From NCBI GenBank assembly GCA_019429305.1, contig JAHYIR010000017.1, positions 1 to 41,549 of the forward strand: a stretch of 41,549 nt of DNA, in the 5' to 3' direction. The notes beneath the pieces are model-generated. The model searched no databases. It was not told the origin of the DNA and saw nothing but the letters and a program-made list of their open reading frames with translations. Positions 1 to 41,549 of this stretch are shown here, piece after piece. The position numbers were made by a program, and so were the translations under genes. The stretch comes from Candidatus Cloacimonadota bacterium. Lineage in GTDB: Bacteria; Cloacimonadota; Cloacimonadia; Cloacimonadales; JAJBBL01. The first letter of the stretch is position 1. The number at the start of each line of letters is the position of its first letter.

Positions 1-1191
1 ACTCAATCCCTCGCTCCCTCGCCCCTCAGCCCTTTGCTCTTCGCTCTCAGCCCTATGCTCTTCGCTCTCAGCTCTTTGCTCTTCACTCTTCGCCCTCTGC
101 TCTCCGCCCTCAGCTCTCTGCTCAACCCCATATCCAAATCTCAGGTTTCTGATCTCAATATTACCTTTCAATTCAGTAATGTTAGTATCTACATCTCCAT
201 CAACTATCTCTTCCGGAGTATCTAATATTTTGTTAATTCTTTTCAGGGAAGCAGTTCCTCTTTGATATAGTTCCACGATCCAACCGATAGCTATCATAGG
301 CCAAACGAGCATACTCAAATAAGCATGAAAAGCGATAAATTCTCCGATCGAGATCTCATTTCTGATAGCTGCTCTACCGCCAAAAACCAGCACAATGATC
401 ATACTGATACTAATAACAAAGCCCAGAAATGGGTGAAAAAGACCGGATAATTTAGCCATTTTGACATTGTTTTGCTGATATTCATAGGAGAACTCATTCA
501 TTTTATTAAGTTCGGTTCTCTCCTGCCCAAAAACCTTCACTACCCTGATCCCTGAGATGCTTTCCTGAACCATCCCTGAAAGAGCAGAAAATGAACTCTG
601 GACTTTTGTGAATTGCCGGTGCATTTTTCTTCCGAAATAGGAGATTGCCAAAGATAAGATCGGGAGTGGTAAAATAGCATAGATAGTTAATCTCAGATTT
701 ATGGTTACCATAAAAACGATCGATGCCAGAGTTAGAATGATAATATCTGCAGCAGCCACAAAACCGATACCAAATAACATTCTGATGGCATTCATATCAT
801 TTGTGGAATGAGCCATCAGATCACCTATTTTTGCTTTGTTGAAGAAATTTTGGGCTAACTTTATCAAGTGTTCATAAAAATTTTGTCTCAATCCCCGTTC
901 TATGATCCAGGAAGTTCCGATTATCAAGATCCGCCAATAATAACGCATCAGTGCGATCACACCGGACATCAGAAATATCAGCAACATATAGCCGGCTAAA
1001 TGTCTTTGTGTGAATCCCTCCTTCCCTAAACTGTCAATAGCAACCTGCATCACTTTAGGGATGAGCAGTTGTACCGCATCCACAATAATAAGAACAATAA
1101 CACCCAGTATGAGAAACTTAAGATTCTGTTTTAAATAGGGAACTATTCTGGAAAATAACTTTTTTTGTTCACCCTTGTTTGTCTCTTTCAA
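1..1191 (-). CDS. ABC exporter, fused permease and ATPase (MsbA/lipid-export type), C-terminus cut by window edge
   Basis: Half-transporter of the ABC exporter class: an N-terminal six-helix membrane domain (about residues 15-310) followed by the start of the ATP-binding domain, whose first strand reads GNIEIRNLRFGYG near residues 346-358. I translated the minus strand continuously from 1191 to the window edge and found no stop. The start is taken as TTG at 1191, with GGA about 9 nt upstream; no ATG fits better. Family features seen are the coupling-helix region around VQESISGIRVVKVFGQE and the typical linker before the ATPase. Walker A, signature and Walker B lie beyond the window. The odd part is that the loop after FGYG is replaced by a run of charged heptapeptides (EQRAESE-like) encoded by a heptanucleotide tandem array (positions 23-120). 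Family members normally pass through a short loop here into the next strand. The substrate is unknown; lipid or drug export are the usual roles. Confidence 0.85.
   Translation of the reverse strand, partial: MKETNKGEQKKLFSRIVPYLKQNLKFLILGVIVLIIVDAVQLLIPKVMQVAIDSLGKEGFTQRHLAGYMLLIFLMSGVIALMRYYWRILIIGTSWIIERGLRQNFYEHLIKLAQNFFNKAKIGDLMAHSTNDMNAIRMLFGIGFVAAADIIILTLASIVFMVTINLRLTIYAILPLPILSLAISYFGRKMHRQFTKVQSSFSALSGMVQESISGIRVVKVFGQERTELNKMNEFSYEYQQNNVKMAKLSGLFHPFLGFVISISMIIVLVFGGRAAIRNEISIGEFIAFHAYLSMLVWPMIAIGWIVELYQRGTASLKRINKILDTPEEIVDGDVDTNITELKGNIEIRNLRFGYGVEQRAEGGEQRAKSEEQRAESEEHRAESEEQRAEGRGSEGLS
23..120 (-). repeat. Heptanucleotide tandem array inside the ABC exporter ATPase domain (14 units)
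   Basis: Fourteen consecutive 7-bp units in perfect phase on the plus strand, of the form CYCTNNG (for example CTCTTCG, CTCTCAG, CCCTCAG). On the coding strand they read like CGAAGAG or CTGAGAG. Because three units make 21 bp, the array encodes a seven-residue protein repeat (EQRAKSE, EQRAESE, EHRAESE). The reading frame stays open through it. The unit is the same purine-rich type seen in the Wzx gene (32157) and at the end of a GT4 gene (36920). Confidence 0.9.
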
Positions 1192-1236
1192 TTCAATTTA
1201 TCCTTTTCTTTTAGTTATCGCCCTTTTTCACAATCT

Positions 1237-1304
1237 CTCCCAATGGACTTGCTAATCCTTCCACTGGCTTTTCCCGTAACACGTAACCCATAACACGTAA
1301 CACC
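1237..1304 (-). repeat. Composite repeat copy 1: four heptamers plus CCAATGG hairpin
   Basis: On the minus strand this follows the stop codon of the 236-aa gene at once: a short A-run, then four heptamers (GTGTTAC, GTGTTAT, GGGTTAC, GTGTTAC; 1276-1303), then GGGAAAAG and a hairpin head, CCAGTGG - loop with TAGCAAG - CCATTGGGAG. The stem pairs imperfectly, with one G-T type mismatch. The same composite occurs at 4402-4467 (same heptamers in the same order) and at 35668-35739 (different heptamers, same head). Together with a few bases on either side it fills the gap between the 236-aa gene and the ABC exporter. Confidence 0.85.
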
Positions 1305-1306
1305 TT

Positions 1307-2017
1307 TTATCCTTTTATCTTCAACTGCTCAATAAAATCTGATAACACCTGTAATTGTTTGGTAAATGTATCGAAAAATCCAGTAAAATCTTCCTTCTTA
1401 ATAGCTGTCCTTCCTAAAGTAAAATCAACTGCCGTCAGCAAGGAATCTATTGGAAAATCTGTTACTTCATCTGCTTTATCGATCAGCTCTTTATGATTAA
1501 GGGGTATGGGAACATCAAGTAAAAAAAGTAAGCCCTTCAATATAGGTTCAATAGAGTGAACAGAAACTTTGATCAAATTCCTCATGACTTTGGGTTTACC
1601 GTAATTGTCTAAAATTGCCATTTTGATCAGGAGAATCTTGCTTTTCAATTCCCGTTCCATCTCCAAACGAATATAGCTCTTTTCAAACTGTAACCCTTCA
1701 AGTACTTCTTTCTTCACGATCACATTTTGGTAATCGGTCTTTATATTGAGAAATTCAAGGGGAAAGCTGTCCAAAGAATTTGCTATATAGTCTTCACTCA
1801 CCACCAAAGGCGGTTCCATACCCATCTTGGTCAACTCTTTTACCACTGAATGTGCTTTAACGATATTTTTAATTGAATCATCTTTTAAGACAACGATCAG
1901 ATTACCTCTATCAGATATCTCACTGTTATATGTTGCGATCTGAAGTATCTCTTCACTCCAGCATATTGCTAACTTTGTCGCCATCCTTTCCCAATATGTT
2001 TTGCACTTATCTTGCAT
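1307..2017 (-). CDS. Nucleotidyltransferase-like hypothetical protein
   Basis: A 236-residue soluble protein with no membrane segment. The N-terminal half has a strand-rich segment GNLIVVLKDDS followed by a helix and the stretch DSFPLEFLNIK. I recognise this pattern from hypothetical proteins with a degenerate nucleotidyltransferase fold; the metal-binding GSX10DxD motif of active enzymes is not evident. The C-terminal half is helical (about residues 115-236). A start at 2017 has a good ribosome-binding site (GGAG, 6 nt spacing) and gives the N-terminus MQDKCK, which is shared with the unrelated CoA-transferase gene upstream. An internal Met at residue 12 (MATKLAICW) may be the ancestral start. 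It lies 48 bp downstream of glyQ, and the gap holds an octamer array. Function unknown. Confidence 0.55.
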   Translation of the reverse strand: MQDKCKTYWERMATKLAICWSEEILQIATYNSEISDRGNLIVVLKDDSIKNIVKAHSVVKELTKMGMEPPLVVSEDYIANSLDSFPLEFLNIKTDYQNVIVKKEVLEGLQFEKSYIRLEMERELKSKILLIKMAILDNYGKPKVMRNLIKVSVHSIEPILKGLLFLLDVPIPLNHKELIDKADEVTDFPIDSLLTAVDFTLGRTAIKKEDFTGFFDTFTKQLQVLSDFIEQLKIKG

Positions 2018-2038
2018 ATTTACTCCTTTTACTTTGCT

Positions 2039-2078
2039 TTCTCACCTTGTCACCCTGCCACCTTGTCACCTTTCCACC
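2039..2078 (-). repeat. Octanucleotide tandem array overlapping the glyQ stop
   Basis: Five 8-bp units (plus strand TTCTCACC, TTGTCACC, CTGCCACC, TTGTCACC, TTTCCACC); on the coding strand GGTGRNAA-like. The glyQ stop codon (2066-2068) and its last codons, Val-Glu-Arg, lie within the array. The same unit type, GGTGGAAA, recurs at 34503-34534. The period is 8, not 7, so this is a second period class. Confidence 0.8.
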
Positions 2079-2917
2079 TCATACTTCCCTATATACGATA
2101 GTGCACAATCTTTAGCCATTCTCCTGATGCGATTTATATAGGCAGCTCTTTGCATTACACTGATCACACCATGGGCATCAAGGAGATTGAAGATGTGAGA
2201 ACTTTTCATGATACAATCATAGGCAGGATATGGTAATTTTTTGGAAATTAATTCCTGTGCTTGTCTTTCATAGTCGTCAAAGGCATTGAAATAAGATTTT
2301 TCAGGCAGATCTACGAAATTGAATTGAGAAAATTCAACTTCTTTATTGAAGAAGATCTCTCCATAGGTCGTCTTATCGTTCCATTTAATATCTTTTATGT
2401 CATCAACATTCTGAAGATACAGGGCTATTCTCTCCAACCCATACGCTAACTCTACATTGGTAGGGAAGACATCCAATCCTCCGATCTGTTGAAAGTAAGT
2501 GAACTGAGTTATTTCCATACCATCCAGCCATACTTCCCATCCTAGCCCCCAAGCTCCGAGAGTTGGAGATTCCCAATCATCCTCAATGAAGCGGATATCG
2601 TGTTTGATCAACTCAACTCCGATCGCTTCTAAGCTTTCCAGATAGAGTTCTTTGATATTATCCGGAGAAGGTTTAATTAGAGTTTGAAATTGGTAATAAT
2701 GTTGATAGCGATTAGGATTCTGACCATATCTACCGTCTTTTGGACGACGGCAAGGTTGCACATAAGCAACACTAAGAGGGTTTTTACTCAATGATCCGAA
2801 AAAAGTTATCGGATGAAAGGTCGCAGCACCCATCTCCATATCATAAGGTTGTAGAATATTGCATCCCTTTTCAGCCCAATATTTCTGCAAGTTAAAGATC
2901 ATTTCTTGTAAGATCAT
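2066..2917 (-). CDS. glyQ: Glycyl-tRNA synthetase alpha subunit
   Basis: Class II aminoacyl-tRNA synthetase alpha chain of the bacterial alpha2beta2 glycyl-tRNA synthetase, which forms the adenylate and charges tRNA-Gly together with the beta chain (GlyS). GlyS is not in this window. The sequence follows the GlyQ family closely: [18 protein letters not shown] near the N-terminus, [19 protein letters not shown], the segment [16 protein letters not shown], and [15 protein letters not shown] chose the ATG at 2917 (MILQEM) because an AGGA site precedes it and it clears the upstream gene; an ATG at 2947 would overlap the CoA-transferase gene by 17 bp. Length from 2917 is 283 residues against about 300 for the family. 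The last residues (VER) come from a tandem octamer array. Confidence 0.95.
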
Positions 2918-2930
2918 ATCTCTGTTCCTA

Positions 2931-3617
2931 TCAAAGCCCAAATACACCTACATGATCTGGTATGATCAAATCTGCTTCCGTAACCTTTAATACATCATCA
3001 ACTGTCATCCCATGAGATATCTCTCTCAGGAGTAACCCTTGAGCAGTAACCTCAATAACCGCTTTATCAGTCACTATTAAATTAACTTTGTTTTTAGCTG
3101 TTAGTGGAAGTGTGCATTTTTTAAGTATTTTCGGGTTCCCATTCTTGTCGCAATGCTCCATGGCGATCACGACTTTTCGTGATCCTGTTACCAGATCCAT
3201 TGCACCACCCATTCCGGGAACAAGTTTACCAGGGATCATCCAATTAGCTAAATTCCCTTCTTGATCTACCTGTAGAGCCCCTAAAACAGTCATATCAATA
3301 TGACCACCTCTAATGATGGCAAAACTCAGGCAGGTATCGAAATATGACGCACCCTTCATAGCGGTAATATACCCCCCACCGGCATTGATCAGATCTTTGT
3401 CTTCTTCTCCTTCATTAGGCGCAGGTCCTACCCCCATGATACCATTTTCACTTTGAAAGAAAACATTAATACCGGGTGGAATATGATTAGCAACTTCAGT
3501 TGGTAAACCAATTCCTAAATTAACAAAATCACCATCCTTCAGTTCTTGGGCAATTCTCTTTCCAATAAGTGCTTTTTTCAGATCTTTATCCATATATTTC
3601 TTGCATTTATCTTGCAT
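2931..3617 (-). CDS. CoA-transferase subunit B (acetoacetate/butyrate type)
   Basis: Beta subunit of a family I CoA-transferase, which moves CoA between acyl groups through a glutamyl-CoA intermediate. The active-site motif [10 protein letters not shown] is present, and its Glu is the catalytic residue in the family. The oxyanion/glycine-rich segments ([15 protein letters not shown]) and [13 protein letters not shown] are also typical. Length is 228 residues, close to the usual 215-220. The ATG at 3617 has GGAG 6 nt upstream and adds MQDKCKKY before the family-like start [15 protein letters not shown]. The A-subunit gene lies 46 bp upstream, with a heptamer array between. With kamDE nearby, a role in lysine fermentation (acetoacetate to acetoacetyl-CoA, the ctf/atoDA step) is likely but inferred from context. 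Confidence 0.9.
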
Positions 3618-3638
3618 ATTTACTCCTGATTTTTTTTC

Positions 3639-3659
3639 TCACAACTCACAACTCACAAC
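3639..3659 (-). repeat. Heptamer array after the CoA-transferase A stop (3 units)
   Basis: Three exact TCACAAC units on the plus strand, which read GTTGTGA three times on the coding strand. The stop TGA of the upstream gene (3664-3666) is followed directly by an A-run and then the array, and GGAG of the next gene comes 20 bp later. A near-identical block (TGA, A-run, three GTTGTGA units) sits at 4348-4368, and a related one follows truA at 37954-37974. Confidence 0.85.
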
Positions 3660-3663
3660 TTTT

Positions 3664-4320
3664 TCACCCCTCCTTATGTAAAACTAAATAATCCACAAAA
3701 ACACCCGGAGTTACAACATCTTCAGGAGAAATTTCTCCAACTTCCAATATTTCATCAACTTCAGCTATAGTGATCTTCCCTGCCGTAGCCATTATTGGAT
3801 TACTGTTCCGGGCTGTTTTACTATAGATGAGATTACCATATCTATCTGCTTTAGCTGCTCTTATAAAAGCAAAATTTGCTGATATTGGTTTTTCTAAGAG
3901 GTACTGTTTGTCATCAACAACAATTATTTGTTTACCTTCAGCCACAACAGTTCCCAAACCGGTTGGAGTCAGTACACCACCAAGTCCGGCACCGGCAGCC
4001 CTTATCTGCTCTAATAAAGTTCCCTGTGGGATTAGATCTACCTTTATTTCGCCATTGTTCATCTGTGCCTGAGTTGCTTTGTTAGTTCCAATGTGAGAAC
4101 TCTTGATCTTCGCAACTTGTTTGTTGGCTATCAGAATACCAACTCCCCTGTCTTCATAATCGGTTGCAATAACGATTATCTCCAGATCTTTTGTACCTAT
4201 TTCTTTCAAGGCATCTATAAGATTTTCTGTACAACCGACAGCAAGAAAACCACCAAATAAAATACTGCTGCCCGGTTTAACCAAAGCTGCCGCTTCCTTA
4301 ACTGATACTATTTCCGGCAT
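3664..4320 (-). CDS. CoA-transferase subunit A (acetoacetate/butyrate type)
   Basis: Alpha subunit partner of the B subunit just downstream, 218 residues, the family's usual size. Visible family features are the N-terminal glycine-rich CoA-binding stretch SSILFGGFLAVGC, the helix ENLIDAL, the conserved VDLIPQGTLLEQIRAAGAGLGG and the strand PISANFAFIRAAKADRYGN. The start at 4320 has AGGAGG about 8 nt upstream. Upstream lie a heptamer array (4348), a composite repeat (4402) and then the IS element, which separates this pair from kamE. The pair probably belonged to the same lysine-degradation operon before the insertion; that is inference from gene content. Confidence 0.9.
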   Translation of the reverse strand: MPEIVSVKEAAALVKPGSSILFGGFLAVGCTENLIDALKEIGTKDLEIIVIATDYEDRGVGILIANKQVAKIKSSHIGTNKATQAQMNNGEIKVDLIPQGTLLEQIRAAGAGLGGVLTPTGLGTVVAEGKQIIVVDDKQYLLEKPISANFAFIRAAKADRYGNLIYSKTARNSNPIMATAGKITIAEVDEILEVGEISPEDVVTPGVFVDYLVLHKEG

Positions 4321-4347
4321 TAATTATTACCTCCTGATATTTTTTTC

Positions 4348-4368
4348 TCACAACTCACAACTCACAAC
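4348..4368 (-). repeat. Heptamer array upstream of CoA-transferase A (3 units)
   Basis: Three TCACAAC units (GTTGTGA on the minus strand), preceded on that strand by GTGAAAAA and followed by an A-run and AGGAGG. The layout matches the array at 3639-3659 including the flanks, so the two blocks are diverged copies of one longer segment of about 45 bp. Confidence 0.85.
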
Positions 4369-4401
4369 TTTTTCACCCCCTCGCACCCTCTTCTTGCTAC
4401 C

Positions 4402-4467
4402 CTCCCGATGGACTTGCTACTCTTACATTGGCTTTTCCCGTAACACGTAACCCATAACACGTAACAC
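4402..4467 (-). repeat. Composite repeat copy 2: four heptamers plus degenerate hairpin
   Basis: The heptamers at 4440-4467 are the same four units in the same order as copy 1 (plus strand GTAACAC, GTAACCC, ATAACAC, GTAACAC), followed on the minus strand by GGGAAAAG and a decayed hairpin head. The segment from GATGGACTTGCTA through the heptamers matches copy 1 nearly base for base. It lies between the IS left end and the CoA-transferase genes. Confidence 0.85.
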
Positions 4468-4551
4468 TTTTCCCCTTGCTATCCCTTCCTTAGGTTTTGT
4501 GGTGTACTGAAATAGTGGACTGTTTATTTGTACTTTTTTTTCATTAAATTA

Positions 4552-5352
4552 TCAAGCAGCATTATACACCTCTTGTGGAGTTTTATAGTTTAATGCAGCA
4601 TGGATGCGCCTATTATTATAATCATCTATGGCATTGTCAATCAATTCTCTTGCTCGTGCTTTACTCTGTACAATCCCTTTTAACTTATATTCATGTTTCA
4701 ATGTGTTAAAGAATCGTTCCATTTTAGCGTTGTCATAACAGTGATCTCTGCCAGTATAACTTAACTGAAAACCATTATTTTCAAGGGTCGATCTATATAT
4801 GTTAGAGCAATACTGAGAACCACGATCCGAATGATGTATGATACCATTTGTGGAAGAGACAGATTTAATTACCTTGCTAAGGCAGCATAATAAACTTTTA
4901 GCAGTAATATCTGTGCTCACTATATGAGAGATAATCTTACGTGAGTAGGCATCCATGATTGTCGATAAATAAACCATGCCATCAAGAGTTAATATATATG
5001 TAATGTCACTGAACCAAACCTGATGAACTGAAGTGATTTCAATATCCTTGACCAGATTTCTTGGTTGATATGGTATCCAGCCAGGTATAGTAGTCTTTAC
5101 TCTCCTATATCGTAGTGGTAGCATCATATTATGTCTCTGTAAAACCCTCCAAAGCTTGTCCCGACTTATCTGGTAGCCGTCTCTCTTCAGTTCTTGGAAG
5201 ATTTTCCTAACTCCATAAAACGAATGTTCCATACGTATCTTCCGCACACGAGATAGTACGTCATCTTCAAAGGCTAACTGAAGTGATCTCATTTTCAATT
5301 TCTTGTAATAACCGGACTTGCTCATACCAAAAAAACTGCAGATAGTGCTCAT
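4552..5352 (-). CDS. IS3-family transposase OrfB (DDE integrase core)
   Basis: Catalytic part of the IS transposase, 266 residues. An N-terminal helical region with YYKK and the HTH_21-type segment HSFYGVRKIFQELKRDGYQISRDK leads into the rve integrase core. The DDE triad is visible: Asp in VWFSDITYI, Asp in IIHHSDRGSQY, and Glu in NAKMERFF, with exactly 35 residues between the second Asp and the Glu, as in the D-D-35-E family. The ATG at 5352 is used here, but the frame stays open upstream towards orfA. The relation to orfA is unusual: orfB is in the +1 frame, while the canonical -1 slip would end at a TGA overlapping this ATG (see findings). Confidence 0.93.
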   Translation of the reverse strand: MSTICSFFGMSKSGYYKKLKMRSLQLAFEDDVLSRVRKIRMEHSFYGVRKIFQELKRDGYQISRDKLWRVLQRHNMMLPLRYRRVKTTIPGWIPYQPRNLVKDIEITSVHQVWFSDITYILTLDGMVYLSTIMDAYSRKIISHIVSTDITAKSLLCCLSKVIKSVSSTNGIIHHSDRGSQYCSNIYRSTLENNGFQLSYTGRDHCYDNAKMERFFNTLKHEYKLKGIVQSKARARELIDNAIDDYNNRRIHAALNYKTPQEVYNAA

Positions 5353-5374
5353 CGATGCTTTTGTTTTATTCTCT

Positions 5375-5767
5375 CTAAGACTCGTCTTTGCTCTGGGGAT
5401 AGATGTGAAAGTGCAGTTTTTTTTCTTCTTCGGTCAGTCTGGACTCTACTGTTTCAATATAACATTTCTGACATATGTTCTGGACAGTAAGTGCTGCCAA
5501 AGCCTGCTCAAGTTCACGGATTTTTTCGTCCTTGGCTTTGATAATATCCTTTTCATTCTTCATTTCAACCCTCACGACCTTTCTTATTAAATGGTTCTTA
5601 CCATATTTCTTGAGCCAGCCATAAATGGTGGCGCCACCATTTATCTCATAGATCTGTGATGCTTGTCGGATTGTCAACTTACCTTTTTCGATCTCATCTA
5701 CTACCTTTAACTTAAAAGTTTCACTGTAACGAAATAGAGTAGGTCTTTTACTAAACTGAGATTGCAT
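5375..5767 (-). CDS. IS3-family OrfA (helix-turn-helix DNA-binding protein)
   Basis: DNA-binding subunit of the insertion sequence, 130 residues from the ATG at 5767, which is preceded by GGAGG with 6 nt spacing. A longer ORF reaching 5830 starts outside the element and is rejected. The segment YSETFKLKVVDEIEKGKLTIRQASQIYEINGGATIYGWLKKYG is the transposase_8/HTH region (read in parts), followed by a leucine-zipper-like helix DEKIRELEQALAAL that in this family mediates multimer formation. An A8 run (5417-5424) near the 3' end is a likely slippage site. Confidence 0.88.
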   Translation of the reverse strand: MQSQFSKRPTLFRYSETFKLKVVDEIEKGKLTIRQASQIYEINGGATIYGWLKKYGKNHLIRKVVRVEMKNEKDIIKAKDEKIRELEQALAALTVQNICQKCYIETVESRLTEEEKKLHFHIYPQSKDES

Positions 5768-5816
5768 ATTATTCCTCCATTTTAGTCCACCTATTTCAGT
5801 ACAGTACATTTTTCTC

Positions 5817-5844
5817 TGTTCACTGCTCACTGATTACTGATCAC
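5817..5844 (-). repeat. Heptamer array after the kamE stop (4 units)
   Basis: Four units (plus strand TGTTCAC, TGCTCAC, TGATTAC, TGATCAC). On the kamE strand the order is stop TAA, a run of seven A, then GTGATCA, GTAATCA, GTGAGCA, GTGAACA. This is almost the same array as at 35674-35701, where it is attached to the hairpin head; here no head is seen before the IS end. Confidence 0.85.
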
Positions 5845-5851
5845 TTTTTTT

Positions 5852-6625
5852 TTACTTTTCAGAATAATATTTAGCAATAAAAAAGGCCACATCACTGGCA
5901 TAAGTGCCACTTCCAAAACCAGCATCGTAACCTAACTCTATTGCCAGATCATGATTTATCCTTGGACCACCACAAATAAAGAGCATCTTATTTCTTAGCC
6001 CCTCTGCTTCCGTTAACTCAATTAACTTAGTTAGGTTTTTAACATGTATGTTCTTTTGGGTAACCACTTGTGATACTAATACCGCATCGGCATTGACTTC
6101 CATTGCTTTTTTTAGCAGATCTTCCACTGATACTTGAGCTCCCAAATTTATTGCCCTAAAATTACGATACCTTTCTAAGCCATAATGACCACTATACCCC
6201 TTCATATTCATTATGGCATCGATCCCAACTGTATGGGCATCAGACTCAATACAAGCACCCACTACTCTGAGCTCTCTACCTATATTTTGATCAATATATT
6301 CATCTATTTGCTCCATACCCAGAGAAACAATATCTACAGACCTGACCTTGATCTTATTAAGATCTACTACTGCATTACAGGTGGCATAGGCAATAAAATG
6401 TGTAAAACCGGTAGTGAGATCTTTGATATGACACACTTCGATCTCATCTAAACCCATTTGCTTAAGGATAAGCTTAGCCGCTTCTTTACCTTTATCATTT
6501 GCAGGTGCTGGCAGAACAAATGATATCTGAACACGACCATCGTTAAGTGTATCACCGTAAGGTTTTACAATATTTTTAGAAACTTCACTTGTCTCATGCT
6601 TACTATCGTAATTATCACTCACCAT
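5852..6625 (-). CDS. kamE: D-lysine 5,6-aminomutase beta subunit
   Basis: Cobalamin- and PLP-binding subunit of lysine 5,6-aminomutase, which shifts the terminal amino group of D-lysine or beta-lysine in anaerobic lysine fermentation. The B12-binding motif DxHxxG is present as DAHTVG, and a Lys lies 11 residues after the cobalt-ligand His (NMKG), which matches the PLP-binding Lys spacing known for the family. The C-terminal Rossmann-like B12 domain ends in ICGGPRI and GFGSGTYASDVA. An upstream ATG at 6652 would start inside a heptamer array and add MYNVKLKGD, so I prefer 6625 (MVSDNYD) or the adjacent GTG, with AAAGGTG just upstream. Length is about 257 residues, close to known KamE. It follows kamD by 56 bp. 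Confidence 0.95.
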   Translation of the reverse strand: MVSDNYDSKHETSEVSKNIVKPYGDTLNDGRVQISFVLPAPANDKGKEAAKLILKQMGLDEIEVCHIKDLTTGFTHFIAYATCNAVVDLNKIKVRSVDIVSLGMEQIDEYIDQNIGRELRVVGACIESDAHTVGIDAIMNMKGYSGHYGLERYRNFRAINLGAQVSVEDLLKKAMEVNADAVLVSQVVTQKNIHVKNLTKLIELTEAEGLRNKMLFICGGPRINHDLAIELGYDAGFGSGTYASDVAFFIAKYYSEK

Positions 6626-6639
6626 ATCACCTTTTAATT

Positions 6640-6702
6640 TTACATTGTACATTCTACATTATACATTCTACATTATATATTCTACATTATATATTCTACA
6701 TT
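6640..6702 (-). repeat. Heptamer array across the kamD 3' end and the kamD-kamE gap (9 units)
   Basis: Nine consecutive AT-rich units in one phase (plus strand CTACATT, ATACATT, ATATATT, GTACATT variants). On the coding strand the last residues of KamD (NVEYIM) and its TAG stop (6682-6684) are encoded by the array, as would be the extra N-terminal residues of KamE if 6652 were its start. The array fills most of the space between the two genes. Confidence 0.9.
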
Positions 6703-8259
6703 ACTCCCAAAGAGCTCGGATTTCATCTTGTCCATAAAAGGATTAACATATTCTGTATCCTTAAAAAAGACACCCTCTAAGCCTCTTCCGGTATGCTCAC
6801 TTCTTTTTATCTCGGCAAAAGCACCTTCAGATAATGCCTGCATCAAACCAATCTCCTTAACATGTGACAGAAATTCGCTTGCCTCATCTAAAACCCTGTT
6901 AGCTCGTTGATTGATAAAACCATTTTCTTGCAAGATAAATTCATCAGGAAAACTTTTTACGGCTTTAAAAATATACTGGGCATTTTCTATAGCTAAGCCC
7001 CTATCCGCCAGATGAGGAGTATGAATTGCTTCTGTCATCATACCTAAAAGTTGAACACCTTGCCCGGTTATTTGGGCAACCATATTAAACATACCATTCA
7101 TTAAATAGGTTTTAAAAATATTCCCGGAAGCAAATCTGGTGGGTGGCATATACTTAACCGGAGAATCGGGGAAAAGAGTTTTAGTTAAGAATGCATGTGC
7201 AATCTCGTAAAGAACTGAATTCTCAATCTCAGGATCTATTTCAAAAGCATGTCCTAATCCCATCTTTTCAGGTCTAAGTCCCGACATTAGAGCAAATTGT
7301 TCATTTATCAATTGAGATGCTGTTACAGTATATGCAGATTCAATTGCATCAGATGTAGTCAGATAGTTATCTTCTCCGGTCTGGATCTCTATCCCGGCAT
7401 AGGCATTGATCATTCTTGAGAAATATTGATCTAAGAATGTGCGTTTCATATTTATATCACGGAAAAGAATTCCATACATTGCGTCATTTAGCATAATATC
7501 AAGACGTTCTAAAGCTCCCATTGCGGCAATTTCAGGCATACAGAGACCCGATGCATAATTAGTAAGTGATATATATTTCTCTACTTCTTCACCTACTTCG
7601 TCAAGTGCCTGTCTCATGATCCGAAAGTTTTCCTGAGTAGCATAAGTTCCACCAAATCCGGTGGTTGTTGCTCCAAAAGGAACATAATCCAACAAAGACT
7701 GAGCTGTTGAACGAATTACAGCAATGATGTCTGCACCCTGCCTTACTGCTGCTTGTGCTTGCACTACATCTTCATAGATATTTCCAGTGGCTACTATCAC
7801 ATAGATCGCCGGTTGGTTTCTTGGTCCATATTTAATATATGCATCTTCCCGTATACATCGTTGATCCCTGATCTTTTTCAATGTTAGGGAACTAACTTTT
7901 TCCAATTCTTCCAAGATCTTATCTGTTGGTTGAGCAGGCAAAGATGTCAGATCCAATTCTCCAGCTGCTACTTTTTCGGCAATCGCCTTAGCACTTGTTC
8001 CCTCAACTAACATACCGTTAGTAAGCCAGTAAGCAACTCCACGCGATAGAACATCTCTTACTCGTAAATGCTCTACCAGAAGATTAGGTAAAGGTTCTCC
8101 AGTTGGTAGAGCACCATCAACTCCCATCAATCTGGCTACAGTGCGTTCAATAGTTACTGAGCTGTTCTTTTCAATAAGCTCCTGGAAGGATATTGCTATA
8201 TCCCTTGCATATCCTCTTGCTTTATCTACTCTTTTTTTGTCGATACTTAATCTGATCAA
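6682..8259 (-). CDS. kamD: D-lysine 5,6-aminomutase alpha subunit
   Basis: Large catalytic subunit that, with KamE, forms the adenosylcobalamin/PLP-dependent lysine 5,6-aminomutase. It is 525 residues against about 516 for the Clostridium protein. Conserved stretches seen include RLMGVDGALPTGEPLPNLLVEH, IYVIVATGNIYEDVVQAQAAV, and the barrel segment TTTGFGGTYATQENFRIM (each read in short pieces). The start is TTG at 8259, supported by a GGGGG ribosome-binding site 6 nt upstream and by family alignment at KKRVDKARGYARDIA. A sigma70-like promoter lies at 8308-8335. The C-terminus is set by a heptamer array. It is the first gene of the minus-strand block and is transcribed divergently from glycan cluster 1. 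Confidence 0.95.
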   Translation of the reverse strand: MIRLSIDKKRVDKARGYARDIAISFQELIEKNSSVTIERTVARLMGVDGALPTGEPLPNLLVEHLRVRDVLSRGVAYWLTNGMLVEGTSAKAIAEKVAAGELDLTSLPAQPTDKILEELEKVSSLTLKKIRDQRCIREDAYIKYGPRNQPAIYVIVATGNIYEDVVQAQAAVRQGADIIAVIRSTAQSLLDYVPFGATTTGFGGTYATQENFRIMRQALDEVGEEVEKYISLTNYASGLCMPEIAAMGALERLDIMLNDAMYGILFRDINMKRTFLDQYFSRMINAYAGIEIQTGEDNYLTTSDAIESAYTVTASQLINEQFALMSGLRPEKMGLGHAFEIDPEIENSVLYEIAHAFLTKTLFPDSPVKYMPPTRFASGNIFKTYLMNGMFNMVAQITGQGVQLLGMMTEAIHTPHLADRGLAIENAQYIFKAVKSFPDEFILQENGFINQRANRVLDEASEFLSHVKEIGLMQALSEGAFAEIKRSEHTGRGLEGVFFKDTEYVNPFMDKMKSELFGSNVEYIM

Positions 8260-8307
8260 TAAGTACCCCCATATAACATACTTTTTCTTCTTTTTACCAG
8301 TTAAAAC

Positions 8308-8335
8308 TAAATATTTATTTCAAGTTATCAGTCAA
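8308..8335 (-). promoter_or_regulatory. Probable promoter of kamDE
   Basis: On the minus strand, TTGACT (8335-8330), a 16-bp spacer and TATTTA (8313-8308), giving a transcription start near 8301 and a leader of about 40 nt before the TTG start. This resembles a sigma70-type promoter. No lysine riboswitch-like structure is evident in the short leader. Confidence 0.45.
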
Positions 8336-8479
8336 GAGTAAATAAAAGTAGCTCGAGTAGTTCAACAGCTTAACTACAACAAGAATAAAAAAGCATATTC
8401 ACAAAACGAGCCTGACTTTTCTTTTTTTTGTTAAAACAAGTATAGTGCAGGAAAGTAGTTAGCTGCTAAATCAGAACAA

Positions 8480-8508
8480 TTGACAAAGAAAAGGGGGTTT
8501 CTTAAACT
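8480..8508 (+). promoter_or_regulatory. Probable promoter of glycan cluster 1
   Basis: TTGACA (8480-8485), a 17-bp spacer and TAAACT (8503-8508). The -35 box is a perfect consensus. The start would be near 8515, about 25 nt before the first gene. Confidence 0.5.
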
Positions 8509-8539
8509 GACAAAAAAGACTAAGGGATGAATAGATCAT

Positions 8540-10258
8540 ATGATCGCAATAATGATAGACCGCAAACTAGAGAGATTTGACGACATTGTTAGATATACAT
8601 TTTGTTTTATCTTTGATACCCTTGGTATGCAATATAGGTTTATCAACAAGATTGGTGAATTAAAAAGAGACGAGATCATATTTTTTTATGGTCTGTTAGA
8701 ACCGACAAACGAAGAAAAAATGATTTTCACCTATAATAAAATCGTTTTCTTTATCAAGGCAGAAACAGACCTATTAACAACAGGAAGAATTGACAAAGAG
8801 GGATTGTTAGACCGACTACAAGAAATCAAACTACAGAAAGTTATACCGGTGCTGAGTGAAAAAGAATTTCAATATCCTTTAATCACTTATAAAGTGAACG
8901 AAATTTATTGGGGTCAGTTCAATTTTGATATCATCGGTAATGTCTTTTTTCATCTCTCAGGTTATGAGGAAACTTTTTCTACACAACGAGATATACATGG
9001 AAATATACCTGATACTGAATTACCTTTAATTGGATACAAAAACTTCCCTTATGTTAACGCTCTGCTTTGGATGATCGAAAGTTTTTTACGGGAAGCAATT
9101 ATAACTCAACCGGTTACCTTTTTAGTGAAAAAAGAATTTTGGCCAAACGGTGAAGAATATGCCTATGCTATTTCGCATAACATTGATTACCTTCAGAAAT
9201 GGAGCCTGCAGCGGCTATTCACCTCTTTTTTTACCGACATTAAGCTGCTTTTTATATTAAAATGGGGCACTTTCTTCCGTAACTTAAAAGAGAAGTTAAA
9301 CTACTTGATTACTAACTATGAAGTCTACTGGAATTTCGATGAGATCCGTGAAATATTAAAAGAACAGGCGATAAAAGCGACCTACTTTTTTGGAGTGAGT
9401 AATAAAAAACAAAGTCACTATGATATTGACTATTCCTTAAAAGACCCTGATCTCATAACAGAGATAAATCAAATACAACAAGATGGAGGGGAAATTGCAC
9501 TTTTAGCATCTTACGCCTCACATCAAAGCAAAGAAATTAGTAAACAGATTACCAGACTCTCCAACACAATCGGACATAAGGTTCAAGGTATCAGACATAA
9601 CCATTTTCAATATGATAATCTGGTTACTCCATTACTCCATAGTGACCTTGAAATTCTCTATGACTCGAGCAAAACATTAAATGAACAGACTGGATATAGA
9701 AATGGTATTGCCTTCCCATACAGAACATATCATCCTGATAAACCGATCAATCATTGGGAAATCCCTCTTACTTTCACCGATAACATCCTCCGGCTGAGTA
9801 AGTACGCCATTCTATCAAAAGAGAGGGCTCAAACGCTTATCAAGAATTTAGTGACAGGTATCCAAAAGACTAATGGTTTGCTTACTTTAAATTTTTCCAT
9901 CTCGAAAATCAATGACATCAAATACAGTTCTCAGCTTCTTGATTTCACTTTACGGCTGCTTTCTCAGTCACCTAGCTTCTCAGGTACTTTTAGCGAAATA
10001 GCAGAATGGTGGGAAGCCAGAGCAAAGGTAGAGGTTGAAGTTGGAGAAGAAGAGATTCATTTTTTCTGTCCAAAGCAACTTCCTAGTATAACAATAACTC
10101 TATGGGGTAACAGAACAATCAAGAAAATCAGCGGTGCAAAGGGGAAGATTAAGGGAAGATCAGTAACGTTGAAAGATGTTAAAGCTGGAGATAGCTTTAC
10201 CCTAATCGCCCCTAAAGATGATCAGATATATTTGGAGATCGATGAAGAAAGTTGCTGA
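8540..10258 (+). CDS. Polysaccharide-deacetylase-like protein with degenerate catalytic motif
   Basis: A 572-residue protein resembling the NodB-fold family with an N-terminal extension, which carries FHLSGYEETF near residue 137, found in surface-polysaccharide clusters. In that family the first motif is THDVD; here it is SHNIDY (residues 212-217), so the catalytic Asp is Asn214 while the second, metal-binding Asp216 remains. The second motif, normally containing a metal-binding His after a glycine, reads EIALLASYASH. A later RHNHF element resembles the family's RqHyLR. The C-terminal 70 residues look beta-rich. No signal peptide is seen. The ATG at 8540 has AAGGG about 13 nt upstream, so a start at the Met of residue 5 is also possible. 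It heads a glycan cluster. Activity is doubtful; it could be a carbohydrate-binding relic. Confidence 0.65.
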   Translation: MIAIMIDRKLERFDDIVRYTFCFIFDTLGMQYRFINKIGELKRDEIIFFYGLLEPTNEEKMIFTYNKIVFFIKAETDLLTTGRIDKEGLLDRLQEIKLQKVIPVLSEKEFQYPLITYKVNEIYWGQFNFDIIGNVFFHLSGYEETFSTQRDIHGNIPDTELPLIGYKNFPYVNALLWMIESFLREAIITQPVTFLVKKEFWPNGEEYAYAISHNIDYLQKWSLQRLFTSFFTDIKLLFILKWGTFFRNLKEKLNYLITNYEVYWNFDEIREILKEQAIKATYFFGVSNKKQSHYDIDYSLKDPDLITEINQIQQDGGEIALLASYASHQSKEISKQITRLSNTIGHKVQGIRHNHFQYDNLVTPLLHSDLEILYDSSKTLNEQTGYRNGIAFPYRTYHPDKPINHWEIPLTFTDNILRLSKYAILSKERAQTLIKNLVTGIQKTNGLLTLNFSISKINDIKYSSQLLDFTLRLLSQSPSFSGTFSEIAEWWEARAKVEVEVGEEEIHFFCPKQLPSITITLWGNRTIKKISGAKGKIKGRSVTLKDVKAGDSFTLIAPKDDQIYLEIDEESC

Positions 10259-10270
10259 TAACTTTCTTGA

Positions 10271-10299
10271 TTGAAATAGTTTTGTATGCTAAGTATACT
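10271..10299 (+). promoter_or_regulatory. Probable promoter before the first GT4 gene
   Basis: TTGAAA (10271-10276), a 17-bp spacer and TATACT (10294-10299), 44 bp before the ATG at 10343. It lies in the 84-bp gap after the deacetylase-like gene and would let the glycosyltransferases be transcribed separately. Confidence 0.5.
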
Positions 10300-10342
10300 T
10301 ATTCGACCCGTTAGACAAATCTACAATAATTAACCACAAAAG

Positions 10343-11707
10343 ATGAGAATTTTGCTGATTGCCTACTATTATCCACCTTTGGGTGGACCTGCTTCTATCC
10401 GGCTTGGCAAAATGGTAAAATATCTAAGACGATTTGGCTGGGAAATTGATGTTATTAGTGTTAAAGACATAATCTATCATTCTCTTGATTATGATTTAGA
10501 ACAAGAATGTCAATCTGATCAAATTATCAGAACCAAATCCTGGGAAATTCTCTCTCTTCTTTTTCTAATCAATAAATTCTTTTGTTCCTTTAAGAGATTG
10601 ATACCATTACATAACAGACAAAGAAAAGAGCTTAAACAAAGCTGGTCTCTCTATTTCTCCTTCTCTGACACTATCCGAAATTTCATAAAAAACCTGCTAA
10701 TCCCTGATGAAAAAATTGGTTGGTTCCCCTTTGCATATAATAAAGCTAAAAACCTACTCCTAACCAAGAGATATGATCTTATAATGACAAGTATTGGACC
10801 ATTCACAGCTGCTTTGATTGCTAATAAATTGAGTAATAAGTATAAAATACCTCTTGTTATTGACTATCGAGATCATTGGACACTTCATCCCTACAATAGA
10901 TATATTTCATCTCTTCATCGTCAAATATCACGTAAATGGGAAGAGAAAATTATCAGGCAAGCATCTCTGATAACTACTATTGGTAATGTTATGAAATCAG
11001 AACTGTTAAACAGCTTTCCCATTATAGAAGAGAAAAATATTGTTACTGTTCGTAATGGCTTTGATGAAGAGGATTTTAATTTCGGAGACCTCTCATTCAA
11101 TGATGTGAGAATTGAAAGTTTTTTCACCTCCTCACAAGATGATCTATATTTTACATATACTGGAAGTTTCTACCCTCCAATAACACCAAAGTATTTTCTG
11201 GAAGCTATGTCTGCCCTGAAAAAGAGAGGTGCATTACCAAACAATCTTAAAATTCGATTTATCGGTAATTATCATCAAGACATCTATTCTTTGTTATCAA
11301 ATGAAGAGTTATCATCTCATATTTCAATCATTCCCAGTATACCACATCGTGAGACAATAAAAGCGATGGTAAAGAGCGATGTTTTAATACTGATGCTCTC
11401 TAACAAAGAAGGGAAAGGGATATTAACCTCAAAAGTATTTGAATACTTACGAAGTGGAAAACCTATTTTGGCTATGATACCAGAGAATTCTGAAATAGCT
11501 AAAATAATTTTGAGAGACTCAAGACACTTCTTATGTCATCCAGAAGATGTTGAGCAGATTTCTCAAGCTATTTTAAAGGTATGTAAAGATGTTTCTCATA
11601 AGAGATCAACTTTTAGTAACGATAAGACAATAATTGAGTTTTCCAGAGAGAAACAGTATGAGAAATTAAGTCGAATTTTGTCAGAGCAAATTGCATCTCC
11701 AATTTGA
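10343..11707 (+). CDS. Glycosyltransferase family 4 (WcaI-like)
   Basis: GT-B fold sugar transferase of 454 residues. The N-terminal motif YYYPPLGGPASIRLGKMVKYL is typical of GT4 enzymes that act on lipid-linked oligosaccharides; a short VIDYRDHWTLHPYN follows near residue 175. The donor-binding C-terminal domain has TYTGSFYPPITPKYFLEAM and the region LTSKVFEYLRSGKPILAMIPE, in place of the more common EGxP..EAM, which fits the WcaI/WbuB-like subgroup. Cytoplasmic, no signal peptide. The sugar specificity cannot be read from sequence. The next gene starts 27 bp after its stop, so both are probably co-transcribed. Confidence 0.85.
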   Translation: MRILLIAYYYPPLGGPASIRLGKMVKYLRRFGWEIDVISVKDIIYHSLDYDLEQECQSDQIIRTKSWEILSLLFLINKFFCSFKRLIPLHNRQRKELKQSWSLYFSFSDTIRNFIKNLLIPDEKIGWFPFAYNKAKNLLLTKRYDLIMTSIGPFTAALIANKLSNKYKIPLVIDYRDHWTLHPYNRYISSLHRQISRKWEEKIIRQASLITTIGNVMKSELLNSFPIIEEKNIVTVRNGFDEEDFNFGDLSFNDVRIESFFTSSQDDLYFTYTGSFYPPITPKYFLEAMSALKKRGALPNNLKIRFIGNYHQDIYSLLSNEELSSHISIIPSIPHRETIKAMVKSDVLILMLSNKEGKGILTSKVFEYLRSGKPILAMIPENSEIAKIILRDSRHFLCHPEDVEQISQAILKVCKDVSHKRSTFSNDKTIIEFSREKQYEKLSRILSEQIASPI

Positions 11708-11734
11708 TTTAATTCTAATTAATTGAGAACTAAA

Positions 11735-12913
11735 ATGAAAATTAGATTACTCCATATCCAGCTATTACCCTTACTCTCAGGAGTACAGAAAATGATGTTA
11801 ATGCTTCTGGATTCTCTCGATAAGGAAAAGTATGAGATATATGTGATCTGTAAACCGGGAGGACCATTAACTGCTAGATTATTGGACTCAGGGTATCATT
11901 ATCTGCCAGTTAAATCACTGAGAAGAAATATTTCCCTTTGGGACCCAATAGCTCTTTTTCACATATATCTCCTCTGTCGCAAATATAGTTTTGATGTAGT
12001 GCATACCCATTCTTCTAAAACCGGATTTATTGGGAGAATTGCAGCCCGTTCAGCAGGTGTACCAAAGATCATTCATACAGTTCATGGATTCCCCTTTCAT
12101 ACTCATCAGCTTCCGGTAGCAAGATATTTCTATCTTTTGATGGAGATTTTTGTTAGCTTTTTCTGTAATTATCTGGTAATAGTAAACAATTATGAGCGAG
12201 TTTGGGCTTTGAAGAGCAAACTTTTCTCCCGCAAGAAAGTTCTGACAATTCACAATGGCATTGATCATTATTCTGAGATTCAACCACGGAAATATGGTAT
12301 AAAAGGTGTAAAGAAACCATCAAAAACCAATCCCGAATTAGTTGATTACTTTGTTTACGGTACAGTTGCTAGGTTTACTCGAGCCAAGAATATTGTAAAT
12401 CTTACCAGAGTAGCAATTTCTGTTTGTAGAGACAATCCACAGATCAAATTCGTCTTTATAGGTGATGGTGAACTTTGGGATAAGTGTTTTGATCTTGTAG
12501 CTTCTGCGGGTTTACATCGCCAAATACTAATGCCCGGCTGGCAGAATAATATTGATTATTGGTTAAAGAATATAGATGTATTTGTACTCTATTCCAATTG
12601 GGAAGGATTATCAATATCCATCTTAGAAGCAATGAGTTTGGGTATTCCTGTTATCGCTTCTGATATCAAGGGTAACAATGAACTCATCGATAATAGTAAC
12701 GGCATTTTAGTTCAACTTGACGATCATGTGCGTTTACGTAAAACTTTACTAGAAGTACCTCAACGCATAGATGATCTGAATCTATGGAGTCGAAATACTT
12801 TGACCAAATGTCAGTCAGAATTTGGATTGGATCGTTTCGTTAACTCATATGAAAAACTATATTTAAGTAAGATAGGATATAATATTCATGATATTTCTGA
12901 TCTTGTTTCATAA
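11735..12913 (+). CDS. Glycosyltransferase family 4
   Basis: GT-B enzyme, 392 residues from the ATG at 11735 (MKIRLLHIQ); a TTG 12 bp earlier is possible but the ATG has a GAGA site at good distance. The N-terminal domain shows the acceptor-side motif VVHTHSSKTGFIGRIAAR and HTVHGFPFH. The C-terminal donor-binding domain has YGTVARFTRAKN, FIGDGELW and the E-x7-E element NWEGLSISILEAMSLGIPVIAS. This pattern is shared with the GT4 at 35780, so the two genes are likely paralogues in different glycan clusters. It probably adds one sugar to an undecaprenyl-linked glycan; linkage unknown. Confidence 0.88.
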   Translation: MKIRLLHIQLLPLLSGVQKMMLMLLDSLDKEKYEIYVICKPGGPLTARLLDSGYHYLPVKSLRRNISLWDPIALFHIYLLCRKYSFDVVHTHSSKTGFIGRIAARSAGVPKIIHTVHGFPFHTHQLPVARYFYLLMEIFVSFFCNYLVIVNNYERVWALKSKLFSRKKVLTIHNGIDHYSEIQPRKYGIKGVKKPSKTNPELVDYFVYGTVARFTRAKNIVNLTRVAISVCRDNPQIKFVFIGDGELWDKCFDLVASAGLHRQILMPGWQNNIDYWLKNIDVFVLYSNWEGLSISILEAMSLGIPVIASDIKGNNELIDNSNGILVQLDDHVRLRKTLLEVPQRIDDLNLWSRNTLTKCQSEFGLDRFVNSYEKLYLSKIGYNIHDISDLVS

Positions 12914-12967
12914 GCAACTCATAGAAGTAGATTGTATCTTGTGGCAGATATTATAGGTAGTCATAAT

Positions 12968-14017
12968 ATGGAATTAACTCTCAACTCCTCAATCGGCTAT
13001 TTTGTCATATTATTCACTATATCTTTATTACTTGTTCCAATAAATATTAAACTAAGCAATAAATATAAGTTGTTAGATCAACCCACAGAACATAGTATTC
13101 ACAAGACAGTCAGACCCTTGTGCGGTGGTTTTTCAATCGCACTACCTATAATAGCGATATTATTTTATCATCATCTAATCATTCGTCCCGGAACCGATTT
13201 TCCTAATCTTCTTATGCTGATCATTGGTTCGATTGCTATTCTTATTGCCGGCTTTTTTGATGACAAATATCATCTTTCTGCTTGGTGGAAACTTCTATTT
13301 CAAATTATTATTGCTATCTTCATGTTCTGGAGTGGTTTCAGAATAACACTTTTGACTAACCCCTGGAATGATGCTCTATCTTTAGGGTTACTATCATTCC
13401 CTGCAACCGTTTTATGGTTTCTACTCCTGATTAATTCATTTAATCTGATTGATGGCATTGATGGTTTAGCTTCTGGAATTAGCGTGATAGTGTCTGCAGT
13501 ATTGATCTTGATTGGCTACAATTTCCATAATCCACTTCTCTTTTATCTATCACTTTTTCTGTTTGCGACTAATCTGGCATTTCTCTTTTATAATTTCCCT
13601 CCGGCAAAGATATTCTTGGGTGATACAGGAAGTCAATTCATCGGCTTCTATATCGCTGCTATAAGTATTGCCGGTAATGCGCAATATAAAGGAATTACTG
13701 CCATGACTTTACTTATTCCGATCCTTATATTATTCATCCCTTTAGCTGATACATTCTTGGCTATCCTGAGAAGAATCAAGTATAAAAAAGGCATTTTTAC
13801 AAGAGATCAACACCACCTACACCATAAAATGCTTAGATTGGGACTGGCACCGAGAACCATCAACTATATATGTTATTTTGTAACACTTCTTTTTGGATTG
13901 ATAGCTATCGGGTTCTCTTTCACCGATAAAAATCTGCTCTTTACTATCCTGATTTTTTTAGCAATAGTCTTTTTTGTAGTACTTTATTTAATAGTAAAAA
14001 AGGAGCTCTTGAAATGA
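12968..14017 (+). CDS. WecA/MraY-family undecaprenyl-phosphate sugar-1-phosphate transferase
   Basis: Polytopic membrane enzyme of about 349 residues that would transfer a HexNAc-1-phosphate from a UDP-sugar to undecaprenyl phosphate, starting a glycan chain. All family motifs are seen: FFDDKYHLS near residues 96-104 (Mg-binding Asp pair), NSFNLIDGIDGLASG at 156-170, FLGDTGSQFIGF, and the cytoplasmic histidine motif DQHHLHHKML. About ten hydrophobic segments can be counted. I chose the ATG at 12968 (MELTLNSS), preceded by AGG; a TTG start at 12932 would add 12 residues. The stop overlaps the next ATG by 4 bp, showing translational coupling. MraY is less likely because of the glycan context. 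This is the only initiating enzyme in the window. Confidence 0.9.
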   Translation: MELTLNSSIGYFVILFTISLLLVPINIKLSNKYKLLDQPTEHSIHKTVRPLCGGFSIALPIIAILFYHHLIIRPGTDFPNLLMLIIGSIAILIAGFFDDKYHLSAWWKLLFQIIIAIFMFWSGFRITLLTNPWNDALSLGLLSFPATVLWFLLLINSFNLIDGIDGLASGISVIVSAVLILIGYNFHNPLLFYLSLFLFATNLAFLFYNFPPAKIFLGDTGSQFIGFYIAAISIAGNAQYKGITAMTLLIPILILFIPLADTFLAILRRIKYKKGIFTRDQHHLHHKMLRLGLAPRTINYICYFVTLLFGLIAIGFSFTDKNLLFTILIFLAIVFFVVLYLIVKKELLK

Positions 14018-16449
14018 AAAGAATACTTATACTTTTCATGGCATTTTCTCTGGGTTCAAATATCTGGACTATGAGAAACTGGAAGTTTTACACCAATACT
14101 ACACATATCTATGATATGGTCGAAATAGATGATAAGTTTTACATAGGTACTTGGGGTGGATTAGAAATCTACGACCCTGTAACTAAAGAGTTCATTAGGG
14201 CTTATACAACAGTTGATGGATTACATGATATTGATATCAAATCCATCGTCAAATCGGAAAAAACTGGTACAATTCTCTTAGGAACCATAAAATCAGGTAT
14301 TAATAGATTGCGGGATGGGAATTTTTTGCTACCATTAAATGATGTTCTTGGTTTACCAGATAACAACATTAACGCAATTATCCATAGTGATTCTCTGATC
14401 TATGTAGCTACTAATCAAGGTCTTACGGTATTAAGAGAAGATGATGACTTCCCTTATCCATTACCGATCTATCACGTAGCCACTCATAATGGTTTATCTT
14501 CTAATCGAGTAAGCTCAATTGTTTTGACTGATAATGGATATTTTCTTTGTGGAACAGATAATGGTTTAAACTATGTGCATAAATCGAATATAACAGATTT
14601 GACCGCATGGCAACATTTTTATACTGGAAATTCACCGTTACCGGATAACATAATAAACTCTATCTCAAATAGCGACAGTGTGTTTGCTATAGCAACCAGA
14701 AATGGCTTAATTAGAATCAATGATATAAATGATCAAAATGAATGGACTATATTCGATACTAATACACATCCTGACGACATCGTAAGTGGTGAGATTTTAA
14801 CTGCATATATTGACAGTGATCATAATATCTGGTTTACTTATGGCATCTGGGATGAAAACATTCTGTATATTGAAAATCCCCCTTTTGATCCGGATTTTCC
14901 TCTACTAAATCCGGAGCTATACCCAATTATCAAGATATCTCCAGATGATGAGTTTACCATATGCCAAATCAATCAAGCAGGTATGAGCACTTCTGCTATA
15001 AAAGGTTTTAAAGAAATTAGAAATAGATTGTATGCTTTTACTTGGGGTTATGGTTTCTTTTATTTAGAGAACGATACATGGCATCAACAAGAGTCTAATT
15101 GCCTTGTTGCCGGTAATGTTACCGACATGGCAGTAGATAATAACAATAAACTATGGGTGACTAATGGCTATATTGGAGGGAACATCAACAGAAAGGGAAC
15201 TCGTGGTGTTTCTGGCTTTGATGGATACCATTGGACTAACTTTAGAGCTGAAACAAGTCCTTTAACTTTAAATAGAAAGTTTCGAGTGGGTATTGATATG
15301 AGAAACCGCAAATGGTTTGGTGGTTGGGGTGGTGGTATCTCTATATATGATGAAAATGATGCTGAATGGCATTACCTAACTCGTTCCAATGGTTTAGAGG
15401 TCAATGAGATTGGTGATATTATTAGCGATAAAGCCGGTAATGTATGGGTTTCCAATTATTCTGGTGGTATGTATATCTATGATATTGATGCTATTGAAAC
15501 TTCTGGGACTATTGCTCCCCTTACTTCATTTCAGCTATATTCACCTGATATACATGTATCAGATGTAATAAAAATTCATCATACCTCTGATAAAACCTTT
15601 TTCGGTAGCCGTTATTCTGGTATACGATACTGGGATGATAGCTCTTTCCCACAGAATCATCAACCGGGTGATGCATGGCGAATGCCACCTTTTTCACAAT
15701 TATCCAATACCTATATCTATGATATAGATTCCCGAGAGACCTTTTTCGGCGAAGAGGTCTGGATAGCAGCCGAGAGTGGTTTATTCATGTATGATACCAA
15801 CCTAAACCGTTGGTATCGCTATACGACGACAATAAAAAGAGAAGTCTGGGTGGGAACTTGGCAACGTGATATTCTCTATTTCGAAGACGAAGTGCGTCTT
15901 TTTGGAGCAGCACCAACATTCCCCACCGCTTTGTTGGTTGATCCCTTTAATAGAGTCTGGATAGGAACAGATGCTAATGGTCTGACTCTCTATGATCTCA
16001 ATATAAATCGTTTTACTGTTTATAATCAAGATAATGCTCCTCTACTCTCCAACAAAATCACAGCTCTCGCCTATGAACCATACTCAGGAAATCTCTTTAT
16101 CGGAACAGATGAAGGACTTGTTTCGGTCGAGATTGGTAGAATCTATAAAGATACTGATATTAAGTTATCATCTACAATAGCATATCCTAACCCCTTCAGA
16201 CCAGATATGGGAGAAACTTTGATCATTGCTAACCAAAACAATGATATCATGCCTGAAGGGAAAAACCAGTGCCGTATTTATGACATGAACGGTGATTTGA
16301 TCATAATTCTTGAGGAAGATCGCTTTTTTAAGTTTTCGTGGGATGGCAGAAACAGTGCCGGTAAACGCTGCAGTAGCGGGATTTATTTTTATGTCGTATC
16401 CTCTTCATCCGGAGATACGTCAAGAGGAACTATTGCCCTTATCAGATAG
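14014..16449 (+). CDS. Secreted beta-propeller protein with NPF/FlgD-like C-terminal domain
   Basis: An 811-residue exported protein. The first 19 residues (MKRILILFMAFSLGSNIWT) form a signal peptide. The body consists of repeated short motifs such as FYIGTWGGLEIYD, VATNQGLTVL, FCGTDNGLNYV, VWIGTDANGLTLYD and FIGTDEGL, typical of two-component-regulator-type propeller blades. The last about 90 residues read AYPNPFRPDMGET, then FSWDGRNSAGKRCSSGIYFYVV, a FlgD-type Ig-like module that in FCB bacteria often acts as a type IX-like sorting tail or terminal domain. Its start overlaps the WecA-like gene by 4 bp. The role is unknown; a surface protein made with the glycan is plausible. Confidence 0.85.
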   Translation: MKRILILFMAFSLGSNIWTMRNWKFYTNTTHIYDMVEIDDKFYIGTWGGLEIYDPVTKEFIRAYTTVDGLHDIDIKSIVKSEKTGTILLGTIKSGINRLRDGNFLLPLNDVLGLPDNNINAIIHSDSLIYVATNQGLTVLREDDDFPYPLPIYHVATHNGLSSNRVSSIVLTDNGYFLCGTDNGLNYVHKSNITDLTAWQHFYTGNSPLPDNIINSISNSDSVFAIATRNGLIRINDINDQNEWTIFDTNTHPDDIVSGEILTAYIDSDHNIWFTYGIWDENILYIENPPFDPDFPLLNPELYPIIKISPDDEFTICQINQAGMSTSAIKGFKEIRNRLYAFTWGYGFFYLENDTWHQQESNCLVAGNVTDMAVDNNNKLWVTNGYIGGNINRKGTRGVSGFDGYHWTNFRAETSPLTLNRKFRVGIDMRNRKWFGGWGGGISIYDENDAEWHYLTRSNGLEVNEIGDIISDKAGNVWVSNYSGGMYIYDIDAIETSGTIAPLTSFQLYSPDIHVSDVIKIHHTSDKTFFGSRYSGIRYWDDSSFPQNHQPGDAWRMPPFSQLSNTYIYDIDSRETFFGEEVWIAAESGLFMYDTNLNRWYRYTTTIKREVWVGTWQRDILYFEDEVRLFGAAPTFPTALLVDPFNRVWIGTDANGLTLYDLNINRFTVYNQDNAPLLSNKITALAYEPYSGNLFIGTDEGLVSVEIGRIYKDTDIKLSSTIAYPNPFRPDMGETLIIANQNNDIMPEGKNQCRIYDMNGDLIIILEEDRFFKFSWDGRNSAGKRCSSGIYFYVVSSSSGDTSRGTIALIR

Positions 16450-16502
16450 GGTTATTGTTTCAGGTTATTTGATTATTTATTAACTGATTTTTTTTAGGAT
16501 CG

Positions 16503-17549
16503 ATGGAAAAATTCGCTATAAATTTTGAGCAACAAACCAGAACTACTGATATCATCTTCCTTACCCCTGATGAGCTAATTACTCTCTATAAAAAAGAAAA
16601 CTATAACAAGGTCTTTGTTATTGATAAAAATGTTTTTGCATTAAATGAACAATTACTGCAATTGATTACTGTAAATCAGCCATATTATCTCTTTTCTGCG
16701 ACGGAGAGTAATAAAAGTATCGCTACACTGCAGAAGTTGATCGATTTTTTTATTGAAAAAAAAGTAGCTCGCAATACTGAGATCATTGCCATAGGTGGCG
16801 GCATAACCCTCGATACCGTCGGTTTTGCTGTATCTATTTATAAGCGTGGATGTCGCTTAAACTTTGTCCCTACTACATTTGTTGCCATGATTGATGCTGC
16901 TATTGGTGGGAAAACCGGTGTCAATTACGCAAAGTACAAAAACTTGATAGGTGGCTTTTATCCTGCTGGGAAAGTGCTGATTAATAAGACTTTCCTGCAA
17001 ACTCTTTCCCAAACCGATCTAATGAATGGTTGGGCTGAATGCATTAAAACATCATTGTTAACAGAAAGCAATCTCTACAATAAGATTCTTGAAAATGACT
17101 TTGATATAACTGATGATCTAATCAAGGAATCTATTGAAATAAAAGCAGATTACTGTCGTCAGGATCTTACAGATTCAGGAGTGAGAAAATTTCTTAATTT
17201 AGGTCACACCTATGCGCATATCATAGAATCTGTCTCCGATTATGAAATCCCTCATGGTATAGCTGTAGCACTTGGAATACGGGCTATTGCCTTATATTCA
17301 ATGCAGAACGGTTACATCGAGCGAGAGATTTATAACAAGATTATTAAACCTTTTGATTTATTAGATTTTCCTCCAAGATTGGATAAAAAATATCATTATA
17401 AACTACAAGAAGAGGGGGCAAAACTCTTAGAGATGGACAAGAAATTCAGTCAAAGAGGTGAAATAGTTATCTTCACAGGATTTCAGCAAACAGAAATCAT
17501 TACTTATCACAATGCTAATGAGTTTTTAAATTATTTAATGAGTCTGTAG
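16503..17549 (+). CDS. aroB: 3-dehydroquinate synthase
   Basis: NAD- and metal-dependent sugar-phosphate cyclase that makes 3-dehydroquinate from DAHP in the shikimate pathway. 348 residues, the usual size. Motifs seen: AIGGGITLDTVGF at residues 96-108 (NAD-binding), PTTFVAMIDAAIGGKTGVNYAK at 123-144 (read in parts), the metal-ligand Glu in GWAECIK, LNLGHTYAHIIE and IPHGIAVALG, and the C-terminal LEMDKKF. Asn and Lys positions fit DHQS better than the related scyllo-inosose or valiolone synthases, though these cannot be fully excluded without alignment. TTAGGA precedes the ATG. It follows the propeller gene by 53 bp and converges on the kinase-like gene, with only 16 bp between stops and no clear terminator. 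Confidence 0.88.
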   Translation: MEKFAINFEQQTRTTDIIFLTPDELITLYKKENYNKVFVIDKNVFALNEQLLQLITVNQPYYLFSATESNKSIATLQKLIDFFIEKKVARNTEIIAIGGGITLDTVGFAVSIYKRGCRLNFVPTTFVAMIDAAIGGKTGVNYAKYKNLIGGFYPAGKVLINKTFLQTLSQTDLMNGWAECIKTSLLTESNLYNKILENDFDITDDLIKESIEIKADYCRQDLTDSGVRKFLNLGHTYAHIIESVSDYEIPHGIAVALGIRAIALYSMQNGYIEREIYNKIIKPFDLLDFPPRLDKKYHYKLQEEGAKLLEMDKKFSQRGEIVIFTGFQQTEIITYHNANEFLNYLMSL

Positions 17550-17565
17550 ACTATAGATAAAAAGT

Positions 17566-19563
17566 TTACTTATCCAGCAACTCTCTCACTTTCTTAATTA
17601 TTATATCCATTTTGTAAGGTTTCTGAAGGATAGATAGATTTTCATCTTTCATCTCATCAGTTGTTTTTGATAATTCGATAAAACCGCTCGCCAGTATATA
17701 TTTCTGTTTGGGTTTGATATCTCTGATTCTTTTCATAACAACCTCGCCATCTAACCCAGGCAAACCCTTATCAGAAAACACCAGAGCAATTTTATCCCTA
17801 TTTTCCTTGAATAGCTGCAAACCGGATGGTCCATTTACTGCAGTGATTGTTCTATATCCCTCCATTTCGAAGAGTTCTTTCAGACATTCTAAAAGATCTG
17901 TCTCATCTTCAATCAAGAGAATGATCTCATCTCCCCTCTTCAGCATTTTATCTTCTTTAATGGCTTCTTCTTCGATCAAAACTTCATCAACTAGTGGTAG
18001 ATAAATGTGGAATACGGTGCCAATCCCATAACTGCTCTCAGCAAATATGTGTCCTTGATGTGAATCAATAATACCTCGCACCACCGGTAGCCCGAGACCT
18101 GTTCCCTTTTCTGTACCTTTGGTAGTGAAAAAGGGCTCAAATATCCTACCCAATGTTTTCTTATCAATACCGGTACCATTATCAGCTATATCAATACCTA
18201 CATACTGCGAAAATCTTATATCGTCAAACTTGGATTTGAGAGAATTACCTTTCACCATCTTAGCCGATATGGTAATCTTCCCGCCTTCAGGCATAGCATC
18301 CCGAGCATTCAAACAGATATTTAGCAATGCCTGATTGATCTGAACTTTATCAGCACTGATTTTAGGTAGGTTCGGTTCCATTTCTAACACTACCGATATC
18401 TTGCGGAGGAATATCTCTCGGAGTAAACTAACCAGTTCAATGATTACCTGGGTCACTGTCACTCTTTCAAAGTGAGGTTTGGAGCGTTGAGCAAAGATTT
18501 GCATCTGTTTAACAAGATTTTCTGCCCTTGTTATACAATCATCAATTTTGGATACTACACTAACTATTTTCTGTGGATTGTCTTTATTCTTCTTTAAACT
18601 ACCAGCATGACGAGTAATGATCGACATTATTTTTTCGAAATCGTTTGCTATGCCTCCGGTTAATGATCCTAAGCTCTCCAGTTTCTGATTCTGAATCAAC
18701 TCGTTAATCAAACGACGACGTTCAGTAATATCCTCAAAAACACATATTCTCCCCAAGTAGCCAAGCTCTTCACTTTTGATACTTTGACAATATCCCCGCA
18801 GGATTTTTCCATCCTGTAACTCTATTTCATCTACGACATTAGTTTTAATGTCATCTACGGGAGAAATGAAATTATTAATAAAAACCGACTTATTATTAAC
18901 TATAGTCATGCAGATTTCCATTAATTCTTTGTATCTAAACATTCCCTGTCTGATTTTATCTTTCAAGCCCTCTATGTTCCAGATCTCACAAAAATAGTCA
19001 CTTAGATAGATAATATCCTGTGTTCTGTCATCTATAACTATAAAAGCAACCGGAGAGCTTATCGCCAGTTGATTTAACAATAATTCCTGCCACCTAAGTT
19101 GTTCTTCTGCTGCGTGCAGACGAGATTCAATTTTGCTCAGCTCATTACTACTACTTTTCTCTTGAGCAGCAATTTCGTTTGGATTGTATTTATCTGATCT
19201 CACTCTCTGCTGTTCAGTATTATCATCAATATCGGTAATCGTAATATTGTAAATTTGCTCTTCGTCTGAATCTACATCCAAACTGATAAGCCAACGATTC
19301 TTGCGAACTCGTTTATCGAGGAGACGTATCCTATGAATTGTATTTATGGATTGATCACTCTTATCTATTTCAGCAATTCTCTTTAGAACATCTTCCTGAT
19401 CATCATGGTGGATCAGAGAAAAGAGATTCAATTCATAAGGAAATTCATCATCAAAATCAAGATAATCTACCAAAGTTTTAGTTAGGTAGATTGCTTCACC
19501 ATTAGATAAACATTTAGCCATCATTACTGGATTATCGGAATCAATCTGAATGTTTTTTCTCAT
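17566..19563 (-). CDS. Hybrid histidine-kinase-like protein lacking the phospho-acceptor His
   Basis: Soluble hybrid sensor of about 665 residues from the ATG at 19563, which has GGGAG 5-6 nt upstream. Order: an N-terminal PAS-like region (about 15-115), a coiled coil (about 140-165), a second PAS domain (165-285), a dimerisation helix, an HATPase domain (about 400-526) and a receiver domain (545-665). The ATPase boxes are intact: LLNICLNARDAM (N box), IADNGTGID (G1), FEPFFTTKGTEKGTGLGL (F and G2). The receiver keeps its Asp in FSDKGLPGLDG and its Lys in LQKPY. But the H-box, which in this PAS-HisKA class reads GGIAHDFNN, reads GGIANDFEK: the His is Asn307 (AAC codon at 18643-18645). Autophosphorylation at the usual site is therefore not expected. 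No membrane segment. Confidence 0.9.
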   Translation of the reverse strand: MRKNIQIDSDNPVMMAKCLSNGEAIYLTKTLVDYLDFDDEFPYELNLFSLIHHDDQEDVLKRIAEIDKSDQSINTIHRIRLLDKRVRKNRWLISLDVDSDEEQIYNITITDIDDNTEQQRVRSDKYNPNEIAAQEKSSSNELSKIESRLHAAEEQLRWQELLLNQLAISSPVAFIVIDDRTQDIIYLSDYFCEIWNIEGLKDKIRQGMFRYKELMEICMTIVNNKSVFINNFISPVDDIKTNVVDEIELQDGKILRGYCQSIKSEELGYLGRICVFEDITERRRLINELIQNQKLESLGSLTGGIANDFEKIMSIITRHAGSLKKNKDNPQKIVSVVSKIDDCITRAENLVKQMQIFAQRSKPHFERVTVTQVIIELVSLLREIFLRKISVVLEMEPNLPKISADKVQINQALLNICLNARDAMPEGGKITISAKMVKGNSLKSKFDDIRFSQYVGIDIADNGTGIDKKTLGRIFEPFFTTKGTEKGTGLGLPVVRGIIDSHQGHIFAESSYGIGTVFHIYLPLVDEVLIEEEAIKEDKMLKRGDEIILLIEDETDLLECLKELFEMEGYRTITAVNGPSGLQLFKENRDKIALVFSDKGLPGLDGEVVMKRIRDIKPKQKYILASGFIELSKTTDEMKDENLSILQKPYKMDIIIKKVRELLDK

Positions 19564-19657
19564 TCTTTCTCCCAATATTTATCAATATAACTCATGGAAT
19601 CTGACTCAGATATAACCATTATGTCATTGGATTACAAGAGAATATTTGACCGCTATG

Positions 19658-20464
19658 TTAATCAAGATTTATTTTTTGTGTTTTGCTAGCGATGAATAAT
19701 GGATAGGTCTCTTCACTGATATTTTCTATATTTCCCAATGCTGATTCCGGTGGTCTATATTCGATTATTTCAACTACAAAGCCGGCTTCATGGAGTAGTT
19801 TTCTTACTAATTCAATACTATACAATCCACATAAATGTCTGTCGGTTAAAATCTCCAATTTTCCTTTTTGTCGATAAAGATAGATAAAGGTTGCTTCATA
19901 TTCAGAATCTGTAACATCCGGATCAAATCTATTCTCAATGACTGTTAAGAATTCATCTTCAGTATGATTGGAATACATTATGGTATCGTTCTGCTTAAAT
20001 CTCTCCACTATGCTTTCTAAGATAAACATAAAGATCCCACCTTCTCGCAGATGATCAAAAGCGTTATTAAATAGTCTCTTTAAATCAACCTCAGTCACAA
20101 GATAATCCACAGAATCAATCGCTACTACAGCATCAAATTTTTTGTCTAACTGAACTGTTCTCATATCTCCTTGAATATATTCAACCTCCGGATTCAGTAC
20201 CTTTGCCCATTGCAACATGGTTGGACTGATATCTACTCCTGTTACTTCATAATGTTGTTTAAATATGAAGTCGTTATGCCCGCGACCACACCCCAGATGT
20301 AAGAGAATGCTGACCGGTATTTCACTCTTCTTTTCCAAAATATCGCAAAAGATCTCGGTCTCTTCTAAATAATCGTCTAAAGGGCTTACGAGATGCCATA
20401 GATGAGCGAGATCATTGTACAAACGTCTCACATTTCTGGGATCATTATCTGTTTGCTTTATCAT
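19658..20464 (-). CDS. Class I SAM-dependent methyltransferase
   Basis: A 268-residue Rossmann-fold methyltransferase. The SAM-binding glycine motif is LHLGCGRGHNDF, followed by the acidic strand VTGVDISPTMLQWA, then YIQGDMRTVQ and the motif-IV-like FDAVVAIDSVDYLV. The N-terminal YNDLAHLWHLVSPLDDY resembles small-molecule methyltransferases. The C-terminal part (residues 175-260) has several beta strands that probably form the substrate lid. I chose the ATG at 20464; a TTG 12 nt upstream lies too close to the AAGGAG site. A promoter is proposed at 20596-20624. It precedes the kinase-like gene by about 95 bp in the same direction. Substrate unknown. Confidence 0.8.
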   Translation of the reverse strand: MIKQTDNDPRNVRRLYNDLAHLWHLVSPLDDYLEETEIFCDILEKKSEIPVSILLHLGCGRGHNDFIFKQHYEVTGVDISPTMLQWAKVLNPEVEYIQGDMRTVQLDKKFDAVVAIDSVDYLVTEVDLKRLFNNAFDHLREGGIFMFILESIVERFKQNDTIMYSNHTEDEFLTVIENRFDPDVTDSEYEATFIYLYRQKGKLEILTDRHLCGLYSIELVRKLLHEAGFVVEIIEYRPPESALGNIENISEETYPLFIASKTQKINLD

Positions 20465-20595
20465 AAATCTAATCAAACTCCTTAGCTAGACCAGATAAAT
20501 TACAACTTTTTCTTTGTAAACACTTTTGTCATTGTAACTTCATTGTCTTGCTTATCATAGGAACTAGTTTGCCTTATTATTGTGTTGAAGTATCA

Positions 20596-20624
20596 TAAAT
20601 AGCTGCAGATCATATCTTTGACAA
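20596..20624 (-). promoter_or_regulatory. Probable promoter of the methyltransferase/kinase unit
   Basis: On the minus strand, TTGTCA (20624-20619), a 17-bp spacer and TATTTA (20601-20596). It lies between tRNA-Pro and the methyltransferase, leaving a leader of about 125 nt. A T7 run directly after the tRNA (20671-20677 region) could separate the tRNA transcript from this unit. Confidence 0.4.
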
Positions 20625-20679
20625 GAGAAATTGTTGATGATAGTAATAACTAATCCTTGAGTTCTAAATAAAAAAATGG

Positions 20680-20754
20680 TCGGGATGACTGGATTTGAAC
20701 CAGCGACCACACGACCCCCAGTCGTGTACGCTACCCGGACTGCGCTACATCCCG
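20680..20754 (-). tRNA. tRNA-Pro (anticodon GGG)
   Basis: Cloverleaf on the minus strand: acceptor stem CGGGATG paired with CATCCCG, anticodon stem CACGA/TCGTG with loop CTGGGGG giving anticodon GGG, and a T-arm with GGTTCAAATCC. The discriminator base is A at 20680. CCA is not encoded (ACC follows), so it must be added by the tRNA nucleotidyltransferase. A T-run follows within 5 bases. Confidence 0.95.
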
Positions 20755-20862
20755 ACGTACTTTCCAGACTTTATTAGCAAAGCAATTTGACAAGTTTTTT
20801 TTAATGTTTTTTGTTGTTCTACTGCTTTGATAAAAACTGAAAGTTGTAGAAGAGAGGAAGAT

Positions 20863-22746
20863 TTGAGCGTAGTTACATTAGAAGGTGTTGGTCATTATTA
20901 TGGTGATCTTTGTATCTTCCGGAATATCTCAGTCACGATAGACCGTGATAAAAGGATTGGTCTGATCGGTAGAAACGGTTCCGGAAAAACGACCCTGCTG
21001 GATATTATCAGTGGCAAATTGTCACCCAAGGAGGGAACCGTTAACAGGATGCGTAACTCCTCTATCTCATATCTTAGTCAGTCCATGCAGATCAACAGTG
21101 ATTCTCCGTTATTAGAGTTTGTCCTCTCATCTTACAAACATCTTAATGTTGTAACTCTGAAGTTAAGAGAATTAGAGGCAGAGATCAGCAAAAATCCCTC
21201 AGACAGTAATTTAAAGCTTCTAAACAAGTATCAGGAAGAGTATTTGGCACTTGATGGTTTTAATCTAGAATTTCGTGCCAAAATTATATTACAAAGATTA
21301 GCTTTCCCGGAAGATACTTGGCATCGTGGAGTGAATAGTTTCAGTGGTGGTGAGAAGACTCGTATCCAGTTGGCAGCTATCTTGTTACAGCCGTCAGATT
21401 TACTATTATTGGATGAGCCAACCAATCACCTTGATTTGAAAATGCGTGAATGGTTGATCAAATATCTGACGAGTTTATCAATTCCTTATATTATAGTATC
21501 TCACGATCGTTACTTTCTCGATAAAACTACCACAACAACACTATCCATTGAAAATAAAAGTATAGTCGGTTATGGTGGTTGTTACTCTCTTTATGAAAAA
21601 GAATACCTCGAACGTCAGGAACAGCTTTATAAACAGTACCAAGCCCAACAAGACTGGATTTCCAATACAGAGGATTTTATCAAACGTAATATTGCCGGAC
21701 AGAAAACAAAACAGGCAAAATCTCGGCTAAAAGCTCTGGAAAGAGTAAAAAAAATTGAACTACCAAAGCAGAATAAGAATATCAGGCTCTCATTTGAAAC
21801 CAAGAACAGATCAGGCAATATTGTTTATGCTTTTGAAGATGTCGCATTTGGTTTTCCTGATAAAACACTCGCTAAGAATATTAATGGTCATATTCTCTAT
21901 CAAGACCGGATTGCCATACTGGGTGATAATGGTTGTGGCAAAACGACATTCCTACAGCTCTTGTTAGGAGAGAAGAAACCTTTAACTGGTCATCTACAGC
22001 GTGGTGCTTCTCTTTCCATAGGGTATTATGACCAGCTGCACCTTTCCCTGAACGATGGTCTGACAGTTAGAGAGACCATAGTGAATGAACATGTAGAATG
22101 GACTAACCATCAAACAATATCCTATTTAGCCAAATTCGGTTTTGTTGGTGATGATCTGGAAAAGATGGTGCAACTGCTTAGCGGTGGAGAAAAAGCCAGA
22201 TTATATCTCTCATTACTAATAGCTCGACATCCGAACGTTTTGATAATGGATGAGCCAACCAACCATCTTGATATCTTTCTTATAGAATCGTTGGAACAGG
22301 CACTGGAAGAATATGAAGGAACACTTATTTTCGTCTCTCATGATAGGTTCTTTATTGAAAACATCGCCAACCGCTTCTGGGTATTTCAGAATAAGGAGAT
22401 AGTCGAAACACTGAACTGGGAAGAACTGCTTTTGACTCAGGAAGATAAACCTGTTAAACAGAAAAAACAACCTACCGTTCAGAAAGAAAAAGACAAAAAG
22501 ATCAATCCCATCTTATTGGATATCAAGCTGAAAAAAATTGATGAACTCCGCACTTCGATAGAAGATAAGCGCAAAGAATTAAGTGGTCTGGAGATGCTTT
22601 ACTTAAAAAAGGAAATCCTCAAAAATGCTGAAAAGATCAGAACCATTAATCAGCAGATAGATCATCTGCGAGAAGATATCAAAACACTACAGAATGAAAT
22701 GTCTGTATTAGAAGATGATTATCTAAACTCGGTTTATCAGGATTAG
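20863..22746 (+). CDS. ABC-F family ATPase (Uup/YjjK-like)
   Basis: Soluble protein with two ABC ATPase domains in tandem and no membrane domain, as in ABC-F translation factors that act on the ribosome E site. First domain: Walker A GRNGSGKTT, signature FSGGEKTR, Walker B LLLLDEPTNHLD. Second domain: GDNGCGKTT, LSGGEKAR, LIMDEPTNHLD. The interdomain linker is the charged helical region around QQDWISNTEDFIKRNIAGQK (P-site tRNA interaction motif region). The C-terminal 100 residues are a coiled coil, as in Uup. The TTG at 20863 is preceded by GAGAGGAAG with proper spacing; a TTG at 20827 lacks one. The next gene begins 2 bp after its stop. Confidence 0.92.
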   Translation: MSVVTLEGVGHYYGDLCIFRNISVTIDRDKRIGLIGRNGSGKTTLLDIISGKLSPKEGTVNRMRNSSISYLSQSMQINSDSPLLEFVLSSYKHLNVVTLKLRELEAEISKNPSDSNLKLLNKYQEEYLALDGFNLEFRAKIILQRLAFPEDTWHRGVNSFSGGEKTRIQLAAILLQPSDLLLLDEPTNHLDLKMREWLIKYLTSLSIPYIIVSHDRYFLDKTTTTTLSIENKSIVGYGGCYSLYEKEYLERQEQLYKQYQAQQDWISNTEDFIKRNIAGQKTKQAKSRLKALERVKKIELPKQNKNIRLSFETKNRSGNIVYAFEDVAFGFPDKTLAKNINGHILYQDRIAILGDNGCGKTTFLQLLLGEKKPLTGHLQRGASLSIGYYDQLHLSLNDGLTVRETIVNEHVEWTNHQTISYLAKFGFVGDDLEKMVQLLSGGEKARLYLSLLIARHPNVLIMDEPTNHLDIFLIESLEQALEEYEGTLIFVSHDRFFIENIANRFWVFQNKEIVETLNWEELLLTQEDKPVKQKKQPTVQKEKDKKINPILLDIKLKKIDELRTSIEDKRKELSGLEMLYLKKEILKNAEKIRTINQQIDHLREDIKTLQNEMSVLEDDYLNSVYQD

Positions 22747-22748
22747 CC

Positions 22749-23762
22749 ATGCAAGTCGGTTTCACAACTTCATTCCCTGTCGAAATAATTTTCGCAGCTG
22801 GTCATACTCCTGTGGACTTGAACAATATATTCATCAACAATGAGCCGCAGAAAAGAGTACAAGAGGCTGAGTTCAAAGGTTTCCCCCGCAACATCTGCTC
22901 TTGGATCAAGGGGATATATGATACTGTTCTTGTTAGCGATATTAAAACAGTTATCGGTGTCGTTCAGGGTGATTGTTCCAACACCCATTCTTTGATGTCT
23001 CTTTTACAGGATAAAGGAGTCGAGGTAATCCCTTTCTCCTTCCCTTATAATAAGGACAGAAAGATGCTGGAGAGAGAGATCAAGAAATTAGAGGTCAGGT
23101 TTCAAGTCACAGATCACCAGGTTCAGGAAGTAAAAGAAAGACTAGATGAAATTAGAAAAGATCTTTTAGAACTCGATAGACTAACTTATCAAGAACGAAA
23201 GGTAACCGGTGCAGAGAATCACCTTTGGTTGGTAAGTTCTTCAGATTTTAATGGTGATCCAGTAAAGTTTTCCAAAGGTCTCCGTCTTTTCCTCCAAGAA
23301 GCCAATGATAGAGAGCCCCGAAAATTGTCCTCAAACTCCATTGATAAGAGACAGAGAGAGATCAGGTTGGCTTATATTGGTGTACCACCTATCTTTACAG
23401 ATCTCTATCAATATCTACCGGAACAAAGAGCTGATATCATTTTCAATGAGGTGCAAAGACAGTTCTCCATGCCCTATTTGAAAGAAGATATCGTAGAGCA
23501 GTATCTTACCTTTACTTATCCTTACACCGTTTTTGACCGTTTGGAAGATATTAAAAGAGAAATTGATAACCGCCAGATAGATGGCATAATCAGTTATTCT
23601 CAAGCGTTCTGTCATAGACAAATAGATAATATTTTATTGAAAAAATATTTGAAGTTACCATTTCTGACCATAGAAGGGGACCAACCTACCTGTTTAGATG
23701 AACGAACAAAATTAAGGTTAGAAAGCTTTTTGGATGTAATCCGCTTCAACATGAAGAATTGA
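22749..23762 (+). CDS. 2-hydroxyacyl-CoA dehydratase subunit-like protein (HgdB/D-component family)
   Basis: A 337-residue protein with the fold signature of 2-hydroxyglutaryl-CoA dehydratase D-component proteins: the N-terminal VEIIFAAGHTPVDL (compare family PEELIYAAGALPV), a Cys in NICSWIKGIY (Cys50), a Cys in QGDCSNTH (Cys76) and a third in SYSQAFCHRQ (Cys288), which fit the three conserved iron-sulfur ligands, and the closing IEGDQPTCLDERTKLRLESFLDV. A helical insertion of about 60 residues (100-160) is strongly charged. No partner subunit and no ATPase activator (HgdC-like) is adjacent, so it is an orphan member. It is translationally coupled to the ABC-F gene. It could be a reductase-type paralogue, not a true dehydratase. 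Confidence 0.75.
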   Translation: MQVGFTTSFPVEIIFAAGHTPVDLNNIFINNEPQKRVQEAEFKGFPRNICSWIKGIYDTVLVSDIKTVIGVVQGDCSNTHSLMSLLQDKGVEVIPFSFPYNKDRKMLEREIKKLEVRFQVTDHQVQEVKERLDEIRKDLLELDRLTYQERKVTGAENHLWLVSSSDFNGDPVKFSKGLRLFLQEANDREPRKLSSNSIDKRQREIRLAYIGVPPIFTDLYQYLPEQRADIIFNEVQRQFSMPYLKEDIVEQYLTFTYPYTVFDRLEDIKREIDNRQIDGIISYSQAFCHRQIDNILLKKYLKLPFLTIEGDQPTCLDERTKLRLESFLDVIRFNMKN

Positions 23763-23932
23763 CTAATACAATATAACACAAGAAGTTAGTAGTCAGAAAT
23801 ATCAGTTGGAACAATAGCTTTAGCCGGTCACAGAGAAAAATATAATATGTAGACTGACGTTTACGCTACAATCTATTGTTTAAATGCCTTAGAAATTCCA
23901 TAGATAAATTTTCTTGAATCAATAGGGAGCCC

Positions 23933-23956
23933 ACGAGTCGGCTAGGGCCGACTCGT
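23933..23956. repeat. Perfect GC-rich palindrome, 10-bp stem, 4-base loop
   Basis: ACGAGTCGGC and GCCGACTCGT separated by TAGG. It is unusually GC-rich for this AT-rich region. There is no T-run after it, so it is not a classical intrinsic terminator; a REP-like palindromic repeat or protein site is possible. I did not see a second copy in this window. Confidence 0.7.
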
Positions 23957-24020
23957 AGGATCACCTAAGGTATCTGATTTCTTAATGTATTCTCTTATTG
24001 TATCTAATCAGTAAATATTT

Positions 24021-24049
24021 TTGACATGAATACACGAAGTGATTATTAT
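24021..24049 (+). promoter_or_regulatory. Strong sigma70-like promoter of aspS
   Basis: TTGACA (24021-24026), a 17-bp spacer and TATTAT (24044-24049): 6/6 and 5/6 matches to consensus. The start would be near 24056, giving an untranslated leader of about 220 nt before aspS, or a separate small RNA. Confidence 0.6.
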
Positions 24050-24275
24050 TAAATAGTAGTGAACATGCTCACATTTTATTGGCACTTTTTCTTTCTTTCC
24101 TAGTGTAGAAGTAATTCAATTTAAACGATTAATGTATGTAACTTCTTATCTCTCCCTCACAATAGATCATTGTTACAGGAACTAAGGATTTTAAACTTAA
24201 TAGAAATAGTTTGACTGGACAGTTCTCAAATTTTTTCTGAGATGTTATATATCAATCATTTTTAGAGGCGATTAA

Positions 24276-26063
24276 ATGAGTTATATCAGTGAAAAAATGA
24301 AAAGAAGTCATTATGCCGGAGATTTATCACCGGAATTAATCGGTCAGGAAGTTATCCTGATGGGTTGGGTACATCGTCGTAGAGATTTAGGAAATCTAAT
24401 CTTTATCGATCTGCGTGATGTGACCGGATTAATCCAGTTAGTATTCCATCCACAAGAAAAAGAGGCGCATCATAAAGCACATCAGCTACGCAATGAATAT
24501 GTGATCGGGATCAAAGGGATCATCAGAAAACGATCTGAGGAAAACATCAACCCTAAGATCCCTAATGGGATGCTGGAGATTGAAGTCACAGACCTACTAA
24601 TCTACAATGAATCGGCTCCTCTACCGTTACAAATCAACGAAAACATTCTACCTGATGAAGATCATCGCCTGGAATTTCGTTATCTTGATTTAAGACGTGA
24701 GAAGCTTCGTGATAAAATTCTCATGCGCCATAAGATCATCTTTTTGATGAGAAAGTTCCTTAACGATAGGAAATTCTATGAAATTGAAACTCCGATCTTA
24801 ATGAGAAGTACTCCGGAAGGTGCTCGTGACTATTTAGTGCCGAGCAGGGAATATCCCGGTAAATTCTTTGCCCTGCCACAATCTCCACAGATATACAAGC
24901 AATTGCTCATGATAAGCGGTTTTGACAGATATTTTCAGATCGCCCGTTGTTTTAGAGACGAAGACTTAAGAGCTGATAGACAACCGGAATTCACGCAACT
25001 CGATTTAGAGATGAGCTTTGTTGAAGAAAACGATCTCTTTGCTATCATGGAAGAGATGTTCCAAACACTATTCCGTGAGTTGTTACAGCTGGAAATCTCA
25101 GTACCATTTCCCAGATTATCTTATCAAGAAGCTATGAATCGTTACGGTTGTGATAAACCGGATACAAGGTTTGGAATGGAATTGATTAACTTAACAGATA
25201 TCTTCAGAAAAAGCGAATTTATGGTCTTTAAAGGAGCATTAGCTCTGAAGAATGGTAATATAAGGGGACTCCTCGTTAAAGGTGGGGCAGAATTTTCCCG
25301 CAAGCAGATAGATGAATTGACAGAACTGGCTAAACAACTTGATGGTAAGGGATTAGCGTATTGTAAGGTTAAAGAGGGTAAGCTTGAAAGTGGCATAGCA
25401 AAATTCATCACTGAGGAAGAGGCAACTACTTTAATAGCAAAAACTGAAGCGGAAAATGAAGACCTGCTGCTTTTTGCAGCTGACAGGGATGATATTGTCT
25501 TCAAGGTAATGGCTAGTGTTAGAAATCATCTGGGGAAAACACTACAACTTTACGATCAGAAGAGTTTCTCCTTTGTTTGGATCACCGATTTTCCACTCTT
25601 TCTTTATAATGAAGATATACAATGTTGGGAAACAGCACATCACATGTTCACTCTTCCCAAGGAAGAGCATCTTTCCTGTTTTGAAAAGGAAGAAGACTGG
25701 GGTAAGATCGAAGGTCATCTTTATGACTTGGTTTGTAACGGAGTAGAACTATCATCCGGCAGTATCAGATGTCATCGCTACGATATCCAAAAGAAAATCT
25801 TCCATGTTCTAGGCTTCTCCGAAGAGGAAATCCAGCAACGGTTCGGTTTCTTCATCGAAGCATTGAAATATGGGACTCCACCTCATGGTGGTATTGCACC
25901 GGGAATTGATCGCTTAGTGATGTTAATGACCGGTGCAGAATCGATCCGTGATGTCATCGCCTTCCCGAAAACCTTAAAAGCAGCCGATCTAATGAGTGAT
26001 GCGCCATCAGAAGTATCTCAAGCCCAACTGGATGAGCTACATCTCATCCTGAAAAAAGAATAA
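24276..26063 (+). CDS. aspS: Aspartyl-tRNA synthetase, bacterial type
   Basis: Class IIb aminoacyl-tRNA synthetase that charges tRNA-Asp. 595 residues, the bacterial size. An N-terminal OB-fold anticodon-binding domain ([19 protein letters not shown]) is followed by the catalytic core with motif 1 around [25 protein letters not shown] (read in parts), motif 2 [18 protein letters not shown], and motif 3 [12 protein letters not shown]. The bacterial GAD insertion domain lies between (about residues 285-420). AGAGGCG precedes the ATG. Whether it is discriminating or also charges tRNA-Asn cannot be told here. It heads a plus-strand run that includes purN and mtaB. Confidence 0.97.
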
Positions 26064-26085
26064 TCAATACTTAATATTTAACTTC

Positions 26086-26694
26086 ATGATGTCAGAAATT
26101 GCTCAAAAGACTAAAAATATTGCTGTCCTGACTTCCGGTAAGAGTCGTGGCTCAAACTTCTGTGCCATTCATAACTGGTTTCAAGAACACAAGATACCGG
26201 TGAGAATCAGTTTCGTTACGGTTAATAATCCCCATGCACCTATTATAGAGAAATGTAATGAGTTCAATATAAATCATATCTATCTATCGACAAAAGATAT
26301 GGTTAAGTTTGAACATGAATTATTGACCTTAACAAGTAAGCACAATATTGAACTGATAGTTTTAGCCGGTTTTCTTAAAAAACTATCCGTAAGCTTTATT
26401 CGTGATTTCGGGAAACCAATACTCAATATTCATCCCGCTTTATTGCCAAAATATGGTGGTCAGGGAATGTATGGGCTTAGAGTACATCAGGCAGTTTTTG
26501 CGGCACGGGAAAAGGAATCTGGAGTAACTGTGCATCTGGTCAATGAAGATTATGATGCCGGAGAAACAGTAGTTCAACAAAAGATCTATATTGGGGACTG
26601 TCATACTCCGGAAGAAATAGCAGCTAGGGTACTCAGACTGGAACATCAGATTTATGCCCCGACTATCTGGAAGATATTGTCTAAAGGGAGATAA
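26086..26694 (+). CDS. purN: Phosphoribosylglycinamide formyltransferase
   Basis: Transfers a formyl group from 10-formyl-THF to GAR in purine synthesis. 202 residues. The catalytic triad of the family is visible: Asn114 and His116 in ILNIHPALLPKYGG, and Asp157 in NEDYDAGETV. The N-terminal phosphate-binding loop reads TSGKSRGSNFCAI, close to the SGxGSN of the family but with an extra residue, and some positions diverge from E. coli PurN. A related formyltransferase on another substrate remains possible but less likely. Start ATGATG at 26086-26091; the first ATG lies 22 bp after aspS. No other purine gene is adjacent. Confidence 0.85.
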   Translation: MMSEIAQKTKNIAVLTSGKSRGSNFCAIHNWFQEHKIPVRISFVTVNNPHAPIIEKCNEFNINHIYLSTKDMVKFEHELLTLTSKHNIELIVLAGFLKKLSVSFIRDFGKPILNIHPALLPKYGGQGMYGLRVHQAVFAAREKESGVTVHLVNEDYDAGETVVQQKIYIGDCHTPEEIAARVLRLEHQIYAPTIWKILSKGR

Positions 26695-26707
26695 CTTCTG
26701 GAGCAAG

Positions 26708-28063
26708 ATGAAAAGGGTAGCAGTTATCACTTTTGGCTGTAAAGTAAATCAATATGAATCTGCCTGTATCTTAAATGATTTTTGTATTGAAGGTTATGAG
26801 ACAGTTCCCTTTTCCCAGGAAGCTGATGTCTATATCATCAATACCTGCACGGTTACTGGCAGAACCGATTATAAATCCCGTAATGCTATCCGTCATGCTC
26901 TAGAACAGAAGAAAAGAAATCCCAAGATAAAGATCATTGTTACCGGTTGTTATGCTCAATTAAACCGAGATAGGATCAATGAAATGGGTGAAATTGATCT
27001 GATTATTGATAACAACCAGAAAGATATGATCTATAATTTTTTAGAAGAAAAAAACGATCAATTTGTTGCTGATCCTTTACTATTTGATGACTTTACCGAG
27101 CAAAAGACTAACAAGCTCTTTGAGAGAGCCAGAGCATTTGTTAAGATACAGGATGGTTGTGATTACTATTGTGCATATTGTATAGTTCCCTTTGCCAGAG
27201 GTAAACCGAGAAGTAGAAGTCCGGAAAATGTTCTTAAGCAAATAAGACATTTAGCTGATAATGGTTATAAGGAATTTGTACTGACCGGTATCAACTTGGG
27301 ACTATATGGAAGAGATCTACCAGAAGGTGATCAGACATTGACTTCGTCGAGCTCGGAAGTAGCCACGGGGAAGTATTTTCTTCGGTTGACTTCAATTCTC
27401 AAAGAGATAGAAAAGATCAACAAAGTTCAAAGGATTAGATTGAGTTCTATTGAACCACAACTCATAACCCGATCTCTGCTTGAATATATTAGGAAGAGCA
27501 CCAAACTCTGTCCTCATCTACATATTCCCTTGCAAAGTGGTTCTGACATACTATTAAAGAAAATGAACAGACCATATTCCACTAAAGAGTTCCATGAACT
27601 TATTAATGAAATTAAGTCATTAATACCTGATGTCGCTCTCGGTAGTGATGTTATCTTAGGGTTACCGGGAGAAACAGAGTCACTCTTTCAAGAAACACTC
27701 TCTTTTGTTGAGAAACTTCCTTTGGTTTATCTTCATATCTTTCCCTATTCTCGCAGACCGGGAACAAAAGCAGCTGAGATGACTCATATTCCGACATCTT
27801 TGGTAGTAAAAAAAAGATGTCAGGAATTGGCTGCTCTCATGAAACAGAAACGACAACGGTATATAAAAGATCTATTAAGACATAAGACAATACTTGGTGG
27901 TGTTTTAGAACATAAGAAAGAAAATTATTGGACAGCACTCTCGGATCATTATATCAGGATTTATTATCAGAATGAGAAGGCAAGAAAGAGTGATTTAATC
28001 TTCGCTCAAGCATTTCGAGAGCTATATGACGGCATAGAGGTAGTAGATAATGATCGAGTTTAA
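26708..28063 (+). CDS. mtaB: tRNA (t6A37) methylthiotransferase, MtaB-like
   Basis: Radical-SAM enzyme that adds a methylthio group to t6A at position 37 of tRNAs. 451 residues from the ATG at 26708, chosen because GGAG lies 4-5 nt upstream; an earlier start would overlap purN. The N-terminal UPF0004 domain holds three Cys of the auxiliary 4Fe-4S cluster: Cys11 (FGCKVNQYES), Cys47 (NTCTVT), Cys81 (TGCYAQ). The radical-SAM cluster is CDYYCAYC (Cys151, 155, 158). The GCKVNQYE signature and the absence of the RimO/MiaB signatures favour MtaB. A serine-rich insertion of about 15 residues follows GLYGRDLPEG. Its 3' end overlaps the next gene by 14 bp. Confidence 0.92.
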   Translation: MKRVAVITFGCKVNQYESACILNDFCIEGYETVPFSQEADVYIINTCTVTGRTDYKSRNAIRHALEQKKRNPKIKIIVTGCYAQLNRDRINEMGEIDLIIDNNQKDMIYNFLEEKNDQFVADPLLFDDFTEQKTNKLFERARAFVKIQDGCDYYCAYCIVPFARGKPRSRSPENVLKQIRHLADNGYKEFVLTGINLGLYGRDLPEGDQTLTSSSSEVATGKYFLRLTSILKEIEKINKVQRIRLSSIEPQLITRSLLEYIRKSTKLCPHLHIPLQSGSDILLKKMNRPYSTKEFHELINEIKSLIPDVALGSDVILGLPGETESLFQETLSFVEKLPLVYLHIFPYSRRPGTKAAEMTHIPTSLVVKKRCQELAALMKQKRQRYIKDLLRHKTILGGVLEHKKENYWTALSDHYIRIYYQNEKARKSDLIFAQAFRELYDGIEVVDNDRV

Positions 28064-28775
28064 GAATGTATCAGTTGTTTTTGACGGTGTTAAGGTCATC
28101 AAAGATTTTAGCTTAACTATTCCAGAGGGAAGGATTACTGTAATAGCCGGTAGAAGCGGCAGTGGTAAGACAGTTTTGATGAAAACTGCTGAAGGATTAA
28201 TCGAACCGGCGTCAGGAACTGTTTTAGTTGATGGAGTAGATATTTTTAGCATCAAAGAGAACGAATTAAATGAAGTAAGAAAGAAGATGGCATTACTCTT
28301 TCAAAGTGCTGCTCTTTTTGATTCCTTAAATGTTTTTCAAAATATTGCCTTTCCTTTAGTTGAGCATTCCAGATATTCTCAAGAACAGGTCGCTGCCCTG
28401 GTCAATGAAAAACTCGCTCTCGTCGGCTTGGAAAATGTTCATAGTAAAATGCCGGCTGAACTGAGTGGTGGAATGAAGAAGAGAGCTGCTTTGGCAAGAG
28501 CAATCATTCTCGATCCAAAATATATCATCTATGATGAACCAACAACAGGTCTTGACCCCTTGATAGCAGAAGATATCATCAACCTGATCTTAGAATTGCA
28601 TCAGAAATTTCAACATACTGCTATAATTATCACTCACGATGTAAACTGTATCGATAAGACTGCAGACAACATGGTTGTAATTGATGATGGAGTCATCAAG
28701 TTTGCGGGAGATTATAACAAGCTGAAAGAGACCAAAGATCCCTACTGTAAGCAGTTTGTGAAAACTATATTGTAA
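28050..28775 (+). CDS. ABC transporter ATPase, MlaF-like
   Basis: A 241-residue cytoplasmic ATPase that would energise an MlaE-type permease in phospholipid or lipophile transport across the envelope. Walker A GRSGSGKT (34-41), Q-loop LLFQSAALFDSLNVFQN typical of the MlaF/Ttg2A group, signature LSGGMKKRAALARA, Walker B YIIYDEPTTGLDP and switch THD. The SAALFDSLNV segment is the best sign of MlaF. No mlaE or mlaD gene follows; the neighbours are mtaB (14-bp overlap) and a sirtuin, so the permease must be encoded elsewhere. Confidence 0.85.
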   Translation: MIEFKNVSVVFDGVKVIKDFSLTIPEGRITVIAGRSGSGKTVLMKTAEGLIEPASGTVLVDGVDIFSIKENELNEVRKKMALLFQSAALFDSLNVFQNIAFPLVEHSRYSQEQVAALVNEKLALVGLENVHSKMPAELSGGMKKRAALARAIILDPKYIIYDEPTTGLDPLIAEDIINLILELHQKFQHTAIIITHDVNCIDKTADNMVVIDDGVIKFAGDYNKLKETKDPYCKQFVKTIL

Positions 28776-28811
28776 CATGGACTTTAGTCTGTGGAAATGA
28801 AGGAGAAATGA

Positions 28812-29537
28812 TTGTCGGTTGTTACCAAGTACCGTTTTAGCAGTAACAATAGAGTAGCTATTCTAACAGGTGCCGGTATAAGTGCTGAGTCAGGTATCAA
28901 AACTTTTCGTGATGCAGATGGTCTTTGGGAGAATCATCGTGTTGAGGATGTAGCAACACCAGAAGCATTTATCAGAGATCCCGAACTTGTCTGGAAGTTT
29001 TATCGAGCCCGCCATGAACAGGCATTAACTGTGACACCAAATGCCGGTCACCACGCTTTGAAAGATCTAGAAGATTTTCTGGGTGACAATTTCTTGCTCA
29101 TAACCCAGAATATTGATGGGCTGCATACCGTGGCAGGTTCTCAGAGAGTAGTAGAAATGCACGGTTCGATCCATCGTACCTTCTGTGTTGATTGTGGAAT
29201 AAGCGTTTCATCTCTAGAGGCACTCAAGCAAGAAAGTATTCCCAAGTGTCGGGGATGTAATTCCATGCTTCGCCCTGATGTTGTCTGGTTTGGTGAAGTT
29301 CCTTATCATCTAGAAACAATAATCCGCTGGTTACGTGATCTCGATTTCTTCATTACAGTCGGAACAAGTGGTGTGGTTTATCCTGCTGCTCAATTTCTGA
29401 TGACTGCCAAATATGCAGGGACAACAACCATTGGCATCAATCTTGATCCGCCGGAAAACTTGCGCTTTATTGATGAATTTCATCAAGGATTATCCAGTAA
29501 GCTACTCCCGGAACTTGTCAAGCAGTGGATAGGTTGA
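28812..29537 (+). CDS. cobB: NAD-dependent protein deacylase, sirtuin class III
   Basis: Sir2-family enzyme, 241 residues, that removes acyl groups from lysines with NAD. Motifs: GAGISAESGIKTFR (NAD-binding), TQNIDGLH, catalytic His117 in EMHGSIH, and the zinc ligands CVDC (125, 128) and CRGC (146, 149). Tyr64 and Arg67 in FYRARHEQ match the Y-x2-R pair of class III sirtuins, which bind succinyl and malonyl groups, so desuccinylation is likely as well as deacetylation. The start is TTG at 28812 with GGAG 6 nt upstream; there is no in-frame ATG nearby. It lies in a run with nth, 4 bp downstream. Confidence 0.93.
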   Translation: MSVVTKYRFSSNNRVAILTGAGISAESGIKTFRDADGLWENHRVEDVATPEAFIRDPELVWKFYRARHEQALTVTPNAGHHALKDLEDFLGDNFLLITQNIDGLHTVAGSQRVVEMHGSIHRTFCVDCGISVSSLEALKQESIPKCRGCNSMLRPDVVWFGEVPYHLETIIRWLRDLDFFITVGTSGVVYPAAQFLMTAKYAGTTTIGINLDPPENLRFIDEFHQGLSSKLLPELVKQWIG

Positions 29538-29541
29538 CTCG

Positions 29542-30195
29542 ATGAAGAAGAAAAAATTTGATATCAACCTTGCCTTCCGGAGACTAGAACCGGTCGTAAG
29601 AAACCTTGATGCCCCTGTCGTAGAATTCGTTGCCATCCAGAACAATGACCCGTTTCGTATATTGATCGCTACCATTCTTAGTGCCAGAACAACTGATCAG
29701 ATAACTACCAGAGTCATTGAAAAACTCTTCAAGAGAGTCACTGATTTTGTATCACTACAGAAGCTTTCTTTAAAAGAGATAGAGGAATTGATTTATCCTG
29801 CCGGTTTCTATCGTCAGAAAGCGAAACAGCTTCAGAAATTACCAGTGATCATCAAGGAGCAGTTCAATGGTCAAATACCCTCAGAAATAGATGATCTGAT
29901 CAAACTACCCGGAGTAGGCAGGAAAACTGCAAATCTGGTCAGAGCCGTTGCCTTTGGTAAACCAGCCATCTGTGTAGATACTCACGTGCATCGTATTACC
30001 AATCGTTGGGGTTATGTTAAAACCAAGACACCATTAGAAACGGAAATGACACTAAGAAAAAAACTGCCCAAAAAATATTGGTTAAAAACAAACTCATATT
30101 TGGTCGCATTTGGGCAAAAGATTTGCCGTCCGATAGGCACGAAATGCAATGATTGCCCCTTATACGACATCTGCCCCAGTTTTAGAATGAAATAG
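29542..30195 (+). CDS. nth: Endonuclease III (DNA glycosylase/AP lyase)
   Basis: Base-excision-repair glycosylase for oxidised pyrimidines. 217 residues. The helix-hairpin-helix reads LPGVGRKTA with the catalytic Lys128, followed by the catalytic Asp146 in CVDTHVHRI. The C-terminal 4Fe-4S cluster has the canonical spacing C-x6-C-x2-C-x5-C (Cys195, 202, 205, 211). The ATG is 4 bp after the sirtuin stop; no strong ribosome-binding site other than GGTTGA is seen, so coupling is likely. Confidence 0.95.
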   Translation: MKKKKFDINLAFRRLEPVVRNLDAPVVEFVAIQNNDPFRILIATILSARTTDQITTRVIEKLFKRVTDFVSLQKLSLKEIEELIYPAGFYRQKAKQLQKLPVIIKEQFNGQIPSEIDDLIKLPGVGRKTANLVRAVAFGKPAICVDTHVHRITNRWGYVKTKTPLETEMTLRKKLPKKYWLKTNSYLVAFGQKICRPIGTKCNDCPLYDICPSFRMK

Positions 30196-30316
30196 GTAGC
30201 TGTCCTTTTCCGTTCTCTCCTTTATAGAATGGACTTAAGTCACTGCTCACTAATTGCTTTTTTGTTTGACAGCAAGAGCAAGACAAAAATCATGAAAAAA
30301 AATCTGCGGATGTGAT
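30196..30316. other. Gap between nth and glycan cluster 2, with a decayed array and a possible promoter
   Basis: Holds a degenerate remnant of the TGATCAC-type array (around 30239-30263, CACTGCTCAC followed by a T-run, in the orientation opposite to the genes) and a perfect -35-like TTGACA at 30266-30271 whose -10 position is weak (ATCATG at 30289). A promoter for cluster 2 is expected here but is not clear. Confidence 0.35.
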
Positions 30317-31495
30317 ATGGAGAAACAAAACATTGATATATTTGATATTCTTTTGGTCCTTGCTAAAAGAAAAAAGTTCATACTAATCACTACATTCCTG
30401 GTAACGGTGATTTTCATCATATATAGCTTACTGGCAAATCAATACTGGAAATCTTCGGTTAAATTCCTGCCAATATCCCGGGAGAGTACTACCATGCCTT
30501 TTGCACAATCACTTTTCGGTGGCTTTGGTGCAGGTCTGCTCGGTCAGGACATGGTTGGAAGTGCTGAGAATTACATTAACATCATATATAGCAGGGGATT
30601 TTCGGAAAGGATCATAGAAAAATTCAACTTGATGGATTACTTCAAGATCAAGCATAAGGATCCGTTGATCGAAATAGATCTGGCTATCCTGAAATTACAC
30701 AAGACGATGTTATCAACCGAAACAGATATCATAACAGGCATGTTGACACTGACCATTGAAAGCAGGGACCGGCAACTATCAACCGATATCGCCAATACAT
30801 ATTATGAAATGCTGGAAGAATACTATCTGACAACCAAGATGTCCAAGGGTCGTGAAAGAAGAATGTTCCTGGAAAAACGAATAAATGATTTTGAAGAAAA
30901 TTTCCAAGAGTTAACGGGCAGATTAGAGGGTTTTCAACGGGATCACATGGTTATTGACCTGCAAACTCAATCCGAAGCCATAATAGCTTTGTATTCAACT
31001 ACTGTAGCAGAGAAGCTGACAACCGGGATTGAATTGGATTTTGCACTTCAGTTCATGTCTCAGGAAAATCCTGTTGTTGATTCCTTGATCACAAAATTGT
31101 CCATCCTTGATCAACAGATAGAGAATTTGGAGAATAGCGAACCGGGTATTGTCCCTAAGTATATCATCAACATAGATGATCTACCCTATCTTTCCAATCA
31201 ATATTTACAATTTACTTTAAGCTTGGAAATCCAGAAAAAAGTGATAGAGTTTCTTTATCCCCAGTATGAACAGGCAAGATTAGATGAGATCAATGATGTA
31301 TCCTCCTTCGAGTTAATCGATGAAGCTGTTCCTGCCGGACTACGTAGCAAACCAAGAAGAGCGGTGATCGTTGTTATTGCTTTCTTAGCATCTCTTCTCC
31401 TATCATCACTTTTAGTTTACACTCATGATATCTTGATGAATACACCCCGCAAAGAAAAGGTAGATTCTTTCTTGAAAGAACTTGGCAAAAGATAA
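30317..31495 (+). CDS. Polysaccharide chain-length regulator (Wzz/GumC family)
   Basis: Inner-membrane protein of 392 residues with two transmembrane helices, near residues 20-42 (FILITTFLVTVIFIIYSLLA) and 347-370, flanking a large periplasmic helical domain that includes a coiled coil (about 175-215). The segment before the second helix, EAVPAGLRSKPRRAVIVV, is the typical proline-containing Wzz motif. There is no C-terminal tyrosine kinase domain. It sits first in a cluster with wzx- and wzy-like genes, fitting a role in controlling chain length or export. The following heptamer array starts one base after its stop. Confidence 0.88.
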   Translation: MEKQNIDIFDILLVLAKRKKFILITTFLVTVIFIIYSLLANQYWKSSVKFLPISRESTTMPFAQSLFGGFGAGLLGQDMVGSAENYINIIYSRGFSERIIEKFNLMDYFKIKHKDPLIEIDLAILKLHKTMLSTETDIITGMLTLTIESRDRQLSTDIANTYYEMLEEYYLTTKMSKGRERRMFLEKRINDFEENFQELTGRLEGFQRDHMVIDLQTQSEAIIALYSTTVAEKLTTGIELDFALQFMSQENPVVDSLITKLSILDQQIENLENSEPGIVPKYIINIDDLPYLSNQYLQFTLSLEIQKKVIEFLYPQYEQARLDEINDVSSFELIDEAVPAGLRSKPRRAVIVVIAFLASLLLSSLLVYTHDILMNTPRKEKVDSFLKELGKR

Positions 31496-31496
31496 A

Positions 31497-31524
31497 GTGT
31501 TGGGTTGTAGGGGTTAGGTGTTAG
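31497..31524 (+). repeat. Heptamer array after the Wzz stop (4 units)
   Basis: Units GTGTTGG, GTTGTAG, GGGTTAG, GTGTTAG begin one base after the TAA stop. The array runs straight into GGGGAG, the ribosome-binding site of the wzx-like gene, 2 bases before its ATG; the array family thus supplies or abuts the initiation signal. Confidence 0.85.
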
Positions 31525-31531
31525 GGGAGTC

Positions 31532-33067
31532 ATGAGTAAATTCATAACCTCCAGCATTTGGAATTTCACGGCAAATTTTTTAGTCAGATTGATGAGTATT
31601 GTTACCTTCCCTTTTCTGGTCAGGTTCTTTCTGCGAGAAGACATCTCGATCTTCAAATCTTTTCAGGCCTTTATTCTCATATTGCTGACAATTATCCCGA
31701 TTGGAACTAATATATTATATCTCTCTACCCCAAAGGAGGATCGGGAGAGCCGCTGGAATCATTTCTTTTTTGTTTCACTGATAGTAGCTTGTTTGCTTTC
31801 GATCATTCTCTTTTTCAGTGAGACGATAACTTCTTTTTTCATAGGTGATAATTTAGCAGGTTCACTGAGGATCTTATTGATAATTATTCCGTTGGTCGAA
31901 GGTTTGAAAGGGATCGTGATCACGAAACTTAGCTCTATTCTTGACTTCAAGGGGATATCTATTGCCTTGATCATTAAACAGCTCATACTCTACAGTGGTA
32001 TAATCGGTTTTGCTCTTCTCAATCCTTCTCTGGATATTTTATTATTTCTGGTGTTTTTCTCAGAAGCGTTAGAACTGTTGATGCTCCTGCGCCATGCCAA
32101 TAGAATGAAAATAAACATGATGCCCTACCGACCAAGAGACCATTTGATACAATCCGCGAAGGGCGAAGACTTAGGGGCTAAGGGCGAAGAGGGTGACATA
32201 TATACACGGTTTAATTTTGATAAAATAGCAAAAAAATTCATGTTCTTTAGCGGCATGGAGCAGATTATCTTAACTTTTGCCTTGCAATTCCCTACAATCC
32301 TTGTAGTGATCGTACTTGGCAAGACTCTGGCACCGGAGTTTCAACTCCCTTTTACTGCCGTAACAGTCCCAGTCAGCTTAGTGATGAACTCCATTGCTAA
32401 GGTATCTTTTCCTCACTATTCAAATTTGCGTGAGAATGATAAAATTATCAGTTCACTATTTTCAGTATTGTTTCCCGTTACCTTTATCCTTTTCCCGGTA
32501 CTGCTTGGCATCCATTTTTTTGCCAGAGAGATCACCGGTATATTCTTTGATAGAAGTTGGCAATATGCCGGTTTTGCTCTACAAGTCTTTCCAGTCTTGA
32601 TGATCAGCTATATTCTCGGAGTACCTTCAACATTCATATCGAATATCAAGCAAAAACCCTATATCAACCTGACATATTCAATCTTCTTGCTTCTATCAAG
32701 GATCCTCTCCATTTACTTTGGATTTAAACTGGGAGGATTCAAGGGAACGATAATTTTCTTTGTTGCCGGTGATATTGTCATTCGCATGATCAGATTAAAA
32801 GTTGACATGATTCTGTTATCCCTGCCGTTAAAAAGATTTTTCAGTAGTATTAGTTATAACATCTTCTCAATGCTAATACTTTTTGTTTTAATGTGGCTTG
32901 GTTTTTATCTCACACAGCAAAAAACAGTAAGTTTTATTATTGCCCTACTTATATCTGTAAGCTTGAATTACTATTGGGAACAGGTAAAAGTCAAAACTCT
33001 TATAATAAAACTGCGTGATGCAGTGTTGCCGAACCGTTTTCCAGTAAACCATACTCATGGAAAATAG
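31532..33067 (+). CDS. Polysaccharide flippase (Wzx/MATE-like)
   Basis: Integral membrane protein of 511 residues with about 12-14 hydrophobic segments, of the MVF/polysaccharide-synthesis family that flips undecaprenyl-linked glycan units. It starts with SSIWNFTANFLVRLMSIVTFPFLVRFF, typical of Wzx N-termini (read in parts). The cytosolic loop between the two halves (about residues 205-225) carries an insertion, SAKGEDLGAKGEEG, encoded by five heptamers (32157-32191). GGGGAG directly before the ATG at 31532 is a strong ribosome-binding site. Next to a wzy-like gene and three glycosyltransferases, so the function is fairly secure; the glycan is unknown. Confidence 0.9.
   Translation: MSKFITSSIWNFTANFLVRLMSIVTFPFLVRFFLREDISIFKSFQAFILILLTIIPIGTNILYLSTPKEDRESRWNHFFFVSLIVACLLSIILFFSETITSFFIGDNLAGSLRILLIIIPLVEGLKGIVITKLSSILDFKGISIALIIKQLILYSGIIGFALLNPSLDILLFLVFFSEALELLMLLRHANRMKINMMPYRPRDHLIQSAKGEDLGAKGEEGDIYTRFNFDKIAKKFMFFSGMEQIILTFALQFPTILVVIVLGKTLAPEFQLPFTAVTVPVSLVMNSIAKVSFPHYSNLRENDKIISSLFSVLFPVTFILFPVLLGIHFFAREITGIFFDRSWQYAGFALQVFPVLMISYILGVPSTFISNIKQKPYINLTYSIFLLLSRILSIYFGFKLGGFKGTIIFFVAGDIVIRMIRLKVDMILLSLPLKRFFSSISYNIFSMLILFVLMWLGFYLTQQKTVSFIIALLISVSLNYYWEQVKVKTLIIKLRDAVLPNRFPVNHTHGK
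32157..32191 (+). repeat. Heptamer array inside the Wzx gene (5 units)
   Basis: Units CGAAGGG, CGAAGAC, TTAGGGG, CTAAGGG, CGAAGAG in one phase; same unit type as at 36920 and on the minus strand at 23-120. The frame remains open, and the encoded charged stretch lies in a predicted cytosolic loop. Confidence 0.88.
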
Positions 33068-33090
33068 GGTCAACTAAGTGGTTATTGAAC

Positions 33091-34479
33091 ATGAACAGAT
33101 CAATGATTGAAAAGGAATCGCTTACTTCTAATAGTCACTCCCTGAGATTATTTACATCCTTATTGGCTTTCTTAGCGATATTGTTGATATCAACGGCTTT
33201 TGCCCTCTTTACAATGGCAAGCTGGACAGTCTTTTTCTACTTTGTTATCGGCTACCTGCTGGTCACGGAAAGCAAGGTCGGATTAGTTGCCTTTGCGCTT
33301 AGTTATCATATTATTTTTACCAGCTTTAATGCAGTAACCGGCACCTATCTACCTCAGCTATTTTATGGAGTTTTCGTAATTGTCTTATTATTAATCTTTT
33401 ATGCTAATGTCATTGGTTTCCAGATCCGTCTGCCGTCACTAAAAATGGATAAGTATGTCTTGATAATGATCTTGTATTTAGCAATCTCGGTCTTTTTCAT
33501 CACCCCAGACAGAGATTTCGGTAGCGAAAAGTTAAGAAATTTCATAACCAATGTTATCCTGTTTTATATTCCTATTTTATTAGTAAAGTTAGGGAGCGAT
33601 TTCAATGCTGTAGTTAAGGGGATCGTTATTTTCGGTGCCTTTTTCACAGGATTTTGTCTGTTAAGTCTATTTGGTTTAGAAACATTCTTCGGTGGTGATA
33701 TACACGGAAGATTTTCCACACTGGGATTGAATTCCATCTGGGTCGCCCGTCATCTCACTTTCAGTATTCTGGCTAATCTTTACTTCATAAAGATCTATCT
33801 CGAACAACCGGAAAAGAATATCGGCAAGATATCTATTCTCATCTTCTTGGTGCTTTTACAGGGTTTTCTGACCTTTTTAACCGGCTCGAGAGGTCCGCTT
33901 TTATCAATAATAGTGGCGATTGCATTCATTGTCCTGATCTCAATCCGTCTCCGCTTTTTTTATATCATAGTCATAGCACTCGTCTCGATCATTCTTGTAC
34001 TCGCTTTTATACAGTTCATGCCGTCTCACATAGCTGACAGATTGCTCTCCAGAGATCCTAAAAGCCAAATCACTGTTCAATTAAGACTTGCAGCAAACTT
34101 ACAGGCATTAGAACTGTTTTGGCAGAATAAAATTGCCGGAGCTGGTTTAGGGAGTTTTCGGGGAGTATCATTCTTGCGTTTCCCCCATAATGTCTTTACC
34201 GAAACCCTGGCTGAATTAGGGCTGATAGGTTTCTCGATCTTCATGTTGATCTTGCTTGCCGGAGTGAATTACCTGATCAAGATGAGCAAGAAGATCGATA
34301 GATCCATTTTATACTTGATAATTGCTTTTTTTATCACTGCTGTCGTGAATATAAATTTCGGAGAGCTCATTGGTGGTACTTATTATCTCTACTTTTCATT
34401 AGGTTTGATCTATTGTGCGAGGGTATTATCTCTTGATCAAGAAGAGAAAAAAGAGTTGTCCACGAATGAACAGAGATGA
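33091..34479 (+). CDS. O-antigen polymerase/ligase-like membrane protein (Wzy family)
   Basis: About 462 residues, with roughly 11 transmembrane segments. The signature of the Wzy_C/O-antigen ligase family is the large loop near residues 330-375 containing RLAANLQALELF, AGAGLGSFRGVSF and FPHNVFTETLAELGLIG, with the His of the PHN motif. GSRGPLLS precedes a cluster of helices, also typical. The start could be the ATG at 33091 or a TTG at 33085; neither has a strong ribosome-binding site. It lies 23 bp after the flippase gene. Polymerase is more likely than ligase because of the Wzz/Wzx context, but sequence alone does not decide. Confidence 0.85.
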   Translation: MNRSMIEKESLTSNSHSLRLFTSLLAFLAILLISTAFALFTMASWTVFFYFVIGYLLVTESKVGLVAFALSYHIIFTSFNAVTGTYLPQLFYGVFVIVLLLIFYANVIGFQIRLPSLKMDKYVLIMILYLAISVFFITPDRDFGSEKLRNFITNVILFYIPILLVKLGSDFNAVVKGIVIFGAFFTGFCLLSLFGLETFFGGDIHGRFSTLGLNSIWVARHLTFSILANLYFIKIYLEQPEKNIGKISILIFLVLLQGFLTFLTGSRGPLLSIIVAIAFIVLISIRLRFFYIIVIALVSIILVLAFIQFMPSHIADRLLSRDPKSQITVQLRLAANLQALELFWQNKIAGAGLGSFRGVSFLRFPHNVFTETLAELGLIGFSIFMLILLAGVNYLIKMSKKIDRSILYLIIAFFITAVVNINFGELIGGTYYLYFSLGLIYCARVLSLDQEEKKELSTNEQR

Positions 34480-34502
34480 TAAAGAATTAACACACAAAAA
34501 AG

Positions 34503-34534
34503 GGTGGAAAGGTGGAATGGTGATAGGGGTTAGG
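34503..34534 (+). repeat. Octamer array between the Wzy-like and GT4 genes (4 units)
   Basis: Units GGTGGAAA, GGTGGAAT, GGTGATAG, GGGTTAGG. It starts 23 bp after the stop of the wzy-like gene, behind an A6 run, and ends 7 bp before the ATG of the GT4 gene, where its last unit may serve as the ribosome-binding site. The unit type matches the array at the glyQ stop. Confidence 0.8.
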
Positions 34535-34541
34535 TTTTAGA

Positions 34542-35648
34542 ATGAAGATCGCAATCAACTGCTGTTATTATGGCAAAACATCCGGAGGTATAAAGGAATA
34601 TATCTACAATCTGGTAATTAATCTTTTAAGGGAAGATAAGAAGAACAGCTATTTATTCTATGTTTCGATCGATGATCTTGATTATTGGATCGAAACCATG
34701 CCGGCAGAAGCAACATACAAGATCTTTCCCTTTAAGCGTAGACAGAAGATAAAGCGTGCTTTGTTGCAGCCTAACTTCTGGAAAAAAGAATATGAAATAG
34801 AAAAATTCGCTATATTTCATTCACCCTTCTTTCATGTTCCGTATATAGAGGGATGTAAAAAGATCATAACTGTCCACGATCTAAGATTCCGTAGATATCC
34901 TGGTAGTTATACCTTTTTTAGACGCATATATGTCAGACATGCTTTTCAAAGATCGCTCAAGATGGTTGATAAGATCATAACAGTATCAGAATTCACCAAA
35001 AAAGAGATCTTATCCTTCTACTCTTTTGATCCAAACCATATCATACCGATACACGAAGCAGTTGATCAAACAAGATTCAAGATCAGTTTTGATGATGAGC
35101 TATTACTCGAAAAGACCGGCTTAAAAAATAATTACCTGTTGACTGTAGGTCATTTGGAGCCACGCAAGAATTACCCTCTTCTGATCAAAGCAATAGAGGA
35201 ATTGAACAGAGATTCTGCTCATCAAATGACCTTGGTTATAGTCGGTAAGAAAAATTATAAGTATCAACCAACCCTAAGGGCGATTGATAAGGCGAAAAAT
35301 GTCAAATATCTGGACTTTGTTGATCATGAAACCTTATTGAGCTTGTATAAAAATGCCCTTCTCTTTATCTTCCCTTCTATATATGAAGGGTTTGGGTTTC
35401 CTCCATTGGAAGCAGCTCAGTTCGGTGTTCCTTCTGTAGTAAGCAATGTATCGAGTATTCCTGAGATCTGTGGAGATGGGGCTCTCTATTTCGATCCTTT
35501 CTCAAAAGAAGATCTGATCCGTGCCATTAAAGAAGCAATCGAAAAAAGAACAGAACTACAAAAGAAGGCAATCGCAAATCTGGAGAGGTTTTCATGGAAA
35601 TTGACAGCTAAAAAGACCAGCGAGTTATATAAAGAGTTGACTTCATAA
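34542..35648 (+). CDS. Glycosyltransferase family 4
   Basis: GT-B enzyme, 368 residues. N-terminal glycine motif YYGKTSGGIKEYIYNLV, acceptor-side HSPFFHVPY and ITVHDLRFRRYPGSY, and the donor-binding domain with LLTVGHLEPRKNYPLLIKA and the E-x7-E element YEGFGFPPLEAAQFGVPSVVSN. This profile (HDLRF, GHLEPRKN) resembles mannosyl- or rhamnosyl-transferases of the GT4 MtfB/WbdA group. Its stop codon is followed at once by CCACAGATGGACACAGATG and then the third composite repeat. Sugar specificity is not readable. Confidence 0.88.
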   Translation: MKIAINCCYYGKTSGGIKEYIYNLVINLLREDKKNSYLFYVSIDDLDYWIETMPAEATYKIFPFKRRQKIKRALLQPNFWKKEYEIEKFAIFHSPFFHVPYIEGCKKIITVHDLRFRRYPGSYTFFRRIYVRHAFQRSLKMVDKIITVSEFTKKEILSFYSFDPNHIIPIHEAVDQTRFKISFDDELLLEKTGLKNNYLLTVGHLEPRKNYPLLIKAIEELNRDSAHQMTLVIVGKKNYKYQPTLRAIDKAKNVKYLDFVDHETLLSLYKNALLFIFPSIYEGFGFPPLEAAQFGVPSVVSNVSSIPEICGDGALYFDPFSKEDLIRAIKEAIEKRTELQKKAIANLERFSWKLTAKKTSELYKELTS

Positions 35649-35667
35649 CCACAGATGGACACAGATG

Positions 35668-35739
35668 AAAAAAGTGATCAGTAATCAGTGAGCAGTGATC
35701 AGGAAAAACCAATGGGAAAAATAGCAAGCCCATTGGGAG
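35668..35739 (+). repeat. Composite repeat copy 3: four heptamers plus perfect CCAATGGG hairpin
   Basis: A6 run, then GTGATCA, GTAATCA, GTGAGCA, GTGATCA (35674-35701), then GGAAAAA and the hairpin CCAATGGG (35709-35716), a 12-base loop ending TAGCAAG, CCCATTGG (35729-35736), then GAG. The head matches copies 1 and 2 while the heptamers match the array after kamE, so heads and tails are exchangeable. In front lies CCACAGATGGACACAGATG. It follows one GT4 gene and precedes another by 40 bp. Confidence 0.88.
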
Positions 35740-35779
35740 TGAACGGTATGTTAAAAATAAAGCCTATATTGCAGGAAAA

Positions 35780-36973
35780 ATGCCTAAGATAAAGATCCTG
35801 CGGATCATAACAAGATTGAACATCGGGGGACCGGCAATACATACGGTCCTTTTAACAGCATACCTTAACAATGAGCAGTTTGAATCTCATCTGGTAGCGG
35901 GAAAGATCGAAGATAATGAAGCAGATATGTCATACTTTGCAGCCCAACATGACGTTACCCCTATTTATGTTAAAAAAATGAGCCGTGAACTGAGATTCTT
36001 ACAGGATTGGCACGCTTTTATCGACATCTTCCGGATAATCAAGAAAATAAAACCGGATATAGTTCATACCCATACTGCAAAAGCGGGCATGTTGGGGAGA
36101 TCAGCTGCTATCCTGCTGAGAGTACCAATAATAATCCATACCTTTCATGGGAACGTGTTCCGAGAATATTTCGGTAAGCTGAAAACCTGTTTATTTATCT
36201 TCATTGAAAGAGCCCTGGCTCACTTTACCACTAAGATAATCGCTATCAGCCAGCAACAGAAGAATGAGCTCATTGCTTATAAAATTGCTAGTGAGAAAAA
36301 AATAGCGGTGATCAATCTCGGTTTTCAGTTAGATAGTGTTATTCCATCGACAAGAGATCGTAATAAATTCAGAAGTAGATACAACATCCCTGCTGACGGA
36401 GTACTTATCGGTATTGTTGGAAGATTAGTGCCCGTTAAGAATCATCAGCTCTTTTTAGAGATCGCTCACGAATTGCTGCAAAAGAGAGACATCTATTTTG
36501 CCATTATAGGTGACGGAGAACTCAGAGAGAGTCTTGAAGAGGAGATCAAGAAGAGGAATATTGCTCATAGAGTTTTAATTACCGGATTTATTGAAGATCT
36601 TAAGCCGGTCTATTCAGATCTTGATCTGGTTTTGTTGACCTCAAACAATGAAGGTACACCGGTTGCTGTCATAGAAGCCATGGCTTGTCAAAAGATAGTG
36701 ATGTCAACAAAAGTCGGCGGGGTTGAAGATCTGATCATTCATGGAGTCAATGGATTCATCTTCCCACCTAAAGAAAAAGAGGGATTTGTAAAAGAGATCG
36801 CTAACTGGCTCCATCATCCTGAACAATATCAAAATATAGGATCAGAAGCTTATCGATCAGTCATAGAAAAGTTTTCTTTAGAGACACTAATAAACAATAT
36901 CAAAGCTCTCTATGAAGAACTAAGGGCTAAGAGCGAAGAGCTAAGGGCGAAGGGCGAAGGGCGAAGAGGATGA
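35780..36973 (+). CDS. Glycosyltransferase family 4 with repeat-derived C-terminus
   Basis: GT-B enzyme, 397 residues, similar in motif layout to the GT4 at 11735: RLNIGGPAIHTVLL, VHTHTAKAGMLGRSAAI, HTFHGNVFREYF, IVGRLVPVKNH, IIGDGELRESL and the E-x7-E element NNEGTPVAVIEAMACQKIVMS. GCAGGA lies just before the ATG. The last 17 residues, a charged repeat of the type ELRAKSE, are encoded by seven heptamers (36920-36968) and are not part of the family; the normal domain ends around LINNIKALYEE. The same array supplies the ribosome-binding region of the next gene, whose ATG is 6 bp downstream. Confidence 0.9.
   Translation: MPKIKILRIITRLNIGGPAIHTVLLTAYLNNEQFESHLVAGKIEDNEADMSYFAAQHDVTPIYVKKMSRELRFLQDWHAFIDIFRIIKKIKPDIVHTHTAKAGMLGRSAAILLRVPIIIHTFHGNVFREYFGKLKTCLFIFIERALAHFTTKIIAISQQQKNELIAYKIASEKKIAVINLGFQLDSVIPSTRDRNKFRSRYNIPADGVLIGIVGRLVPVKNHQLFLEIAHELLQKRDIYFAIIGDGELRESLEEEIKKRNIAHRVLITGFIEDLKPVYSDLDLVLLTSNNEGTPVAVIEAMACQKIVMSTKVGGVEDLIIHGVNGFIFPPKEKEGFVKEIANWLHHPEQYQNIGSEAYRSVIEKFSLETLINNIKALYEELRAKSEELRAKGEGRRG
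36920..36968 (+). repeat. Heptamer array at the 3' end of the GT4 gene (7 units)
   Basis: Seven units (CTAAGGG, CTAAGAG, CGAAGAG, CTAAGGG, CGAAGGG twice, CGAAGAG) in perfect phase, ending in GATGA where the stop TGA (36971-36973) occurs. The AGAGGAT at its end is also the likely ribosome-binding site for the GT2 gene at 36980. Confidence 0.92.
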
Positions 36974-36979
36974 CAGATA

Positions 36980-37906
36980 ATGGATAATCTCCCCCTTATT
37001 TCTTGTATTACTCCAACTTTTAATCGCTCAAGTTTGATCAGAGAAGCAATAGAGAGTAATCTTGCTCAAATATATCCGAACTGGGAAATGCTGATCATAG
37101 ACGATCAATCAACTGATGATACTTGGCAGGTAATCAATGATTATGCGGAAAAAGACGCTCGTATCCGCTGCTTCAAGAACCCTCTGAAGGGGGCAAACAA
37201 TGCCCGGAATCTTGGTATCGAACAGGCAAAAGGGAAGTACCTGGTCTTCCTGGATGATGACGATGTAAACCTGCCGCACAGGTTCAAGAGTCAGGTTGAG
37301 TGCCTGCAAAAAAGCGGTTCCAGGTTTATCCTCACAGGTTTTGAGATCAGAGACCGCTCAAATAAACTATATAAAAAGACCAACAGGAAAATATTACAGG
37401 GGATAGCGGCACACTTTTTAGTTCGTTGGATGATAGAAAAGACCCTTATACAAGAAGCAGGCTGCTTTGATCCTGAGATGATGTCAATGCAAGAGATCGA
37501 ACTGAGTTACCGGATCGCCACTCTATATACTTTTGATCAGCAAGACGATGTTGTTGTTAAGGTCTATAATACACACGATTCTATCAGCAAGGGGATCAGC
37601 GGCATAAAGGGCAAACTCAAGCTCATTGACAAAGCCGGACATCTCATGCCTGCAGAAGAAAAAGCTTCCTGGTACTACGCTATAGCTCTGAATTCACTGA
37701 GAATAAATAGAATAGATGATGCTTTGCATTATTTTGGCAAAGCAACCGACTTGTCTAAGCAGCTAAAAAAACATGAGAGAGTTTTCAGAGCAGTTGCAAT
37801 TCTCTCAGTTAAACTGAAAGCAGGTCTTTGGAGTTCAAGATTACTTGCCAGAACCTTTAAACAGAAATTCTCCGAAATAGTGAACCACAGAGTAATTCAG
37901 TGTTAG
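36980..37906 (+). CDS. Glycosyltransferase family 2
   Basis: GT-A fold enzyme, 308 residues: CITPTFNRSSLIREAIES at the N-terminus, the nucleotide-binding IIDDQSTDDTW, KGANNARNLGIEQAKGKYLVFLDDDDV with the DXD metal site near residue 93, and a C-terminal helical tail (about 220-308) outside the family core. It is the last gene of glycan cluster 2. It probably adds a sugar to the lipid-linked repeat unit; the specificity is unknown. Converges on truA with 74 bp between, where no intrinsic terminator is seen but a heptamer array belonging to truA is. Confidence 0.9.
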   Translation: MDNLPLISCITPTFNRSSLIREAIESNLAQIYPNWEMLIIDDQSTDDTWQVINDYAEKDARIRCFKNPLKGANNARNLGIEQAKGKYLVFLDDDDVNLPHRFKSQVECLQKSGSRFILTGFEIRDRSNKLYKKTNRKILQGIAAHFLVRWMIEKTLIQEAGCFDPEMMSMQEIELSYRIATLYTFDQQDDVVVKVYNTHDSISKGISGIKGKLKLIDKAGHLMPAEEKASWYYAIALNSLRINRIDDALHYFGKATDLSKQLKKHERVFRAVAILSVKLKAGLWSSRLLARTFKQKFSEIVNHRVIQC

Positions 37907-37953
37907 AAAAAATGCTTCGTCAGATATTTAAAGCTAACTATCTTACTCCCCCC

Positions 37954-37974
37954 TCACGACTGACAACTCACAAC
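37954..37974 (-). repeat. Heptamer array after the truA stop (3 units)
   Basis: On the truA strand: stop TGA, an A-run, then GTTGTGA, GTTGTCA, GTCGTGA and a degenerate GGGGGGA. The junction from stop through the first unit is almost the same as after the CoA-transferase A gene (3666), although the genes are unrelated. Confidence 0.8.
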
Positions 37975-37980
37975 TTTTTT

Positions 37981-38739
37981 TCACTCTCTCGCAAACTCTC
38001 CCTCAGGATATAGAACATCTACCAGATACAAACCCTGTGGTGGTGCAGTATAAACGAGATGCAAATATTTTCTGTTCCCAGCCAGAAGCTGTTGAACAAT
38101 ATAGTAAATATCATCTTCATCTGATAATCTGACCAGAGTCCCGATTATCCTTCTCACCATATTGTGCAAAAACCTATCGGCAGCTATTTCAAAGATGAAA
38201 TCCTCTTCTGTTTCAGAAAAAGTGCAATGATCAACCACTGAAATAAATGTGTTAATATCTTCACTTTTCCGGCAGAAAAACTCAAAATCGGTCCTTCCCA
38301 AGAATAGGGGAAGACATTTGTCAATTCTCACTTTTTCGATCTTGTATTTAGGAAAATAGCTCTTATAGAGGCGATTAAATGGTGTAAGTTCTTTTGCTAT
38401 GATGAATTTGTATTTTCTGCCAATTGCCTGATAACGGGCATTGAAATCATCAACTACCCTATAAACTTTGATGATCTGCATATCTTTAGGCAGTTTAGTG
38501 ATCAGGGCTAATTTGATCTGTTCAGGGGTCATCCGGATCGGAAAATCAAAATGAGCATACTGATTCAGAGCATGTACTCCCGTATCAGTTCTGGAAGAAC
38601 CGATAGTTGTGATCGTTTCTTTAGCTATTTCACTCAGTGCTCTCTCCAGTTCACCCTGTACTGTTCTCTGATGCGGTTGTTTCTGCCATCCCTGAAAAGC
38701 AGAACCATCATAAGCTAATCTTACTACAAATCTCGACAC
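37981..38739 (-). CDS. truA: tRNA pseudouridine(38-40) synthase
   Basis: Isomerises uridines 38-40 in tRNA anticodon stems. 252 residues, the family's size. The catalytic Asp52 lies in GSSRTDTGVHALNQ; the N-terminal LAYDGSAFQGWQKQP and the later FLHNMVRRIIGTLVR are also conserved TruA segments. The start is GTG at 38739 with GGAG about 5 nt upstream. It is the last gene of a minus-strand run with a membrane protein and a TPR protein, 25 bp after the membrane protein gene. Confidence 0.95.
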   Translation of the reverse strand: MSRFVVRLAYDGSAFQGWQKQPHQRTVQGELERALSEIAKETITTIGSSRTDTGVHALNQYAHFDFPIRMTPEQIKLALITKLPKDMQIIKVYRVVDDFNARYQAIGRKYKFIIAKELTPFNRLYKSYFPKYKIEKVRIDKCLPLFLGRTDFEFFCRKSEDINTFISVVDHCTFSETEEDFIFEIAADRFLHNMVRRIIGTLVRLSDEDDIYYIVQQLLAGNRKYLHLVYTAPPQGLYLVDVLYPEGEFARE

Positions 38740-38764
38740 AGCATCTCCATCTTTATTTTCTTGC

Positions 38765-39472
38765 TCATACAGCTAAAATAAAGATATATGCAGTCAGTAA
38801 AAAAGTCAAATAGACATTTGCCCAATGATAGAATTCACTCTCTGCGGTTGACTTAGAGCTTAGTAATCTGTGAGTTTTTGATTCTATGTGATCTGTTTGG
38901 GAATATGCATTATTGAAAGCATCGATGACGACTTTGATGACATCATCAATCTTGTTGATCTTATTCTTACAATCTCTGATCTCAGTATAAAACATCTTAA
39001 CAAAAAATCCTGTTGCCAGAGCAAAGACAAACATCTGATTGATCAAACTCAATCTTCTAAGCTGTTCTGTTTCTTGCAAAAAACCTTTTAAGCGGGTTGT
39101 CTTCAACAGAAAAATTGAGAATAACAACAGCAAGGTTATCCTTCCCAGAAAGATCAATTGTTCCTGCCAGGAGATCTTGAAAATCAAACCTAAGATCAGA
39201 TAAGAGATAAAGAAAGGTAGGATGTTCAGCAGTATCTTCAGATACCGGCTAATGATCCCTAAGTCCAGAAACAACCAAAGTATAGTTACTATAAAAACTG
39301 CCGGTAAGTATTGCCATTTAACTAAAAGGGTGCCGACGATACCTATCAGAACAACAAGGAACTTAAAAAAGATATTCTGTTGATAGTAGATCTGAGGAGA
39401 GATCCGGTAACTAATCAAGTATTCTATTCTCAATTTTGTCGTCAGGTCCGGAAGATCTTGTACCTGCACCAT
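38765..39472 (-). CDS. Polytopic membrane protein, possibly EcfT/CbiQ-like
   Basis: About 236 residues with five or six hydrophobic segments (FLVVLIGIVGTLLV, LPAVFIVTILWLFL, ILLNILPFFISYLILGLIF, ITLLLLFSIFLL, a C-terminal LTFLLTAYIFIL). The helical segment around RRLSLINQMFVFALATGFFVKMFYTEI recalls the coupling region of EcfT, the permease of energy-coupling-factor transporters, but the match is loose and no ECF ATPase is present. An ATG at 39553 is possible but would overlap the TPR gene by 143 bp; I suggest 39472, and a TTG closer to the TPR stop (39411) cannot be excluded. Probably co-transcribed with the TPR gene and truA. Confidence 0.5.
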   Translation of the reverse strand: MVQVQDLPDLTTKLRIEYLISYRISPQIYYQQNIFFKFLVVLIGIVGTLLVKWQYLPAVFIVTILWLFLDLGIISRYLKILLNILPFFISYLILGLIFKISWQEQLIFLGRITLLLLFSIFLLKTTRLKGFLQETEQLRRLSLINQMFVFALATGFFVKMFYTEIRDCKNKINKIDDVIKVVIDAFNNAYSQTDHIESKTHRLLSSKSTAESEFYHWANVYLTFLLTAYIFILAV

Positions 39473-41549
39473 TCTCTTCGATAAACTTTTCTTCTCTGAT
39501 ATCTTCTGTGATTGCTTCTTCCTTGCTGATCGTTTCATCCGGCTCTTCATCAATGACTACTTCTTGATGCAAAGCAGGTAAACTGTCTATAACAACAAAA
39601 TGATTGTCTTGATAGAACTGATCAATAAACCGACTGTATTCACTGTCACTCTGCTCCTCTATAATTCGATCGAAATATATTTTGGCATTGAGAGAGTCAC
39701 TAAGGTGAAAATAATAAGTGTACCCCAGAGTAAAAAGTGTCTTGTAATAAATATTTTCCAATCTCTCGGAGAAGGTTATCGTTTCATCAGCTTCAATGTT
39801 AGAGAGTTCTTCAGATATTGAGTTCAGCAAATTCAGAGTTTCGGTAGGGTTGTCATTAATCTGCGTTATGGCATCTTCATATTCTTCTTCTTTGTCCAGT
39901 TCATAAGGTGTGGCAAATCTGATCTCTTCTCCAGCCAGCATCGATTCAACAGCGTAAGTGTATCTGTTATAAGGATTTTTTTGCTGCATTTCTGCATAGA
40001 TCTCTTCAGCTTTAGCTGGGCTGTTTTTCTTATTCAACCAAACCCATGAAGAAGCAAACATCGAATAAGGTACAAATTCAGTACGATAAAGATGAAGATC
40101 ATCTTCCAGTTTTGAGATTTCTGCTTCTATCGGATAAATATCTGGTGTTTCAATTTCATTTGTTCTATCCTGATCTTCATCCTGCTCATCAGGAATAACT
40201 TCATCCCGAACTGTTTCTCTATTAAGAAATTCTGCTTCCAGATCACTAATATCAAGACCTGCTTCCAGCATTTTAATGATCATTTCTTCGTCAGCTTCAC
40301 TTAGATCAAAGCCATGATCATAAATCTTCTCTTCATGCAAATCATCAACATCTTTTTGATCCAGATCTTTTTGCTCATCACTTTCAACGATTCCGTCTTG
40401 TTCTATATTAGGAATCTCTCTACTTAAATCAGAGACAGGTATAGCCCTTAAACTATCCAGCCGCGCACTAAGCCGTACTTCTTGCTTACCAATATCTTTG
40501 TAGACACTCAATGTCGAGTCCGGCATGTTCATGACATAGAGATAGTACTCAGCCAACTTAAATTGTTCATTAATCAGATCAATAGTACTGATCTGTCTGT
40601 CTTGCCTGCTAAATTGAATAATTTGACTAACAACAGCACTTCTGGCTACCCCTCTTTCCACAAAAGGAGAAGTACGAAATTCAGTCTGAATACGGTTGTA
40701 ATATTCAATTGCTTTCTCATAATTTAACAGATCAAGAAAATACATTTCCGCTAAATAATAACTAGCTTCTGCTGCTACAACAGTTCTACTATTATTCTGG
40801 ATAACTGACGATAGAAGAGATTCAGCTTCATTGTATTCTTTTTGACCGATCAGACATCTAGCTTTCAAGATATGAAGTTTGGGAAATTCAGCAGGTTCAT
40901 ATTCTTGCCTGATCAATCTCTCCAGTATGGTTAATGCCTGATCGTAATCTTGCAGATGAAAGCGATTCAAGGCAATGTAATATCTGGAGTTAAATTTTGT
41001 TCTTCTAGATGCTCTAGTATTGAGCAGGATCTCAAAAATCTCTTGAGATTTTTCATATTCCTCATTCTCTAAATAAGCTTTCCCCAGAGTGAAGAAAGCC
41101 ATTTCGAACTGATGTGATTTGGGATAGTTATCAATGATCATTTGTAGATGGTTTTGAGCTCGTAAAAAATCCCTTTCTTCTAAATAATAGCTGCTTTTCA
41201 ACAATAGAATTTCCGGATGATAGACGTGATAATTTTCATTATCAAGGAGTTCTTGTAAGCGTCTATGTGCCTCTCTTTGGTCTCTCATCTCATAGTCAAT
41301 TTTTGCTATATAAATGTTTGATTCCGGAACGTATTTGCTATTCGGAAAGAACCTTAATAGATCTTGAAATCTTTCTTTTGCCTGCAGTGGATTCACCTTT
41401 TTGTAATATACTGATCTTGCCAGAAGAAAGAGAGCGTCATCAGCCCAGCGACTATTGGGATATTCAGTTAAAATGTAGGTACATCTTTCAATTACTTTAT
41501 CATAGTCCTGTATGGCTCTTGGTGCTGGTCTGCCTGTATCCCTAAGAGG
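39411..41549 (-). CDS. TPR-repeat envelope protein, N-terminus beyond window
   Basis: At least 713 residues; the frame is open from 41549 on, upstream of the GTG at 41396, so that GTG is internal and the gene is cut by the window edge. The first 290 residues seen are a series of TPR-like repeats, for example RAIQDYDKVIERC, PNSRWADDALFLLARS, PKSHQFEMAFFTLGKAYLE and NYEKAIEYYNRI, as in BamD/YbgF-type or gliding-type lipoproteins that stack TPRs. A strongly acidic, low-complexity middle part (about residues 375-485) follows, then more TPR-like helices and an acidic tail (EEPDETISKEEAI). Its 3' end overlaps the membrane protein gene. Likely periplasmic or outer-membrane scaffold; exact role unknown. 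Confidence 0.8.
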   Translation of the reverse strand, partial: PLRDTGRPAPRAIQDYDKVIERCTYILTEYPNSRWADDALFLLARSVYYKKVNPLQAKERFQDLLRFFPNSKYVPESNIYIAKIDYEMRDQREAHRRLQELLDNENYHVYHPEILLLKSSYYLEERDFLRAQNHLQMIIDNYPKSHQFEMAFFTLGKAYLENEEYEKSQEIFEILLNTRASRRTKFNSRYYIALNRFHLQDYDQALTILERLIRQEYEPAEFPKLHILKARCLIGQKEYNEAESLLSSVIQNNSRTVVAAEASYYLAEMYFLDLLNYEKAIEYYNRIQTEFRTSPFVERGVARSAVVSQIIQFSRQDRQISTIDLINEQFKLAEYYLYVMNMPDSTLSVYKDIGKQEVRLSARLDSLRAIPVSDLSREIPNIEQDGIVESDEQKDLDQKDVDDLHEEKIYDHGFDLSEADEEMIIKMLEAGLDISDLEAEFLNRETVRDEVIPDEQDEDQDRTNEIETPDIYPIEAEISKLEDDLHLYRTEFVPYSMFASSWVWLNKKNSPAKAEEIYAEMQQKNPYNRYTYAVESMLAGEEIRFATPYELDKEEEYEDAITQINDNPTETLNLLNSISEELSNIEADETITFSERLENIYYKTLFTLGYTYYFHLSDSLNAKIYFDRIIEEQSDSEYSRFIDQFYQDNHFVVIDSLPALHQEVVIDEEPDETISKEEAITEDIREEKFIEENGAGTRSSGPDDKIENRILD

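What the first reader, a model, noticed from the sequence alone, without database searches (positions are those of the whole stretch)
35668..35739. Composite repeat: exchangeable heptamer tail joined to a conserved hairpin head
Three copies (1237-1304 and 4402-4467 on minus, 35668-35739 on plus) share the order A-run, four heptamers, GG(G)AAAA, then a CCAATGG - loop with TAGCAAG - CCATTGGGAG hairpin. Copies 1 and 2 carry identical GTGTTAC-type heptamers; copy 3 carries GTGATCA-type heptamers that elsewhere (after kamE) occur without the head. The head is conserved and the tail is swapped, which suggests a modular element of about 70 bp and not simple duplication. The stem is perfect (8 bp) in copy 3 and decayed in copies 1 and 2.
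Basis: seen in the sequence. Interest (0 to 1): 0.85.

Follow-up and report, generated by a model that had tools for sequence, protein, structure and literature searches.

The report
Linker-joined mosaic of short tandem repeats
Between many genes of this bacterium lie patchworks of short repeat blocks, mostly 7 or 10 letters long, joined by one recurring 19-20-letter connector; the same connector is attached to at least ten different blocks, so the patchworks seem to be built and rearranged block by block, with the connectors as seams.

Summary
The "head" TAGCAAG-N-CCATTGGGAG has 100 copies in the own genome (up to 3 mismatches; 6 for the reversed pattern). It is not a hairpin module. It is two tandem copies of a linker, CCNNNGGRAG-N3/4-AGCAAG: 150 strict copies against 1 scrambled control in 333 kb, spacer always 3 or 4. 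The linkers join blocks of different tandem repeats (7-mers such as CAGTNAT, TAGYTAY, GTTACGT; a CCACGGATGG 10-mer) and hairpin pieces in a partly fixed order. Head and tail are exchangeable: one identical 27-bp tail is followed by five different linkers, and one head follows at least ten tail types. The hairpin has no covariation support. The "headless" heptamers after kamE belong to copy 2's array, split by an IS3 element. Seven relatives have kamE and the CoA-transferase gene 1-81 bp apart; here the gap is 1,531 bp, so this array is an insertion. Tandem duplications (98 bp, one mismatch) begin and end inside linkers. The linker is absent from 104 other genomes of the order, whereas the tails recur there. 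No RAYT, reverse transcriptase or integron integrase was found. Most likely: non-coding repeat mosaics that invade gene junctions and rearrange at their linkers.

The parts
35646..35667 (+). Module E remnant (10-bp period), TAACCACAGATGGACACAGATG; its TAA is the stop codon of the upstream glycosyltransferase gene 34542-35648
   Evidence: sequence, ORF ends; own-genome E copies
35673..35702 (+). Module A of copy 3: four CAGTNAT heptamers
35709..35728 (+). Linker L1 of copy 3: CCAATGGGAA-AAAT-AGCAAG
35730..35739 (+). Linker L2 of copy 3, first half: CCATTGGGAG
1275..1303 (-). Module C of copy 1: GTTACGT-type heptamers
1248..1267 (-). Linker L1 of copy 1: CCAGTGGAAG-GATT-AGCAAG
1237..1246 (-). 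Linker L2 of copy 1: CCATTGGGAG
5816..5845 (-). Module A of the copy 2 array, directly after the kamE stop codon
4503..5803 (-). IS3-family insertion sequence that splits the copy 2 array (ends TGTACTGAAATAGG / CTATTTCAGTACA; transposase ORFs 5375-5767 and 4552-5352)
4475..4494 (-). Linker of the split module A: CCTAAGGAAG-GGAT-AGCAAG
4439..4467 (-). Module C of copy 2
4413..4431 (-). Linker L1 of copy 2: CCAATGTAAG-AGT-AGCAAG
4393..4411 (-). Linker L2 of copy 2: CCATCGGGAG-GGT-AGCAAG (complete linker)
4347..4369 (-). Module R: GTTGTGA heptamers, last block of the copy 2 array before the CoA-transferase gene

Best explanation
The element is one block of a family of non-coding intergenic mosaics. 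A mosaic is a row of short modules, mostly in the same orientation. Each module is a 25-50 bp stretch of tandem 7-, 8- or 10-mers, or a short hairpin piece, and ends in a linker CCNNNGGRAG-N3/4-AGCAAG. Shown: the modular order, the exchange of tails and heads, an ancestral tight gene junction into which one array was later inserted, and tandem duplications whose ends lie in linkers. Inferred: modules spread as copied pieces, by recombination or replication slippage with template switching at the near-identical linkers. They settle at gene ends in operons, where they are tolerated and often supply the stop codon. The linkers are therefore seams where blocks are gained, lost and swapped. No dedicated enzyme is needed for this, and none was found. 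The tails are more widely spread, and so probably older, than the linker.
For: 150 strict linkers against 1 scrambled control in 333 kb, spacer 3 (93) or 4 (57) and never otherwise. Syntax: the 10-mer module E precedes CCAGCGG linkers in 31 of 34 cases against 11 of 116 other linkers (p 1.5e-19); CCATTGG follows another linker in 38 of 38. Tail exchange. Empty site: kamE and the CoA-transferase gene are 1-81 bp apart in seven relatives, 19 bp in the only same-family genome, and 1,531 bp apart here. Tandem duplications begin and end in linkers: two 98-bp units with one mismatch, 208/210-bp units, and a 99-bp unit. Ends of 784 repeated segments fall in linkers for 44.5% (3' ends) and 34% (5' ends) against 28% for random placement, maximum 32% in 200 trials. 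Mostly uniform orientation within an intergenic region. The head is absent from 104 other genomes of the order, while tails A and E occur in 5 of 99 and 15 of 107 genomes searched (tallies). No Y1 transposase/RAYT, no reverse transcriptase; the only tyrosine recombinases look like XerC and XerD.
Against: Only one empty site was found; copy 3 has no syntenic relative. The enrichment of breakpoints in linkers is modest, and part of it follows from linkers being alike everywhere. Copies that spread between distant loci need a donor-to-target step that local recombination does not explain. The fixed 3/4 spacer and the dependence of NNN on the neighbouring module look more ordered than random exchange would give. 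DDE transposases were not surveyed genome-wide. The genome is a draft in 52 contigs, several of which end inside arrays.
Confidence: 0.6

Rival explanations
1. The linker is the site of a dedicated, still unknown recombination or transposition system that inserts non-coding mini-cassettes one by one in a fixed orientation, as an integron does with gene cassettes.
For: Cassette-site-cassette rows of one orientation; linker with fixed spacer; blocks of identity tend to start at AGCAAG and stop at RAG, on either side of the variable spacer; NNN depends on the cassette.
Against: No integron integrase: the two tyrosine recombinases found score best as XerD and XerC and far below the integron-integrase cut-off. 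No Y1 transposase or reverse transcriptase. Cassettes carry no genes and no conserved fold was seen.
Confidence: 0.13
2. The arrays are kept because they act at gene ends: stop codons in several frames, separation of genes in operons, or effects on mRNA 3' ends or on translation of the next gene, as proposed for TAACTGA repeats of Beggiatoaceae.
For: Arrays often begin at or inside the stop codon of the upstream gene. CAGTNAT arrays contain stops in all six frames. Co-directional intergenic regions carry arrays mainly in gene orientation, 30 against 13, p 0.014. E modules abut stop codons in relatives, and CAGTNAT arrays lie next to gene ends in viral contigs.
Against: Module C has no forward stop in any frame, and E, T and R lack stops in at least one forward frame. 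Nearly a third of the co-directional regions are in the opposite orientation, and arrays occur in divergent regions too. The tightly spaced kamE junction of relatives has no array.
Confidence: 0.15
3. The head is an RNA hairpin (terminator, processing site or protein-binding site).
For: Copy 3 folds well, -12.3 kcal/mol, z -2.9, and copy 1 moderately.
Against: Full inner pairing in 5 of 55 copies, shuffle mean 5.2; no covariation; no T-run after it; no Rfam match except a tRNA elsewhere in the window.
Confidence: 0.05
4. REP/BIME/REPIN-type palindromic repeats moved by a RAYT (TnpA-REP) transposase.
For: High copy number, intergenic, composite.
Against: No palindrome supported by covariation, not in alternating orientation, and no Y1_Tnp match in a genome that is 99.9% complete.
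Confidence: 0.03

Closest known systems
Heptamer direct repeats: TAACTGA repeats of Beggiatoaceae, Cyanobacteria and Bacteroidetes (MacGregor 2015, PMC4679880); STRR heptamers of cyanobacteria (from memory: Mazel et al. 1990)
   Same: Intergenic tandem 7-mers, several unit types mixed in one region, often next to start or stop codons, patchy and wide distribution. Module A (CAGTNAT) includes CAGTTAT, the reverse complement of the TAACTGA register.
   Different: Here the heptamer blocks are recurrent modules with their own linker, joined in an order to a 10-mer module and to hairpin pieces; no linker is described in the sections of PMC4679880 that I read.
Bacterial interspersed mosaic elements and REPINs (PMC2817692, PMC3116915)
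   Same: Composite, high-copy, intergenic mosaics.
   Different: No palindromic REP unit, no alternating orientation, no RAYT.
Integron gene-cassette arrays (general knowledge)
   Same: Rows of one orientation in which each cassette ends in a recurrent site.
   Different: No genes in the cassettes, no integron integrase, no conserved fold of the site; scattered over many loci.
MITEs (general knowledge)
   Same: Small, non-coding, inserted between genes.
   Different: No terminal inverted repeats and no target-site duplication seen.

Membership tests
Heptamer tandem repeats (STRR / TAACTGA type) | Tandem direct 7-bp units in intergenic DNA | tested here: met
   TRF arrays of period 7 in the window and in own-genome arrays
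Heptamer tandem repeats (STRR / TAACTGA type) | Unit TAACTGA or its register | tested here: inconclusive
   Module A is CAGTNAT; CAGTTAT units (reverse complement of ATAACTG) occur in some copies, e.g. C1:312783; most units are CAGTGAT or CAGTAAT
BIME / REP / REPIN | Palindromic REP unit | tested here: not met
   no covariation, full stem in 5 of 55
BIME / REP / REPIN | Units in alternating orientation | tested here: not met
   linkers mostly in one orientation per region, with at most one or two switches
BIME / REP / REPIN | RAYT (Y1 transposase) in the genome | tested here: not met
   PF01797: no match
Integron cassette array | IntI-type tyrosine recombinase | tested here: not met
   only XerD-like and XerC-like proteins; integron model 122 and 116 bits against a cut-off of 265
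Integron cassette array | Cassettes with an ORF and a folding attC site | tested here: not met
   blocks of 25-50 bp without genes; no conserved fold
MITE | Terminal inverted repeats and target-site duplication | tested here: inconclusive
   none seen by eye at copies 1-3; only one empty site available, too diverged to show a duplication
Structured RNA element | Compensatory changes in the stem | tested here: not met

The most novel reading that the evidence does not exclude
A dedicated, enzyme-driven system that assembles non-coding repeat cassettes at gene junctions through a species-specific seam (CCNNNGGRAG-N3/4-AGCAAG), with the same pool of repeat cassettes shared by distant bacteria and each lineage using its own connector.
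Probability: 0.12. Interest if true: 0.85.

Novelty: new variant of a known kind. Interest (0 to 1): 0.55.

Why it matters
Heptamer repeats recur in unrelated bacteria and in viral contigs, and how they spread is not known. This genome gives a handle: a connector that marks where each repeat block begins and ends, an identified ancestral junction, and young duplications. Within the genome the head is constant and the tails are swapped; across genomes the tails recur and the head is missing. Strain comparison could therefore measure block gain, loss and exchange directly.

Tried and rejected
Hairpin or covariation model of the head: rejected. Rfam: only a tRNA elsewhere in the window. RAYT, reverse transcriptase, integron integrase: none. 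Orthologous linker in relatives: none in 104 genomes with a profile; the exact 18-mer in a scan of one genome for each of 84,980 species hit four unrelated genomes, none seen in a repeat array and at or below the number I estimate for chance. Strict 3'-end orientation rule: suggested by one locus, but only 30 against 13. Universal stop-codon function: fails for module C. Empty site for copy 3: no syntenic relative. Literature searches by sequence string found no description of the modules. E module in plasmids and phages: no match.

Full report
Observation. The three copies exist as described. In the genome that holds the window (2.39 Mb, 52 contigs, 99.9% complete) the head pattern TAGCAAG-N-CCATTGGGAG occurs 100 times with up to three mismatches, against six for the reversed pattern. 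The GTTACGT tail has 18 places and the CAGTNAT tail 20. Copies cluster in intergenic arrays of up to about 1.5 kb.

Anatomy. I took 333 kb of stretches around these matches (window included). Each array is a row of modules: A CAGTNAT, B TAGYTAY, C GTTACGT, S TAGTAAG, T TATAATG, V GTGTTAG and GTTGTGA 7-mers, R GAGAGAC(T) runs, O GGTGAAAA (8-mer), E CCACGGATGG... (10-mer), and hairpin pieces. Modules end in a linker CCNNNGGRAG-N3/4-AGCAAG. There are 150 strict linkers and one match to a scrambled control; the spacer is 3 nt in 93 and 4 nt in 57 and never anything else, although the pattern allowed 0 to 6. A base-composition estimate gives 0.03 strict linkers by chance. There is syntax: E precedes CCAGCGG linkers in 31 of 34 cases against 11 of 116 for other linkers (p 1.5e-19); the CCATTGG linker follows another linker in 38 of 38 and leads to E in 25 of 38, against 27 of 112 for other linkers (p 7.5e-6).

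Hairpin. Copy 3 folds into a perfect 8-bp stem and copy 1 into one with a G-U pair; copy 2 does not fold that way. Across 55 linker pairs the inner three positions all pair in 5, with 5.2 expected after shuffling. On 28 aligned pairs, 82.7% of cells pair against 82.3% in shuffles, and covariation is 0.131 against 0.130. The stem is a by-product of two CCNNNGG linkers in tandem.

Exchange. The head is attached to at least ten tail types. The identical 27-bp C tail is followed by five different first linkers among six loci.

Copy 2 and the heptamers after kamE. The A heptamers at 5816-5845 start right after the kamE stop codon. They run into an IS3-family element (4503-5803; transposase ORFs). 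On its other side lies a canonical linker, CCTAAGGAAG-GGAT-AGCAAG, then tail C, L1, L2 and a GTTGTGA block before the CoA-transferase gene. It is one array split by an IS, not a headless tail. No clear target-site duplication of the IS was seen.

Empty site. kamE and the CoA-transferase gene are neighbours in seven relatives, with 1, 15, 15, 19, 20, 27 and 81 bp between them; the 19-bp case is the only genome of the same family. Here the gap is 1,531 bp. The array was thus inserted into a tight operon junction. For copy 3 no syntenic relative was found.

Rearrangement. C30 carries two tandem 98-bp units with one mismatch, each from AGCAAGTCCATTGG to the next AGCAAGTCCATTGG; C1:188 kb has units of 208 and 210 bp with the same borders; C1:189 kb has a 99-bp duplication. 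Among 784 pairs of repeated segments, 3' ends lie in linkers in 44.5% and 5' ends in 34%, against 28% by random placement, maximum 32%. Ends peak just before and after the N3/4 spacer. Part of this follows from linkers being conserved, so I count it as support and not as proof.

Position. Arrays often start at or inside the stop codon of the gene before them; in copy 3 the TAA of the E module is the stop codon of the glycosyltransferase gene. In co-directional regions arrays follow the gene orientation in 30 and oppose it in 13 (p 0.014), so orientation is a tendency and not a rule. Genes were called with a simple script, not a full annotation.

Distribution. A profile of the head finds 67 places in the own genome and none in 104 other genomes of the order. 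The exact 18-mer in a scan of 84,980 species hit four unrelated genomes, consistent with chance. In contrast the A tail occurs in four other genomes of the order and E in about fourteen. CAGTNAT arrays also lie on plasmids of Microcystis, Annamia, Mycetohabitans and Pantoea, in two Microcystis phages and in 66 stretches of viral contigs. One relative of another family (G068) has its own mosaics of E, GTTGTGA and GAGGGAG blocks with a different connector containing GCGCAAGTKATTGGGAT. Tails are widespread; connectors appear lineage-specific.

Enzymes. No Y1 transposase, no reverse transcriptase, and two tyrosine recombinases that score as XerD-like and XerC-like and not as integron integrases. 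Other transposase families were not surveyed across the genome.

Reading. The best-supported account is a non-autonomous mosaic of short repeat blocks that enters gene junctions and is rearranged at its linkers by general recombination or replication slippage. The transfer of blocks between distant loci remains unexplained. Known kin: heptamer repeats of cyanobacteria and Beggiatoaceae (PMC4679880); BIMEs by appearance only (PMC2817692).

Noticed in passing
window 6637-6703 (-): TATAATG/TAGAATG heptamers fill the junction between the gene upstream of kamE and kamE itself; the first residues of the longest kamE ORF are read from the array, and similarity to relatives begins only near residue 23-28, so the true start is probably further in.
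   Followed up: partly
window 36914-36968 (+): A heptamer array is translated as the C-terminus of the glycosyltransferase 35780-36973 (EELRAKSEELRAKGEGRRG): an array inside a gene end.
   Followed up: partly
window 3638-3660, 4347-4369, 37953-37975 (-): Further GTTGTGA heptamer blocks at gene junctions.
   Followed up: no
window 7-123: Dense 7/8/21-bp repeats at the contig end; several other contigs of this genome also end in arrays, probably assembly breaks.
   Followed up: no
L258, L260, L270, L286 and others (viral contigs): CAGTNAT arrays next to gene ends, followed after a short spacer by the same heptamers in inverted orientation, which would give long imperfect hairpins at gene ends.
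   Followed up: partly
L195, L197, L200 (G038, G065, G081): The 10-mer module E starts at the stop codon of the same gene in three species, and what follows E differs in one of them.
   Followed up: partly
L336-L347 (G068): A relative of another family has its own mosaics with connector GCGCAAGTKATTGGGATRCGG, which resembles AGCAAGTCCATTGGGAG; homology or chance is open.
   Followed up: partly
L071, L074, L069: Hairpin pieces TCATCCTGAGTRTTCTGCTG...GTATCGAAGGA and ATGCCCCGAATGGGGTATG...GGCACCC recur as modules inside the arrays.
   Followed up: no
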